Shown: positions 1 through 51,986 of the stretch, one piece after another
Numbering within the stretch: the stretch's first letter is position 1
How the letters are laid out: every line of letters starts with the position of its first letter
Source: Paludibacteraceae bacterium
GTDB lineage: Bacteria; Bacteroidota; Bacteroidia; Bacteroidales; Paludibacteraceae
Length of the DNA stretch: 51,986 bases
Direction: 5' to 3'
NCBI GenBank assembly: GCA_017503075.1
Contig: JAFVTU010000022.1
Span: 1 to 51,986, forward strand
Made by a program: the position numbers and the translations under genes
The notes under the pieces: model-generated
Databases searched by the model: none
The model's input: only the letters and a program-made list of their open reading frames with translations
What the model was told of the DNA's origin: nothing

Positions 1-1
1 T

Positions 2-1720
2 ACCTACACCCATGTGATCAAGAATTTCTTGGGTTGCGATAGTTTGGTTTACACGCTAGAGTTGACTGAGCTACCAGCGGTAGTCAATAAGCCAGTAGAA
101 AAGCAATACATCTGCTGGGGTGATACATACACCTGGCACGGCAAGACATATGATGAGACTACAACCGATACCTATGTAGTAAAGAATATCTTGGGTTGCG
201 ATAGTATTATCTATACTTTGGAATTGACTGAATTGCCAGAGATGCAGACCAAAAACGAGTCTATCAGTGTTTGCCCATCTGAGCTGCCATATACATGGAG
301 AGGGCAACAATTGACGAAGTCTGGTATTTATACATCATATGTACCATTTGCAGCGAATACCACTTGTGATAGTCTAGAGTATGTACTTAACCTCGTGGTA
401 AAGGAAGAAACGAAATCAGAGAAGACTGTGACTGCATGTGATAGCTACGAGTGGAATGGAAAGGTATATACCACCAGTGGTCGATACACCTATTCTACTA
501 CAGGTGCAAATGGTTGTGATAGCACGGCCATATTGTACTTGACCATCAATCGATCTACATATAGCGAAGAGTATGTGACAGTTTGCTATGGTGAGACTTA
601 CGAGTGGAATGGAATGGAGTATAGACAGGAAGGTAATTACACGGTATATTTGACCAATGCAGCAGGTTGTGATAGTATTGCAATATTGCACTTGACAATC
701 CTGCCACAGATGAAGCATGAGTACGAAGAATTGACCTTGTGTCCATCTGATTTACCATACTTGTGGCATGGCCAATCACTGACCAAGCCAGGCACTTATA
801 CCGACCGTGAGCGATATACACATTATGATTGCGATCGCGTAGAGTATCATTTGACATTGAAGGTGTATGACTTCTCTGCTCCTGCTAAAGTGACTATGCC
901 TAGAGCTATCTGTGGTAATGCGGTGGATGTGATTGCGGCTACTGAAGACATAGAGGCATATATTGCTTCCAGACCTTCGTATGCGGCTAATGCTACCATA
1001 GCATGGCAAATGAAGAAGAATGGTACATGGGCAACTTTGACCAATGAACCTGTGAAGGGTGGTGTAGGTGAAATCACATTACGCTATGTAATCTATTCAG
1101 AATGTGGTTCATTGCCATCCGAGGAAATGGTCGTACCGGTTGAAATGCCAACTCCTGAAAATGATGTAGATATGGATGGAATATCTATTCAAAGTAGATA
1201 CAACAACCGCATCTTCCTATTCGATTTGAATGCCTTTAACGCTAAGTTTGGTTGGAAACCAGAACCTGCACAAGTGGTTTGGTATAAGGTGGTAGGAACG
1301 GTAGATACCTACGGCGAGAAGGGAGATGATATCAAAGTGGGTGTCGGTCATAGTTACAACATGCCTAATGGTGCTGTGATAGAAGGTGCTTACTATGTGC
1401 TAGTAGAGCGAATGGAGGTAACTGGAGATGAATGTGAGGCTGCATATAGATCAGTCGTAATAAGCACAGTTGTGGGAGCTCAGGCACCTAAGTTAGTTCC
1501 AAATGCAGTTCGCCCATCCGAGATGATGACTATCAAAGATTTGGATCCAAATCAAATCAATGAGATTTATGTTTACAGTATAACAGGTGAAATGCTCGCT
1601 ACTTATACGGCAGAGAAAGTACGAGAGTTCATGCTGCGTGCTAGCAATACAACGGGATATTATATCATTGATGTGGTGAACAACGATGGTAAACATACAT
1701 TGAAATATATCGTAAAATAA
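2..1720 (+). CDS. T9SS-exported surface protein with Cys-containing repeats (5' end outside window)
   Basis: The reading frame is open from base 2 and already lies inside a repeat, so the true start is upstream; the GTG at 14 is not the start. The 572 visible residues begin with one partial and five full repeats of about 50 residues, up to about base 860. Each carries a Cys in the first half, a Y-[TE]-W-[HRN]-G core and a later CDS motif followed by an [IV]-x-L strand. A spacer follows, and the last ~70 residues resemble a T9SS type A sorting domain (YVYSITGEML, then a YYIIDV strand and a final LKYIVK). The protein is therefore probably secreted and cell-surface attached, perhaps an adhesin. 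Its binding partner cannot be seen. The next gene starts 20 bases downstream. Confidence 0.8.
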   Translation, partial: TYTHVIKNFLGCDSLVYTLELTELPAVVNKPVEKQYICWGDTYTWHGKTYDETTTDTYVVKNILGCDSIIYTLELTELPEMQTKNESISVCPSELPYTWRGQQLTKSGIYTSYVPFAANTTCDSLEYVLNLVVKEETKSEKTVTACDSYEWNGKVYTTSGRYTYSTTGANGCDSTAILYLTINRSTYSEEYVTVCYGETYEWNGMEYRQEGNYTVYLTNAAGCDSIAILHLTILPQMKHEYEELTLCPSDLPYLWHGQSLTKPGTYTDRERYTHYDCDRVEYHLTLKVYDFSAPAKVTMPRAICGNAVDVIAATEDIEAYIASRPSYAANATIAWQMKKNGTWATLTNEPVKGGVGEITLRYVIYSECGSLPSEEMVVPVEMPTPENDVDMDGISIQSRYNNRIFLFDLNAFNAKFGWKPEPAQVVWYKVVGTVDTYGEKGDDIKVGVGHSYNMPNGAVIEGAYYVLVERMEVTGDECEAAYRSVVISTVVGAQAPKLVPNAVRPSEMMTIKDLDPNQINEIYVYSITGEMLATYTAEKVREFMLRASNTTGYYIIDVVNNDGKHTLKYIVK

Positions 1721-1739
1721 AAAATAGGAGAACAAAATC

Positions 1740-3119
1740 ATGAAAACAAAAACAATGTTAATGACCTGCTTGCTGGTGATTGTGGCCAGTTTGACGTCAT
1801 TGAATGTGATGGCACAATCATCTGATGTGTTGCTCTACAAGGCTACTGGAGACACAATCAAAGTGGGCGATGTAGTAAAAATCTCAAAAGATTACGAGCA
1901 CTATGAGACAAAAGAACACATTATTCATTGGGCATTTGATTCGACTCATGTGATTCGTCAGGTGAATAGTAAGTTCCACCCTAATTCCGTTCTGCTAAAG
2001 CGTATCTACTCATGGATACCTGCAGATGCTGCTGTGTTTGTAAGCAGAGCTGAGGAACAAAAGCCAAAAGTTGTAAAAGAAAAAACTGTCAAGTATGATA
2101 CTATCATTCGTATCGATACACTGATTCATCGTATTGATACATTGAGAAGGATTGACACAATTTGTGGTCCAGGTAAGACTCCTATAAAAATTGATACCGT
2201 ATATATTCATGATACCATTTGGAAGTATAAATATGATACAATATTTGTTCCCGTTCCTGGTACTGGTACAGGATCCCCTTGCGATTCTATTAAACCATGG
2301 GGCGTGCGTAATCGCTTCTCTATCGGTTTGCGTGGAGGTTTTGCTAGTACTATGGCTCAACCAGCGACTGCTATGCCATTGGGCTATCAAGCTCGTTTGG
2401 ACTTGCAGTATGCGCATTATTGGCCTGTGCAGAAGAAATGTTATGTGGGTATTATGACAGGCGTCTCTGCTGGCTATATGAATACAGATCGTCATATGGG
2501 ATGGTATGAGAACTATACCGTTAAAACGGATGACGGATTTGGTGGCACTGCTGATGTAGAGTATGAAATAAGTGCAGATGATATTCATGAGAATTTGCAA
2601 CAAATACAAGTGGAAGTACCATTGATGTTCTCGTTGTTAACAACGGATGGACTATTCTTTAATATTGGTCCTCGATTTATGCTTCCGGTGTATACACCAT
2701 ACAAACAAGTGATCGCAAATGGTAATATTAAAGCTACCGATTTAAACACAAATGTGGAGATGTTGAATAATCCTATATATGGAATGTTGTCTGGAGATCA
2801 AATCACCATGAAAGGTCAAAGTAAGCGACAATTCTCTTTAACTGTGGCTCTTGGTCTAGAGTTGGGATATGAGTTCAAGTTACCATCTAATCATTCTATT
2901 AGTTTAGGCGCATATGCTAATTATGGGGTATATGACCTTAATTATGGTTTGTTTGGATTACCATCAAGCAAAGGGCTTAGTCCAGTCATTGCAGTAACGC
3001 CTCCTTCCGGAAGTACGCTAGCTCATGTGGATGTATATCCATTGCAAGACGTACAAACCAATGCATACGGACATCTAGATGCTGGTATCAAAGTAAGTTA
3101 TAATTTTGATTTTAAGTAA
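1740..3119 (+). CDS. Outer-membrane beta-barrel protein with DT-repeat spacer
   Basis: This 459-residue protein has a clear signal peptide (residues 1-26, ending NVMAQ). A periplasmic-looking N-terminal part is followed at about residues 110-170 by a run of x-D-T units (YDT, IDT, HDT, eight or so) separated by 2-8 residues. From about residue 185 alternating hydrophobic/aromatic strands, such as RFSIGLRGGF and a final IKVSYNFDF, indicate an outer-membrane beta-barrel of the porin/OmpA-like fold. It lies 20 bases after the upstream T9SS protein and is probably co-transcribed, followed by a good terminator. The substrate or role is unknown. The DT repeats could act as a spacer or metal-binding linker (inference). 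Confidence 0.75.
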   Translation: MKTKTMLMTCLLVIVASLTSLNVMAQSSDVLLYKATGDTIKVGDVVKISKDYEHYETKEHIIHWAFDSTHVIRQVNSKFHPNSVLLKRIYSWIPADAAVFVSRAEEQKPKVVKEKTVKYDTIIRIDTLIHRIDTLRRIDTICGPGKTPIKIDTVYIHDTIWKYKYDTIFVPVPGTGTGSPCDSIKPWGVRNRFSIGLRGGFASTMAQPATAMPLGYQARLDLQYAHYWPVQKKCYVGIMTGVSAGYMNTDRHMGWYENYTVKTDDGFGGTADVEYEISADDIHENLQQIQVEVPLMFSLLTTDGLFFNIGPRFMLPVYTPYKQVIANGNIKATDLNTNVEMLNNPIYGMLSGDQITMKGQSKRQFSLTVALGLELGYEFKLPSNHSISLGAYANYGVYDLNYGLFGLPSSKGLSPVIAVTPPSGSTLAHVDVYPLQDVQTNAYGHLDAGIKVSYNFDFK

Positions 3120-3143
3120 TCTCCATTTGCAAAATACAATGAG

Positions 3144-3174
3144 AAGGACTATGCTGTGGCGTAGTCCTTTTTTT
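3144..3174 (+). terminator. Rho-independent terminator after the barrel gene
   Basis: An 11-bp stem (AAGGACTATGC at 3144-3154 with its complement at 3159-3169, one G-T pair) and a TGTG loop run into an uninterrupted T tract. Confidence 0.9.
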
Positions 3175-3202
3175 ATAAAGTTAAGTTATGCACGGAGTAT
3201 GA

Positions 3203-3234
3203 TTTGTGTATATGCATTTTTTTTTGTACCTTTG
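3203..3234 (+). promoter_or_regulatory. Bacteroidetes promoter for the DUF5063-exonuclease pair
   Basis: TTTG at 3203-3206 and TACCTTTG at 3227-3234 are separated by 20 nt. The leader to the start codon at 3279 is about 40 nt. Confidence 0.8.
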
Positions 3235-3278
3235 CATGCAAATTAAAAAAAATAGCAACGAATAACGGATAAGCAGTC

Positions 3279-3794
3279 ATGATGAAGCAAGAGAATGTGC
3301 AAGATTTAGTGTATTGGTCGGCAGCAATAGTGGTATATTTAGAGCGCATGGATGAACCCACTCGTACAGAGTTTACGGATAAGATGCTCAATTACTTGCC
3401 TATGTTGTATGTCAAGACTAAGCAGCTGCCTAAGTTTCAACCGATGTTGGATGGGGAACCAGAACGTTTTGTGACCGAAATGGACTATAATACCATTCAG
3501 CAGAAGGTGGCTAGTATCTTTGGTTCGGATGATGCGTATTTGGAGGTTTTTGTGGATGAAATGCAGTACTCCGACGAGCCCATCACTGCTTTTATTTCCG
3601 AGAATATAGCCGATATATATCAAGAATTGCGTGACTTGTGTAGCACCTTCCAAATTGATGACGAAGCTGTGCAGAATGATGCCCTTCTTGCTTTCGTAGA
3701 GGCATTTGAACAGCATTGGGGACAAAAACTGTTGAATGTATTACGCCCGCTGCATATATTGTCCATGATGAAAGAGGGCGATTTGTATGACTAG
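3279..3794 (+). CDS. DUF5063 domain-containing protein
   Basis: This 171-residue acidic, helical, cytoplasmic-looking protein has no signal peptide and no visible catalytic motif. Its overall pattern (VYWSAAIVVYLER near the N-terminus, an EALLxFVEAFxxHWGxKLLN-like helix near the C-terminus) matches what I recognise as DUF5063, a Bacteroidetes family of unknown function usually placed next to a 3'-5' exonuclease gene. Here the exonuclease start codon lies inside the end of this gene (8-bp overlap), so translation of the two is probably coupled. That suggests a joint role in nucleic-acid processing, which is inference. Confidence 0.75.
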   Translation: MMKQENVQDLVYWSAAIVVYLERMDEPTRTEFTDKMLNYLPMLYVKTKQLPKFQPMLDGEPERFVTEMDYNTIQQKVASIFGSDDAYLEVFVDEMQYSDEPITAFISENIADIYQELRDLCSTFQIDDEAVQNDALLAFVEAFEQHWGQKLLNVLRPLHILSMMKEGDLYD

Positions 3795-4476
3795 TCCATT
3801 TGCTCTACATATTGATAAGAATACAATCCAAACACTACCCTTGACAAGTTTCGAGGGGGATGTAATCATAGTGGATGTGCCAGAGAAGGTTCAAGAGGCG
3901 GTGGAGTATCTAAGTCAGTTTACAGTATTAGGAGTAGATACCGAGGCGCGTCCTTCTTTTAAGCGTGGGGTGCATTATCCGACTGCGCTCGTGCAAGTAT
4001 CTACAATGGAGCGATGTTATTTATTTCGTTTGACGCATATAGGTATGCCATTAGAATTGGCACGGATATTTGCGAATCCGGATATTTGTAAAGTAGGATT
4101 GGCCTTTAAAGATGATCTCAATGGTTTAAGAAGACGGCGAGATTTTAAACCAGCTAACTGTATAGATTTACAGTCAATCGTATGTAAGTATGGAATAATG
4201 GAACTTGGTTTGCAGAAGATTTTTGCTATTATCTTTGGGCAAAAAATCAGTAAGGCGCAGCAGCTTACCAATTGGGAAAATTCGCATCTTACACCAGAAC
4301 AAGCTAAGTATGCCTCTACCGATGCGTGGGCAACATTGAAAATATATCTAGAGTTGCAAAAAACAAAGCCTCTATCCAAAAAGGAAGTAGAGGCTCTGAA
4401 GCGAGCAGAGAAAGAAGCGCAGATGTTGCGCCAACAACAGGCACTCGCGTTAAAACAATCTAAAGAACAATCTTAA
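3787..4476 (+). CDS. 3'-5' exonuclease, RNase D-like (DEDD superfamily)
   Basis: This 229-residue protein has a single DEDDy exonuclease domain. Motif I is GVDTEA at about residues 46-51, motif II the GLAFKDDL segment near residue 105, and motif III YASTDAW near residue 178, supplying the acidic metal ligands and the Tyr. There is no HRDC domain, so it is shorter than RNase D itself. The C-terminal 40 residues are Lys/Glu/Gln-rich and probably a coiled or disordered tail. It overlaps the DUF5063 gene by 8 bp. Its 3' end overlaps the convergent glycosidase-like gene by 17 bp, so the two transcripts must run into each other. RNA or DNA 3' trimming is the likely reaction; the substrate is unknown. 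Confidence 0.85.
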   Translation: MTSPFALHIDKNTIQTLPLTSFEGDVIIVDVPEKVQEAVEYLSQFTVLGVDTEARPSFKRGVHYPTALVQVSTMERCYLFRLTHIGMPLELARIFANPDICKVGLAFKDDLNGLRRRRDFKPANCIDLQSIVCKYGIMELGLQKIFAIIFGQKISKAQQLTNWENSHLTPEQAKYASTDAWATLKIYLELQKTKPLSKKEVEALKRAEKEAQMLRQQQALALKQSKEQS

Positions 4477-6847
4477 AACTGTTTTCTCCTTGAATGACGA
4501 CGAAGACCCCATGTTGGTCGGTCGGCAATGTCTCACCAACATATTGCCCCATGATGTCGTAGACTTGCATTGGTTCGGTGAGTGAGATGCTTTCAATAGC
4601 TGTATTGACTTTCCAACTTGCGTAAAGTGTTCCCTCCCATCCGGCAGGAATCTCTGTGATTTTTTGTCCACGCAGTGCTTTTGTATTATACCATGCAACA
4701 AAATCATGTCCTGCTTTTTTAGGGATAGGGAGAATATATTTTTCTGTAACATATGTTGGTAATTCTACGTCTACAGTTCCTCCATCAAGTTCCCAGAAAA
4801 TGACTTGTTTTTGTTCGTACACTTCATTTCCCTCGTAGTAAGCTGCTTTGTGCTCCACACCAAAACGGTCATAACTATATATGGCAATTGTGTATTGACT
4901 TAGATCTCCCCAGCCATCCATTCGGCAACTCTTTCCATATACAACACCTTTTAAAAATTCTGGTGCAGGAGTGTTGGAATTGGTGTTGCCCTCTCCATTG
5001 CCATTATTTTCACCATTATTGTCGCCTGAACCATTATTTCCTCCCAAATATGCAGGTCCCCAGGCAGAAGGTTGACCAGCAGTGGTAAAGTCAGCAGTTG
5101 CAGGATAACCCAAAGATTGTGTCTGCAAGAAGAATGCTGCTACAGCATAGCGCCAATTTACGGCATTGTTAGCATCAATAGATTCCGCCAGAGTTGGTAC
5201 ATAACGAGTTGTTCCATCTTGACCTACTACGACATTACCTTGCTGCTCATTTTGCGTATTCATGATGTAAGTTTTAAGCCACTTCCATTCTGCCTTATTA
5301 AAAACTATGTTTAGATTGTCGGCAGAGGCTTTCGCTGCAATCGTATTTACAACTGTTATGGTATTCAATGCTCCTAAGCCCAATCCGGCTGCAGTATTGA
5401 AACTTGCCCACAACTCCTCTTGGGTAGGAATGGTTGTCGCAACTGGTGCTTTTGCTGGTGCGCTTTTTGTGCCTCGTGGATAGACATATATAGTGAAGCG
5501 TTGTGCAGTAGGGTGATTCCAACTGAGGACCGTATCCTTTACCGTGACATTGGTAGGTGCCTCTAATTGAGTTTTAGATTTCCAGTTCATTGCTGGTGGA
5601 AGAGCTTTGTACTTAAAGTGGGACTCACGCAATTCATTACGCATAAGGATTGCATCAGAAGTGCTAAAGAAGACCGAACCTGTATAGCCAGAAGATAGGT
5701 TGGCACGATTGACATCTATCTGACGTTGAATCTCTGCTACACCATCGTTGTAACCTTCCATACCGTCATTGTCATATACATAGCAAGCACCTTGCGAAGC
5801 AAAGAAGTGTACTTTTTGACCATTAGGAAGTTTGTTGGAAAAATGCTCGCAAACCTTTTTTGCCCACCATGGTGTGAGAATATCATAATCACCTTTTGTA
5901 GCTGTGGTTGACCAATAGACTTGTGGGTTAAGATAGTCCACCCATCCTTGTTTAGCCCATTCTACTGGGTTGCAATAGAGATAGTCATAAGATTCCATGG
6001 CAGTGGTTGCCGGTAGACTTATACCATAGTATGAGGCAGCTGAGCCTTTGTTGCTCCAGTTGCCTGGTGTACCCATACCAAAGCGTACCCATGGTTTAAC
6101 CTTCTGAAGTTCTTGGTATAGTTTGCATACCACAGAGTCCACATTTGCACGACGCCAGTCATCGGTATAGTCATTATCTCTATCTCGATCAGGGTTGCTG
6201 ACTTTGGTCTTCCATTCATAGCAATACTTGCTTTTTGAGTCTGCATCCTCAGTCGAAGTGCCACCATATGCATAAAAATAGTCATCCATTAGGATACCAT
6301 CAATATCGTAGTTGTTGACTATTTCCATAAAAACCTTATGAACATACTCGCGAGCTTCAGGATAACCAGGGTCAATGATTTGTCCCTTAAAGGAGCTATT
6401 GTTATATTTAATCAGCCATTTCCCTGCATTTTGCACTAGCAAATCCGACTCTGGAAGAGTTCCAGAACTCGTTGCACGGAAAGGGTTTACCCATACATGC
6501 AATTCTAATCCGCGCTTGTGCGCCTCTTCAATGGCAAAAGCCAAAGGATCGTATCCAGGATCTTGCCCGCGTGTACCAGTCAAACATGCAGCCCATGGTT
6601 CGTAAGAGGACTTGTAGATAGCGTCGCAGAAAGAGCGTACTTGTAAACAAACTGCATTGTGATTACCTTTTGCGAGAGCATCTAATTTTTGTCGCAATTC
6701 TTGTTTCTGTGCATCAGCACCTTTTGCTTTAGGCCAGTCAATGTTCATGCCAGTGGTCATCCAAGAAGCACGAAACTCGCATTTTGGGTTAGCAAATGTA
6801 GTAGCGCAAATAAGCGAGCAGAGTAAAAATAGAAATGTTTTTTTCAT
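4460..6847 (-). CDS. GHL10-family exported glycosidase-like protein, paralog A
   Basis: This 795-residue protein has a signal peptide (residues 1-19). Residues ~22-420 form a GHL10-type (beta/alpha)8 domain, with FRASW, NAVCLQVRS, ELHVWVNPFR, DGILMDDYF and VDYLNPQVYW motifs typical of family 10-like glycosylhydrolases. Residues ~430-470 start an Fn3-like strand set. It is interrupted at ~474-600 by a module ending SAWGPAY, then a Gly/Asn-rich linker (603-626), the rest of the GVVYG segment, an InlB/Flg_new-like repeat (~683-746) and a short C-terminal YDIMG domain resembling a T9SS sorting tail. Exported carbohydrate cleavage is likely, but the substrate is unknown. It starts 2 bases after the stop of paralog B, so the two form one transcript. 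The start chosen gives the signal peptide. Confidence 0.8.
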   Translation of the reverse strand: MKKTFLFLLCSLICATTFANPKCEFRASWMTTGMNIDWPKAKGADAQKQELRQKLDALAKGNHNAVCLQVRSFCDAIYKSSYEPWAACLTGTRGQDPGYDPLAFAIEEAHKRGLELHVWVNPFRATSSGTLPESDLLVQNAGKWLIKYNNSSFKGQIIDPGYPEAREYVHKVFMEIVNNYDIDGILMDDYFYAYGGTSTEDADSKSKYCYEWKTKVSNPDRDRDNDYTDDWRRANVDSVVCKLYQELQKVKPWVRFGMGTPGNWSNKGSAASYYGISLPATTAMESYDYLYCNPVEWAKQGWVDYLNPQVYWSTTATKGDYDILTPWWAKKVCEHFSNKLPNGQKVHFFASQGACYVYDNDGMEGYNDGVAEIQRQIDVNRANLSSGYTGSVFFSTSDAILMRNELRESHFKYKALPPAMNWKSKTQLEAPTNVTVKDTVLSWNHPTAQRFTIYVYPRGTKSAPAKAPVATTIPTQEELWASFNTAAGLGLGALNTITVVNTIAAKASADNLNIVFNKAEWKWLKTYIMNTQNEQQGNVVVGQDGTTRYVPTLAESIDANNAVNWRYAVAAFFLQTQSLGYPATADFTTAGQPSAWGPAYLGGNNGSGDNNGENNGNGEGNTNSNTPAPEFLKGVVYGKSCRMDGWGDLSQYTIAIYSYDRFGVEHKAAYYEGNEVYEQKQVIFWELDGGTVDVELPTYVTEKYILPIPKKAGHDFVAWYNTKALRGQKITEIPAGWEGTLYASWKVNTAIESISLTEPMQVYDIMGQYVGETLPTDQHGVFVVIQGENSFKIVL

Positions 6848-6849
6848 AT

Positions 6850-9231
6850 TTATTTGATTAATTTAAAGATATTATTTCCTTGTTTGATAATGAAGATATT
6901 TCCTTGTACGTGTTGAATGTTTGTCCCAAGGAAGCGACCCATGAGATCATAAATTTGTAGTGGCTGAGTAAGATCAAGTATAGTTTCAACACTCGTTGGT
7001 TGGTTATAGCCTTCCCAATTTGCATATAATGTTCCTTTCCAATATGCAGGGATAGAGTAGAGTTGTGCGCCATTAAATGTGGCATTGTCCCACCAACCGA
7101 GGAAAGGATACCCTCTAGGGTGGGTAAGGGTGGTAGGTAGCGTGTATACGGATGTTACTTGTGTAGGGAGAGTAATCATACCCTTTGCTGCTTGGTAAGC
7201 TGGTCCCCATGCGGATGGTAGGCCTGCCTCAATGAAATCTCCACAACTTACATTGATTACTTGACCACTTTGGTAGCGCACTTCGTCGGTTGCATTGAAG
7301 AAAGCATAGAGGTTGTAGCGCCAAATCTTAACATCTGTGATTGTGCCATATATAGATTGAATGTATTCGCCTAGCCAAATCCAATCAGGGTGTCCTGTGA
7401 TGAATTCAGTGACGAAACAATTGTCAGACCATTTTGGCCATGTAAGCTCAAGTACGGCATGGATAGGGTAGTCTTGGATGACATAATTAGGATAGATATC
7501 GGAGTAGAACTCGTCAAAGTCTGCTTTAAAATGGTCCCATAGTTGTTGGTTGGTAGGGACCTCTACTATAGGCAGTTGTCCACCATTCAGCACCCATGTG
7601 ATGTCAATTGTGGGTTCTGGTTTAGGTTCAGGGTCTGTTCCTGGATCAGGATCCTCTGGTTCGGGTTCTTCGGTAGCATTAGGGTCGGCATTATAGAGTG
7701 CCACGCCATGCTCTACGCCATAGCGGTCGTAGGTATAGACTGCGATGGTAGTATTGGTGAGCGAACCAAGAGCGCTCGTATTAAATGAGTTGCCATATAC
7801 TACACCTTGCAGGTAGAGCGGATTGTGGGTGGCAGTCTTCACGCCGGTGCCTTTAGGGTAGGCGTAAACGGTGAAACGTGTCTCGGTAGGGTGTGACCAT
7901 GTGAGGGTAGTGCCTGAAAGCTTTAAGTTGCTAGGCGCAGCTAGGCTATCTTGTACTTTCCATGCCATTGGTGGCGGTAGAGCCTCGTAGATATAGTGCG
8001 ATTCAGCTAGATCTTCGTACATCTTGAGATAGGAGGTGGTGTTGTAGTGGACAGCTCCTGCGTAGCCAGATGACAGGTGTGTGCGGGTAGCATCCATTTG
8101 GCGCTCGATTTCTTTTACTCCATCTTCAAATCCATTGGAGCCATTATACACCTTGTATAAAGCGGTAGATGGGAAAAAATGTACTCGTTTGCCGTCAGGC
8201 AATTGGTCTGAGAAATGTTCACATACACTCTTTGCCCACCACTCGCAGAGTACATCGAAGTCTTGTGCCGCCACTTGGGTGGACCAATAGATTTGTGGAT
8301 TGACATAGTCCACATAGCCGCCTTTGATCCATTCTACGGTGTTACAATAGAGTTTATTGTAGATATCACCACCGCTAATACCTGCTGGTAATTTCAGTCC
8401 ATATGCGCGCGCTGCTCCGTGATCCATCGTCCAGATTCCTCCAGGTCCCATACCGAATCGAACCCATGGTTTTACGGCTTGAATACTGTCGTACATGGCT
8501 TTGATAACTTTATCCACATTGCTGCGGCGCCAATCGTCAAGAGTGCTTCCATTACCATTCACATCCATCACATCTGAAGGATTGTAATGTTTGGCTTGTG
8601 CTTTGGCATCCTCGTTGGTTGTACCACCATATGCGTAGAAGTAGTCGTCCATCACAATGCCATCTATATCGTAGTTGTTGACTATCTCCATCAGCACTTT
8701 TACCACGTAAGCACGAGATTCTGGATAGCCAGGGTCAATAATATATCCGGTAAATGAACCTTCGTTGTTGTACTTTATCAACCAATCTCCAGCATTGCTC
8801 CACATAACATCTGAACTGGCGAGTGAACCAGTAGAAGCTCGGAATGGATTGACCCATATATGCAATTCCATGCCACGCTTGTGCGCCTCATCAATAGCAA
8901 ATTGCAAAGGGTCATAACCAGGATCCTTACCACGAGTACCTGTCAGAGCAGCAGACCATGGCTCATAAGAGGATTTGTGCATCGCATCGCATAGCGAGCG
9001 TACTTGCATGCAAACGGCATTCATATTGCCGGCTTTCATCTTATCTAAGATATCGATGAGTTCTTGCTTCTGTTGTTCGCGTTTGCTATCAGATGTAGCC
9101 TTGGTTTTAGGCCAATCAATACCAGATACAGTAGCTAACCAAGTAGCACGAAATTCGTGTTTGGGTTGTTCTGCAAAAATCGATAAGCAGAATGCGATTG
9201 TTAAGAGAGTGATGGAGAGAGTTTTTTGCAT
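6850..9231 (-). CDS. GHL10-family exported glycosidase-like protein, paralog B
   Basis: I start this 793-residue protein at 9231 because the signal peptide (MQKTLSITLL...) begins there; upstream in-frame codons lie inside the promoter. The GHL10 domain (~24-420) is strongly similar to paralog A, including YEPWSAALTGTRG and DGIVMDDYFYAYGG. An Fn3-like segment with an uninterrupted GVVYG part (~430-515) follows, then a Pro/Glu/Asp linker (~516-540). The InlB-like repeat is split: its first strand (~543-557) is separated from the rest (~690-741) by the ~120-residue module ending SAWGPAY. A short sorting-like tail (IYDLMG) ends the protein. It is the first gene of the two-gene operon. The pair looks like an old tandem duplication followed by module rearrangement. 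Confidence 0.8.
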   Translation of the reverse strand: MQKTLSITLLTIAFCLSIFAEQPKHEFRATWLATVSGIDWPKTKATSDSKREQQKQELIDILDKMKAGNMNAVCMQVRSLCDAMHKSSYEPWSAALTGTRGKDPGYDPLQFAIDEAHKRGMELHIWVNPFRASTGSLASSDVMWSNAGDWLIKYNNEGSFTGYIIDPGYPESRAYVVKVLMEIVNNYDIDGIVMDDYFYAYGGTTNEDAKAQAKHYNPSDVMDVNGNGSTLDDWRRSNVDKVIKAMYDSIQAVKPWVRFGMGPGGIWTMDHGAARAYGLKLPAGISGGDIYNKLYCNTVEWIKGGYVDYVNPQIYWSTQVAAQDFDVLCEWWAKSVCEHFSDQLPDGKRVHFFPSTALYKVYNGSNGFEDGVKEIERQMDATRTHLSSGYAGAVHYNTTSYLKMYEDLAESHYIYEALPPPMAWKVQDSLAAPSNLKLSGTTLTWSHPTETRFTVYAYPKGTGVKTATHNPLYLQGVVYGNSFNTSALGSLTNTTIAVYTYDRYGVEHGVALYNADPNATEEPEPEDPDPGTDPEPKPEPTIDITWVLNGGQLPIVEVPTNQQLWDHFKADFDEFYSDIYPNYVIQDYPIHAVLELTWPKWSDNCFVTEFITGHPDWIWLGEYIQSIYGTITDVKIWRYNLYAFFNATDEVRYQSGQVINVSCGDFIEAGLPSAWGPAYQAAKGMITLPTQVTSVYTLPTTLTHPRGYPFLGWWDNATFNGAQLYSIPAYWKGTLYANWEGYNQPTSVETILDLTQPLQIYDLMGRFLGTNIQHVQGNIFIIKQGNNIFKLIK

Positions 9232-9270
9232 GGTACATTCAATTTGGTGCGCATAGGCACATTTTCGGGG

Positions 9271-9301
9271 CAAAGGTACTACTTTTAGATGGAATATGCA
9301 A
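9271..9301 (-). promoter_or_regulatory. Promoter of the GHL10 gene pair
   Basis: On the minus strand, TTGC (9301-9298) and TACCTTTG (9278-9271) are separated by 19 nt. The leader to the start codon at 9231 is about 30 nt. Confidence 0.75.
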
Positions 9302-9355
9302 GAAAACGGTCTGAAAAATGAGCATAATAATTGTAAAAACAGAGTATGGTTATAT

Positions 9356-9410
9356 TAATAACTAACTAATAACTAATTAATAACTAACTAATCACTAACT
9401 AATAACTAAG
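9356..9410. repeat. AACTAA-type low-complexity tandem repeat
   Basis: About 55 bp are made of degenerate TAACTAA/TAATAAC units in the 357-bp intergenic gap between the divergent GHL10 and deoxynucleoside kinase genes. The units are imperfect (ATTAATAACT, ATCACTAACT). There is no spacer structure, so it is not a CRISPR array. Confidence 0.8.
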
Positions 9411-9540
9411 TGTTTTGTTTTATTGTATAGGGTAGAGTGGAGTTGTGTGTGGGCGTATGGTGTTGATATAGTGTTGAATAGTATGGTGTAGTGTGTGGTG
9501 TTGGAAGGGATAAAAGTGATATATTGTAAAATAAAATTAC
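9411..9540. other. Strand-biased G/T-rich intergenic stretch
   Basis: The plus strand is nearly free of C from about 9415 to 9510, with GTGTGG, GGTGTTG and GTATGGTG words repeated irregularly. No gene, tRNA or convincing terminator is visible. It separates the AACTAA repeat from the kinase promoter. Confidence 0.5.
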
Positions 9541-9547
9541 TTTTTTC

Positions 9548-9578
9548 TTGCATATATGCGATTTTTTTTGTACTTTTG
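9548..9578 (+). promoter_or_regulatory. Promoter of the first deoxynucleoside kinase gene
   Basis: TTGC at 9548 and TACTTTTG at 9571-9578 are separated by about 20 nt. Transcription should begin at about 9583-9586, only 4-7 nt before the ATG at 9590, so the mRNA would be almost leaderless. Confidence 0.75.
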
Positions 9579-9589
9579 CAGCAAAATCT

Positions 9590-10231
9590 ATGTACATTGC
9601 AATTTCTGGAAATATTGGTGCAGGGAAGACAACATTGACAAAGATGTTGGCGAAGTACTATGGCTGGGAGCCACGGTTTGAGTCTGTAAGTTTTAACCCC
9701 TATTTGGAGGATTATTACACGGATATCGAGCGTTGGTCTTTTGCGGTAGAGACATATTTTTTGAAGGAGCGTTTCAAGGATATGCTTCGAATTAATGAAG
9801 TGGGTCATACGGTGGTGCAAGATAGAAGTATCTTTGAGGGCGTGTACGTGTTTGTGACCAATAACTATATGCGAGGCGACTTGTCAGAGCGTGATTATCA
9901 GACATATATGGAGCTGTTTGAACATATGAAGCGGATGATGAAGTTGCCCGATTTGATGATTTATTTGCGCAAATCAGTGCCTTCGCTCATCGCACAAATA
10001 CAAAAACGTGGACGCGATTATGAAAAGACCATGCAGATAGATTATTTGCGCGACTTGAACGAACGATACGAGGATTTTATCTTCAAACAATACGAAGGCA
10101 GAGTGCTGGTGATAGAGAGCGATGGGATGGATTTTGAGGGGAATGCAGAGGATTTTAGGAAGGTAATCAATAAGATAGATGCGGAGCTGTTTGGGCTTTT
10201 TAGTGCCGAAGCATTTGCTTCGGGTATGTAG
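9590..10231 (+). CDS. Deoxynucleoside kinase (first of a tandem pair)
   Basis: This 213-residue cytoplasmic dNK/thymidylate-kinase-fold enzyme phosphorylates deoxynucleosides for salvage. The P-loop is GNIGAGKT (residues 7-14). The DRSIFEG segment is the DRS motif, and the RGRDYE segment near residue 140 is the arginine-rich lid. I place the start at 9590 because upstream in-frame codons overlap the promoter and the family starts with MYIAIxGNIG. A near-identical fold is encoded 157 bp downstream. Tandem dNKs are common in Bacteroidetes and may divide purine and pyrimidine substrates, but the sequence does not tell me which is which. An 8-bp hairpin (10206-10223) lies within the last codons. 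Confidence 0.9.
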   Translation: MYIAISGNIGAGKTTLTKMLAKYYGWEPRFESVSFNPYLEDYYTDIERWSFAVETYFLKERFKDMLRINEVGHTVVQDRSIFEGVYVFVTNNYMRGDLSERDYQTYMELFEHMKRMMKLPDLMIYLRKSVPSLIAQIQKRGRDYEKTMQIDYLRDLNERYEDFIFKQYEGRVLVIESDGMDFEGNAEDFRKVINKIDAELFGLFSAEAFASGM

Positions 10232-10357
10232 GTGGTCGCCATAGGCGACGAAAATGGCACCTATGGTGCGAACTGGGGTCTTCGACGAAAATTACGTAAA
10301 ACCACATTTCGTAAGCGAAGCGCACCATCAACGCGAAGCCAACAACGTGAGCGAAGC
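10206..10357. repeat. Cluster of small hairpins and GCGAAGC repeats between the kinase genes
   Basis: Perfect short inverted repeats follow each other: CCGAAGCA/TGCTTCGG (10206-10223), GTCGCC-ATA-GGCGAC (10235-10249), GCACC-TAT-GGTGC (10257-10269) and TTCG-A-CGAA (10281-10289). GCGAAGC then occurs three times (10315, 10333, 10351). None is followed by a T run, so they are not standard terminators. A similar GCCTC-TTT-GAGGC hairpin follows the second kinase gene at 11043-11055. Confidence 0.7.
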
Positions 10358-10388
10358 GAACTAATAACATGAACAAAGTGAATTAATT

Positions 10389-11039
10389 ATGCATATAGCA
10401 GTAGCAGGAAATATTGGTTGCGGCAAGACGACGCTGACCAACATGCTCGCCAAACATTATGGTTGGGAGCCACGTTTTGAGAGTGTGGAGTTTAATCCTT
10501 ACTTGGAAGATTTTTATGCGGACATGGGCCGCTGGTCGTTTAACTTACAAGTCTATTTCTTGAACAAACGCTTCAAGGATGTAGTGGATATTTCGAGAGA
10601 AGATAAATATATCATCCAAGACCGCACTATCTACGAAGATGCACGTATCTTTGCGCCCAACTTGCACCGTCAAGGGTATATGTCGGACCGCGACTTCGAT
10701 AACTACCGCGACCTCTTCGACCTGATGATGTCGCTCGTGAAGATGCCTGACTTGATGATCTATATTCGCTCAACTATTCCTAACTTGGTGGCACAGATTC
10801 AGAAACGCGGTCGTGCTTACGAAGCAAGTATGCGTATTGACTATTTGCAGGGATTGAATGAACTCTACGAGAACTGGATTGCTGATTACAAGGGCAAGTT
10901 GCTGATTATAGATGGTGATACGATTAAGTTCGGCGATAATCCAGAAGACTTCCGCCATGTTACCGACCGCATTGATGCGGAACTCTTTGGCTTGTTCCCA
11001 TTTGAGAAAACGGAAGAGCACGGTAGGGAATTGAAGTAG
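10389..11039 (+). CDS. Deoxynucleoside kinase (second of a tandem pair)
   Basis: This 216-residue paralog of the preceding enzyme has P-loop GNIGCGKT (residues 7-14), a DRTIYED segment in the DRS position and an RGRAYE lid. Sequence identity to the first kinase is visibly high at the N-terminus (WEPRFESV, NPYLEDFYAD) but the central region and tail differ, consistent with different substrate preference. No promoter of the common type is seen in the 157-bp gap, so it may share the upstream transcript. The xerC gene begins 51 bp downstream after a short hairpin. Confidence 0.9.
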   Translation: MHIAVAGNIGCGKTTLTNMLAKHYGWEPRFESVEFNPYLEDFYADMGRWSFNLQVYFLNKRFKDVVDISREDKYIIQDRTIYEDARIFAPNLHRQGYMSDRDFDNYRDLFDLMMSLVKMPDLMIYIRSTIPNLVAQIQKRGRAYEASMRIDYLQGLNELYENWIADYKGKLLIIDGDTIKFGDNPEDFRHVTDRIDAELFGLFPFEKTEEHGRELK

Positions 11040-11090
11040 GACGCCTCTTTGAGGCAATAGGACGGCGCAAGCGGCTATAGGTTATAGGCG

Positions 11091-12050
11091 ATGATTAGGC
11101 GATTTTTGGATTATATTGCGATAGAGAAACGATATTCACCACGGACTGTAAAAGAGTATGGAGATGACTTGCGAGCGTGGTGCGCGTTCTTGGGGTGGAA
11201 GATTGAAGATTTTGACCCAAAACAATTAGACGCAGAGGATGTGAAGGCGTGGATGCTGCAGATGTTAGAAGACGGGCAGTCGCCACGGAGCGTAAAACGC
11301 AGACTATCAGCAGTGAAGAGCTTGTATCGTTTTTTGCTAAGTTTAGGATTAGTGAAAATCAATATTACAAGCAAGGTGATGCTTCCGAAAGTGGATAAAC
11401 CCCTCCCTGTATTCTTTCGTGAAAGCGAAATGCAAGCGTTTAAGGAGCAGAATAGGGTGCCGAAATATGATGAGGGGGTGGATAGAGAAGACTGGTTGGA
11501 GGCGATGCGCGATTATCTGTTGGTAGAGATGTTGTATCAAACAGGGATGCGACGGGCAGAATTGGCAGCATTGGAAGATAAGGATGTGGACGTACAGGGA
11601 CGGCAGATTAGGGTGTTCGGAAAGCGAAGAAAAGAGCGAATAGTGCCGATGGGTGAGCAACTGGCGCAAGAAATAGAGGCATATTTGCAGGTAAAACAAG
11701 AAATAGTGTATGGACATGAAGGGTTTGGCATATTTCTTGTGCGAAAAAAGAGAAACGGAGAATGGGGTGCCTTGGGTGCTGCGGGGATATATAATGTGGT
11801 ACGCGCGCGTATGGGAGAAGTTAGTACGCTGATGAAACATTCACCACACGTATTGAGGCATACGTTCGCAACAACGATGCTCAACAACGGAGCAGATATA
11901 CGCTCGATACAAACACTACTGGGACATTCGAGTTTAGAAGCGACGCAGGTATACACCCATACGACTTTCGAACAGATGAAAGAGGTATATGAGACGGCGC
12001 ATCCGCGTTCGTTGACTCGGGAGTCCAAGGTCGGGAATCAAGATGAATAG
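11091..12050 (+). CDS. xerC: Tyrosine recombinase XerC
   Basis: This 319-residue site-specific recombinase of the XerC/D class resolves chromosome dimers at dif with a partner recombinase. A SAM-like N-terminal core-binding domain (1-90) precedes the catalytic domain. Visible catalytic residues are R154 (TGMRRAEL), K178 (GKRRKER), H253 and R256 (HVLRH), H279 (LLGHSS) and nucleophile Y288 (TQVYTH). Its place directly before hpf and the tRNA-tuf cluster is the usual Bacteroidales arrangement, which argues for XerC rather than a phage integrase. The last ~14 residues run beyond the family core and are encoded by repeat-like DNA with CGGGAGTC and CGGGAATC words also found in the amidase gene at 37.4 kb. 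Confidence 0.9.
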   Translation: MIRRFLDYIAIEKRYSPRTVKEYGDDLRAWCAFLGWKIEDFDPKQLDAEDVKAWMLQMLEDGQSPRSVKRRLSAVKSLYRFLLSLGLVKINITSKVMLPKVDKPLPVFFRESEMQAFKEQNRVPKYDEGVDREDWLEAMRDYLLVEMLYQTGMRRAELAALEDKDVDVQGRQIRVFGKRRKERIVPMGEQLAQEIEAYLQVKQEIVYGHEGFGIFLVRKKRNGEWGALGAAGIYNVVRARMGEVSTLMKHSPHVLRHTFATTMLNNGADIRSIQTLLGHSSLEATQVYTHTTFEQMKEVYETAHPRSLTRESKVGNQDE

Positions 12051-12106
12051 CCAAGTGTAAGCTTGGATGAATAATAATAACTTAACCAATAAAAAAAGGA
12101 GGACTT

Positions 12107-12394
12107 ATGAAACTGAACGTAAAAGCTGTAAACTTCGAGATTGCAGATCGCCTCGAGAAACACATTGAGAAGAAAACTAAACGCTATGAGAAGTTGCTCC
12201 CAGAGTCCGCAGAGATGGAGATTCAGTTGACGGTCGTAAAACCAGAAACGAATCTTAATAAGGAAACGCACGTGCGCGTAGTGGGTTTTGGCGCAGAGTT
12301 ATTTGCCCAAAAAGTATGTGATACTTTTGAAGAGGGAATAGATGATTGCCTAGAAGCGATTGAGAAACAATTGGAAAAACGCAAAGATAAGTAA
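12107..12394 (+). CDS. hpf: Ribosome hibernation factor (HPF/RaiA family)
   Basis: This 95-residue short-form hibernation factor binds the 30S decoding centre in starved cells. The beta-alpha-beta-beta-beta-alpha pattern is visible: MKLNVKAVNFEIADRLEKHI, then the MEIQLTVVKP strand and a Lys/Glu-rich final helix ending QLEKRKDK. It has an unusually good ribosome binding site for this window (AGGAGG, 6 bases before ATG); most genes here lack one. It follows xerC by 56 bp and has its own terminator, so xerC-hpf probably form one unit separate from the tRNA operon. Confidence 0.9.
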   Translation: MKLNVKAVNFEIADRLEKHIEKKTKRYEKLLPESAEMEIQLTVVKPETNLNKETHVRVVGFGAELFAQKVCDTFEEGIDDCLEAIEKQLEKRKDK

Positions 12395-12418
12395 AAAATA
12401 GTTTGCATTTGTATGTGT

Positions 12419-12443
12419 GAGGGGCGAAAAAGCCCCTCTTTTT
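12419..12443 (+). terminator. Rho-independent terminator after hpf
   Basis: GAGGGGC (12419-12425) pairs with GCCCCTC (12432-12438) around a GAAAAA loop, followed by five Ts. Confidence 0.95.
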
Positions 12444-12484
12444 ATGAAAAAATACAGAAAAAATGCATTTTTTTTGGAAAATAT

Positions 12485-12515
12485 TTTGTCAGTTAAAAAA
12501 AATGTAGTACCTTTG
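12485..12515 (+). promoter_or_regulatory. Promoter of the tRNA-tuf-secE-nusG operon
   Basis: TTTG (12485-12488) and TACCTTTG (12508-12515) are 19 nt apart, with the first tRNA beginning about 54 nt further on. Confidence 0.85.
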
Positions 12516-12568
12516 CACCGCTTTTCCGCCGACGTGTAACAAGGCGTGGCAAAAAGTACGTAAGACCC

Positions 12569-12645
12569 GCCTCTTTAGCTCAGTTGGCCAGAGCACGTGA
12601 TTTGTAATCTCGGGGTCGTTGGTTCGAATCCGACAAGAGGCTCCA
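12569..12645 (+). tRNA. tRNA-Thr (anticodon TGT)
   Basis: A full cloverleaf is visible. Acceptor GCCTCTT pairs with AAGAGGC (12635-12641), the anticodon loop is TTTGTAA, the T loop is TTCGAAT, and CCA is encoded (12643-12645). It is the only one of the four clustered tRNAs with encoded CCA. Confidence 0.95.
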
Positions 12646-12668
12646 AAACGAACATTGAAATAGATATT

Positions 12669-12751
12669 GGGAGTATTCCAGAGCGGCCAAATGGGGCAGA
12701 CTGTAAATCTGCTGGTTTTCACCTTCGGTGGTTCGAATCCATCTGCTCCCA
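12669..12751 (+). tRNA. tRNA-Tyr (anticodon GTA)
   Basis: Acceptor GGGAGTA pairs with TGCTCCC. The anticodon loop CTGTAAA lies on a GCAGA/TCTGC stem. A long variable arm, as expected for a class II tRNA in bacteria, precedes the T arm. CCA is not encoded. Confidence 0.95.
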
Positions 12752-12788
12752 CAACTAAACTAACCGTCGCGGAAGTCGTGGTTAATTC

Positions 12789-12861
12789 GCGGAAATAGCT
12801 CAGTCGATAGAGCACTAGCCTTCCAAGCTGGGGGTCGCGGGTTTGAGCCCCGTTTTCCGCT
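12789..12861 (+). tRNA. tRNA-Gly (anticodon TCC)
   Basis: Acceptor GCGGAAA pairs with TTTCCGC, and the anticodon loop is CTTCCAA. CCA is not encoded. Confidence 0.95.
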
Positions 12862-12915
12862 CAATTTTTATTTATACGCTCGTATATTCGAGTAGTGGCG
12901 AACGTGGTTCGTGTT

Positions 12916-12987
<72 letters not shown>

Positions 12988-13066
12988 CAAGCACATAATA
13001 CCGTGAGGTACTTCCGCTATATGGGAGTATTGCGGTGTGTAAAGAAAGTAAGTAAAAATACATTAG

Positions 13067-13080
13067 TATTAACGTTAATA
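13067..13080. promoter_or_regulatory. 14-bp perfect palindrome in the tuf leader
   Basis: TATTAACGTTAATA lies between the last tRNA and the tuf start, 21 bases before ATG. It could be a protein or RNA regulatory site, or chance in AT-rich DNA. Confidence 0.3.
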
Positions 13081-13101
13081 ACTAAAAATTATTCTAGAAT
13101 T

Positions 13102-14289
13102 ATGGCAAAAGAAAAATTTGACCGTTCGAAACCACACGTGAACATTGGTACAATTGGTCACGTTGATCACGGTAAAACTACATTGACCGCTGCTATTACA
13201 ACAGTATTGGCTGCTAAGGGTCTTTCTGAGCTTCGTTCATTCGACTCTATCGACAATGCTCCAGAGGAGAAAGAGCGTGGTATTACTATCAACACTGCAC
13301 ACGTTGAGTATCAAACCGCTAACCGTCACTACGCTCACGTTGACTGCCCTGGTCACGCTGACTACGTAAAGAACATGGTTACTGGTGCTGCTCAAATGGA
13401 CGGCGCTATCATCGTAGTAGCTGCTACTGATGGTCCTATGCCTCAAACACGTGAGCACATCCTTTTGGCTCGTCAGGTGAACGTTCCTTCATTGGTTGTA
13501 TTTATGAACAAGTGCGACCTCGTTGACGATGCTGAGATGCTTGATCTCGTTGAGATGGAGATGCGTGAGCTTCTTTCATTCTATGAGTTCGACGGCGACA
13601 ATACTCCTATCATCCGTGGTTCTGCTCTTGGTGCGTTGAACGCAGTTCCAGAGTGGGAGGATAAAGTTATGGAGTTGATGGACGCTTGCGACACATGGAT
13701 CCAATTGCCTCCACGTGCTGTTGATAAACCATTCTTGATGCCAGTTGAGGACGTATTCTCAATTACTGGTCGTGGTACTGTAGCAACAGGTCGTATCGAG
13801 ACAGGTATCGTGAAAGTTGGTGATGAGATCCAATTGATCGGTCTTGGTGCTGAGGGTAAGAAATCTGTTGTTACTGGTGTGGAGATGTTCCGCAAGTTGC
13901 TTGACCAAGGTGAGGCAGGTGATAACGTAGGTTTGTTGCTCCGTGGTATTGACAAAGATGAGGTTCGTCGTGGTATGGTAATTACCCACCCAGGTGTGGT
14001 TAAACCATATAGCGAGTTCAAGGCTTCTGTTTATATCTTGAAGAAAGAGGAAGGTGGCCGTCACACTCCATTCCACAACCACTATCGTCCACAATTCTAC
14101 ATCCGTACAATGGACGTAACTGGTGAGATTTCTTTGCCAGAGGGTACTGAGATGGTAATGCCAGGTGACAACTTGGAGATTCAAGTTAAGTTGATCTACC
14201 CAGTTGCTTGCTCTGAGGGTCTTCGTTTCGCTATCCGCGAGGGTGGTCGTACCGTAGGTTCTGGTCAGATTACCAAATTGATTGACTAA
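13102..14289 (+). CDS. tuf: Translation elongation factor EF-Tu
   Basis: This 395-residue GTPase delivers aminoacyl-tRNA to the ribosome. G1 is GHVDHGKT (residues 19-26), G3 is DCPGHADY and G4 is NKCD; beta-barrel domains 2 and 3 follow, and the length matches the family. The ATG at 13102 gives the conserved [20 protein letters not shown] start; longer in-frame readings run through the tRNA-Thr gene. Codon use is strongly biased (GGT, CGT, GTT, AAC), marking high expression. It is co-transcribed with the upstream tRNAs and followed by a strong hairpin before tRNA-Trp. Confidence 0.98.
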
Positions 14290-14309
14290 TATCTAAGTCA
14301 ATGATAAAT

Positions 14310-14337
14310 GATTGCCGAAGTTTCGGCTTCGGCAATC
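14310..14337 (+). terminator. Strong hairpin between tuf and tRNA-Trp
   Basis: A perfect 11-bp stem (GATTGCCGAAG at 14310-14320 with its complement at 14327-14337) has a TTTCGG loop. Only three Ts follow and tRNA-Trp starts six bases later, so it may be a weak terminator or an RNA-processing signal rather than a full stop. Confidence 0.65.
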
Positions 14338-14342
14338 AATTT

Positions 14343-14413
14343 ACGGAAGTCTTCTAATGGTAAGAAAGCGGTCTCCAAAACCGTCAATGTGGGTTCGATT
14401 CCTGCCTTCCGTG
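14343..14413 (+). tRNA. tRNA-Trp (anticodon CCA)
   Basis: Acceptor ACGGAAG pairs with CTTCCGT. The anticodon loop CTCCAAA lies on GCGGT/ACCGT, and G is the discriminator base. Its position between tuf and secE is typical. Confidence 0.95.
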
Positions 14414-14521
14414 CTTGTTACAAAAATAGCTTCCGTCTGACTTCGGCGCATGCTGAGGCCAGATGTTTGGCGCAAAATGAGATTGTAAATTATTAAGTAA
14501 TAAAATAGAAAAACTACTAAT

Positions 14522-14710
14522 ATGAAGTTTGTAGATAACCTAAAAGAGTCTTACACGGAGTTGGTTCACAAGGTGAGCTGGCCTACGCGTAAGGAGTTGT
14601 CCAAGAGTGCGGTGCTGGTGTTGATTGCTTCCATAATACTGGCGCTCATTGTATGGCTCATGGATTTTAGTTTTGAGTCGCTCATGACTTTTGTTTATGG
14701 CTTGTTCTAA
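14522..14710 (+). CDS. secE: Preprotein translocase subunit SecE
   Basis: This 62-residue single-spanning subunit stabilises SecY in the inner-membrane translocon. The conserved cytoplasmic amphipathic helix (VHKVSWPTRKEL) precedes one transmembrane segment at about residues 30-47. It is the short form usual outside Gammaproteobacteria. It lies between tRNA-Trp and nusG, as expected. Confidence 0.95.
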   Translation: MKFVDNLKESYTELVHKVSWPTRKELSKSAVLVLIASIILALIVWLMDFSFESLMTFVYGLF

Positions 14711-14731
14711 TCTGTAAAAAGAAATAAGGAT

Positions 14732-15283
14732 ATGGCTGAGAACAATTACAAGTGGTATGTACTCCGTGCGATAAGCGGAAAAGAGAACAAGGTGAAAGAG
14801 TATATCGAAGGCGCCTTGGTGACTTCTACATTATTTAAGGAGTATGTGTCGCAGGTCTTAATTCCGACTGAGAAGGTGGTGGCATTGCGAGGAAACAAAC
14901 GCGTGATAAAGGAGCGCAATATGCTTCCTGGCTACGTCTTGGTTGAGTGTAACTTGACTGACGAGTGCTATCCATTGTTACGTAACATTCCTAATGTGTT
15001 GGGTTTTTTGAGCGATGGTAAGTCTAGTATTAAACCCAAGCCAGTTTCACAAGCAGAGGTTAATCGCCTTGTAGGTGAAGTGGATGCTGCTGCTATTGAG
15101 GCAGTGTTGGATGAGACATTCTTGGTTGGTGAGCATGTTAAGGTAACTGACGGTCCTTTCAATGGTTTTGCTGGGGTTGTTGATGAAGTTGTCCAAGACA
15201 AGCGTAAACTCAAAGTGGTTGTTACAATCTTCGATCGTCAGACTCCGTTGGAGTTGGGTTACGATCAAGTAGCAAAGGAGTAG
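14732..15283 (+). CDS. nusG: Transcription termination/antitermination protein NusG
   Basis: This 183-residue RNA polymerase-associated elongation factor has an NGN domain (WYVLRAISGKENKV at the start, then MLPGYVLVE near residue 70) and a C-terminal KOW domain (VKVTDGPFNGFAGVVDEV near residues 131-150). It links transcription with translation through S10. It starts 21 bases after secE. Confidence 0.97.
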   Translation: MAENNYKWYVLRAISGKENKVKEYIEGALVTSTLFKEYVSQVLIPTEKVVALRGNKRVIKERNMLPGYVLVECNLTDECYPLLRNIPNVLGFLSDGKSSIKPKPVSQAEVNRLVGEVDAAAIEAVLDETFLVGEHVKVTDGPFNGFAGVVDEVVQDKRKLKVVVTIFDRQTPLELGYDQVAKE

Positions 15284-15363
15284 GAGGCGCTGTTACGGGC
15301 CGTTGTACTACTCGATAGTTTCTCATTAACAAAACTATTAACAAAGTAAAACAAAAAAAAATT

Positions 15364-15786
15364 ATGGCTAAAGAAATTGCTGGATTTATTAAGCTCCAGA
15401 TTAAGGGTGGCGCAGCTAACCCATCACCTCCAGTAGGTCCTGCTTTGGGTTCTAAGGGTGTGAATATTATGGAGTTTTGTAAACAATTCAATGCCAGAAC
15501 GCAGGAAAAGGCAGGTAAGGTATTGCCTGTTGTAATTACTGTTTACGCTGACAAAACATTTGACTTTGTTGTTAAGACTCCTCCTGTAGCAGTACAGTTG
15601 TTGGAGGCTGCTAAGGTTAAGAGTGGTTCAAACCAACCTAACCGTAACAAAGTGGCTACCATCACAGAGGATCAAGTAGTTGCAATTGCAACCGACAAGA
15701 TGGTCGATTTGAACTGCTTTACCGTAGAAAGCGCCGTTAAGATGGTGAAAGGTACAGCACGTAGTATGGGTATTACCGTTAAATAA
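15364..15786 (+). CDS. rplK: 50S ribosomal protein L11
   Basis: This 140-residue protein has the conserved [21 protein letters not shown]-terminus and binds the GTPase-associated region of 23S rRNA. It is the first gene of the rplKAJL group. The 80-bp gap after nusG shows no clear promoter of the common type. Confidence 0.98.
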
Positions 15787-15805
15787 TTAAACTTCAATCA
15801 CTATT

Positions 15806-16498
15806 ATGGCAAAATTGACAAAAAATCAAAAGCTTGCTGCTGAGAAGATTGAAGCAGGTAAGCTCTATACAGTGGCTGAGGCTGCTGCGCTCGTAAAAGA
15901 AATTACGACTACAAAGTTCGATGCTAGCGTAGATATCGATGTACGTCTTGGTGTGGATCCACGTAAGGCAAACCAAATGGTTCGTGGCGTGGTAAGTTTG
16001 CCAAACGGTACAGGTAAAGAAGTGCGCGTTCTTGCATTGTGTACTCCCGACCAAGAGGCAGCTGCAAAAGAGGCAGGTGCTGATTATGTAGGTTTGGATG
16101 AGTATATTGAGAAGATCAAAGGCGGTTGGACAGACATTGATGTGATCATCACTCAACCTCAAATCATGGGTAGGATTGGTGCTCTCGGTCGTGTGTTAGG
16201 TCCTCGTGGTCTTATGCCTAACCCAAAATCAGGTACAGTGACTATGGATGTTGCTAAAGCTGTTAAAGAGGTTAAGCAAGGTAAGATTGACTTCAAGGTG
16301 GATAAATTTGGTATTGTGCACACATCAATTGGTAAAGTAAGTTTTACTCCAGAAGCGATTGCACAAAATGCCAATGAGTTTATCCAGACTCTCATCAAGT
16401 TGAAACCTGCAGTAAGCAAAGGTACTTATATCAAGAGTATTTATCTTTCCAGTACAATGAGTCAAGGTATTAAGGTTGACCCAAAATCAGCTGAGTAA
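15806..16498 (+). CDS. rplA: 50S ribosomal protein L1
   Basis: This 230-residue L1-stalk protein has the [20 protein letters not shown] signature and the [18 protein letters not shown] segment. It starts 20 bases after rplK. In other bacteria L1 represses its own operon by binding a 23S-like mRNA structure; I did not find a convincing mimic here. Confidence 0.98.
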
Positions 16499-16522
16499 TT
16501 AATTTAATTATTAAAGAGAATT

Positions 16523-17056
16523 ATGAAGAAGGAAGATAAAACCGCGATTATTGCCCTCCTTGGTGAGCAACTCGAGCAATACTCACATTTCTATATCACC
16601 AACATTGAAGGTTTGGATGCTGAGAAGACTAGCGCATTGCGTCGCGAGTGCTTTAAGCAAGACGTTAAATTGTTGGTGGCAAAGAATACTTTGCTCCAAA
16701 AAGCTCTCGAAGCAAAGGGTGTCGACGAAGCAATCTTTGCTGCGTTGAAGGGTAACACCGCTTTAATGCTCTCTAACACAGGTAATGCTCCTGCAAAATT
16801 GATCAAGGAGTTTACCAAGAAAGAGAAGAATAAAGAAGAGGCTAAGCCACAATTGAAGGCTGCTTATGTAGAAGAAACTGTTTACGTAGGTGCACAAAAC
16901 TTGGATTTCCTCTCTACCATCAAGTCAAAGAACGAGCTCATTGCAGATTTGGTTGCATTGCTTCAATCTCCTGCAAAGAACGTTGTTTCTGCACTCCAAT
17001 CAGGAGGTACTACCATCCACGGCGTTTTGAAAACGCTGGGTGAACGCGCTGAGTAA
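16523..17056 (+). CDS. rplJ: 50S ribosomal protein L10
   Basis: This 177-residue base of the L7/L12 stalk has an N-terminal rRNA-binding domain (FYITNIEGLDAEKTSALRRE, VAKNTLLQKAL) and a C-terminal helix that binds L12 dimers. Confidence 0.97.
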   Translation: MKKEDKTAIIALLGEQLEQYSHFYITNIEGLDAEKTSALRRECFKQDVKLLVAKNTLLQKALEAKGVDEAIFAALKGNTALMLSNTGNAPAKLIKEFTKKEKNKEEAKPQLKAAYVEETVYVGAQNLDFLSTIKSKNELIADLVALLQSPAKNVVSALQSGGTTIHGVLKTLGERAE

Positions 17057-17065
17057 TCGGCAAAG

Positions 17066-17103
17066 TACTACCAAAGTCATCGGGTGGTAACGGAGTGGTA
17101 ACG
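17066..17103 (+). promoter_or_regulatory. Hairpin and duplicated 9-mer in the rplJ-rplL gap
   Basis: TACTACC (17066-17072) can pair with GGTGGTA (17083-17089), and GTGGTAACG occurs twice (17084 and 17095), allowing alternative pairing. The gap to rplL is 128 bp, longer than the others in this cluster. A control site for L12 level is possible but unproven. Confidence 0.3.
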
Positions 17104-17184
17104 AGATAGACAGTAACCAGTTCGCATAAGGATGGCAGTAAAACTAATTAACATTAAAAAATAACATTTTAAAATTATACAACA

Positions 17185-17565
17185 ATGGCAGATTTGAAAG
17201 CTTTTGCTGAACAATTGGTAAACCTTACAGTTAAGGAAGTTAATGAACTCGCTCAAATTTTGAAAGAGGAGTATGGTATTGAACCTGCAGCTGCAGCTGT
17301 TGCAGTTGCTGCTGGTCCTGCAGCAGGTGGCGACGCTCCTGCAGCAGAGGAGAAGACATCTTTTGATGTTGTTTTGAAATCAGCTGGTGCAAACAAGCTT
17401 CAAGTAGTTAAAGCAGTTAAAGAGCAAACCGGTCTTGGTTTGAAGGAAGCTAAGGACATCGTAGATGCAGCTCCTGCAAATGTTAAGGAAGGTGTAGACA
17501 AAGCAACTGCTGAGGCTCTCAAGAAAGCTCTTGAGGAGGTAGGTGCTGAGGTAGAATTGAAGTAA
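17185..17565 (+). CDS. rplL: 50S ribosomal protein L7/L12
   Basis: This 126-residue stalk protein recruits translation factors. It has an N-terminal dimerisation helix, an Ala/Pro/Gly hinge (about residues 33-53) and the globular C-terminal domain with [20 protein letters not shown] and [16 protein letters not shown] strong hairpin terminator or attenuator follows before rpoB. Confidence 0.98.
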
Positions 17566-17588
17566 TACCACCGTACTTAATAATGCTA

Positions 17589-17623
17589 GGTTTAGACCCT
17601 GTTAGGGGGGTCTAAACCTTTTT
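17589..17623 (+). terminator. Terminator/attenuator between rplL and rpoB
   Basis: GGTTTAGACCC (17589-17599) pairs perfectly with GGGTCTAAACC (17608-17618) around an 8-nt loop, followed by five Ts. No promoter of the common type is visible in the 156 bp before rpoB, so partial read-through, as in the E. coli rplL-rpoB attenuator, is the simplest reading. Confidence 0.8.
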
Positions 17624-17779
17624 CTCTGAATAGCATATAATGTTGAAAAAAAGTTAAAATCTGGTAAATATAGTGCGGTTTTCTTTAATACAAGTTAAAT
17701 ATTAGAGCCACTTATTTAGATTTAAATAGTTGATTATCAGATAATTAAGTTTTTAAAACATATTAAACCATACAATTAA

Positions 17780-20700
17780 ATGGCAAATCAAAACAAAACC
17801 CAGCGAATCAATTTTTCGGCAATGCAAAAGCAGATGCCTTATCCTGATTTTCTGGAAATTCAATTGAAGTCCTTCCATGATTTTTTCCAAATGGATTCAA
17901 CTCCCGAGGTTCGTCATACGGAAGGTTTGTTTAAAGTTTTCTCGGAGAACTTCCCTATTCAGGATACGAGAAATAACTTTACATTAGAGTTCTTGGATTA
18001 TCACATTGATCCTCCTCGTTATTCTATTGAGGAGTGTTTATTGCGTGGTCTAACCTACAGTGTGCCTTTGAAGGCGAAATTATTTTTGACGTGTACAGAT
18101 CCTGATCACGAAGATTTTGAGCCAGTAATGCAGGAGGTGTTTTTGGGAAATATCCCATATATGACACCTAAGGGTACATTTGTGATAAATGGAGCTGAGC
18201 GTGTAATAGTTAGCCAATTGCATCGTTCCCCTGGAGTATTCTTTGGCACCTCAATGCACTCTAACGGTACAAAGCTTTATTCTGCTCGTATCATCCCATT
18301 CCGTGGTTCATGGATTGAGTTTGCAACAGACATCAACCGTGTGATGTATGCTTACATTGACCGTAAGAAGAAATTACCTGTAACCACCTTGTTGCGTGCA
18401 ATTGGTTTTGAGAGCGATAAGGATATTTTAGATTGCTTTGGCTTGGCTGAGGAGATTAAATGTACCCAAGAAAATTTAGAGGCGGTAGTAGGTCGCACTT
18501 TGGCAGGTAATGTACTCAAGGCATGGGCAGAAGATTTTGTGGATGAGGATACTGGTGAGGTTGTAACTATTGAGCGTAATGAGGTAATTATTGAGCGTGA
18601 GACTATATTGACCGCAGAGTTGTGTGAGGAAATACTAGAGTCTGGTGCAAAGACAATTTTGCTTCACAAAGAGGAGGCAAATGAAGAGGATTTCTCAATC
18701 ATCTTCAATACTTTGCAAAAAGATCCTTCTCATACAGAAAAAGAAGCTGTATTGTACATTTACCGTCAGTTGCGTAATGCAGAGCCAGCAGATGATGCGA
18801 CAGCTCGCGAAGTTATCCAAAACTTGTTCTTCTCTGAGAAGCGTTATGATTTAGGAGAAGTAGGGCGCTATCGTATCAACCGCAAGTTGAATATGGAGAT
18901 TCCAATGGAGACCCGTACGTTGACTAAGGAAGATATGATTGAGATTATCAAGTACTTGGTTCAACTTATCAATTCTAATGCAGAGGTAGATGATATTGAC
19001 CACTTGAGCAACCGTCGTGTTCGTACAGTGGGTGAACAATTGTACAACCAATTCGGTATTGGTTTGGCTCGTATGGCTCGTACCATCCGTGAGCGTATGA
19101 ATGTGCGTGATACGGAGGTGTTTACTCCAACCGATTTGATTAATGCGAAAGCTATTTCAAGTGTAATCAATTCATACTTTGGAACCAATGCCTTATCTCA
19201 ATTTATGGACCAACAAAACCCATTGGCTGAGATTACTCACAAGCGTCGTATGTCAGCTCTTGGTCCGGGTGGACTTAGTCGTGATCGTGCAGGTTTCGAG
19301 GTTCGTGACGTACACTATACTCACTATGGTCGTTTGTGTCCAATTGAGACTCCTGAAGGTCCAAATATTGGTTTGATTTCTTCGCTTTGCGTATATGCAA
19401 AGATTAACGATCTCGGTTTCATTGAGACTCCATATCGTAAGGTAGAGAATGGTGTTGTTAACCTTAATAACGATGAGGTGGCATACTATACTGCTGAAGA
19501 CGAGGAACAAGCTATTGTAGCACAAGGTAATGCTCCATTGGATAAGGATGGTAAGTTTATTCGTACTAAGGTTAAATCTCGTTTCGAGGCAGATTTCCCA
19601 GTAGTAGCTCCTGCAGAGGTGAACTTGATGGATGTTTCTCCATCTCAAATTGCCTCCATTGCAGCTTCATTGATTCCATTCTTGGAACACGATGATGCTA
19701 ACCGTGCGTTGATGGGATCCAACATGATGCGCCAAGCAGTTCCATTGCTCCGAAATGAAGCTCCAATTGTAGGTACAGGTATCGAAGGTCAGTTGATTCA
19801 AGACTCTCGTACTCAAATTACAGCAGAGGGTGATGGTGTGGTAACATACGTAGATGCAGACAAAATAGTCATTAATTATACTCGTAGCAAGGAAGAAGAG
19901 TTCATCTCTTTTGAAACTTCAGAGAAAGAATATGAGTTGCCAAAATTCCAACGTACAAACCAAAATACCACCATTGACCTTCGTCCAGTCGTTCGCAAAG
20001 GCGATAAGGTAACTAAAGGTCAGATTTTGACTGAAGGTTATGCAACAGAAAATGGTGAATTGGCTTTGGGTAAGAACTTGAAAGTAGCATATATTCCTTG
20101 GAAAGGTTACAACTACGAGGATGCTATCGTGCTGAGCGAGCGCATTGTTCGTGAAGATATGTTTACTTCCGTTCATGTGGTAGAACAACTTTTGGAAGTT
20201 CGTGAGACAAAGCGTGGTATAGAAGAGTTTACTGCAGATATTCCAAATGTTAGTGAAGAAGCAACTAAGGATTTGGACGAGAACGGTATTATTCGTATCG
20301 GTGCACATGTTAATCCAGGTGACATTATTGTAGGTAAAATCACTCCAAAGGGTGAGTCCGATCCTTCTCCAGAAGAGAAGTTGTTGAAGGCAATCTTTGG
20401 AGATAAGGCAGGTGACGTAAAGGATGCTTCATTGAAAGCTACACCTTCACTGAGTGGTGTTGTAATTGGCAAAAATCTTTATAAAAAGGCTCAAAAAGAT
20501 CGTAAGCAAAAGCTTGAGGATCGTGAAACAATGACTAAGTTGGATGCTCAGTTCCAAGTTAAGGCAGAGCAACTTAAGAGTTTGTTGATAGAGAAGTTGG
20601 TAGTCTTATTAAAGAAGCATGAGTCTGCTGGTGTGAAAGATTATGCTAACACCGAAGTGGTGGCTAAAGGTTTGACCTTTACAGCAGAGCGCTTGCAAAA

Positions 20701-21592
20701 TATTGATTATATGTCAGTAATGCTGGCTAACTGGACAGAGGATGAACATACCAACGATCTTGTATGCCGTTGCATTATGAACTATATTGCAAAGCACAAA
20801 GAGATGGATGCTCAGCTCAAACGCGAGAAGTTCAACCTCACTATCGGTGATGAGTTGCCAAATGGTATTATTGAGATGGCTAAGGTGTATATCGCTAAGC
20901 GTCGTAAGATTCGCGTAGGCGATAAGATGGCGGGTCGTCACGGTAACAAGGGTATCGTTTCCAAGATAGTTCGCGTAGAGGATATGCCATTCTTGGCTGA
21001 TGGTACTCCTGTGGATATCGTATTGAACCCACTGGGTGTGCCTTCTCGTATGAACATTGGTCAGATCTTCGAGGCAGTTCTTGGTTGGGCTGGTCACGAG
21101 TTGGGCGTTAAGTTTGCTACTCCTATTTTCGATGGCTGTACTTTGGATTCGCTCAACGAATGGACTGATAAGGCAGGTCTCCCACGTGCAGGTAAGACAC
21201 AGTTGTACGATGGTGGTACTGGCGAGGCATTCGACCAAATGGCAACAGTAGGTGTTACCTACTTTATGAAGCTTGGTCACATGGTTGATGATAAGATGCA
21301 CGCTCGTTCTATCGGTCCTTACAGTTTGATTACTCAACAACCATTGGGTGGTAAAGCTCAGTTCGGTGGTCAACGTTTTGGTGAGATGGAGGTTTGGGCA
21401 CTTGAGGCACACGGTGCTGCTCATATCCTGCAAGAGATCCTCACAGTTAAGTCAGACGACGTAACAGGTCGTGCACGTACATACGAGGCAATCGTTAAGG
21501 GCGAAGCAATGCCTACACCAGGATTGCCAGAGTCACTCAATGTATTGTTGCACGAGTTGCAAGGTCTCGCTCTCTCAATCACAATGGAATAA
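17780..21592 (+). CDS. rpoB: RNA polymerase beta subunit
   Basis: This 1270-residue catalytic-core subunit has the fork/rifampicin region [31 protein letters not shown] intact, read here in pieces ([18 protein letters not shown]). The Q, D, H and S positions linked to rifampicin sensitivity look wild type. [12 protein letters not shown], and [20 protein letters not shown] near the C-terminus, are also present. It starts after a 156-bp AT-rich leader with no Shine-Dalgarno site and is followed 12 bases later by rpoC. Confidence 0.98.
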
Positions 21593-21604
21593 AATTCAAG
21601 AATT

Positions 21605-24600
21605 ATGGCTTTTAAACAAGATAATAAGAAAAACGGTTTCTCCCGCATCTCCATCGGACTCGCATCTCCAGATGAGATTATGCGCCTTAGCTCGGGAGAG
21701 ATTCTCAAACCTGAGACCATCAACTATCGTACCTACAAACCTGAGCGCGATGGTTTGTTCTGCGAGCGCATCTTTGGTCCTACCAAGGATTATGAGTGCC
21801 ATTGCGGTAAGTACAAACGTATTCGTTACAAAGGTATTGTCTGCGAACGTTGTGGTGTAGAAGTAACTGAGAAGAAAGTGCGCCGTGAGCGTATGGGACA
21901 CATCAAGTTGGTGGTTCCTGTTACACATATTTGGTACCTCCGTTCATTGCCATCCAAGATGGCTGCATTGCTCGGTGTGCCTACCAAGAAACTTGACTCC
22001 GTCGTTTACTACGAGAAGTATATTGTACTCCGCGCTGGTGTGCTCGCTGGTCAACAGATTGATGACGAGGTAGTAGAAGATAAGATGCTCCTCGACGAGG
22101 ATCAATACATGGAACTCTTGGGTCGTCTTCCACAAGACAACCAATTGCTTGATGATACAGATCCAGATAAGTTCATCGCTAAGATGGGTGCTGAAGCAAT
22201 CGAAGAGTTGCTCATGGGTCTAGATCTAGATGCTCTTAGTTATGAGCTTCGTGATCGTGCTAATAGCGATACTTCTATGCAACGCAAAGCTGAAGCTTTG
22301 AAGCGCTTGCAAGTGGTAGAAAACTTCCGCGCTAGCAAGGGTAAGAACCGTCCTGAGTGGATGGTATTGCGTGTCATCCCTGTGACTCCTCCTGAGTTGC
22401 GTCCGCTTGTTCCACTGGATGGTGGTCGCTTCGCAACTTCTGACCTCAACGACCTCTATCGTCGCGTAATCATTCGTAACAACCGTCTGAAACGCCTCGT
22501 TGAGATCAAGGCACCAGATGTGATTCTCCGCAACGAGAAGCGTATGCTCCAAGAAGCTGTGGATTCACTCTTCGATAATAGTAAGAAGACTACTGCTATC
22601 AAGTCTGATGCTAATCGTCCTTTGAAATCACTCTCTGACTCGCTCAAGGGTAAACAAGGTCGTTTCCGTCAGAACTTGCTCGGTAAACGTGTGGACTATT
22701 CTGCTCGTTCGGTAATCGTTGTAGGTCCAGAGTTGAAGATGCACGAGTGTGGTTTGCCAAAAGATATGGCTGCTGAGCTCTACAAACCATTCATCATCCG
22801 CAAACTCATCGAGCGCGGCATCGTGAAGACGGTTAAGTCTGCTAAGAAGATCATTGACCGCAAAGAGCCAGTCGTATTCGATATCCTCGAAAACGTAATG
22901 AAGGGTCACCCAGTACTCCTCAACCGTGCTCCTACCTTGCACCGTCATGGTATCTTGGCTTTCCAACCACGTATGATCGAGGGTAAGGCCATCCAATTGC
23001 ACCCACTCGCATGTGCCGGCTTCAACGCCGACTTCGATGGTGACCAAATGGCTGTGCACTTGCCACTTTCTAACGAGGCAATCCTTGAGGCACAACTCCT
23101 CATGCTCGGTTCGCACAATATCCTTGACCCAGCTAACGGTAACCCAATTACCGTACCTTCTCAGGATATGATTCTCGGTCTTTACTATATTTCTAAACCA
23201 CGCACAGGTGTGAAGGGTGAAGGCCTCACATTCTATTCTGCTGAAGAGTGCGAGATTGCGCTCAACGAAGGCAAGGTGGATATCCACGCAAACGTGAAGG
23301 TACGTATCCTTGACAAGCGCACTAATACCACTTCGTTGGTAGAGACCACTCCTGGTCGTGTGCTCGTTAATCACTTCGTACCAGAAGAGGTGGGCTATCA
23401 AAACGTTACACTCGGCAAGAAAGCTGTTAAAAACATCATTACTGACGTTATCAAAACTTGTGGTGTAGCTCGTACTGCCCTCTTCTTGGACGATATCAAG
23501 GACCTCGGTTATAAGATGGCATTCAAGGGTGGTCTCAGTTTCAACCTCAACGACATCCTTATCCCAGAGGAGAAGAATGAGTTCGTAGCTAAGGGTAACG
23601 CAACCGTTGAAGAGGTGACCGAGCTCTATATGGAAGGTCTCATGACCGACAACGAGCGTTACAACAAGGTCGTTGCCGCTTGGGGTGAGGTCGATGCACA
23701 AGTAACTAAGGTCCTTATGCAACACATGAAGGAAGCAGACCAAGGCTTCAACTCTGTGTACATGATGATGGATTCTGGTGCCCGTGGATCACAACAACAG
23801 ATCAAACAGCTTGCAGGTATGCGTGGTTTGATGGCTAAACCACAAAAGGCAGGTGTTGCTGATAGCCGTCAAACTATTGAGAACCCAATTCTTTCTAACT
23901 TTAAGGAAGGTCTGAGCGTGCTTGAGTACTTTATCTCTACCCACGGTGCGCGTAAGGGTCTTGCAGATACCGCGTTGAAGACTGCCGATGCAGGTTACTT
24001 GACTCGTCGTCTTGTGGACGTTTCTCACGACGTGATCATCAACGAGGAGGACTGCGGTACATTGCGTGGTTTGACCGCTCGTGCGGTGAAGCAAAACGAC
24101 GTGGTTGTGGCTTCATTGACCCAACGTATCTTGGGTCGTGTCAGTGTTCACGATATCTATGACCTCGAGGGCAACCTCATCGTGGCTTCTGGCGAGGAGA
24201 TTCGCGAGGCAGCTTGTGAAGCTATCGAAGCTGCTGGTATTGAGGCAGTTGAGATTCGTTCTGTACTCACTTGCGAGGCTAAACATGGTGTCTGCGCGAA
24301 GTGCTACGGTCGCAACCTTGCTACCCGTAAGATGGTGCAGAAGGGTGAAGCTGTCGGCGTGATTGCTGCGCAAGCTATTGGTGAGCCAGGTACACAGTTG
24401 ACATTGCGTACCTTCCACTCAGGTGGTGTCGCTGGTAATGCAGCTACTCAAAACACCTACGCTATCTCTGCTAATGGTCGCATTGAGATCGACGACTTGC
24501 GCACTATCACTACTGAAACAGGTGAGGTGATTGTTGTTAGCCGTCTGAATGAGATGCGTCTTGTAGACGAGAATACAGGTGTTGTATTGACTTCCTTTAA

Positions 24601-25900
24601 TATCCCTTATGCGTCTAAACTCTTCATCACTCCAGGTGAGTCATACGAGAAGGGTACAAAAGTATGCGAATGGGATCCATATAAGGCTGCATTGATTATT
24701 GAGCAAGCTGGTCGCCTCCAATATGAAGACGTAATTGAGAACGTTACCGCTAAAACTGAGATAGATGACCAAACAGGTAAGAAAGAGGTTACTATTACAG
24801 AGACTAAGGATAAGACCAAGATGCCATCTGCGCATATCCTTGATGCTGAAGGAAATATCTTGCGTACTTACAACCTTCCAGTGAAGGCGTTGCTTGTTCA
24901 CGAGGATGGGGCTGAGGTGAAGGTCGGTGATTCACTCTTTACACAGACACGTTCGTTCGGTACAGCAGGCGATATTACCGGTGGTCTCCCACGTGTTACT
25001 GAACTCTTCGAGGCTCGTAACCCATCCAACCCTGCTATCGTGGCTGAGATTGATGGTGAGGTGACCTTCGGACGTATCAAACGTGGTAACCGTGAGCTTA
25101 CAATCACTAGCAAACTTGGAGAGGTGAAATCTTACCTCATTCCTCTCGGAAAGCAAATCCTCGTTCAAGAGGGCGACTATGTTCGCGCCGGTGTAGCTCT
25201 GTCTGATGGTGCTATCACTCCAGACGATATTCTTGCTATCCAAGGTCCTACTGCGGTGCAAGACTATATCGTCAACGAGGCACAATCCGTTTACCGTATG
25301 CAAGGTGTGGAGATCAACGATAAGCACTTCGAGATTATTGTTCGCCAAATGATGCGTAAGGTAGAGATTCAAGACGCAGGTGATACACGTTATCTTGAGA
25401 AGCAAATCGTTGATAAGATTGACTTCCTTGAGGAGAACGACCGTATCTGGGGCAAGAAAGTGGTGACAGACGCTGGAGATAGCGAGACCTTGAAAGCTGG
25501 TCAAATCGTTACTGCACGCCGCCTCCATGATGAGAACTCTTCACTCCGTCGTAAGGATAAGAAACTCGTGGTTGCCCGTGATGCGATGTGTGCTACCGCT
25601 AGCCAAGTACTCCAAGGTATCACCCGTGCTGCTCTTGCTACCAAATCCTTCATGTCGGCTGCTTCCTTCCAAGAGACCACTAAGGTTCTCAACGAGGCTG
25701 CTATCCAAGGCAAGGTGGACTACCTTGATGGTATGAAGGAGAACGTTATCTGCGGTAACTTGATCCCTGCTGGTACTGGTCTTCGTGACTTCCAACACAT
25801 CAGTGTACATAATGCAGAGGAGTATGCTCAAATCCAAGCAGCACGCGCAGCAGCAGCGGCTGAAGCACAACTCCGTCAAGAGAAACTCAACGAATTCTAA
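21605..25900 (+). CDS. rpoC: RNA polymerase beta' subunit
   Basis: This 1431-residue subunit carries the active site. The zinc ribbon CHCGKYKR...CERCG lies at about residues 60-80, the catalytic NADFDGDQM motif near residue 475, the second zinc site ([14 protein letters not shown]) near residue 895 and the trigger/bridge region [16 protein letters not shown] near residue 930. Codon bias is strong, and it creates long open frames on the opposite strand that are not genes. Confidence 0.98.
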
Positions 25901-25920
25901 TCATTTAGAAGACAATATTT

Positions 25921-25958
25921 CCACCTCTTTGCTTAATAATGCAAGGAGGTGGTTTTTT
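25921..25958 (+). terminator. Rho-independent terminator after rpoC
   Basis: A 12-bp stem (CCACCTCTTTGC with its complement at 25941-25952, one G-T pair) has an 8-nt loop and is followed by six Ts. Confidence 0.95.
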
Positions 25959-26032
25959 ATTGTTCTAGATTTATTTTTAGTAATTGTATAGTTTGGTATA
26001 GTTTTTGTGTAAAATAGGTAAAAATAGACGGT

Positions 26033-26791
26033 ATGCTTTTCAAAAGATATCTCATAGTAGCTTTTATGGTGCTATTTTCTCTGTGTGCAATAGCGCAACA
26101 ACCTCGTGTTGCGATTGATTCTATGCATACAGCTATTCGTGAGTTTCGTGATTCGGTGCGACAAGATATTCGCGCTTATCGCGATTCAATTCGTGAAGTC
26201 CGCCGCCATGCATATGATGATATCCCCCACGAACTTCGTATAGGATGGGGTGATCAGACGTTTGAAACACTCATGTGGCGCAACGAACTGCATCCTACGG
26301 TTTTACCACCTGAATATCAAACTACTTACGACGAACACTTTCGCTATACACAACACTGGTTTATGGAGTACCTCTATAATGTCAATTATTGGTATAGCTT
26401 AGGATTTCAGGTCGATTACAGTGGTGTTTTGTGGGATGAGGTGATTCGAAATGGACAAGGTACTGAGCTTTCACGCGAAAAAGATCAGCAGTTTCATAAC
26501 ATAGCTGTCATTCCTACTATCAGATTTTCATATCTTCATACTGAATATACTTCTTTGTATTCTTCTTTAGGAGTTGGCCTTAATATTAATACTGGTACAG
26601 AACTTGATTTCAAACAACGATATACTGCCTTTGCGCCAGCAGTGAATGTTACGCTGCTAGGCTTGAGAATTGGCAAGGGAAGATGCTATAGTATGTTGGA
26701 GCTAGGTGGGTTATTTGCACTATCAAGTACGGACGAAATATACATGCTCGGCTCAAGAATATTCACAGCTTCTATAGGGGTAAGATTATGA
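26033..26791 (+). CDS. Outer-membrane beta-barrel-like protein of unknown function
   Basis: This 252-residue protein has a signal peptide (1-22, ending AIAQ). A charged helical stretch (~28-62) shows a seven-residue rhythm of RDS-R units (FRDSVRQDIRAYRDSIREVR). Alternating strands follow, such as WYSLGFQVDYSGV and SSLGVGLNIN, ending FTASIGVRL, the usual barrel C-terminus. I do not recognise the family. Its stop overlaps the start of the next gene by 4 bp (ATGA), so it heads a translationally coupled three-gene envelope cluster. No promoter of the standard form was seen in the 74 bp after the rpoC terminator. Confidence 0.65.
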   Translation: MLFKRYLIVAFMVLFSLCAIAQQPRVAIDSMHTAIREFRDSVRQDIRAYRDSIREVRRHAYDDIPHELRIGWGDQTFETLMWRNELHPTVLPPEYQTTYDEHFRYTQHWFMEYLYNVNYWYSLGFQVDYSGVLWDEVIRNGQGTELSREKDQQFHNIAVIPTIRFSYLHTEYTSLYSSLGVGLNINTGTELDFKQRYTAFAPAVNVTLLGLRIGKGRCYSMLELGGLFALSSTDEIYMLGSRIFTASIGVRL

Positions 26792-28104
26792 CAACACAAA
26801 ATAAGACATATTATCTTTTGCTCATTTTTTGCGCGTTTCTCTTAACCTCTTGTCAACTAGGAGAACAGCACTATGTAGATTTCACAGATATATCATCTGC
26901 TAAGGGGATGTTTCGAGTTGTATCCCAGCGTAATACGGATATGCAACAATTAGTTGAAGATCCTAACCAACTGGCAATGTGGGGGCTAGATGCAGCCCAT
27001 GATATACCCGGTGATTTGTCTCCAGCACAACGTGCATCTTCTGTCACGATGAATCATATTGTGCAAAACCTATTGGATTTTAGCAAGATGACTACTGCTA
27101 TCGAACTCAGTGGTGTATACCCCTCAGTTGATATAGATGGTAATCCAATTACGCTTTCGGGCAAAGTTATTCTTCCTGCCAAAGGACCCATCAAACGATA
27201 CATTCTTGTTTCACATTATACCATAGCAAGCAATGCAGAAGCGCCAAGCAATATTTTCTCACTCGAAGGCCTGTTGGTAAAGTTGGGCTATGCCCTTATT
27301 ATACCCGATTATATCGGCTATGGAGTTACCTCCGATCTTGTTCATCCTTATCTAGTGATGGATGTTACTGCGCGCAATGTATTGGATATGTATAAGGCCG
27401 TTGTACCATTCATGAAAGCGGCTGGTAGGGAACCTGAGCACGATGACATCTATCTGATGGGATATTCTCAAGGTGGTGCTACTACGATGGCTGTTCAACA
27501 TCTCATAGAGCATCACGAGACTGATGAGATTAAGATACGCCGTGTTTTTGCGGGGGGCGGACCTTATGATGTCAAAGCTACATATGACCGCTTTGTCGAA
27601 ACCAATCTAGCAAGCTACCCCTGTGCTGTACCAATTATGATGCAAGGTATGGTTGTTGGCAATAAATTGGATCTGGATATGAGCACAATGATGGCGCCGT
27701 ATATATTCGAGAATCTAGATGAATGGGTCAATAGTAAGCGTTATACTACTTCGCAAATCAATCATTTTATTGGCTCTACCACCACTAGCGATCTACTCAC
27801 ACCTACGGGCATGGATCGAACCAGTAAGGAGGTTTCTGAGTTCTATAAGGCTATGACCAACAATTCTATCCTATCTTATGCTTGGACACCTCAAGCTCCC
27901 GTCTTTATGATGCACTCCATTGATGACGATGTGGTGCCTTATGAGAATGCAACGCGTGCCAAGAGCAAGTGGCAGGGAGCTAATATACAGTACAGCCTAG
28001 GATATTACGGTAGCCATGTGGCAGCATGTATACGCTTTATCTATACGGTGCAAACATTATTGATTAACGAAGAACAAGAGGAAAACGGTATTTATGATTT
28101 TTAA
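26788..28104 (+). CDS. Lipoprotein alpha/beta hydrolase
   Basis: This 438-residue protein has a lipoprotein signal (LLTSC, C22 acylated). Its alpha/beta-hydrolase fold carries nucleophile S227 in GYSQGG, an acid at D379-D381 (HSIDDDVVP) and H410 (YYGSHVA). The IIPDYIGYG segment before the nucleophile resembles secretory lipase or esterase families. It probably cleaves an ester at the cell envelope; the substrate is unknown. It overlaps its neighbours on both sides (4 bp and 11 bp), indicating one co-translated unit with the barrel protein and the following lipoprotein. Confidence 0.8.
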   Translation: MTTQNKTYYLLLIFCAFLLTSCQLGEQHYVDFTDISSAKGMFRVVSQRNTDMQQLVEDPNQLAMWGLDAAHDIPGDLSPAQRASSVTMNHIVQNLLDFSKMTTAIELSGVYPSVDIDGNPITLSGKVILPAKGPIKRYILVSHYTIASNAEAPSNIFSLEGLLVKLGYALIIPDYIGYGVTSDLVHPYLVMDVTARNVLDMYKAVVPFMKAAGREPEHDDIYLMGYSQGGATTMAVQHLIEHHETDEIKIRRVFAGGGPYDVKATYDRFVETNLASYPCAVPIMMQGMVVGNKLDLDMSTMMAPYIFENLDEWVNSKRYTTSQINHFIGSTTTSDLLTPTGMDRTSKEVSEFYKAMTNNSILSYAWTPQAPVFMMHSIDDDVVPYENATRAKSKWQGANIQYSLGYYGSHVAACIRFIYTVQTLLINEEQEENGIYDF

Positions 28105-29056
28105 GTCTATACATAGTAGAGCAATAGGCCATATTCAATCCGCGCATATAGGGAGCAAGGCAATCATTCTTTGCTCTATATGCATCATTCTTTGTTCTTT
28201 AATGGCTTGTAATCCAGAAGCTCCTGCACATACCAAGAATGTGGAGATCAATATGGATGTTCAACAGGTGTCCGCGGGCTATGCTCATATCACATTTTCT
28301 ACCAACAAAAATGCCTTCTATTTGATTGGTATTCAGCCTGCTCAAGAGGATGTGGATCCTCAGAAGGTCGCAAAACATTTCATGATCATGGCTTTAGACC
28401 GTGCCTATGTGGACTATCTATATTGGCGCAACCAACAATTGCAAGAACTGACTCCATTTATTGCTGATTTTGCATCGCATTCTCTCCAATATGGTACAGT
28501 TGAGCATTTCTTTACATTCCTTGAATCGGATAAAGATTATTGGGTGTACGCCTTTGTGGTCGATCCTGCTGCCAACAAACCAGCAGGTAAATTGTTTGTC
28601 CAAACTATTCATACGAATGATTCTACCACGATCCCGATTCATTTCCACTACCGTGTTGAGGGAGTTTGGGACTATGTATATCCAATGGATAGTGTAGGCG
28701 AAATTTATTCGTACATTCCATGGGTGGGAGAAACCATAGATAGTCTAACCCTTCGTCAACAAGGTTGGAATTCTCCTGGCGAATATTTTTTCCATCGCTT
28801 TACAAAGCAATATGAAGATTCCGATTCTCCTGTCAATTATGGTATAGCTGCTAAGGAAAATAATGGCGAAGAAGACCATGCCCCAAGTGTCAAATTTGAA
28901 ATAGGCAAAACCTACTATGTAGGAATGGCAACATTAGATGCTCCGTTGGTGTATCCTTTGCCAGAGAATGTCTATGATATTTATCGTTTCACTTGGCAGG
29001 GAGATTCCACCAATCTTTATTTCACATCCGACCAAAGCACTGACGGTGCGTGGTAA
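28094..29056 (+). CDS. Lipoprotein of unknown function in the hydrolase cluster
   Basis: This 320-residue protein has a long basic n-region, then a hydrophobic stretch and lipobox LMAC (C39). The mature part is Asp/Tyr/Trp-rich with no recognised catalytic motif. The strand pattern VSAGYAHITFSTNKNAFY suggests an Fn3-like domain at the start. Its start lies inside the hydrolase gene (11-bp overlap) and its stop is 2 bp from the end of the convergent priA gene. It may be a surface partner of the hydrolase (inference from coupling). Confidence 0.65.
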   Translation: MIFKSIHSRAIGHIQSAHIGSKAIILCSICIILCSLMACNPEAPAHTKNVEINMDVQQVSAGYAHITFSTNKNAFYLIGIQPAQEDVDPQKVAKHFMIMALDRAYVDYLYWRNQQLQELTPFIADFASHSLQYGTVEHFFTFLESDKDYWVYAFVVDPAANKPAGKLFVQTIHTNDSTTIPIHFHYRVEGVWDYVYPMDSVGEIYSYIPWVGETIDSLTLRQQGWNSPGEYFFHRFTKQYEDSDSPVNYGIAAKENNGEEDHAPSVKFEIGKTYYVGMATLDAPLVYPLPENVYDIYRFTWQGDSTNLYFTSDQSTDGAW

Positions 29057-29058
29057 AC

Positions 29059-31410
29059 CTACATCGGATCCACGTCGGGCAGGATGATAGTCCCTTTGCA
29101 AGCCGATTGTTGTTGCACGAAGCCGATATGTTCACGCACCAACTCTTTGGCACGCACGATATTTGCATTCGCCTCAATCGTCAAACGAATCTGCCGCACA
29201 TACATATTCTGCGTGCGAGCCACACTTGGCAATATAACTCCCGAAACGCGACTCCCGAACACCTGCTGCAATCGCTGTTGCAACATGCTACTTGCTGCGG
29301 TCAGTCGTTGCATATCGCGGTGCTTCAGCGTCAGCATAATCATGCGATGATAGGGTGGGAAACCAAACGCCTTTCTTTCAGCTATCTGCTCCGAGTAAAG
29401 TCCCTGATAATCATGCGCTATCAAGTGTTGGTACAAACTATTCTTCGGGTCGAATGTCTGTATCATCACCTCACCCTGACTACCCGTTCTACCTGCACGA
29501 CCACTCACCTGTTCTAGCATCTGAAACGCATGCTCGTAGCTCCTAAAGTCAGGTTGATTCAACAGCGAATCCGCTTGCAATACTGCCACCAAACTCACAT
29601 CGTTGAAATGCAACCCCTTTGTAACCATCTGAGTACCAATCAGTATATCCACCTCGTGCTTAGCAAACCGATCGATAATCGTTTGGTAGGCATCTTTCTT
29701 TCGGGTTGAATCCAAGTCCATTCGCAGCACGCGTGCCTCGGGGAATAGCCCTTGTATTTCCTCCTCCAGTCGTTCCGTACCAAAACCCTGCGTGCGGTAC
29801 TCTGTCTTGCATTTTGGGCAATGACTTGGGGCACTGATGCTGTGTCCACAGCAGTGACAAACCAAAGTGCGATTGGCTTTGTGATAGGTCATACTCACAT
29901 CGCAGTTCGGACATTTAGGCACTTCGCCACAACTTGGGCACTGCAAGAATGGCGCATACCCCCTGCGGTTCTGAAACAATATAACTTGCTTACCCTTAGC
30001 CAGTTCCTCGCGTATCCTATCTACCAATGGATCGGCAAAATGCCCATACATCTCTTTGCGATGATACTGACGTTGCAAGTCAATCATCGTGATTTGTGGT
30101 AGTTGCAATCCCTGAAAACGCTCCGTCATCTCCACCAAACCATATTTCCCACTCAATGCGTTGTGATAACTCTCAATGGATGGAGTAGCCGTACCCAGCA
30201 GCACTTTCGCACCATACCACTGCGCCATCATAATGGCTGCACTTCGCGCATGATAACGTGGTGCAGGGTCTTGTTGCTTATAACTTGGCTCATGCTCCTC
30301 ATCCACAATGATTAGTCCTAAATTATTGAATGGTAAGAAGATCGCTGACCGAGCACCGAGGATAAGCCTACCCCTTGTTTTTGGAGTTTCTACCTGTTCA
30401 GCATGGTTCAATGCTTCGCGTTCAATGTAGTTCAGTATTGTTTTTTCTTCGGAAGACAATTTTGAACTATGTTGAACCACTGTTGAACTATATTGAACTT
30501 GATTATAAATCTCCACTCGCTCCGCATTGCTAAACTTCGAATGATACACCACCAGTCTATCCCCAAACACGGCCTGAAGTCGGTCAGTCAATTGGGTAGT
30601 TAAGGCAATCTCTGGCACAAGATACAATACTTGTTTGCCTTGTTGAAGGACTTCTTCAATAAGATGGATATATACCTCTGTTTTTCCGCTAGAGGTCACG
30701 CCGTGTAGCAGGGTGACATTTTTCCCTTGCCAACTCTTTCGTATCTCATCTATTGCTCTACTTTGCTGACTATCAAGGGTATGTGGCTTTTGTGTCTCGC
30801 CTTTGTATTGGCGCAAACGCGAGATAGGTCGCTCTTCTTCGAGGAATATCCCCTTGTCAATCAATGTCCGCAGAATAGCACCGCTCACTCCAGTTTGCTC
30901 CAGCAGCAAACGCCTCTCTACTTGATAATTCTGCGCCAAACGGATGAAATCTCGCACCAATTGTTCCTGTTTCTTGGCGCGTTTCAGTTCTCCGAGCAAC
31001 TGCTCTTGTGCTTCTTGTGCCAGATAGGCAGGTGCCAATTGTATGTATTGTGTGGTGGCTGCGCTGTAGTTGTCATCAATGATTTCAGAGGGTAGGGCAG
31101 CAGCCATCACTTCGCCCAAGGTACACATGTAATAGCTTGATAACCATTCCCATAACTTTATTTGCTCTGCCGTAACGATTGGCGTCTCATCCACTATTTG
31201 CAGCACATCGCGCACTTTCACATTGGCTGGCAACTCCCCTTCGTGCTTGCGATAGATGATACCAATGACACTTTTCTTCCCCAGCGGCACCAATACCCTA
31301 CAACCAATCACATCTCTTCCCCCTTGAAGGGGGATTGAGGGGGTCCGATAGGTGTACACATCCGCAATTGCCAACGGCAGAATAATATCGTAAAGTGATT
31401 GGTCGGTCAT
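29059..31410 (-). CDS. priA: Primosomal protein N' (PriA helicase)
   Basis: This 783-residue superfamily 2 helicase restarts stalled replication forks. Walker A is GVTSSGKTE, Walker B is VDEEHEPSYKQQ, and four CxxC pairs in the CPSCGEVPKCPNCD...CHCCGH...CPKC region bind zinc. GQMVTKGxHF-like motif V (TQMVTKGLHF) and QVSGRAGR motif VI are intact. I start at 31410 because the upstream in-frame codons lie in the promoter. Residues ~303-338, between NAERVEIYN and LGARSAIFLPF, are an insertion compared with the usual short link and are encoded by GTTCA/TTGAAC repeats. Expected transcription start is only 2-4 nt before the ATG. Confidence 0.93.
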   Translation of the reverse strand: MTDQSLYDIILPLAIADVYTYRTPSIPLQGGRDVIGCRVLVPLGKKSVIGIIYRKHEGELPANVKVRDVLQIVDETPIVTAEQIKLWEWLSSYYMCTLGEVMAAALPSEIIDDNYSAATTQYIQLAPAYLAQEAQEQLLGELKRAKKQEQLVRDFIRLAQNYQVERRLLLEQTGVSGAILRTLIDKGIFLEEERPISRLRQYKGETQKPHTLDSQQSRAIDEIRKSWQGKNVTLLHGVTSSGKTEVYIHLIEEVLQQGKQVLYLVPEIALTTQLTDRLQAVFGDRLVVYHSKFSNAERVEIYNQVQYSSTVVQHSSKLSSEEKTILNYIEREALNHAEQVETPKTRGRLILGARSAIFLPFNNLGLIIVDEEHEPSYKQQDPAPRYHARSAAIMMAQWYGAKVLLGTATPSIESYHNALSGKYGLVEMTERFQGLQLPQITMIDLQRQYHRKEMYGHFADPLVDRIREELAKGKQVILFQNRRGYAPFLQCPSCGEVPKCPNCDVSMTYHKANRTLVCHCCGHSISAPSHCPKCKTEYRTQGFGTERLEEEIQGLFPEARVLRMDLDSTRKKDAYQTIIDRFAKHEVDILIGTQMVTKGLHFNDVSLVAVLQADSLLNQPDFRSYEHAFQMLEQVSGRAGRTGSQGEVMIQTFDPKNSLYQHLIAHDYQGLYSEQIAERKAFGFPPYHRMIMLTLKHRDMQRLTAASSMLQQRLQQVFGSRVSGVILPSVARTQNMYVRQIRLTIEANANIVRAKELVREHIGFVQQQSACKGTIILPDVDPM
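30396..30498. repeat. GTTCA / TTGAAC inverted repeat array inside priA
   Basis: GTTCA occurs at 30396, 30406, 30420 and 30430, then TTGAAC at 30462, 30472, 30483 and 30493. The spacing is mostly 10-11 bp and the two halves are opposite in orientation. The array is in frame and encodes the extra segment of PriA. Confidence 0.8.
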
Positions 31411-31418
31411 TTCAAATG

Positions 31419-31449
31419 CAAAAGTACAAAAATGAAATGAAATATGCAA
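31419..31449 (-). promoter_or_regulatory. Promoter of priA
   Basis: On the minus strand, TTGC (31449-31446) and TACTTTTG (31426-31419) are 19 nt apart. The TACTTTTG box ends 9 bases before the ATG, so the mRNA should be nearly leaderless. Confidence 0.75.
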
Positions 31450-31454
31450 GTTTT

Positions 31455-31502
31455 CGTCTTTATAAAGACGATTTTGCGTGTATTTTCGTCTTTCAAAAGA
31501 CG
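31455..31502. repeat. Two near-identical palindromes upstream of priA
   Basis: CGTCTTTATAAAGACG (31455-31470) is a perfect 16-bp palindrome. CGTCTTTCAAAAGACG (31487-31502) is the same with two changed central bases. They are 32 bp apart, about three helical turns, both flanked by TTTT and ATTTT, directly behind the priA promoter. Confidence 0.75.
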
Positions 31503-31589
31503 ATTTTAAGTATGTTTTTCATCTTTAGAGAGAAAATTCTTATTATTTATAATTCCTCCCTCATTCCTGCACAGAATTTGAAAAGAACT

Positions 31590-31675
31590 CTATCTGTCCG
31601 CTATCTGTCCGCTGTCAACTACGGTAGATACACGGTAGATATACGATAGATATACGTTAGATACACGATAGATAA
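31590..31675. repeat. 11-bp tandem repeats in two orientations
   Basis: CTATCTGTCCG occurs twice head to tail (31590-31611). Then five units of 11 bp with consensus ACGRTAGATAY run from 31621 to 31675. The first pair resembles the inverse complement of the second set. No gene is visible between priA and the promoter at 31785; this repeat and the palindromes are the only structure in that gap. Confidence 0.85.
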
Positions 31676-31784
31676 GTATAGGTGTACCATGGTAGTAGCG
31701 ACCCATCTCCAATAGGCGGAACGCTGTCCCATAGCCCTCATGGGCGTCCATTATCCAGAAAATAGCGATTTTTTCGCCATTTTC

Positions 31785-31815
31785 TTGCACATCCGCAAAT
31801 TTTGTTGTATCTTTG
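31785..31815 (+). promoter_or_regulatory. Promoter of the DGR-like lipoprotein unit
   Basis: TTGC (31785-31788) and TATCTTTG (31808-31815) are 19 nt apart. Transcription should start near 31821. Confidence 0.75.
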
Positions 31816-31827
31816 CAGTGTTTTGTT

Positions 31828-31953
31828 GTGTTGCACGATAGCAAACAATTATCCCTCAAACAGTTTGCTTATCTCTGCGAAAAGATGGTAGAGGTAGAGG
31901 ATCAATTGAAGAAATGGAAAGCATATTATCAAAAAGACAATAGAAATCAATAA
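31828..31953 (+). CDS. Possible 41-codon gene ahead of the lipoprotein
   Basis: An open frame from GTG at 31828 (or TTG 31831, ATG 31885) ends at 31953, 7 bases before the lipoprotein ATG. The predicted start is 6-8 nt from the expected transcription start, the same near-leaderless arrangement seen for the kinase and priA. The peptide is charged and helical, with a segment reading FAYLCEKMVEVEDQLKKW, and looks like a short coiled coil. I do not recognise a family. It could instead be untranslated leader, since GTG and TTG starts are weak evidence. Confidence 0.35.
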   Translation: MLHDSKQLSLKQFAYLCEKMVEVEDQLKKWKAYYQKDNRNQ

Positions 31954-31960
31954 ATGTATT

Positions 31961-32818
31961 ATGAAAAAGTTTTTTAGTTTCGCCATTTTCGTAATGGCAG
32001 TGTTATTTGTAGGTTGCGATCCCAATGCTCCTGCTACATCTTCTGCGGGCATAGGTGCGTTCTCCGTGTCAGCGGATAAGCAAGTGAGTTTCTCAAAGGG
32101 TAATTTGCAGTACACGCAATCTACTAACACTTGGTCTTTTGCGAGTGCGCAATATGAAATGATAGGTACAGAGAATGTGACTGGCGGTAGTGTATCTTCT
32201 GACCCAACTTATGGTGATGATAAAGCAGGTACTGCTCTGGCCGATAAGATTGATTTATTTGGTTGGAGTGGTAGCACAGGTTCTGCAAAGTTTGGTGTAA
32301 GTACTTATACTTATTATGCTGATTATTATGGTAGTTTCGTTGATTGGGGTACGAATCAGATAGGCAATGATGCCCCTAATACATGGCGTACATTGAGTTA
32401 TGATGAGTGGTCTTATGTAGTATTTAATCGTCTCAATGCAAGTTCTCTTGTGGGTGTCGCTCAGGTTAATGGTGTGAATGGTTTGATTTTGTTGCCTGAT
32501 GATTGGGCATGTCCATCAGGTATTACTTTCAAGTCAGGTTTTCATAGCAGTTCTGGCGTGGATTATTATGCCGCCTACCAAACTTTTACAGCCAATCAGT
32601 GGTCACTATTAGAAGGTGCTGGTGCAGTCTTCTTGCCTGCCGCAGGCTATCGCTTCTGCTCGCATGTGGGCGACGTGCAGAATAGCTGCTCCTATTGGTC
32701 TGCCACTGGGGACGATAGCGACTACGCGGTCTGCCTCTACTTCGGCTCGGACGAAGCGCGCATTGGCAACGTCATTCGCAGCTGCGGGCGCAGTGTCCGT
32801 CTCGTTAAGGATCTATAA
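31961..32818 (+). CDS. Lipoprotein with C-type-lectin-like, DGR-type variable C-terminus
   Basis: This 285-residue protein has a lipoprotein signal (LFVGC, C19). The body (VSFSKGNLQYTQSTNTWSFA, WRTLSYDEWSYVVFNR) matches a family of Bacteroidales surface lipoproteins. The last ~65 residues have the scaffold LPAAGYR...YWSAT...A..LYF...R..G.SVRLVKDL, characteristic of FGE/C-type-lectin-fold proteins that serve as DGR targets. Between the scaffold positions most codons end in C (GAC, AGC, TAC, TGC, GGC, CGC), as expected if AAC codons of a template had been mutated at adenines. GC is about 61% over 32641-32810 against roughly 30-40% upstream. No reverse transcriptase or template repeat is in the window, so any DGR would act in trans. 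Ligand binding at the surface is inference. Confidence 0.75.
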   Translation: MKKFFSFAIFVMAVLFVGCDPNAPATSSAGIGAFSVSADKQVSFSKGNLQYTQSTNTWSFASAQYEMIGTENVTGGSVSSDPTYGDDKAGTALADKIDLFGWSGSTGSAKFGVSTYTYYADYYGSFVDWGTNQIGNDAPNTWRTLSYDEWSYVVFNRLNASSLVGVAQVNGVNGLILLPDDWACPSGITFKSGFHSSSGVDYYAAYQTFTANQWSLLEGAGAVFLPAAGYRFCSHVGDVQNSCSYWSATGDDSDYAVCLYFGSDEARIGNVIRSCGRSVRLVKDL

Positions 32819-32853
32819 AATTTTGCAAAACGCTTTTAGCGTTCAGCAAAATT
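32819..32853 (+). repeat. Hairpin immediately after the variable region
   Basis: AATTTTGC (32819-32826) pairs with GCAAAATT (32846-32853), enclosing AACGCT/AGCGTT (32829-32834 / 32838-32843) with a TTT loop. It abuts the stop codon and lacks a T run. Hairpins just downstream of variable repeats are needed for retrohoming in the known Bordetella phage DGR. Confidence 0.7.
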
Positions 32854-32930
32854 GGAGTGCATAATAAGAAGGTTCGTGCCAACTGGTTTGAATCATTTGT
32901 AAAATAGATCACTGTTACTTCTTTGAACAA

Positions 32931-32971
32931 CAATCCGCATAGCCGAACGATCAAGTCGGTTATGCGGATTG
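32931..32971. terminator. Strong hairpin between convergent genes
   Basis: A 16-bp stem (CAATCCGCATAGCCGA with 32956-32971, one G-T pair) has a 9-nt loop. It lies between the lipoprotein and the convergent ATPase gene and probably ends transcription from one or both sides; the following T content is modest. Confidence 0.7.
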
Positions 32972-33044
32972 TTTGCTTATGTTGAATATCTTGGAAAAAC
33001 TATGGCACCCTAATTTGCTGCACGCCTATTCCCCAAAAGATATG

Positions 33045-34223
33045 CTAATACACAAAACCAAACATCCACAAAGGAATAGAGTTTTGGTAAACATATTCAG
33101 TGTCATCTTTAACGACATACCCCTGATTGATAGGCAGTGTGGCAAGCTGCTTTTTGGTTTTATTCTTTCCTCCTATCTCAAAAGTTAATCCATCTACTTC
33201 AAAATCGGAAACGGGCGAGGAGGAAATAAAATGTCCCACGCGAAGCCATGCAAAGAAGATTGTTTCACGAATAGTGCCAATATCTGGGGTGGTATCTGAC
33301 AAGACGTATGCCTCATTGGGATTGTGCAAATATACCTTTTCTATCTTTTCGAGCAATTTAATGCCTGATGCCTTTTCTCGTAACACACCTATCAATCCCG
33401 CCTTCTCAAGAAAGAGCATGTATTTGGGTAGTGTATTTCGAGAGATTTCCAAATCACGCTCTAATTTAGCATAATTAGGTTTAAAAGGCACACTTTGTGC
33501 CAATACATAGAGCAATTTCTTCAGTTTCTGTACCGATGCTACTTCCATTTCGGCAAACTTAGGTATATCATCTTCTACCACCTGCTTGATGATACCATTC
33601 AAGCGCATTGCGTAGTTGTCTTCTTGAAAGAATGGAAAATATCCTTCACGCAAATATTGTGTGAATAATTGCAATGGACGCGCCTTGTCATATGGAAAGT
33701 CCACCGCACCAGCCAGAATATCCTCTAATGAATAACGTGGCAAATTCCAACCTTGAGATATATTCAGATATTCACGGAAACTAAGCCCAGGCAATGTATA
33801 TTCTACCTTTCTTCGGCTCAAATCAGCCCCTCCTTTTTCTAAATCCAAAATAGAAGAACCACTATACACCACTTTCAAGTCTGGCATCATATCATAGATA
33901 TTCTTTATCTCCGTTGACCAGCCGTGGTATTTGTGTATCTCATCAATATAGAGGTGTTTACCGCCCTGCAACATAAATTGCCGAGCTAAATCCACTAAGC
34001 GATGCGTAGTGAAATAAAAATCGTCAGCCATCACATATAGCGTCTGCGGTGTATTGTCATATAGGCGAATGTGCTGTAAAATCATTGTGGTTTTACCAGT
34101 ACCTCGTGAACCTAATATGGCAACTAAACGACTATTCCAATCTATCTCATCATGTTTGTCACGAACAAAGGTAGTACTCACTCTGTTGACCAGTTCTCGG
34201 GATGTTGCAAATAAATTTTCCAT
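33045..34223 (-). CDS. AAA-type ATPase, AAA_14/DUF4143 family
   Basis: This 392-residue protein has Walker A GSRGTGKT near residue 36 and Walker B HLYIDEIHKY near residue 90. SGSSILDLEKGGADLSRR is a sensor-like segment of this family. A C-terminal DUF4143-like region follows, with a winged-helix-type stretch (NYAKLERDLEISRNTLPKYM) and a nuclease-like half (YVLSDTTPDIGTIRETIFFAWL, FEVDGLTFEIGG). I start at 34223 because upstream codons overlap the promoter. Proteins of this family are widespread and of unknown role. It stands alone here with its own promoter. Confidence 0.85.
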   Translation of the reverse strand: MENLFATSRELVNRVSTTFVRDKHDEIDWNSRLVAILGSRGTGKTTMILQHIRLYDNTPQTLYVMADDFYFTTHRLVDLARQFMLQGGKHLYIDEIHKYHGWSTEIKNIYDMMPDLKVVYSGSSILDLEKGGADLSRRKVEYTLPGLSFREYLNISQGWNLPRYSLEDILAGAVDFPYDKARPLQLFTQYLREGYFPFFQEDNYAMRLNGIIKQVVEDDIPKFAEMEVASVQKLKKLLYVLAQSVPFKPNYAKLERDLEISRNTLPKYMLFLEKAGLIGVLREKASGIKLLEKIEKVYLHNPNEAYVLSDTTPDIGTIRETIFFAWLRVGHFISSSPVSDFEVDGLTFEIGGKNKTKKQLATLPINQGYVVKDDTEYVYQNSIPLWMFGFVY

Positions 34224-34246
34224 ATCTGTAGTAGTAAAAATCGCTG

Positions 34247-34277
34247 CAAAGGTACATAAAAAAATCAAATTGCACAA
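34247..34277 (-). promoter_or_regulatory. Promoter of the ATPase gene
   Basis: On the minus strand, TTG (34277-34275) and TACCTTTG (34254-34247) are 20 nt apart. Confidence 0.75.
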
Positions 34278-34350
34278 TAGGCGATGCACTTTTTTGATAA
34301 AAATGCATTATTAACCGTGCATTTTTCTTCTATTAAGTGACTCATTTCGC

Positions 34351-34358
34351 GGGGGGGG
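34351..34358. repeat. G8 homopolymer within a short stem-loop
   Basis: Eight Gs lie between TTCGC and GCTACAGCCGTAGCGAA. TTCGC/GCGAA and GCTAC/GTAGC can pair. It sits about 75 bp upstream of the ATPase promoter and between it and tdk. Confidence 0.6.
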
Positions 34359-34392
34359 CTACAGCCGTAGCGAATTTTTGTAACAAATTTGC

Positions 34393-34427
34393 CAATAAAA
34401 ATAAGCGAAGGATGACCCTCGCTTATT
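34393..34427 (-). terminator. Terminator of the recJ-tdk transcript
   Basis: AATAAGCGA (34400-34408) pairs with TCGCTTATT (34419-34427). On the minus strand the stem runs into TTTATTG. Confidence 0.75.
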
Positions 34428-34458
34428 CTATGCTTATTGGTTGCTTATCCTATGCTGA

Positions 34459-35055
34459 TTAGTTATCTGCTTTCTCTGCTGCCAACGCCTTCTCGTAGCA
34501 AGCACGGCACAGTGGCTCATAGCTTTCTGTCTCGCCGAGCAACACGCGCTTGTCGCTGCTGACAGTACGGTGGCTCACATACGCTAAGTCGCCGCAATGC
34601 ACGCAGATAGCGTGGGTCTTATACACATCGTCTGCGATGGCCATCAACGCTGGCATTGGTCCAAAAGGCACACCCTTGAAGTCCATATCCAAGCCCGCAC
34701 ATATCACGCGAATACCGCGACGAGCCAACTCGTTGGCTACTTCCACAATACCCATATCAAAGAATTGTGCCTCATCAATACCCACTACATCCACATCGTT
34801 AGCCATCAATAGGATATTCTGGCTGCTATCCACAGGTGTGGACTGAATAGCATTACGGTCGTGACTGACTACTTCGGCTTCGCTATAGCGCACGTCGATA
34901 GCGGGTTTAAAGATTTCTACTTTCAGTTTGGCAAACTGTGCGCGTTTCATACGGCGGATAAGTTCTTCGGTCTTTCCTGAGAACATACTTCCGCAAACTA
35001 CTTCAATACTTCCTTTGCGGAACTTAGGGCCTCGTGTTTCTAGTTCGTTGTACAT
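34459..35055 (-). CDS. tdk: Thymidine kinase (type II)
   Basis: This 198-residue enzyme converts thymidine to dTMP in salvage. P-loop GSMFSGKT lies at residues 22-29, catalytic E95 is in DEAQFF, and the lasso domain has two Cys pairs (CVHCG, CRAC) for structural zinc. Its start lies inside the end of recJ (16-bp overlap), so the two are translated from one mRNA. The window thus encodes three deoxynucleoside-salvage kinases. Confidence 0.95.
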
Positions 35056-36788
35056 GGTTGAATATCTTGCACCATCATTTGGATGGTGGTATAATGGTTG
35101 AATGTATTTTCATTCAGTTCATAGCAAATATCCACAGCGTTGCCGTTTTGGATATACTCTGCCATATCGGCGCGCCCGAAGGCGATGCCCGTGATTGCAT
35201 TCATGCGGTCGGTTACATCCAATCGCAGATGCTCACGCTCCTTGCCTACAGCACGCGTATCGCGGTGGTTAATCAGTCGGCGCGACACGAACAACGGACG
35301 TGGATTACCTGGACCAAAGGGCTCTAAGTGACGCAATACATTGTAGAACGATTTGGTAATATCGCCCAGTTGCAACTCAGCCTCAATATCCAATGTCGGT
35401 TGCAACTGATTAGGTTGTATATGCGCTGCCACATACGCCTCAAAACGCTTGCGGAACTCTGGCAAATCATCAATATGCATGCTCAGTCCAGCCGCATATT
35501 TATGTCCGCCAAAGTTAGTGAGCAAGTCATGGCACGAATCAATAGCAGCATAGATATCAAACCCACCTACCGAACGCGCCGAGCCCGAAATGATACCATC
35601 TTCGCCTGCCGTCAACACGATAGTCGGACGGTAATACGTCTCCGTCAAACGCGAAGCCACAATGCCCACCACACCTTTATGCCAATGGGGTGCATACACT
35701 ACTGTCGAACGGCGGTTGGCATAGGTAGGATCATCCAGCAACTGCTGCAACGCCTCTTTCGTTGTCTCCGTATCGCAGTCGCGACGGTCCTCGTTGTGAT
35801 GATTCACCTCTTCGGCTTGCTCATGAGCAAAATCAGGGTCATTGGTCAGCAGCAATTCCACGGCAGCGCGACCCGACTTCATACGCCCACACGCATTGAT
35901 GCGTGGACCAATCTTATATACTAACTCATTGATTGTTATCTTCTTTGCCTCAATACCAGCCACTTGCATGATAGCCGACAAACCTGTGAAAGGTTGGGTA
36001 TTGAGTTGCTTGATACCGTAGTGCGCCAATATGCGGTTCTCCCCTGTGATAGGCACTATGTCCGATGCAATTGACATTGCGAGTAGCTGTAATAGTGGTA
36101 CGAGGTTGTCAAATGGCAAGCCGTATTGCTGGGTGTATGCTTGTGCGAGTTTGAAACCGACACCGCACCCCGACAAGTCTTTGTATGGGTACGGACAGTC
36201 GCTGCGCTTCATGTTCAGTACCGCCACTGCATCGGGCAACTCCTCGCCAGGCGTATGGTGATCGCAGACAATCACGTCAATGCCTTTGCTCTTAGCGTAT
36301 GCCACTTTCTCTACGGCTTTGATACCGCAGTCCAGCGTGATAATCAATCCACACCCTTGCTCCGCAGCATAATCTATTCCCTGCTGCGAAACACCGTAAC
36401 CTTCTGTATATCTGTCAGGAATGTAGTAATCGATTTCAGCGCATTTCGCCTCATCGCCATCTCGCCTCATCGCCTCCAAGAACCGGTACATTAGCGCCAC
36501 GGCAGTCGTGCCGTCCACATCGTAATCGCCGTAGATAAGTATTTTCTCGCCTTGGGTGATAGCTTGGTGCAAACGCTCCACGGCTTTGTCCATATCCTTC
36601 ATCAGGAAAGGGTCATGCAGTTTGTCCAATGACGGACGCACGAACGCACGTGCTTCATCAGCCGTTTGTATGCCCCGCACCACCAACATACGTGCCGCTG
36701 CAGAACTGATATTCAGTTCCTTCTCCAACTGCTGTTGCACCTCTTGCTCCACAGCCGTTAAGCATCGTATGTTCCAATTGTAGGTCAT
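35040..36788 (-). CDS. recJ: Single-stranded-DNA-specific exonuclease RecJ
   Basis: This 582-residue 5'-3' exonuclease acts in recombination and mismatch repair. DHH-family motifs are visible: [17 protein letters not shown], then [22 protein letters not shown] and [10 protein letters not shown], with GGHKYAAG of the DHHA1 domain near residue 430. I start at MTYNWN (36788); earlier codons overlap the promoter. Residues 105-114, just before IDYYIPDRY, are an extra segment encoded by a duplicated TCGCCTCATCGCC (plus strand 36446 and 36462). The leader is about 10 nt. Confidence 0.95.
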
Positions 36789-36804
36789 TATTTCAAAATC
36801 GTGG

Positions 36805-36836
36805 CAAAGGTACAACAAAAAATGCAGAAATGCAAA
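36805..36836 (-). promoter_or_regulatory. Promoter of recJ-tdk
   Basis: On the minus strand, TTTG (36836-36833) and TACCTTTG (36812-36805) are 20 nt apart. The TTTG box touches the T run of the preceding terminator. Confidence 0.8.
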
Positions 36837-36864
36837 TAAAAAAGCAGAAAGTTTTCTTTCTGCT
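36837..36864 (-). terminator. Terminator of the nfeD-floA-amidase operon
   Basis: AGCAGAAAG (36843-36851) pairs with CTTTCTGCT (36856-36864). On the minus strand six Ts follow; some Ts also follow on the plus strand. Confidence 0.85.
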
Positions 36865-36886
36865 AGTTTTTCAATCGAATTCTTTA

Positions 36887-37687
36887 TTATTGCAGTGTAA
36901 AATTGTCTATATCTTTCCAGAGAGGCAAGACTTCGCGGAAATGGTGGAGGGCAGCAATGTCGAAATCGGCTATCTTGGTGCCTTCTTCATCGTCTACAAA
37001 AGACACAATCGGTTGCAAACGTGTATCATACGCCACCGAGTGTCCGTTATAATTGAGTTCCTTGTCGTCTGTACCCACCATGTTCACGGCAGCAATATAG
37101 CACTGGTTCTCCGTAGCACGGGCTGCCACCAAGGCATCCCAATACTGCACACGCACCTCTGGCCAATTGGCCACCACCAAAATCACATCATAATCGCTGC
37201 CCGACCGATTACGCGCCCAAGCGGGGAAACGCAAATCGTAGCAAACGAGCAATAGGAATTTCACACCCATATACTCAAAGATATGCCTTTTCTGAGCAGG
37301 TTGGAAGAACAAATCCTCTCCGCCGTGGGCATACAAATGGCGTTTATCCTGAATCTCTATCTCCGCATGTGGCTTAATCATAAAACCGCGATTACGAAGC
37401 TTTGCTGGAGTGTCGGGAATCGAGTGTCGGGAGTCGGGCAAACAAATAAACGAACTCACAATCGCCACGCCACTCTTATCCGCTACTGCTTGCAGGCGGC
37501 GGATAATCTCGCCGTCCATCGTTTCTGCCAATTCGGGATGGTCGGTGCAAAAACCAGTCGCAAACATCTCTGGTAATACCGCCACATCGGCTTTGCCAGC
37601 CAATGCAGCGATATGTTCTTCCGCCATGCGCAGATTCGTTTCCTTATCTGCCCACGCGATGGAGTATTGTAGCAGTGCTACTCTCAT
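36887..37687 (-). CDS. Nitrilase-family amidohydrolase (omega-amidase/YafV-like)
   Basis: This 266-residue cytoplasmic carbon-nitrogen hydrolase has the Glu-Lys-Cys triad E40 (LPEMF), K115 (DKRHLY) and C149 (VCYDLRFP). The CYDLRFP and AHGGED segments point to the omega-amidase/YafV branch, which hydrolyses alpha-ketoglutaramate and similar amides. Residues ~83-95 are an extra Pro/Asp/Ser-rich loop encoded by a duplicated GAGTGTCGGGA (plus strand 37408 and 37422). Its start overlaps the end of floA by 4 bp, so it is the last gene of the nfeD-floA operon. Confidence 0.88.
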
Positions 37688-38673
37688 TTCTTTTTCGCAG
37701 GCTCGCTAGCAGGTTTGCCAATGGCTTCGCGCATGGTGGTGTCCGCTTGGATATTTTGCATACGGTAGTAGTCCATGATACCCAAATTACCATTGCGGAA
37801 AGCATCTGCCATCGCTTGTGGTACCAATGCCTCTGCCTCAATCACTTTCGCACGTGCCTCTTGCGCCTTCGCCTTCATCTCTTGCTCATTAGCAATAGCC
37901 ATAGCACGACGCTCCTCTGCCTTCGCCTGAGCGATGTTCTTGTCCGCTTGCGCCTGATCCATCTGCAATTGCGCACCGATGTTCTTACCTACATCGATGT
38001 CGGCGATATCAATACTCAAAATCTCGAACGCTGTACCTGCATCCAACCCCTTGCTGAGCACGAGTTTGGAGATGCTATCTGGGTTCTCTAGCACCATCTT
38101 GTGGCTCTCTGCCGAACCAATAGAACTAACGATACCCTCGCCTACACGAGCCAAAACTGTATCTTCGCCAGCACCACCGACCAATTGCTTGATGTTCGCA
38201 CGCACGGTCACACGCGCTTTGGCAATCAACTGAATACCGTCTTTCGCCACGGCGGTCACAGGTGGAGTATCTATCACGCGAGGGTTAACCGACATTTGTA
38301 CTGCCTCGAACACATCACGACCTGCCAAGTCAATAGCGGTCGCCATTTGGAAAGAGAGTTGCATATTTGCTTTGCTGGCACTCACGAGTGCATGCACCAC
38401 GCGCTCAATATGTCCACCAGCGAGGAAGTGCGCCTCCAGTCCGTCGCGCTTCACATCGATCAAACCTGCCTTATGTGCTTCAATCAGACAGTTCACAATA
38501 CGTGTTGGTGGCACCTTACGGATACGCATCAAGAAGAGTTGCACCAACGATACATGTACACCACTCACTACTGCGTTAATCCACAGCATAAAAGGTACAT
38601 AGTAGAAGAAAATAATCACGAGGATGGCCATTATTGCCACCAGTACCCATTGTAAAATACCAAATGTCTCCAT
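37684..38673 (-). CDS. floA: Flotillin-like protein FloA
   Basis: This 329-residue membrane-associated scaffold has an N-terminal hydrophobic hairpin (residues ~8-35), then an SPFH-like domain ([39 protein letters not shown]). An Ala/Glu/Lys-rich coiled coil with [19 protein letters not shown] runs at about residues 235-285. The length and motifs match the FloA/UPF0365 family. It organises membrane microdomains. The NfeD-like gene 45 bp upstream is its usual partner. Confidence 0.93.
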
Positions 38674-38718
38674 ATTGTTTTAGTTTAAAGATTATAGTTT
38701 AAAGTTTAAAGGCAAGGG

Positions 38719-39048
38719 TTATTTTTGTAACTCTTCCATGTGTTTGCCAGCAGAAGGCATATCTACGCCACCTTCAATCTTAGTGTCGAGTGCCATCTTA
38801 TCCATGGCTTTGCTCTTGACAAACACCCACACGGCTATGCCGCAAAGCACTACGCATGCTGCCAGTGTCACATGACCAGCCCACGCCCAGAGGGTAGAAA
38901 GCTTGACATATGCGATTACCACAGCGCCGACCAAACTACACAAGCCAAAGATGCCCGCTACACCAAAACCAGGCAGAAGAAACATTTCTGCCAATAATAA
39001 TCCTACTCCAAAAACCACGAGGATAATTGTCAAAATCAAATATGTCAT
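38719..39048 (-). CDS. NfeD-like short membrane protein
   Basis: This 109-residue protein has three hydrophobic segments (about 2-21, 24-46 and 50-75), with MTYLILTIILVVFGVGLLLAE at the start read in part, and a polar tail. It corresponds to the short membrane half of NfeD proteins, without the protease domain and apparently without a full OB domain. I start at 39048 since upstream codons lie in the promoter. It is first in an operon with floA and the amidase. Confidence 0.8.
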   Translation of the reverse strand: MTYLILTIILVVFGVGLLLAEMFLLPGFGVAGIFGLCSLVGAVVIAYVKLSTLWAWAGHVTLAACVVLCGIAVWVFVKSKAMDKMALDTKIEGGVDMPSAGKHMEELQK

Positions 39049-39070
39049 AGCTTCAAAATTTTTATGGCTG

Positions 39071-39102
39071 CAAAGGTACAAAAAATAATACATATATGCA
39101 AA
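39071..39102 (-). promoter_or_regulatory. Promoter of the nfeD-floA-amidase operon
   Basis: On the minus strand, TTTG (39102-39099) and TACCTTTG (39078-39071) are 20 nt apart. It is divergent from the topA promoter. Confidence 0.8.
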
Positions 39103-39165
39103 CAAAAAAGCAAAAAACAAAAAACTTTACTTTATATAAGTAATCAAAAAAAGCCGAAAAATAAA

Positions 39166-39197
39166 TTTGCACCATTCAAAATTTTGTTGTACCTTTG
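39166..39197 (+). promoter_or_regulatory. Promoter of topA
   Basis: TTTG (39166-39169) and TACCTTTG (39190-39197) are 20 nt apart. The leader to ATG at 39239 is about 35 nt. Confidence 0.8.
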
Positions 39198-39238
39198 CCG
39201 CCGTTTTGCGAAAAAAGAACAAACTACACCTTATATAT

Positions 39239-41554
39239 ATGAGCAAAAATTTAATGATAGTTGAGTCCCCAAGCAAAGGAAAAACCATAGCCAAGTATTT
39301 GGGTAAGGATTTTCGCTTAATGTCGTCGCAAGGACATATTCGCGACATTGAAGGAGTGGGGAAAAATAGCATGGGCATTGATTTTAACAATGACTATACG
39401 CCTAACTATGTGATTGATAAAGATAAACTACACCTTGTTGACGCTCTGCGCAAAGAAGCTTTGAAAGCTGACAAAGTCTGGCTTGCAAGCGACCCTGACC
39501 GCGAGGGAGAAGCTATTGCTTGGCATATCCAAGAGGTGTTGCAACTGCCCAAGGATAAAGTTTGCCGTATTACTTTCAACGATACTACCAAAGAATCTAT
39601 TTTAGAGGCTATTAACCACCCACGCGATATTGACTACAATCTGGTAAACGCCCAACAGGCACGCCGAGTTATGGATCGCATCGTGGGCTTTGAGCTCTCG
39701 CCCGTGCTTTGGAAAAAGGTTATTACTGGACTGAGTGCAGGGCGTGTACAGTCTGTTGCGGTACGATTGATTGTAGAGCGCGAACGTGAGATAGAGGAAT
39801 TTGTACCTACATCAAGTTATCGCGTAGCGGCAGAGTTTGTGGGGGCTGCAATTAATGGAGAAACCACCTCTTTCAAAGCGGAGCTCAACCATCGTTTTGC
39901 TACCAAAGAAGAGGTGCTTGCTTTCTTAGAAAGTTGCAAAAACTCTGCTTTTACCCTCACTTCTGTGATGCACAAACCTGGGCATCGCTCACCAGCGCCA
40001 CCATTTACTACATCAACGCTTCAGCAAGAAGCAGTGCGGAAATTGCACTTCTCTGTATCAAAGACCATGCGTTTAGCGCAATCGCTCTATGAGGCAGGAC
40101 ATATCACATACATGCGTACCGACTCGGTGAATCTAAGTGCGTTAGCTATCAATACTGCTAAATCAACTATCCTTGCTGAGTACGGAGCAAACTACCATAA
40201 GGCTCGTCGATATCAAACTAAGTCTAAAAATGCACAAGAGGCACACGAGGCTATTCGACCAACCTATATGAATGTGGCTGTGGCGGGCAATAACAACGAC
40301 GAGCGTCGTTTGTACGACTTGATTCGCAAACGCGCATTGGCGTCGCAAATGGCTGATGTTGAGCTGGATACTACGCGTGTGGAAGTGACGATGAGCAATT
40401 CGCCATACTTATGGACTGCTACGCATGAGGTGATTACTTTCGATGGCTTTATGCGTGTCTATACGCAAGCTGCAGATGAGGAAATTGCTGCCAACAATCA
40501 AGCTGCAATCGCATTACTCAAGGAGAATGTTAACTGTCAATTGTCAACTGTCAACTGCCAAGAGACTTTTACCAAAGCACCAGCTCGTTACCACGAAGGT
40601 TCGTTGGTTGACAAAATGGATGAATTGGGTATTGGACGTCCGTCTACCTATGCAACTGTGATTGAGACGATTCAATCGCGTAAGTATGTGGAGCGTGGTT
40701 TGGTGGAGGGAACTAAACGTTCGTACAACATCATCACTCTTTCTAATGGCAAAATCATTGACAAAACCAAATCCGAAATAGTAGGTGCAGATTCAGGAAA
40801 GCTTCTCCCTACCGACCTCGGACGTATTACCAATGACTTTCTCGTGGATCAATTCCCAGCAATCTTGAGTTATGATTTCACAGCGCAATCCGAAGAAAAC
40901 TTTGATGCCATTGCTGCGGGAGATGCTAACTGGGTACAGACAGTAGATGAATTCTACCAGACTTTCCATCCGCTTATTAAGCAAGTCCCTTTGGGTAAGA
41001 TGGCAGCTCGATTCATTGGTAATCATCCTCAGACGGGCGAACCTATCTTTGCTCGCATTACCAAAAACGGACCTTGTGTACAATTGGGCGATAGTGATAG
41101 CGAAAAACCTAAGTTCGCTTCTATGCAAAAGGGACAAAGTATCTTTACCATTACTTTGGATGAAGCGTTAGCACTTTTTGTAAATGCTTTGCCTCGAACT
41201 TTAGGTGTGTATGATGGCCAAGAAGTGGTAATAGGCGAAGGAAAATATGGACCTTATGTTCGACATGCGGGAGTTTTTACTAGTCTACCAAAATCAGCAG
41301 ATCCTTATGTAGTTACTCTAGAGGAAATAGTCGCTTTTTTAGAACAGAAAAAGCAAGCAGAATTGCCACTTCATGTCTTTGGAAATATCCAAGTACTCAA
41401 TGGGCGGTATGGTGCGTATATCAAAACTCCACAAGGCAACTATCGCCTCTCTCGCTCTGTCAATCTGCAAACGCTTACTCAGCAGCAGTGTCTGGATATT
41501 ATCGCTTCCTCCGAACCTACAGGGAAATCCAAACGAAAGTTTACTAAAAAATAG
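39239..41554 (+). CDS. topA: DNA topoisomerase I (type IA)
   Basis: This 771-residue enzyme relaxes negative supercoils. The TOPRIM domain has MIVESPSKGKTIAKYLG and LASDPDREGEAIAWH. Active-site Y291 lies in GHITYMRTDSV, and the GLSAGRVQSVAVRLIVERE segment is intact. There are no C-terminal Cys4 zinc fingers; TOPO_C-like repeats with GRYGAYIKTP and GKYGPYVRH are present instead. Residues ~430-441 (VNCQLSTVNCQ) are encoded by an in-frame TGTCAAY repeat at 40532-40560 and are not expected in the family. The ATG at 39239 gives the conserved start. Confidence 0.95.
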   Translation: MSKNLMIVESPSKGKTIAKYLGKDFRLMSSQGHIRDIEGVGKNSMGIDFNNDYTPNYVIDKDKLHLVDALRKEALKADKVWLASDPDREGEAIAWHIQEVLQLPKDKVCRITFNDTTKESILEAINHPRDIDYNLVNAQQARRVMDRIVGFELSPVLWKKVITGLSAGRVQSVAVRLIVEREREIEEFVPTSSYRVAAEFVGAAINGETTSFKAELNHRFATKEEVLAFLESCKNSAFTLTSVMHKPGHRSPAPPFTTSTLQQEAVRKLHFSVSKTMRLAQSLYEAGHITYMRTDSVNLSALAINTAKSTILAEYGANYHKARRYQTKSKNAQEAHEAIRPTYMNVAVAGNNNDERRLYDLIRKRALASQMADVELDTTRVEVTMSNSPYLWTATHEVITFDGFMRVYTQAADEEIAANNQAAIALLKENVNCQLSTVNCQETFTKAPARYHEGSLVDKMDELGIGRPSTYATVIETIQSRKYVERGLVEGTKRSYNIITLSNGKIIDKTKSEIVGADSGKLLPTDLGRITNDFLVDQFPAILSYDFTAQSEENFDAIAAGDANWVQTVDEFYQTFHPLIKQVPLGKMAARFIGNHPQTGEPIFARITKNGPCVQLGDSDSEKPKFASMQKGQSIFTITLDEALALFVNALPRTLGVYDGQEVVIGEGKYGPYVRHAGVFTSLPKSADPYVVTLEEIVAFLEQKKQAELPLHVFGNIQVLNGRYGAYIKTPQGNYRLSRSVNLQTLTQQQCLDIIASSEPTGKSKRKFTKK
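40532..40560. repeat. TGTCAAY tandem repeat inside topA
   Basis: AACTGTCAATTGTCAACTG and a further TCAACTGCC give three to four degenerate units of CTGTCAA/TTGTCAA, in frame within topA. Confidence 0.8.
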
Positions 41555-41580
41555 CCACCCTACACAACCCTACATATACC

Positions 41581-42045
41581 ATGAGGCCCTCTCTGCTATT
41601 ACTGTCTTTTTTGTTTGCGGCTTGTAGCCTCTCTGCTCAAAATACAGTTGTGATTTCTAAAAAATCACTTAGGGTGTATGTGGTTAATAGCCAATCTGAT
41701 ACATTGTGTACTTTTAGATGCGCATGTGGAAAAAACAAAGGCAATAAGCGCTACAATGGAGATTATCGTACTCCAGAAGGAATTTTTCAAATAGCCTCTA
41801 TTGAGAATTCCAAATATTGGAGATACAAGGGGGGAGTACGGAATGTATATGGCCCTTATTTCATCCGTCTTAAAGTCCCCAAATGGAGAGGAATAGGTAT
41901 TCATGGTACCAATGCTCCTAAGACTATTGGAACTCGATGTACCAAAGGCTGTATACGGTTGAGAAATAAAGATGTCATCCAGCTTGTTAAACATGTAGAA
42001 GTAGGTACCAAGGTACATATATTGAGTGATTATCCTCGTCGTTGA
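41581..42045 (+). CDS. L,D-transpeptidase (YkuD domain), exported
   Basis: This 154-residue protein has an N-terminal signal (LLLLSFLFAACSLSAQ; a Cys at position 15 leaves a lipoprotein possible). The YkuD catalytic motif is present: H in IHGTN, then GTRCTKGCIRLRNKD with the nucleophilic Cys of KGC. YNGDYRTPEGIF is the usual upstream signature. It probably makes 3-3 peptidoglycan crosslinks or anchors a protein to the wall. It starts 26 bp after topA and may share its transcript. Confidence 0.9.
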   Translation: MRPSLLLLSFLFAACSLSAQNTVVISKKSLRVYVVNSQSDTLCTFRCACGKNKGNKRYNGDYRTPEGIFQIASIENSKYWRYKGGVRNVYGPYFIRLKVPKWRGIGIHGTNAPKTIGTRCTKGCIRLRNKDVIQLVKHVEVGTKVHILSDYPRR

Positions 42046-42074
42046 TTATCAACCACTACACCAATTGCCAATGG

Positions 42075-42113
42075 GTGTCTATTACTCATTAGCAAAGTGT
42101 CCATTACTCATTA
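42075..42113. repeat. 17-bp direct repeat
   Basis: GTGTCYATTACTCATTA occurs at 42075-42091 and 42097-42113, with one difference, in the gap after the transpeptidase gene. ACTCATTA motifs of this sort look like slippage-prone intergenic repeat. Confidence 0.75.
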
Positions 42114-42169
42114 CTACCCACACTAAATACCTCTATTTTATAGGAAAAATGCTTTTTTTTTTAAAAAAA

Positions 42170-42201
42170 TTTGCATGTTTCTAGATTTTTAAGTAACTTT
42201 G
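42170..42201 (+). promoter_or_regulatory. Promoter of the abundant-lipoprotein gene
   Basis: TTTG (42170-42173) and TAACTTTG (42194-42201) are 20 nt apart, with a ~70-nt AT-rich leader to ATG at 42279. Confidence 0.8.
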
Positions 42202-42278
42202 CGGCCAATTTGAGAAGTTCGGCGAGAATATTTTAAAATTAAATACAATTAACTATTATCTTTAAATCATTAAAAGTT

Positions 42279-43784
42279 ATGAAAAAAATTGCACTAATTG
42301 CTCTGTCAGCAGTAATTCTGTTTGCAGCACCATCGTGTAAAAAACAACAATGCAAGTTAGTTAAGCATGTTGTGTCTGAAGAGTATGTTTACGCTGACCC
42401 ATGTGGCGATAATGTGGACATCGATGTTAATCTTAAAGCAGACAAGGCAAAGAAAGAAGCGAAACTTCCTAAATTGTGGAGATGCCAAGCAAAGTCTTTG
42501 GTTAAGGGCTTGTTGAAAGACCAAGAGATTATCAATACTCCACGCGTAGTGCCTTTGACTGTTGGTTACTACGAGTGCAATCAAGCTTGCAAACGCGAAC
42601 TCCTCTATAAGGCGCAAGTGAATGGCATAATCGATGCTGACTTTACTGATATCGTTAACCATGACAATCTCCTTACTTATTGGGTAGAAGCTGCTCTTAC
42701 TCCTAAAGGCAAAGCACTGATTGTTGAGGATGATACCCCTATCTTCCCAGAAGATACTATTACCGAGTGGGGTGTGGTATTCCCAGAGTCAGGCAAAAAT
42801 AAATATGGCGAATATACTTGCGATTCTGTTAACCTCTCTTGCGATGTTACAGAGCTTATCCAAAAGTTCTATCGTACATATATCGCTAACAAGAATGAAG
42901 CTATCCTTTCATTCGGTACCAATGACCTTATCGCTGCGCAAGAGCGTATCCTTAAAGCTAAGGAACTTGGCGTTAGAAAACGCGTAAAGGATCCCTTCAC
43001 TCGCAACTATGCTTTTGACCAAGCTGATGTTGAGGCACTTGCTATCTACAAATGGACATGCTATGTTGACTTGTATGTAGTGCGTATTGATGGTCAACAA
43101 TTCTGCGTGGTAGTTAAGGATCAAGATGGTGTTAAGAAGATTGACGATGTTGCTCTCAACGCTCCTGCTGAGCTCAATATTGACAACACTATGCGTTGTT
43201 TCGCGCTCAATATCACTGCTCGTGAGTTGCATGATGCGCAAAAACATGCTGACATCAATCCTTCTCGTCCTGACCAAATCGCTCCTGTAGCACCTTCTGT
43301 TAAGAATGCACCTGCTACTCCTCTCTTGTTCGACGAGTACTCTCCTGTCTTGATGCCAGGTATCGAGAAAGTGGTTCGTCCTACTACTATCCCTTATGAC
43401 TTGGCTGTTGCTTCTCAATACGCAGAGGAATTCAACCTCCTTGCTTTCGATAAGAAGTTCGCTAAGATGGGCAAAATCAAAACTGTTAAGGGTGCAGCTG
43501 TTCCTACCAAGAAAGCTAACATCGTTATCAAGACTGTTAAGGTTTCTCCTCTAGGTCGTATCTGCTACAAGGCAGTTGAGGGAGCTACTGAGGAGTATGT
43601 AGCATTCTTCCAATACATCGATGAGGAATGGATGTGCATCGGTATCCGCGAAACCCAAAAGGTTGAGGTGGAAATCGTAGAGCCATTCGTTATTGCTCCT
43701 AGAGCAGCTAAGGCAACTGAGATCGTGCCTGATGTTACAGAGCAATTGAACGATGTGCAACACTGCGAATGCGCTGTTAAGTAA
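42279..43784 (+). CDS. Lipoprotein of unknown function with highly expressed codon use
   Basis: This 501-residue protein has a lipoprotein-type signal (LFAAPSC, C20). The mature part is Lys/Val/Asp-rich with about ten Cys spread through it, and a C-terminal third that begins with a Pro/Ala-rich stretch (RPDQIAPVAPSVKNAPATP). I do not recognise a domain. The codon choice (CGT, GTT, AAC, ATC, GCT, TCT) is close to that of tuf and rpoC and unlike the neighbouring surface genes, which suggests an abundant envelope protein. It is monocistronic, with its own promoter and a strong terminator. Confidence 0.75.
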   Translation: MKKIALIALSAVILFAAPSCKKQQCKLVKHVVSEEYVYADPCGDNVDIDVNLKADKAKKEAKLPKLWRCQAKSLVKGLLKDQEIINTPRVVPLTVGYYECNQACKRELLYKAQVNGIIDADFTDIVNHDNLLTYWVEAALTPKGKALIVEDDTPIFPEDTITEWGVVFPESGKNKYGEYTCDSVNLSCDVTELIQKFYRTYIANKNEAILSFGTNDLIAAQERILKAKELGVRKRVKDPFTRNYAFDQADVEALAIYKWTCYVDLYVVRIDGQQFCVVVKDQDGVKKIDDVALNAPAELNIDNTMRCFALNITARELHDAQKHADINPSRPDQIAPVAPSVKNAPATPLLFDEYSPVLMPGIEKVVRPTTIPYDLAVASQYAEEFNLLAFDKKFAKMGKIKTVKGAAVPTKKANIVIKTVKVSPLGRICYKAVEGATEEYVAFFQYIDEEWMCIGIRETQKVEVEIVEPFVIAPRAAKATEIVPDVTEQLNDVQHCECAVK

Positions 43785-43808
43785 TTAGCATACAATATAC
43801 TTACCCTA

Positions 43809-43840
43809 AAGCATCCTCCAGCGTGAGGATGCTTTTTTTT
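43809..43840 (+). terminator. Terminator of the abundant-lipoprotein gene
   Basis: AAGCATCCTC (43809-43818) pairs with GAGGATGCTT around CAGCGT, followed by eight Ts. The ~165 bp after it, up to the next promoter, hold nothing I can identify. Confidence 0.95.
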
Positions 43841-44006
43841 GATTCCCTGTCTGTTACGGGTTCTTGACGGATATGTCCAATTACTTCAAGATCCTATCAC
43901 ACCCACAATCAATCACCTATTGATTCCCCTTTTTGTACTTCCGATTAATCACTTTTTAAAAAATGGGGTGTTTTTTATAAAAAAACACGATTTTATCTTC
44001 TTTTTC

Positions 44007-44038
44007 TTGTCATATTCAAAAAAAAATTACTAACTTTG
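44007..44038 (+). promoter_or_regulatory. Promoter of the small membrane protein / giant protein operon
   Basis: TTGT (44007-44010) and TAACTTTG (44031-44038) are 20 nt apart. Confidence 0.75.
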
Positions 44039-44080
44039 CAACCAATTTTGTATAATAAATTGAGGTGTAAAATTTGCTTG

Positions 44081-44431
44081 ATGAATAATGATTCTCAAAT
44101 ATCAAATCTTTCAGACGTCTTCGCTACTTCTGCGGGTATGCAGGGAATTGATTCTTATTCTGTAAAACGGACAACATCGTTTAGTTCAATTCATCAAGAG
44201 GTGTCGCAGTCGCTTTTTAGTGAGTATGAGGAGGTTTGCTCTTCCTCATCTACTTTCACGTCGCGCAGAAATTCAGGTCGTGACGACCAATTGGATGATA
44301 ACAATACCGCTACTGGTCAAGAAAAACCAGGTTCGCCTGTGGGCGATATGCTCTTGCCAATGTTGGTGATGGCATTGGTGTATGTTGTAGTTAAACTTTT
44401 CCGTAAACTTAAAACAACTCAAGTACTATGA
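44081..44431 (+). CDS. Small Ser-rich protein with C-terminal membrane anchor
   Basis: This 116-residue protein is read from ATG 44081; an in-frame ATG at 44036 overlaps the promoter. It has no signal peptide. Residues 1-85 are Ser/Asp/Gln-rich and probably disordered. Residues ~89-105 (MLLPMLVMALVYVVVKL) form one transmembrane helix, followed by a basic tail (FRKLKTT). This is a tail-anchored layout with the bulk in the cytoplasm. Its stop overlaps the start of the giant T9SS gene by 4 bp (ATGA). I do not recognise the family; coupling suggests a role in expressing or exporting the next protein, which is inference. Confidence 0.6.
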   Translation: MNNDSQISNLSDVFATSAGMQGIDSYSVKRTTSFSSIHQEVSQSLFSEYEEVCSSSSTFTSRRNSGRDDQLDDNNTATGQEKPGSPVGDMLLPMLVMALVYVVVKLFRKLKTTQVL

Positions 44432-47400
44432 AACGACTCGTACTGATTATATCCGCTATATTTTCGCTTGCAGGTATGCAGGCGCAGACCTACCTTGAAG
44501 ATGGCGATGTGGTGTCAATTAGTTTTATTGCCAATGATCTTCACTATTATCTTGAAGCAAGTGGCAACGGTATCTTGACCAAGACTTATCCTACGGATAA
44601 CTGTTTGTGGGAGTTGGGCATAACCCAAAATGGTCAATACACCCTCAAGGATTTGAGTACAGGACGATATTTGGGGTGGAAGTTTACTGACCCAAGCAAC
44701 TCGCAAATGTTGCTTGTGAATACGGACAACCCATCTGCTTTTTCGTTTGAGAACCAAAATAGTGTTCAGGATAAATACATGCACGGCTATTTGTATTATT
44801 CTGAATATTATGCACCATGGTGGAATACCATCGCTATGTATATTGACGGCGAATGGGGCGGTAGTGGTCCATATTTCACTACTCATAACTGGCACAACTA
44901 CGAACTCTATATCGAGAAATGGGAACAAAAAGGTGCGGGCAGTCCAACTGGACACTTCAATCCGTCTAAGATAGAGTTTAGTTATATTGGCGACCAAGAG
45001 GGAGAGGCTGAAACAGACGATGATCCTCGTACTGTTGAGTTTATGATTGAGGCAACCACAGAGTCATACTATCAATGTGTTAATCGCCCAGAGGAAGCAT
45101 TGCTCCGCCGTAGTACGGGTAATGTAGATGGTAACGATATCCAAATCAAAAACATCTATTGGCAGAGCACGGGTGATAGCAAAGGCAAATCCTCTAATCT
45201 TGAAGTTAGCAAATATGTAGCACATCAAGATGCGAACCGTACATTGATGACCTTAAGCGCTGTCACACAAAGCGAAGGTAAATGGCAATTCACCATCACT
45301 CCCGAGGACGGTAATCCGATGGGATTGATGGATATGTTGGGCTCCTCAAAGCGTTGGATTGACTATGCGGATAATGTAGTCGTAGAATTTACCTACGGCA
45401 ATAGTTCTGAGCTACAAACGGCACAGATGCGCGTGGTGCGCAAGTCCTACCACGAAGAGCAATTGCCAGCCCTTACCTTCTCTATTAACCCTGTGACCTA
45501 TACTTTTTCGAAAGAAGAAGAAACCAAACAGTTTGATGTAGAGCTGATTCACCAACACGGTACGGTAATCTACAACGTGGATAACCAAGCAATAAAAACC
45601 GTATATACTTACGATTCAGTACATGTGAATTTAAGCGATTTTGACGAGAAATTCACAGCTGAAGATGGCTGGGAAAAGACATACCGATTCTACTCCAATC
45701 CTGCCGACCTATCCACTCATTGGTTAACGGTGAATGACAATGAATTCCAAAATGAGGGTAATCTCTACATTACAGCAAAAGCAAACGATACACATCTCAA
45801 GCGTTCTGACACACTTATTGTAACATTGAATAAGACAAAAGGCGATCACCAACATGCAGAGAGTTTCAAGATTCCGCTTAGCCAACGAGGTGTAGAGGGT
45901 GGTATTAAGTTCCTTTCAAAAATAGGACAAGGTAATACGGCGTTAGGTAAAAACCCTCATGATAATAGAGATGAGCAACAGGTTCACACCGCCGAAAGAA
46001 CTATCTATTACTTGCCTAACCAAGATATTGAACTTCGCTTGCCCGAATCGGGCTACTCGGGTTATATGCGTTGGTATGACTATGAAACCAATGGTGACCC
46101 TTACTACAACTATGCTCGTGGCAATGAATATGCATCCACATCATGGGTTCGTTCGCCTCGCGCTGCTAATGGTAACGCTTTCTCTGCGATCAATACGCCA
46201 CGAAGTAGCGAATCGATAGGAGATGAGGGGGTGTCATACGGACTATACGCCATCAACAAAGCCAGTAGAGGAGGTGTGTTGGATGAGGGCAACCCTAGCA
46301 ACCCTGCACCTATATTAAAAGGCTGGGATTACGATCCAGATAAGCCTGCTACTGCACACCATATTATGGCATGCGATGTGAGTGCATATACCGATTATAC
46401 TATCTGGACGAGTCAAAATGGAGCACGTATAGATAGTATCATGGAGCCAACCCTCTCCTATCGCCAACTCTTCCATCTCCGTCCCGCTAGTGAGATGGCA
46501 GATAAGTTAAAGAACTTGGGAGATGATAAGTATTTGGAAGAGTACCAGTATATTGCTCCAGCAGGTAAGCAGATTCTGCTATCTACCGAGTTCCGCCATA
46601 GCAAAGTGCGCTCTCACGAGTCGGAGTTGTGCTATTTCTATTGGAATGGTGGGGATCAACCCGCCCGCGTGAATGGCAATGTGACTTGGAAAAAAGATGG
46701 TGCTACTCACTCACCAAGGTATATCGCCGAGTTGGACTACCTGATTGTGCGTAGCGAAGTGCCAGATACGGTGACGTACACCTTGACCGTAAATGATACA
46801 GGTGAGCGCATTGCTCGATTTGTGGTGGCATTTGTGGATGTTGAGAAATATGGCCCTACCAACAAGACCATTATCACCAAACAACGAATCACCAATGAGT
46901 TTGAGATACGCGAGTTGATTGATTTCAACGATGAAGGGGAGATTGCCACCTTGACTGATGGATCAAAGCACCTCAATAAGCACTTAGATTGGCAAGAGAG
47001 TACCTATGGATATGTATATCCTGCGGGCGAATTAGCTACCAAGTTCAAGCGTGGTGCAGATCAAGGTGCATTCCCTTTCTATGGCGAATATAGTTTGGTC
47101 AACGAGGTGAAAAAGGGTTGGGCGAGTGCTGAGCAATTAGGCGGCAAGGACAATGGTTTTGCGATATATGTGGACGGTACTATGGAGCCTGGATTGGTGG
47201 CAAGCATCACAGCCAATGCCAATATATGCGAGGGACAAACAATGTATTGCTCCGCATGGTTCTGCAACCCAGCACCTGCTAACTGGTCGGGCGAGGGCAA
47301 CCCAATCTTCCGCTGTAATATTGAAGGTTTGTTGGGTGGAGAATGGAAGAATGTAGCTACCTATTTCGTGGGAGAGCTACTGAAAGGTACGGGCTGGCAA

Positions 47401-50400
47401 CAAGTGGTGTTCCCTATCCAATCGCAAGAAAGTTACGATGAAATCCGTGTGTCAATCTATAACTTCGCTACCACCAACCAGGGTAACGACTTCATGGTGG
47501 ATGACATCTGTTTGTATGTGTCCCGACTACCTATCGCTGCATACCAAGGCGAGATGGCGTGCCGAACGGTGGAAGGAGGTGAAGCTAGTGCGGCGGCTGT
47601 ATTGCGTATTGATTATAGCAATATCAATGCGGGCGATGATGGATATATGTACTATCAAATCTACAACGAGTCATGGGATGCAAATAACGATCAAATAGCA
47701 GATGGTGCTCCTGTTCGTCTCACAGAAGAGGCTGCCTATTACCACGAATCGCATACGTCTTCAGGAACCCCAGACCATGATCATGATAATCAGGAACTAA
47801 ATGATTTCGGTTCGGTACATATTCCAGCGGTGAACTTCGATCCAAAACATTACAACGACAGTCTGTTCGAATTAGACAATAATAGGACAGATACGCTTCG
47901 TCTCTACACGTCTGTATCTGCGTTCTTGGATGATTTGGTGTTGAATAACGAGAAGCATGGTAAGGCATATATTAAGACCGATAATAGTGGTGTGACGAAA
48001 TGGCTCCTCTATGTGGCGCATATTATTCTCAATACCGACGATGTAAATGAGGCTTGTTCTAAACTCTTTGATGAACATGATTATGTGATGCGCATGGCAT
48101 ATACCCCTGAGGAGTTAGACGAAGCTAACTGTAACCTCACCACGCCATTGCACGCCACCCAACAGACCGTCTTCCGACTCCGCAACTCCAATCAGGAGAC
48201 TATCCTGCACTCTAGTTCCGATGGAGAAAAACAGACTGCGCATGGTGGGGTGGAGAAGGATGTTCATTCCTATTCAGAAGGAAACTGCCCGAATGACCTC
48301 TATTCTCTTACTGCTACTGTGGTTAATCATTTGGCTATCAACGGAGTGGGTACTACTACTGAATATGTGTCAGCACCTATCTTCTCGGATTGGTTAATTG
48401 GCGATCCTATTGGTGATATACTATCCCAAAAAGCACCAGTTAAAGGAGACATGACCGATGAGCAATATCAGGCGGTATTGAATGAGTACAACCAAAAGGT
48501 ACAAGAATCTATAGCGGGATTCAAAAAGATGTATGGCTATACCCACGACGAAGTGACCACAGCCATCATGTACGATATGCGACGCTTTGTGACGGACGAC
48601 CCGAATAGTCCTGAATATAACCCTAACCACCGAGCAAAGAGCTTTGAAGAATTGCAATATGATAAGTTCTTATCGTTTGAAAATTACACCATCATCAAGC
48701 ACCTTTGCGACAGCGGTTGGTTGCAACTCTATGATACCACCGCACACTTCTACCTGGGTTCACGCCTAGATAAAGACGACAATACTATTGGCGACACCGT
48801 GCGCTACTGGTGCTTCCCTATCGCAGAAACAGCAAAAACAATCTTGAAGGTAGATGACGTAGATACGGAAGTTACGCTCAAAGACTGCAACGAGCCACAC
48901 CGCGTGATGGTATCGGCTACAGGTAGCGAGTATTACTACAATATCGCACCTATCCCATTTGCCAACAAAACACCTCAGCAGAGTGTGCAACTGCCTACGC
49001 TGAAGGTGTTGGAGGGTAGTACAACCATCACCTTCCCTGTTACCGAATTGGGCGGTGCCAAGATAAGTGGACAATTAACTGAAGCAGAAAAAACAACCAT
49101 CACACTTGATTTGGCGAAAGCTACCTATATCAACCTCGAGACTGGCAAGATATATCAAACAACACCAGAATTAGTGGCTGGCAATGAATATACCATCCGC
49201 TTGACACTATTGGATGAACACACAGGAGTTTCGGCTCCAGATGGAGACGGCTGTCCCTATGGCTATGTTTTCCTCAATCTGCAAATTGTGCCTAAAAACC
49301 TGGTATGGTCGCCTTCAGGAAACTCTTTCAACGGCTGGGGCAAAGACGAGAACTGGAAAGGTTGGGTGGATAAAAATCACGACAATGTAATTAACGAGAC
49401 CAACGATCCTGCTACCAACGAACTCGTAGAAGGTTATGTACCTATGGAGGGCGCAGATGTGATTATTCCTAAATTGGATAACGCGCTGCTCTATCCATAC
49501 ATCGTACCAGAGCACGAGCATAGTCACTACCCAATGACGATCAATGCGGAGCCTCACCATTGCAACCAGATCTACTTTGCTCCTGGTGCAAAAATCCACA
49601 ACCAACATCTATTGCATTATGAAAAGGCCTTCGTGGATATGCAAATCACGGCTGGAAAATGGAATATGATGTCGGCACCGCTGAAAAAGATGGTTTCGGG
49701 AGATATGTTTATTCCGCATACTGGAAAATATAATGAGGCAGGTGCTCTGATAGCCGAGCCTAATCCATTCACGGTGAGTGGATTCCAGGGTCTTCGCCAT
49801 AGAGATGCTGCCTATTTGTTCTATCAGCATTTCTACAACCAAACGGTTTATAGTCACTACGAAGATGGTGGTACTACCTCTGCGGCTAGCATTGGTTTTG
49901 AGGAGTCCAACTCGCTCTCTCAACCTCTGCAAGCAGGTGGCGGATATAGCCTTTATGGCGTAGGTATGGTGGGCAAAGAGACGCTGACCATCCGTCTACC
50001 AAAACCAGATACGGAGTACTATTATTATACATCAACGGGCGTACAATCCACGAATAAGACAAGTGTAGATCGTGGAGAGAATAACGAGTCTTACCGATTG
50101 GCTTTTGATGCGCCTCATGATGCTGAGCACGCAGATCAGAAGATGGAGATTCTTCTCACCAATCATACTGCTACGGATCGCTTCCTGTTTGGTAACCCCA
50201 CCATGGCATATATCGACATGAAGCTCTTCCTAGAAACCAATAGCGCAGTGCTGAATCCTGTTTTCCATCGTATTGAAGGTAGTGTTTGGACTGCTTCTAC
50301 CGAACTATCTATGCACGAGGATCGCTACTTGGCACCTATGACGTCTGTCTTGCTGGAGACCCAACACAAGCAACCACTAAGGGAAATCTCCGTCACCCTT

Positions 50401-51225
50401 TCCGTGGATCATCTTACGCTCAATAATACGGTTGATTTCTTTGCTGAGGAGACTGAAAACGCCCCTCGTCGCCTTATTGCCTCATCGCCCGATAATCATA
50501 CATCTGAGCTGCTCACCATCTACGCCTTTACGCCTAAGGGTACGGCACGCACCGTGTTGGCTACCAACCCTGCTGCGAGCGACTATTTTGTGCAAGGCGA
50601 AGATGCGCTATTCGTATCATCGGGTATAGAGAATAACACCAGCGTTAAGTCGCCACTGAATATGTACACCGTGGCAGAGCAAGTGCCTATGATGGCAGAT
50701 GTGCGTCAGGGTATCAGCCAAATACCGCTGGCTATCCTAGCCGATACCAAGACGCGTGTCGACTACATGCAACTGGCGTTCTATTCTACACCTAACTGGA
50801 CACGCGAGTGCTATCTAGTGGATAGCCATACAGGGCAAAAGATTCGTATCATGAATGGTCTTATCATCTCCGTAGAGATGCCTCAAAACCACGAGCAACG
50901 CTATTTTATTGAAGGACCTGATGAGTACATTGGCAGCAACAACAATCAAGGTGGAGGAGTTACTACATCCACATTGCCAGTTATTGCGCCTGCAGATGAA
51001 ATTGCTTTAAATGCCTTTTCTATTAATGCAAACGAACTCGTTGTGACAGCTTCTTCGCTCATGCGTGAGGTCAAGATATATGATATGACAGGGCGATTGA
51101 TTGCAGATAAAGTCCTAGACCTCTTACATAACTCTACCACTTTGGCTGCTCCATCGGGCATTTGCATAGTAGAAGCCATCCTGCGTGATGGTACTTCGCT
51201 CCATACGCAAACGCTTGTTCGATAA
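44428..51225 (+). CDS. Giant T9SS-exported surface protein (2265 residues)
   Basis: The signal peptide is 1-20 (SLAGMQAQ). Residues ~21-165 look like a beta-trefoil or lectin-like opening (LHYYLEASGNGIL, YTLKDLSTGRYLGWKF). Very long Asn/Asp/Thr/Tyr-rich beta regions follow, with a carbohydrate-binding-like jelly-roll stretch near residues 880-1030 (FAIYVDGTMEPGLVASITANA, FMVDDICLYVS). Near residue 1625 a WGKDENWKGWVD segment opens a part with EGADVIIPKLDN, seen in other large Bacteroidales exported proteins. The last ~70 residues match a T9SS type A sorting domain (VKIYDMTGRLIADKV, final TQTLVR). No catalytic motif was recognised. Cell-surface adhesion or glycan binding is plausible. The gene is intact despite its size. 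Confidence 0.8.
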   Translation: MKRLVLIISAIFSLAGMQAQTYLEDGDVVSISFIANDLHYYLEASGNGILTKTYPTDNCLWELGITQNGQYTLKDLSTGRYLGWKFTDPSNSQMLLVNTDNPSAFSFENQNSVQDKYMHGYLYYSEYYAPWWNTIAMYIDGEWGGSGPYFTTHNWHNYELYIEKWEQKGAGSPTGHFNPSKIEFSYIGDQEGEAETDDDPRTVEFMIEATTESYYQCVNRPEEALLRRSTGNVDGNDIQIKNIYWQSTGDSKGKSSNLEVSKYVAHQDANRTLMTLSAVTQSEGKWQFTITPEDGNPMGLMDMLGSSKRWIDYADNVVVEFTYGNSSELQTAQMRVVRKSYHEEQLPALTFSINPVTYTFSKEEETKQFDVELIHQHGTVIYNVDNQAIKTVYTYDSVHVNLSDFDEKFTAEDGWEKTYRFYSNPADLSTHWLTVNDNEFQNEGNLYITAKANDTHLKRSDTLIVTLNKTKGDHQHAESFKIPLSQRGVEGGIKFLSKIGQGNTALGKNPHDNRDEQQVHTAERTIYYLPNQDIELRLPESGYSGYMRWYDYETNGDPYYNYARGNEYASTSWVRSPRAANGNAFSAINTPRSSESIGDEGVSYGLYAINKASRGGVLDEGNPSNPAPILKGWDYDPDKPATAHHIMACDVSAYTDYTIWTSQNGARIDSIMEPTLSYRQLFHLRPASEMADKLKNLGDDKYLEEYQYIAPAGKQILLSTEFRHSKVRSHESELCYFYWNGGDQPARVNGNVTWKKDGATHSPRYIAELDYLIVRSEVPDTVTYTLTVNDTGERIARFVVAFVDVEKYGPTNKTIITKQRITNEFEIRELIDFNDEGEIATLTDGSKHLNKHLDWQESTYGYVYPAGELATKFKRGADQGAFPFYGEYSLVNEVKKGWASAEQLGGKDNGFAIYVDGTMEPGLVASITANANICEGQTMYCSAWFCNPAPANWSGEGNPIFRCNIEGLLGGEWKNVATYFVGELLKGTGWQQVVFPIQSQESYDEIRVSIYNFATTNQGNDFMVDDICLYVSRLPIAAYQGEMACRTVEGGEASAAAVLRIDYSNINAGDDGYMYYQIYNESWDANNDQIADGAPVRLTEEAAYYHESHTSSGTPDHDHDNQELNDFGSVHIPAVNFDPKHYNDSLFELDNNRTDTLRLYTSVSAFLDDLVLNNEKHGKAYIKTDNSGVTKWLLYVAHIILNTDDVNEACSKLFDEHDYVMRMAYTPEELDEANCNLTTPLHATQQTVFRLRNSNQETILHSSSDGEKQTAHGGVEKDVHSYSEGNCPNDLYSLTATVVNHLAINGVGTTTEYVSAPIFSDWLIGDPIGDILSQKAPVKGDMTDEQYQAVLNEYNQKVQESIAGFKKMYGYTHDEVTTAIMYDMRRFVTDDPNSPEYNPNHRAKSFEELQYDKFLSFENYTIIKHLCDSGWLQLYDTTAHFYLGSRLDKDDNTIGDTVRYWCFPIAETAKTILKVDDVDTEVTLKDCNEPHRVMVSATGSEYYYNIAPIPFANKTPQQSVQLPTLKVLEGSTTITFPVTELGGAKISGQLTEAEKTTITLDLAKATYINLETGKIYQTTPELVAGNEYTIRLTLLDEHTGVSAPDGDGCPYGYVFLNLQIVPKNLVWSPSGNSFNGWGKDENWKGWVDKNHDNVINETNDPATNELVEGYVPMEGADVIIPKLDNALLYPYIVPEHEHSHYPMTINAEPHHCNQIYFAPGAKIHNQHLLHYEKAFVDMQITAGKWNMMSAPLKKMVSGDMFIPHTGKYNEAGALIAEPNPFTVSGFQGLRHRDAAYLFYQHFYNQTVYSHYEDGGTTSAASIGFEESNSLSQPLQAGGGYSLYGVGMVGKETLTIRLPKPDTEYYYYTSTGVQSTNKTSVDRGENNESYRLAFDAPHDAEHADQKMEILLTNHTATDRFLFGNPTMAYIDMKLFLETNSAVLNPVFHRIEGSVWTASTELSMHEDRYLAPMTSVLLETQHKQPLREISVTLSVDHLTLNNTVDFFAEETENAPRRLIASSPDNHTSELLTIYAFTPKGTARTVLATNPAASDYFVQGEDALFVSSGIENNTSVKSPLNMYTVAEQVPMMADVRQGISQIPLAILADTKTRVDYMQLAFYSTPNWTRECYLVDSHTGQKIRIMNGLIISVEMPQNHEQRYFIEGPDEYIGSNNNQGGGVTTSTLPVIAPADEIALNAFSINANELVVTASSLMREVKIYDMTGRLIADKVLDLLHNSTTLAAPSGICIVEAILRDGTSLHTQTLVR

Positions 51226-51247
51226 AAGCATATATTTGCAAATGAAT

Positions 51248-51290
51248 AACGCACTTCTATTGGGATAACCAACGGAAGTGCGTTTGTTCT
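51248..51290 (+). terminator. Terminator after the giant surface protein
   Basis: AACGCACTTC (51248-51257) pairs with GAAGTGCGTT (51275-51284), with an inner TTGG/CCAA. Ts follow loosely. It also separates the gene from the convergent tRNA-Pro. Confidence 0.8.
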
Positions 51291-51292
51291 TG

Positions 51293-51365
51293 TCGAGAAG
51301 ACGTGATTCGAACACGCGACCCCCACGTCCCGAACGTGGTGCGCTACCAACTGCGCTACTTCTCG
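51293..51365 (-). tRNA. tRNA-Pro (anticodon CGG)
   Basis: On the minus strand acceptor CGAGAAG pairs with CTTCTCG, the anticodon loop TTCGGGA lies on CCACG/CGTGG, and the T loop is TTCGAAT. CCA is not encoded. Confidence 0.95.
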
Positions 51366-51376
51366 CTATTTCGATG

Positions 51377-51408
51377 CAAAGGTACTACTTTTTTCTTATT
51401 CCACCAAA
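51377..51408 (-). promoter_or_regulatory. Promoter of tRNA-Pro
   Basis: On the minus strand, TTTG (51408-51405) and TACCTTTG (51384-51377) are 20 nt apart, about 12 nt before the tRNA. Confidence 0.8.
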
Positions 51409-51432
51409 TTTGCTTGCTTTTTAATTATCCTA

Positions 51433-51450
51433 ACGCGCGTGCGCGCGTAC
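51433..51450. repeat. Alternating CG/GT dinucleotide tract
   Basis: Eighteen bp of strictly alternating purine and pyrimidine (ACGCGCGTGCGCGCGTAC), with Z-DNA potential, lie between the divergent tRNA-Pro and rRNA promoters. Confidence 0.8.
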
Positions 51451-51558
51451 CTATATACATAATATGAAGCATAAACTACATCTTATAGCACTCAAATATG
51501 TTCTTTTGCAAACTTGATGTGGCAAAAAGTCTAAACAAAGAAAAAATATCTGAAAATA

Positions 51559-51590
51559 TTTGGTCGGTTCGCAAAAAAGCAGTACCTTTG
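51559..51590 (+). promoter_or_regulatory. rRNA operon promoter P1
   Basis: TTTG (51559-51562) and TACCTTTG (51583-51590) are 20 nt apart. Confidence 0.85.
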
Positions 51591-51714
51591 CAGCCGATTT
51601 GCGCCTGAGATTAGTGAATTTTAAATGTGGCAAAAATCGCACTAAAAATGTAATGCTGAAAATCAGCCACTTACAAAGAAAGTGATAAAATAATGCAAAA
51701 AAGTTGCTTAAAAA

Positions 51715-51746
51715 TTTGGTCTGTCCAAAAAAAAGCAGTACCTTTG
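51715..51746 (+). promoter_or_regulatory. rRNA operon promoter P2
   Basis: TTTG (51715-51718) and TACCTTTG (51739-51746) are 20 nt apart. The 28 bp across its core are identical to P1, 156 bp upstream. Confidence 0.85.
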
Positions 51747-51790
51747 CAGCCGATTTCGCGCTAAACGAAAAATGAGGCGTAAAATCACAG

Positions 51791-51802
51791 TGATCTTTGA
51801 GA
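51791..51802 (+). promoter_or_regulatory. boxA-like antitermination site in the rRNA leader
   Basis: TGATCTTTGAGA resembles the boxA consensus bound by NusB-NusE and lies between P2 and 16S. The rest of the ~200-nt leader shows no gene. Confidence 0.45.
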
Positions 51803-51952
51803 GATTGAAGCAATAATGTAGTACAAGAGAGTAGGAAACTACTCGATTGGGAAACTGAAAACGTGTAATACGAAATTTATATTATACGGTTCCCGTTAAT
51901 AAAGTACACAATAGATTTAAGGTTATTCTGAGCTAACAAACAAATTTATTTT

Positions 51953-51986
51953 ACAACGAAGAGTTTGATCCTGGCTCAGGATGAAC
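51953..51986 (+). rRNA. rrs: 16S ribosomal RNA, first 34 bases
   Basis: The GAGTTTGATCCTGGCTCAG sequence, continuing into GATGAAC, is the universal 16S 5' end. Mature start is placed 8 bases before GAGTTTGATC by comparison with E. coli. The gene continues beyond the window. Confidence 0.95.

Follow-up and report, generated by a model that had tools for sequence, protein, structure and literature searches.

A putative lipoprotein gene in the Paludibacteraceae genome G000 is probably the orphaned target of a Bacteroidales chromosomal diversity-generating retroelement (DGR). It would have been diversified formerly and have lost its machinery since, leaving a variable region (VR) that is now probably frozen. 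The window analyzed here, 51,986 nucleotides of DNA, is the whole of contig C12 of this draft assembly (30 contigs, 2.06 Mb; 99.55% complete, 5.49% contaminated). The features on which this reading rests are the following.

31785-31815, forward strand: Bacteroidales-type promoter motif TTGC-N19-TATCTTTG, recognized by motif count and occupying the place of the 5' part of avd
31813-31953, forward strand: short open reading frame, C-terminal remnant of the DGR accessory gene avd, recognized by phrog_3206 and tblastn matches
31961-32818, forward strand: target gene for a putative lipoprotein of 285 amino acids, from translation and family homologues
32629-32815, forward strand: DGR variable region, aligned over its full length to the template repeats (TRs) of genomes G038 and G058, with differences clustering at template adenines
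32819-32853, forward strand: VR-linked two-part hairpin, type A, from its fold and its occurrence past genes with VR-like tails
32929-32973, no strand assigned: separate 18-bp inverted repeat (z -6.3), given only as a possible transcript end because it is absent from the terminator-scan list

The target belongs to a family with homologues at E <= 1e-20 in 87 of 101 genomes of the genus (G000 included). Its N-terminus reads by eye as a lipobox-like ...LFVGC, and its C-terminal end is LPAAGYRFCSHVGDVQNSCSYWSATGDDSDYAVCLYFGSDEARIGNVIRSCGRSVRLVKDL. Translation bears out the open reading frame and the tail LPAAGYR...YWSAT...LYF...SVRLVKDL that an earlier, sequence-only reading had claimed for it. 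The GC jump to about 61% which that reading placed at 32641-32810 is measured at 0.612, against 0.439 for the window; a GC content this high is reached by only 24 of the 51,817 170-nt windows, and all of these fall in the 500-nt bin from 32500. The tail is also as rich in NNC codons as had been claimed, with codons ending in C making up 32 of 59 in the VR versus 28 of 223 elsewhere in the gene.

Within G000, the closest DNA relative of the tail lies at C5:29895-30078 (74% identical). Protein relatives are encoded on C8 (60%), on C21 and C1 (41% and 33%, respectively, over the tail), and on C10, where the match (32%) covers just the N-terminal part. On a possible C-type-lectin-like fold of the variable domain, the matches to FISUMP TIGR02145 (E 0.004) and Lcl_C (E 0.23) are weak and below cut-off, the best E in a PDB sequence search is 0.034, and an AlphaFold model built from a two-sequence alignment is unusable (mean pLDDT 37.3). 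A phage or plasmid origin of the target is rejected, as no relatives were found in phages, plasmids, or viral contigs. An AAA-type ATPase gene lies directly past the target (33045-34289, reverse strand); similar-looking ATPase genes, judged by eye, also lie beside the G038 and G058 cassettes, which may be coincidence.

The VR makes up the last ~61 codons of the gene. It was compared with the TRs of two other species (TR038 and TR058, from congeners G038 and G058) because no TR was found in its own genome. In the C12 VR, 30 of the 58 adenines of TR038 are changed, as are 12 of its 124 other bases (p 1.5e-9); for TR058 the figures are 36 of 63 adenines and 14 of 119 other bases (p 1.6e-10). At the 56 columns where both templates have A, the VR keeps A at 26 and has G at 18, T at 10, and C at 2. 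The tail on contig C5 differs from TR058 at 27 of 63 adenines and only 2 of 119 other bases (p 9e-13); its coding region upstream of the VR is only 79% identical to that of G058, which is a different species. One of these two exceptions, an AAGCAT/AAGGAT difference, is present in all four VRs compared, as expected of what the IMH end should show. By these adenine-restricted differences to the templates of two congeners, the C12 tail is a DGR variable region, as had been proposed, and C5 is a second VR in G000. The tail on C21 is adenine-biased relative to each of the six TRs compared (p 2.7e-5 to 0.044) and is only a probable VR because it closely matches none of them. This locus (C21:35773-36006, reverse strand; L012 and L008) has a GC-rich (0.53) VR-like tail, beyond which lie two hairpins, the first type A-like and the second of type B.

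As a control, the 600 nt before the VR give p >= 0.065 in five of six comparisons; the sixth, C12 against G058, shows a mild adenine excess (p 0.0065) that counts against the DGR reading. The AT-rich paralogous tails of C8 and C1 give p values from 0.034 to 0.74 in 12 comparisons; in both sets of controls the adenine bias is small or absent. Among 14 VRs, all 91 pairs show the same order of identity, with non-A columns (0.86-0.99) above upstream coding sequence (0.72-0.85) and this in turn above A columns (0.36-0.64). Eight of 117 non-A sites in C12 match neither TR038 nor TR058. Such unexplained sites number 1-5 in the VRs of G038 and G058 and 6-10 in VRs of genomes where no matching cassette was found, with G072 C110 (4) and C5 (2) as exceptions, and the count is biased toward G038 and G058, which supplied the templates. 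On these counts (8 versus 2), C12 looks older than C5.

Cassettes in G038 (contig C43) and G058 (contig C17) consist of a target homologue, a stop codon, hairpins, a spacer of ~290 nt, an adenine-rich TR, and then a reverse transcriptase (RT). Their target homologues are 69-72% identical in amino acids to the window target, and the adenine-rich repeat translates as NGNYWSATENNSNNANYLNFNSDEANMNNNNRNNG. For the congener RT, a match to phrog_1423 (reverse transcriptase) is found at 4e-86, and one at 1e-25 to the solved RT 8ub7, which we take to be the BPP-1 DGR RT. It carries the motif LPIGDLTSQ, and (I/V/L)GxxxSQ is described as a hallmark of DGR RTs (PMC3521204). These cassettes share with the C12 locus the genus, a homologous target, a VR matching at non-A sites, and a 3' hairpin; they differ in having a TR, an RT, and a type B hairpin, whereas C12 has a type A hairpin, an avd tail, and neither TR nor RT. 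In both cassettes the TR is in frame with the RT open reading frame (L059:1102-2484 and L070:1135-2484) and would be translated as the RT N-terminus, provided that the start is upstream. A TR overlapping the RT frame is a catalogued layout (PMC3521204). Across the genus, RVT_1 is found at E <= 0.001 in 24 of the 101 genomes searched; these 101 include G000 but not G111. At 11 of 30 RT loci examined, from 11 genomes, an asparagine-rich template-like stretch adjoins the RT frame or stands at its start. Viral contigs contain no match to the RT patterns, and the 100 phage records that match the congener RT are all below 60% identity.

The sequence-only reading had noted no reverse transcriptase in sight, and neither RT nor template was found in the window. 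It had also claimed that the VR is diversified by a DGR elsewhere in the genome, which the assembly does not bear out. RVT_1 (PF00078) has no match at E <= 1 in the 30 contigs. The congener RT protein finds no RT in G000; its five matches are VR and tail copies, all running through the template-encoded first 63 residues of the RT frame. The congener TR finds no TR in G000 either, its full-length matches being the C5 and C12 VRs only and the remainder six stretches of 14-28 nt with E 0.67 or worse. Intact Avd was likewise not found in G000, where only the C-terminal residues 75-114 are present. An active DGR is accordingly rejected for this assembly. By the refutation test that the sequence-only reading had set itself, namely that the genome lacks an RT and anything resembling a template, the claim of activity falls for this assembly, and that of DGR origin stands. 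For C5 and C21, too, no TR or RT was found in the assembly, and all three VR loci sit inside contigs, not at contig ends. Marker completeness is no guarantee that a DGR is assembled in a 30-contig draft with this level of contamination.

The short open reading frame upstream of the target ends 7 nt before the target ATG. Its homology to avd, covering the ~40 last codons, spans 31798-31929 or 31810-31929 of the window, depending on the search. The remnant matches phrog_3206, "Avd protein of DGR", at E 0.0013, and tblastn with the intact Avd of G111 gives 79.5% over 44 amino acids (E 8e-18), with Avd residues 75-114 kept at 85% identity. The intact gene lies between two targets on G111 C20 (frame 2426-2848). 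Its match to phrog_3206 is at 1e-14 and that to Pfam bAvd at 2e-7, which falls short of the bAvd cut-off, and a PDB sequence search with Avd gives a best E of 0.69. Tail DNA of avd occurs at nine places, spread over 7 of 178 genomes; these places include the intact G111 gene and a 33-nt match. The avd tail of the window is 93% and 96% identical to those of G111 and G072, versus 78% for the pre-VR part of the target. Of five differences from G111 before the stop, four are synonymous third-position changes, suggesting that most of the divergence arose under frame constraint or that the leader is still constrained.

The motif in place of the avd 5' part, TTGC-N19-TATCTTTG, is presumably the Bacteroidales promoter consensus. 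Its TATCTTTG box lies at 31808-31815, and the window contains nine such motifs, against 0.62 expected in shuffles. All five truncated avd-tail loci examined (C12, G072, G129, G100, and G058 C57) have a TAnnTTTG box 19-90 nt before the aligned point, and the intact G111 avd has none at the corresponding place. The target would be transcribed from the motif at 31785-31815. Genome G058 contains three copies of the avd-tail leader (C17:1-52, C81:1-52, and C57:69447-69519), and a longer repeat probably broke its assembly, because two of the three copies lie exactly at contig starts.

The two-part hairpin begins at the first base past the TAA and has no T run, as had been described from the sequence. 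Its outer stem is AATTTTGC/GCAAAATT and its inner stem AACGC/GCGTT. The predicted stability is -12.3 kcal/mol as DNA (z -5.2; no shuffle among 200 reaches it), and the element is absent from the list of the terminator scan. A type A search pattern, derived from VR-linked copies, has 12 sites, spread over 10 of the 178 genomes searched in the genus; eight of these sites had served to write the pattern. Each of the 12 follows a gene with a VR-like tail and starts 4-11 nt past the first base of its stop codon, in line with the earlier claim that the hairpin goes with the VR. The four sites independent of the pattern (G113 C11, G025 C54, G072 C94, and G062 C7), three of which belong to a different target subfamily, lie outside the scope of the adenine test. 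A reversed control pattern has no sites in the tabulated results of the same scan, and the type A pattern has no matches in viral contigs.

A second hairpin, type B, is carried by the cis cassettes of G038 and G058 and by the C5 target, and in G000 its pattern has two sites only, C5 and C21. The hairpins of C12, C5, and C21 are all intact. The type B alignment comprises ten distinct sequences, with the identical G038 C43 and C5 sharing one row; it omits G038 C18 and G072 C110, which have lost the 3' arm, and G164 C6 and G054 C132, for which the extracted sequence was cut short. In this alignment 92.7% of stem cells are paired, 12 cells are changed on both sides, and the covariation score is 0.262, each reached by 0 of 500 shuffles; when slid, the score is at most 0.114. 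Two further measures are weaker, with pairs changed on both sides reached by 18 of 500 shuffles and further pair types by 257 of 500. By this covariation, the type B stem is maintained by compensatory changes. By analogy with phage elements, we propose that the hairpin at 32819-32853 is a homing hairpin.

Ordinary divergence within a large paralogous lipoprotein family, with a GC-rich, NNC-rich tail unrelated to any DGR, is hardly credible as an account of these data. In its favor are the size of the family in the genus and the existence of AT-rich paralogues that lack the pattern (C8 and C1), but the adenine-restricted differences and the ordering of all 91 VR pairs are judged to refute this account. 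It is further contradicted by the VR-linked hairpins and by the TR and RT that adjoin homologues in congeners. A narrower alternative, which takes the hairpin for a common 3' element (a terminator or mRNA stabilizer, for instance) without a homing role, seems very unlikely. The missing T run, the absence from the terminator scan, and the restriction of all 12 sites in 178 genomes to genes with VR-like tails argue against it, as do the compensatory changes in type B, the equivalent element of C5 and the cis cassettes, and the confinement of the type B pattern to C5 and C21 within G000. It is favored by the position directly past the stop codon, by loops unlike the GRNA tetraloop consensus of phage DGRs (PMC3240598), and by the two weaker of the five type B measures. 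The type A stem also hardly varies, so covariation is not assessable on it.

A more serious contender, though still unlikely, is that the VR continues to be diversified in trans by a TR-RT cassette of the G038/G058 kind, lying in an assembly gap, an unbinned contig, or a missing element. The intact hairpins would fit such a situation, and one RT serving remote targets is a published arrangement (PMC3521204). The C5 copy looks freshly written, as its two non-A differences from the template of another species look like very recent rewriting, which is hard to reconcile with a long absence of the machinery. The failure to find RT, TR, or intact Avd in a nearly complete assembly, the location of all three VR loci inside contigs, and the truncation of avd beside C12 speak against it. 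Loss of the DGR, if real, was recent, because the C5 copy looks so freshly written.

For the preferred reading, loss of the machinery, the simplest history is the following. The starting layout would have been a complete cassette of the avd-target-hairpin-TR-RT kind, reconstructed from several genomes because no single one seen has all the parts together. Mutagenic homing, as modeled on known DGRs, would have copied an adenine-rich template into the last ~61 codons of the target, with random bases at the template's adenines, at a site marked by the adjoining hairpin. Later, the 5' two thirds of avd would have been lost and replaced by promoter-bearing sequence, and TR and RT would have been lost too, leaving the target under another promoter; this order of losses is the one we infer. 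The remaining arrangement would be promoter, avd tail (now a 5' leader), target, VR, and hairpin, with the VR presumably frozen and evolving like an ordinary binding domain. A related stage, by its content a partly dismantled cassette, is found at G072 C57:17334-19219 (locus L083). It contains an avd tail, a target with VR and type A hairpin, and half a template repeat that matches at 93% over 82 nt and then breaks off, and no RT was found in 16 kb.

The C12 locus is a clear new example of a situation known from other bacteria, not a new system. It belongs to a known kind of orphan because remnants in Treponema denticola, as well as remote VRs, broken RTs, and TR-RT overlap, have already been published. 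T. denticola isolates without RT and TR carry DGR targets that the authors read as remnants; as at C12, their VRs depart from the TRs of other isolates mostly at adenines, and many targets are predicted lipoproteins (PMC4891356). That case differs in phylum and in being a comparison within a species, whereas the present one is between species; an avd remnant or VR hairpin was not met in the consulted text of PMC4891356, in which the word hairpin has no occurrences. The DiGReF survey likewise describes remote VR paralogues, VR-less paralogues, broken RTs, and TRs overlapping the RT frame, but its inactivated DGRs keep VR/TR pairs or a mutated RT nearby, whereas the C12 target keeps an avd tail only (PMC3521204).

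In phage BPP-1, efficient homing needs an inverted repeat that lies, as at C12, where the target gene ends, a few bases past the VR (PMC3240598). Phage DGR hairpins have GC-rich stems of 7-10 bp and GRNA loops (PMC3240598), whereas the C12 hairpin, putative in function, combines an AT-rich outer with a GC-richer inner stem and has longer stems and other loops. Among open-access papers in PMC, none was found that pairs "diversity-generating retroelement" with Paludibacteraceae. Within the same open-access scope, neither an avd tail serving as leader behind a promoter motif nor a two-part hairpin was met in the consulted text of PMC4891356, PMC3521204, and PMC8144416.

The C12 locus would illustrate, from DNA alone, how a DGR falls apart, with the machinery lost and the target, its mutated tail, and the landing hairpin kept, and with the helper gene avd reduced to a leader behind a promoter motif. 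RT-based surveys overlook such orphan loci, and a large DGR survey states that remote targets are beyond its detection (PMC8144416). The two-part hairpin provides a simple sequence tag by which DGR targets of this genus can be recognized, even when they are remote or orphaned. It also becomes testable whether a target that has lost its DGR is a dead end or a landing site for a new one. A decidedly speculative extension is a portable "target cassette" made up of avd tail, target, VR, and hairpin. It would spread through the genus without its DGR, acquire a promoter again and again near the same place inside avd, and stay docking-competent, open to rewriting by a DGR that arrives later. If so, the avd tail would be kept for a cis function, translational coupling or target recognition, and would not be junk.

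Other arrangements of these parts occur in the genus. At G111 C20:1440-3709 (locus L153), an intact avd lies between two targets, both with VR-like tails, and there is no RT in 16 kb. At G058 C44:12364-15507 (locus L161), three target homologues are joined in one 1667-aa open frame, in which a VR-like stretch is internal instead of terminal. A second RT type, with GNLTSQ and YMDD motifs, is present on G062 C4, G063 C98, G008 C48, and G100 C83 (loci L058, L071, L072, and L064). It adjoins a formylglycine-enzyme-like sequence (...GIYDMSGNVWEW...) and possibly represents a separate DGR lineage.
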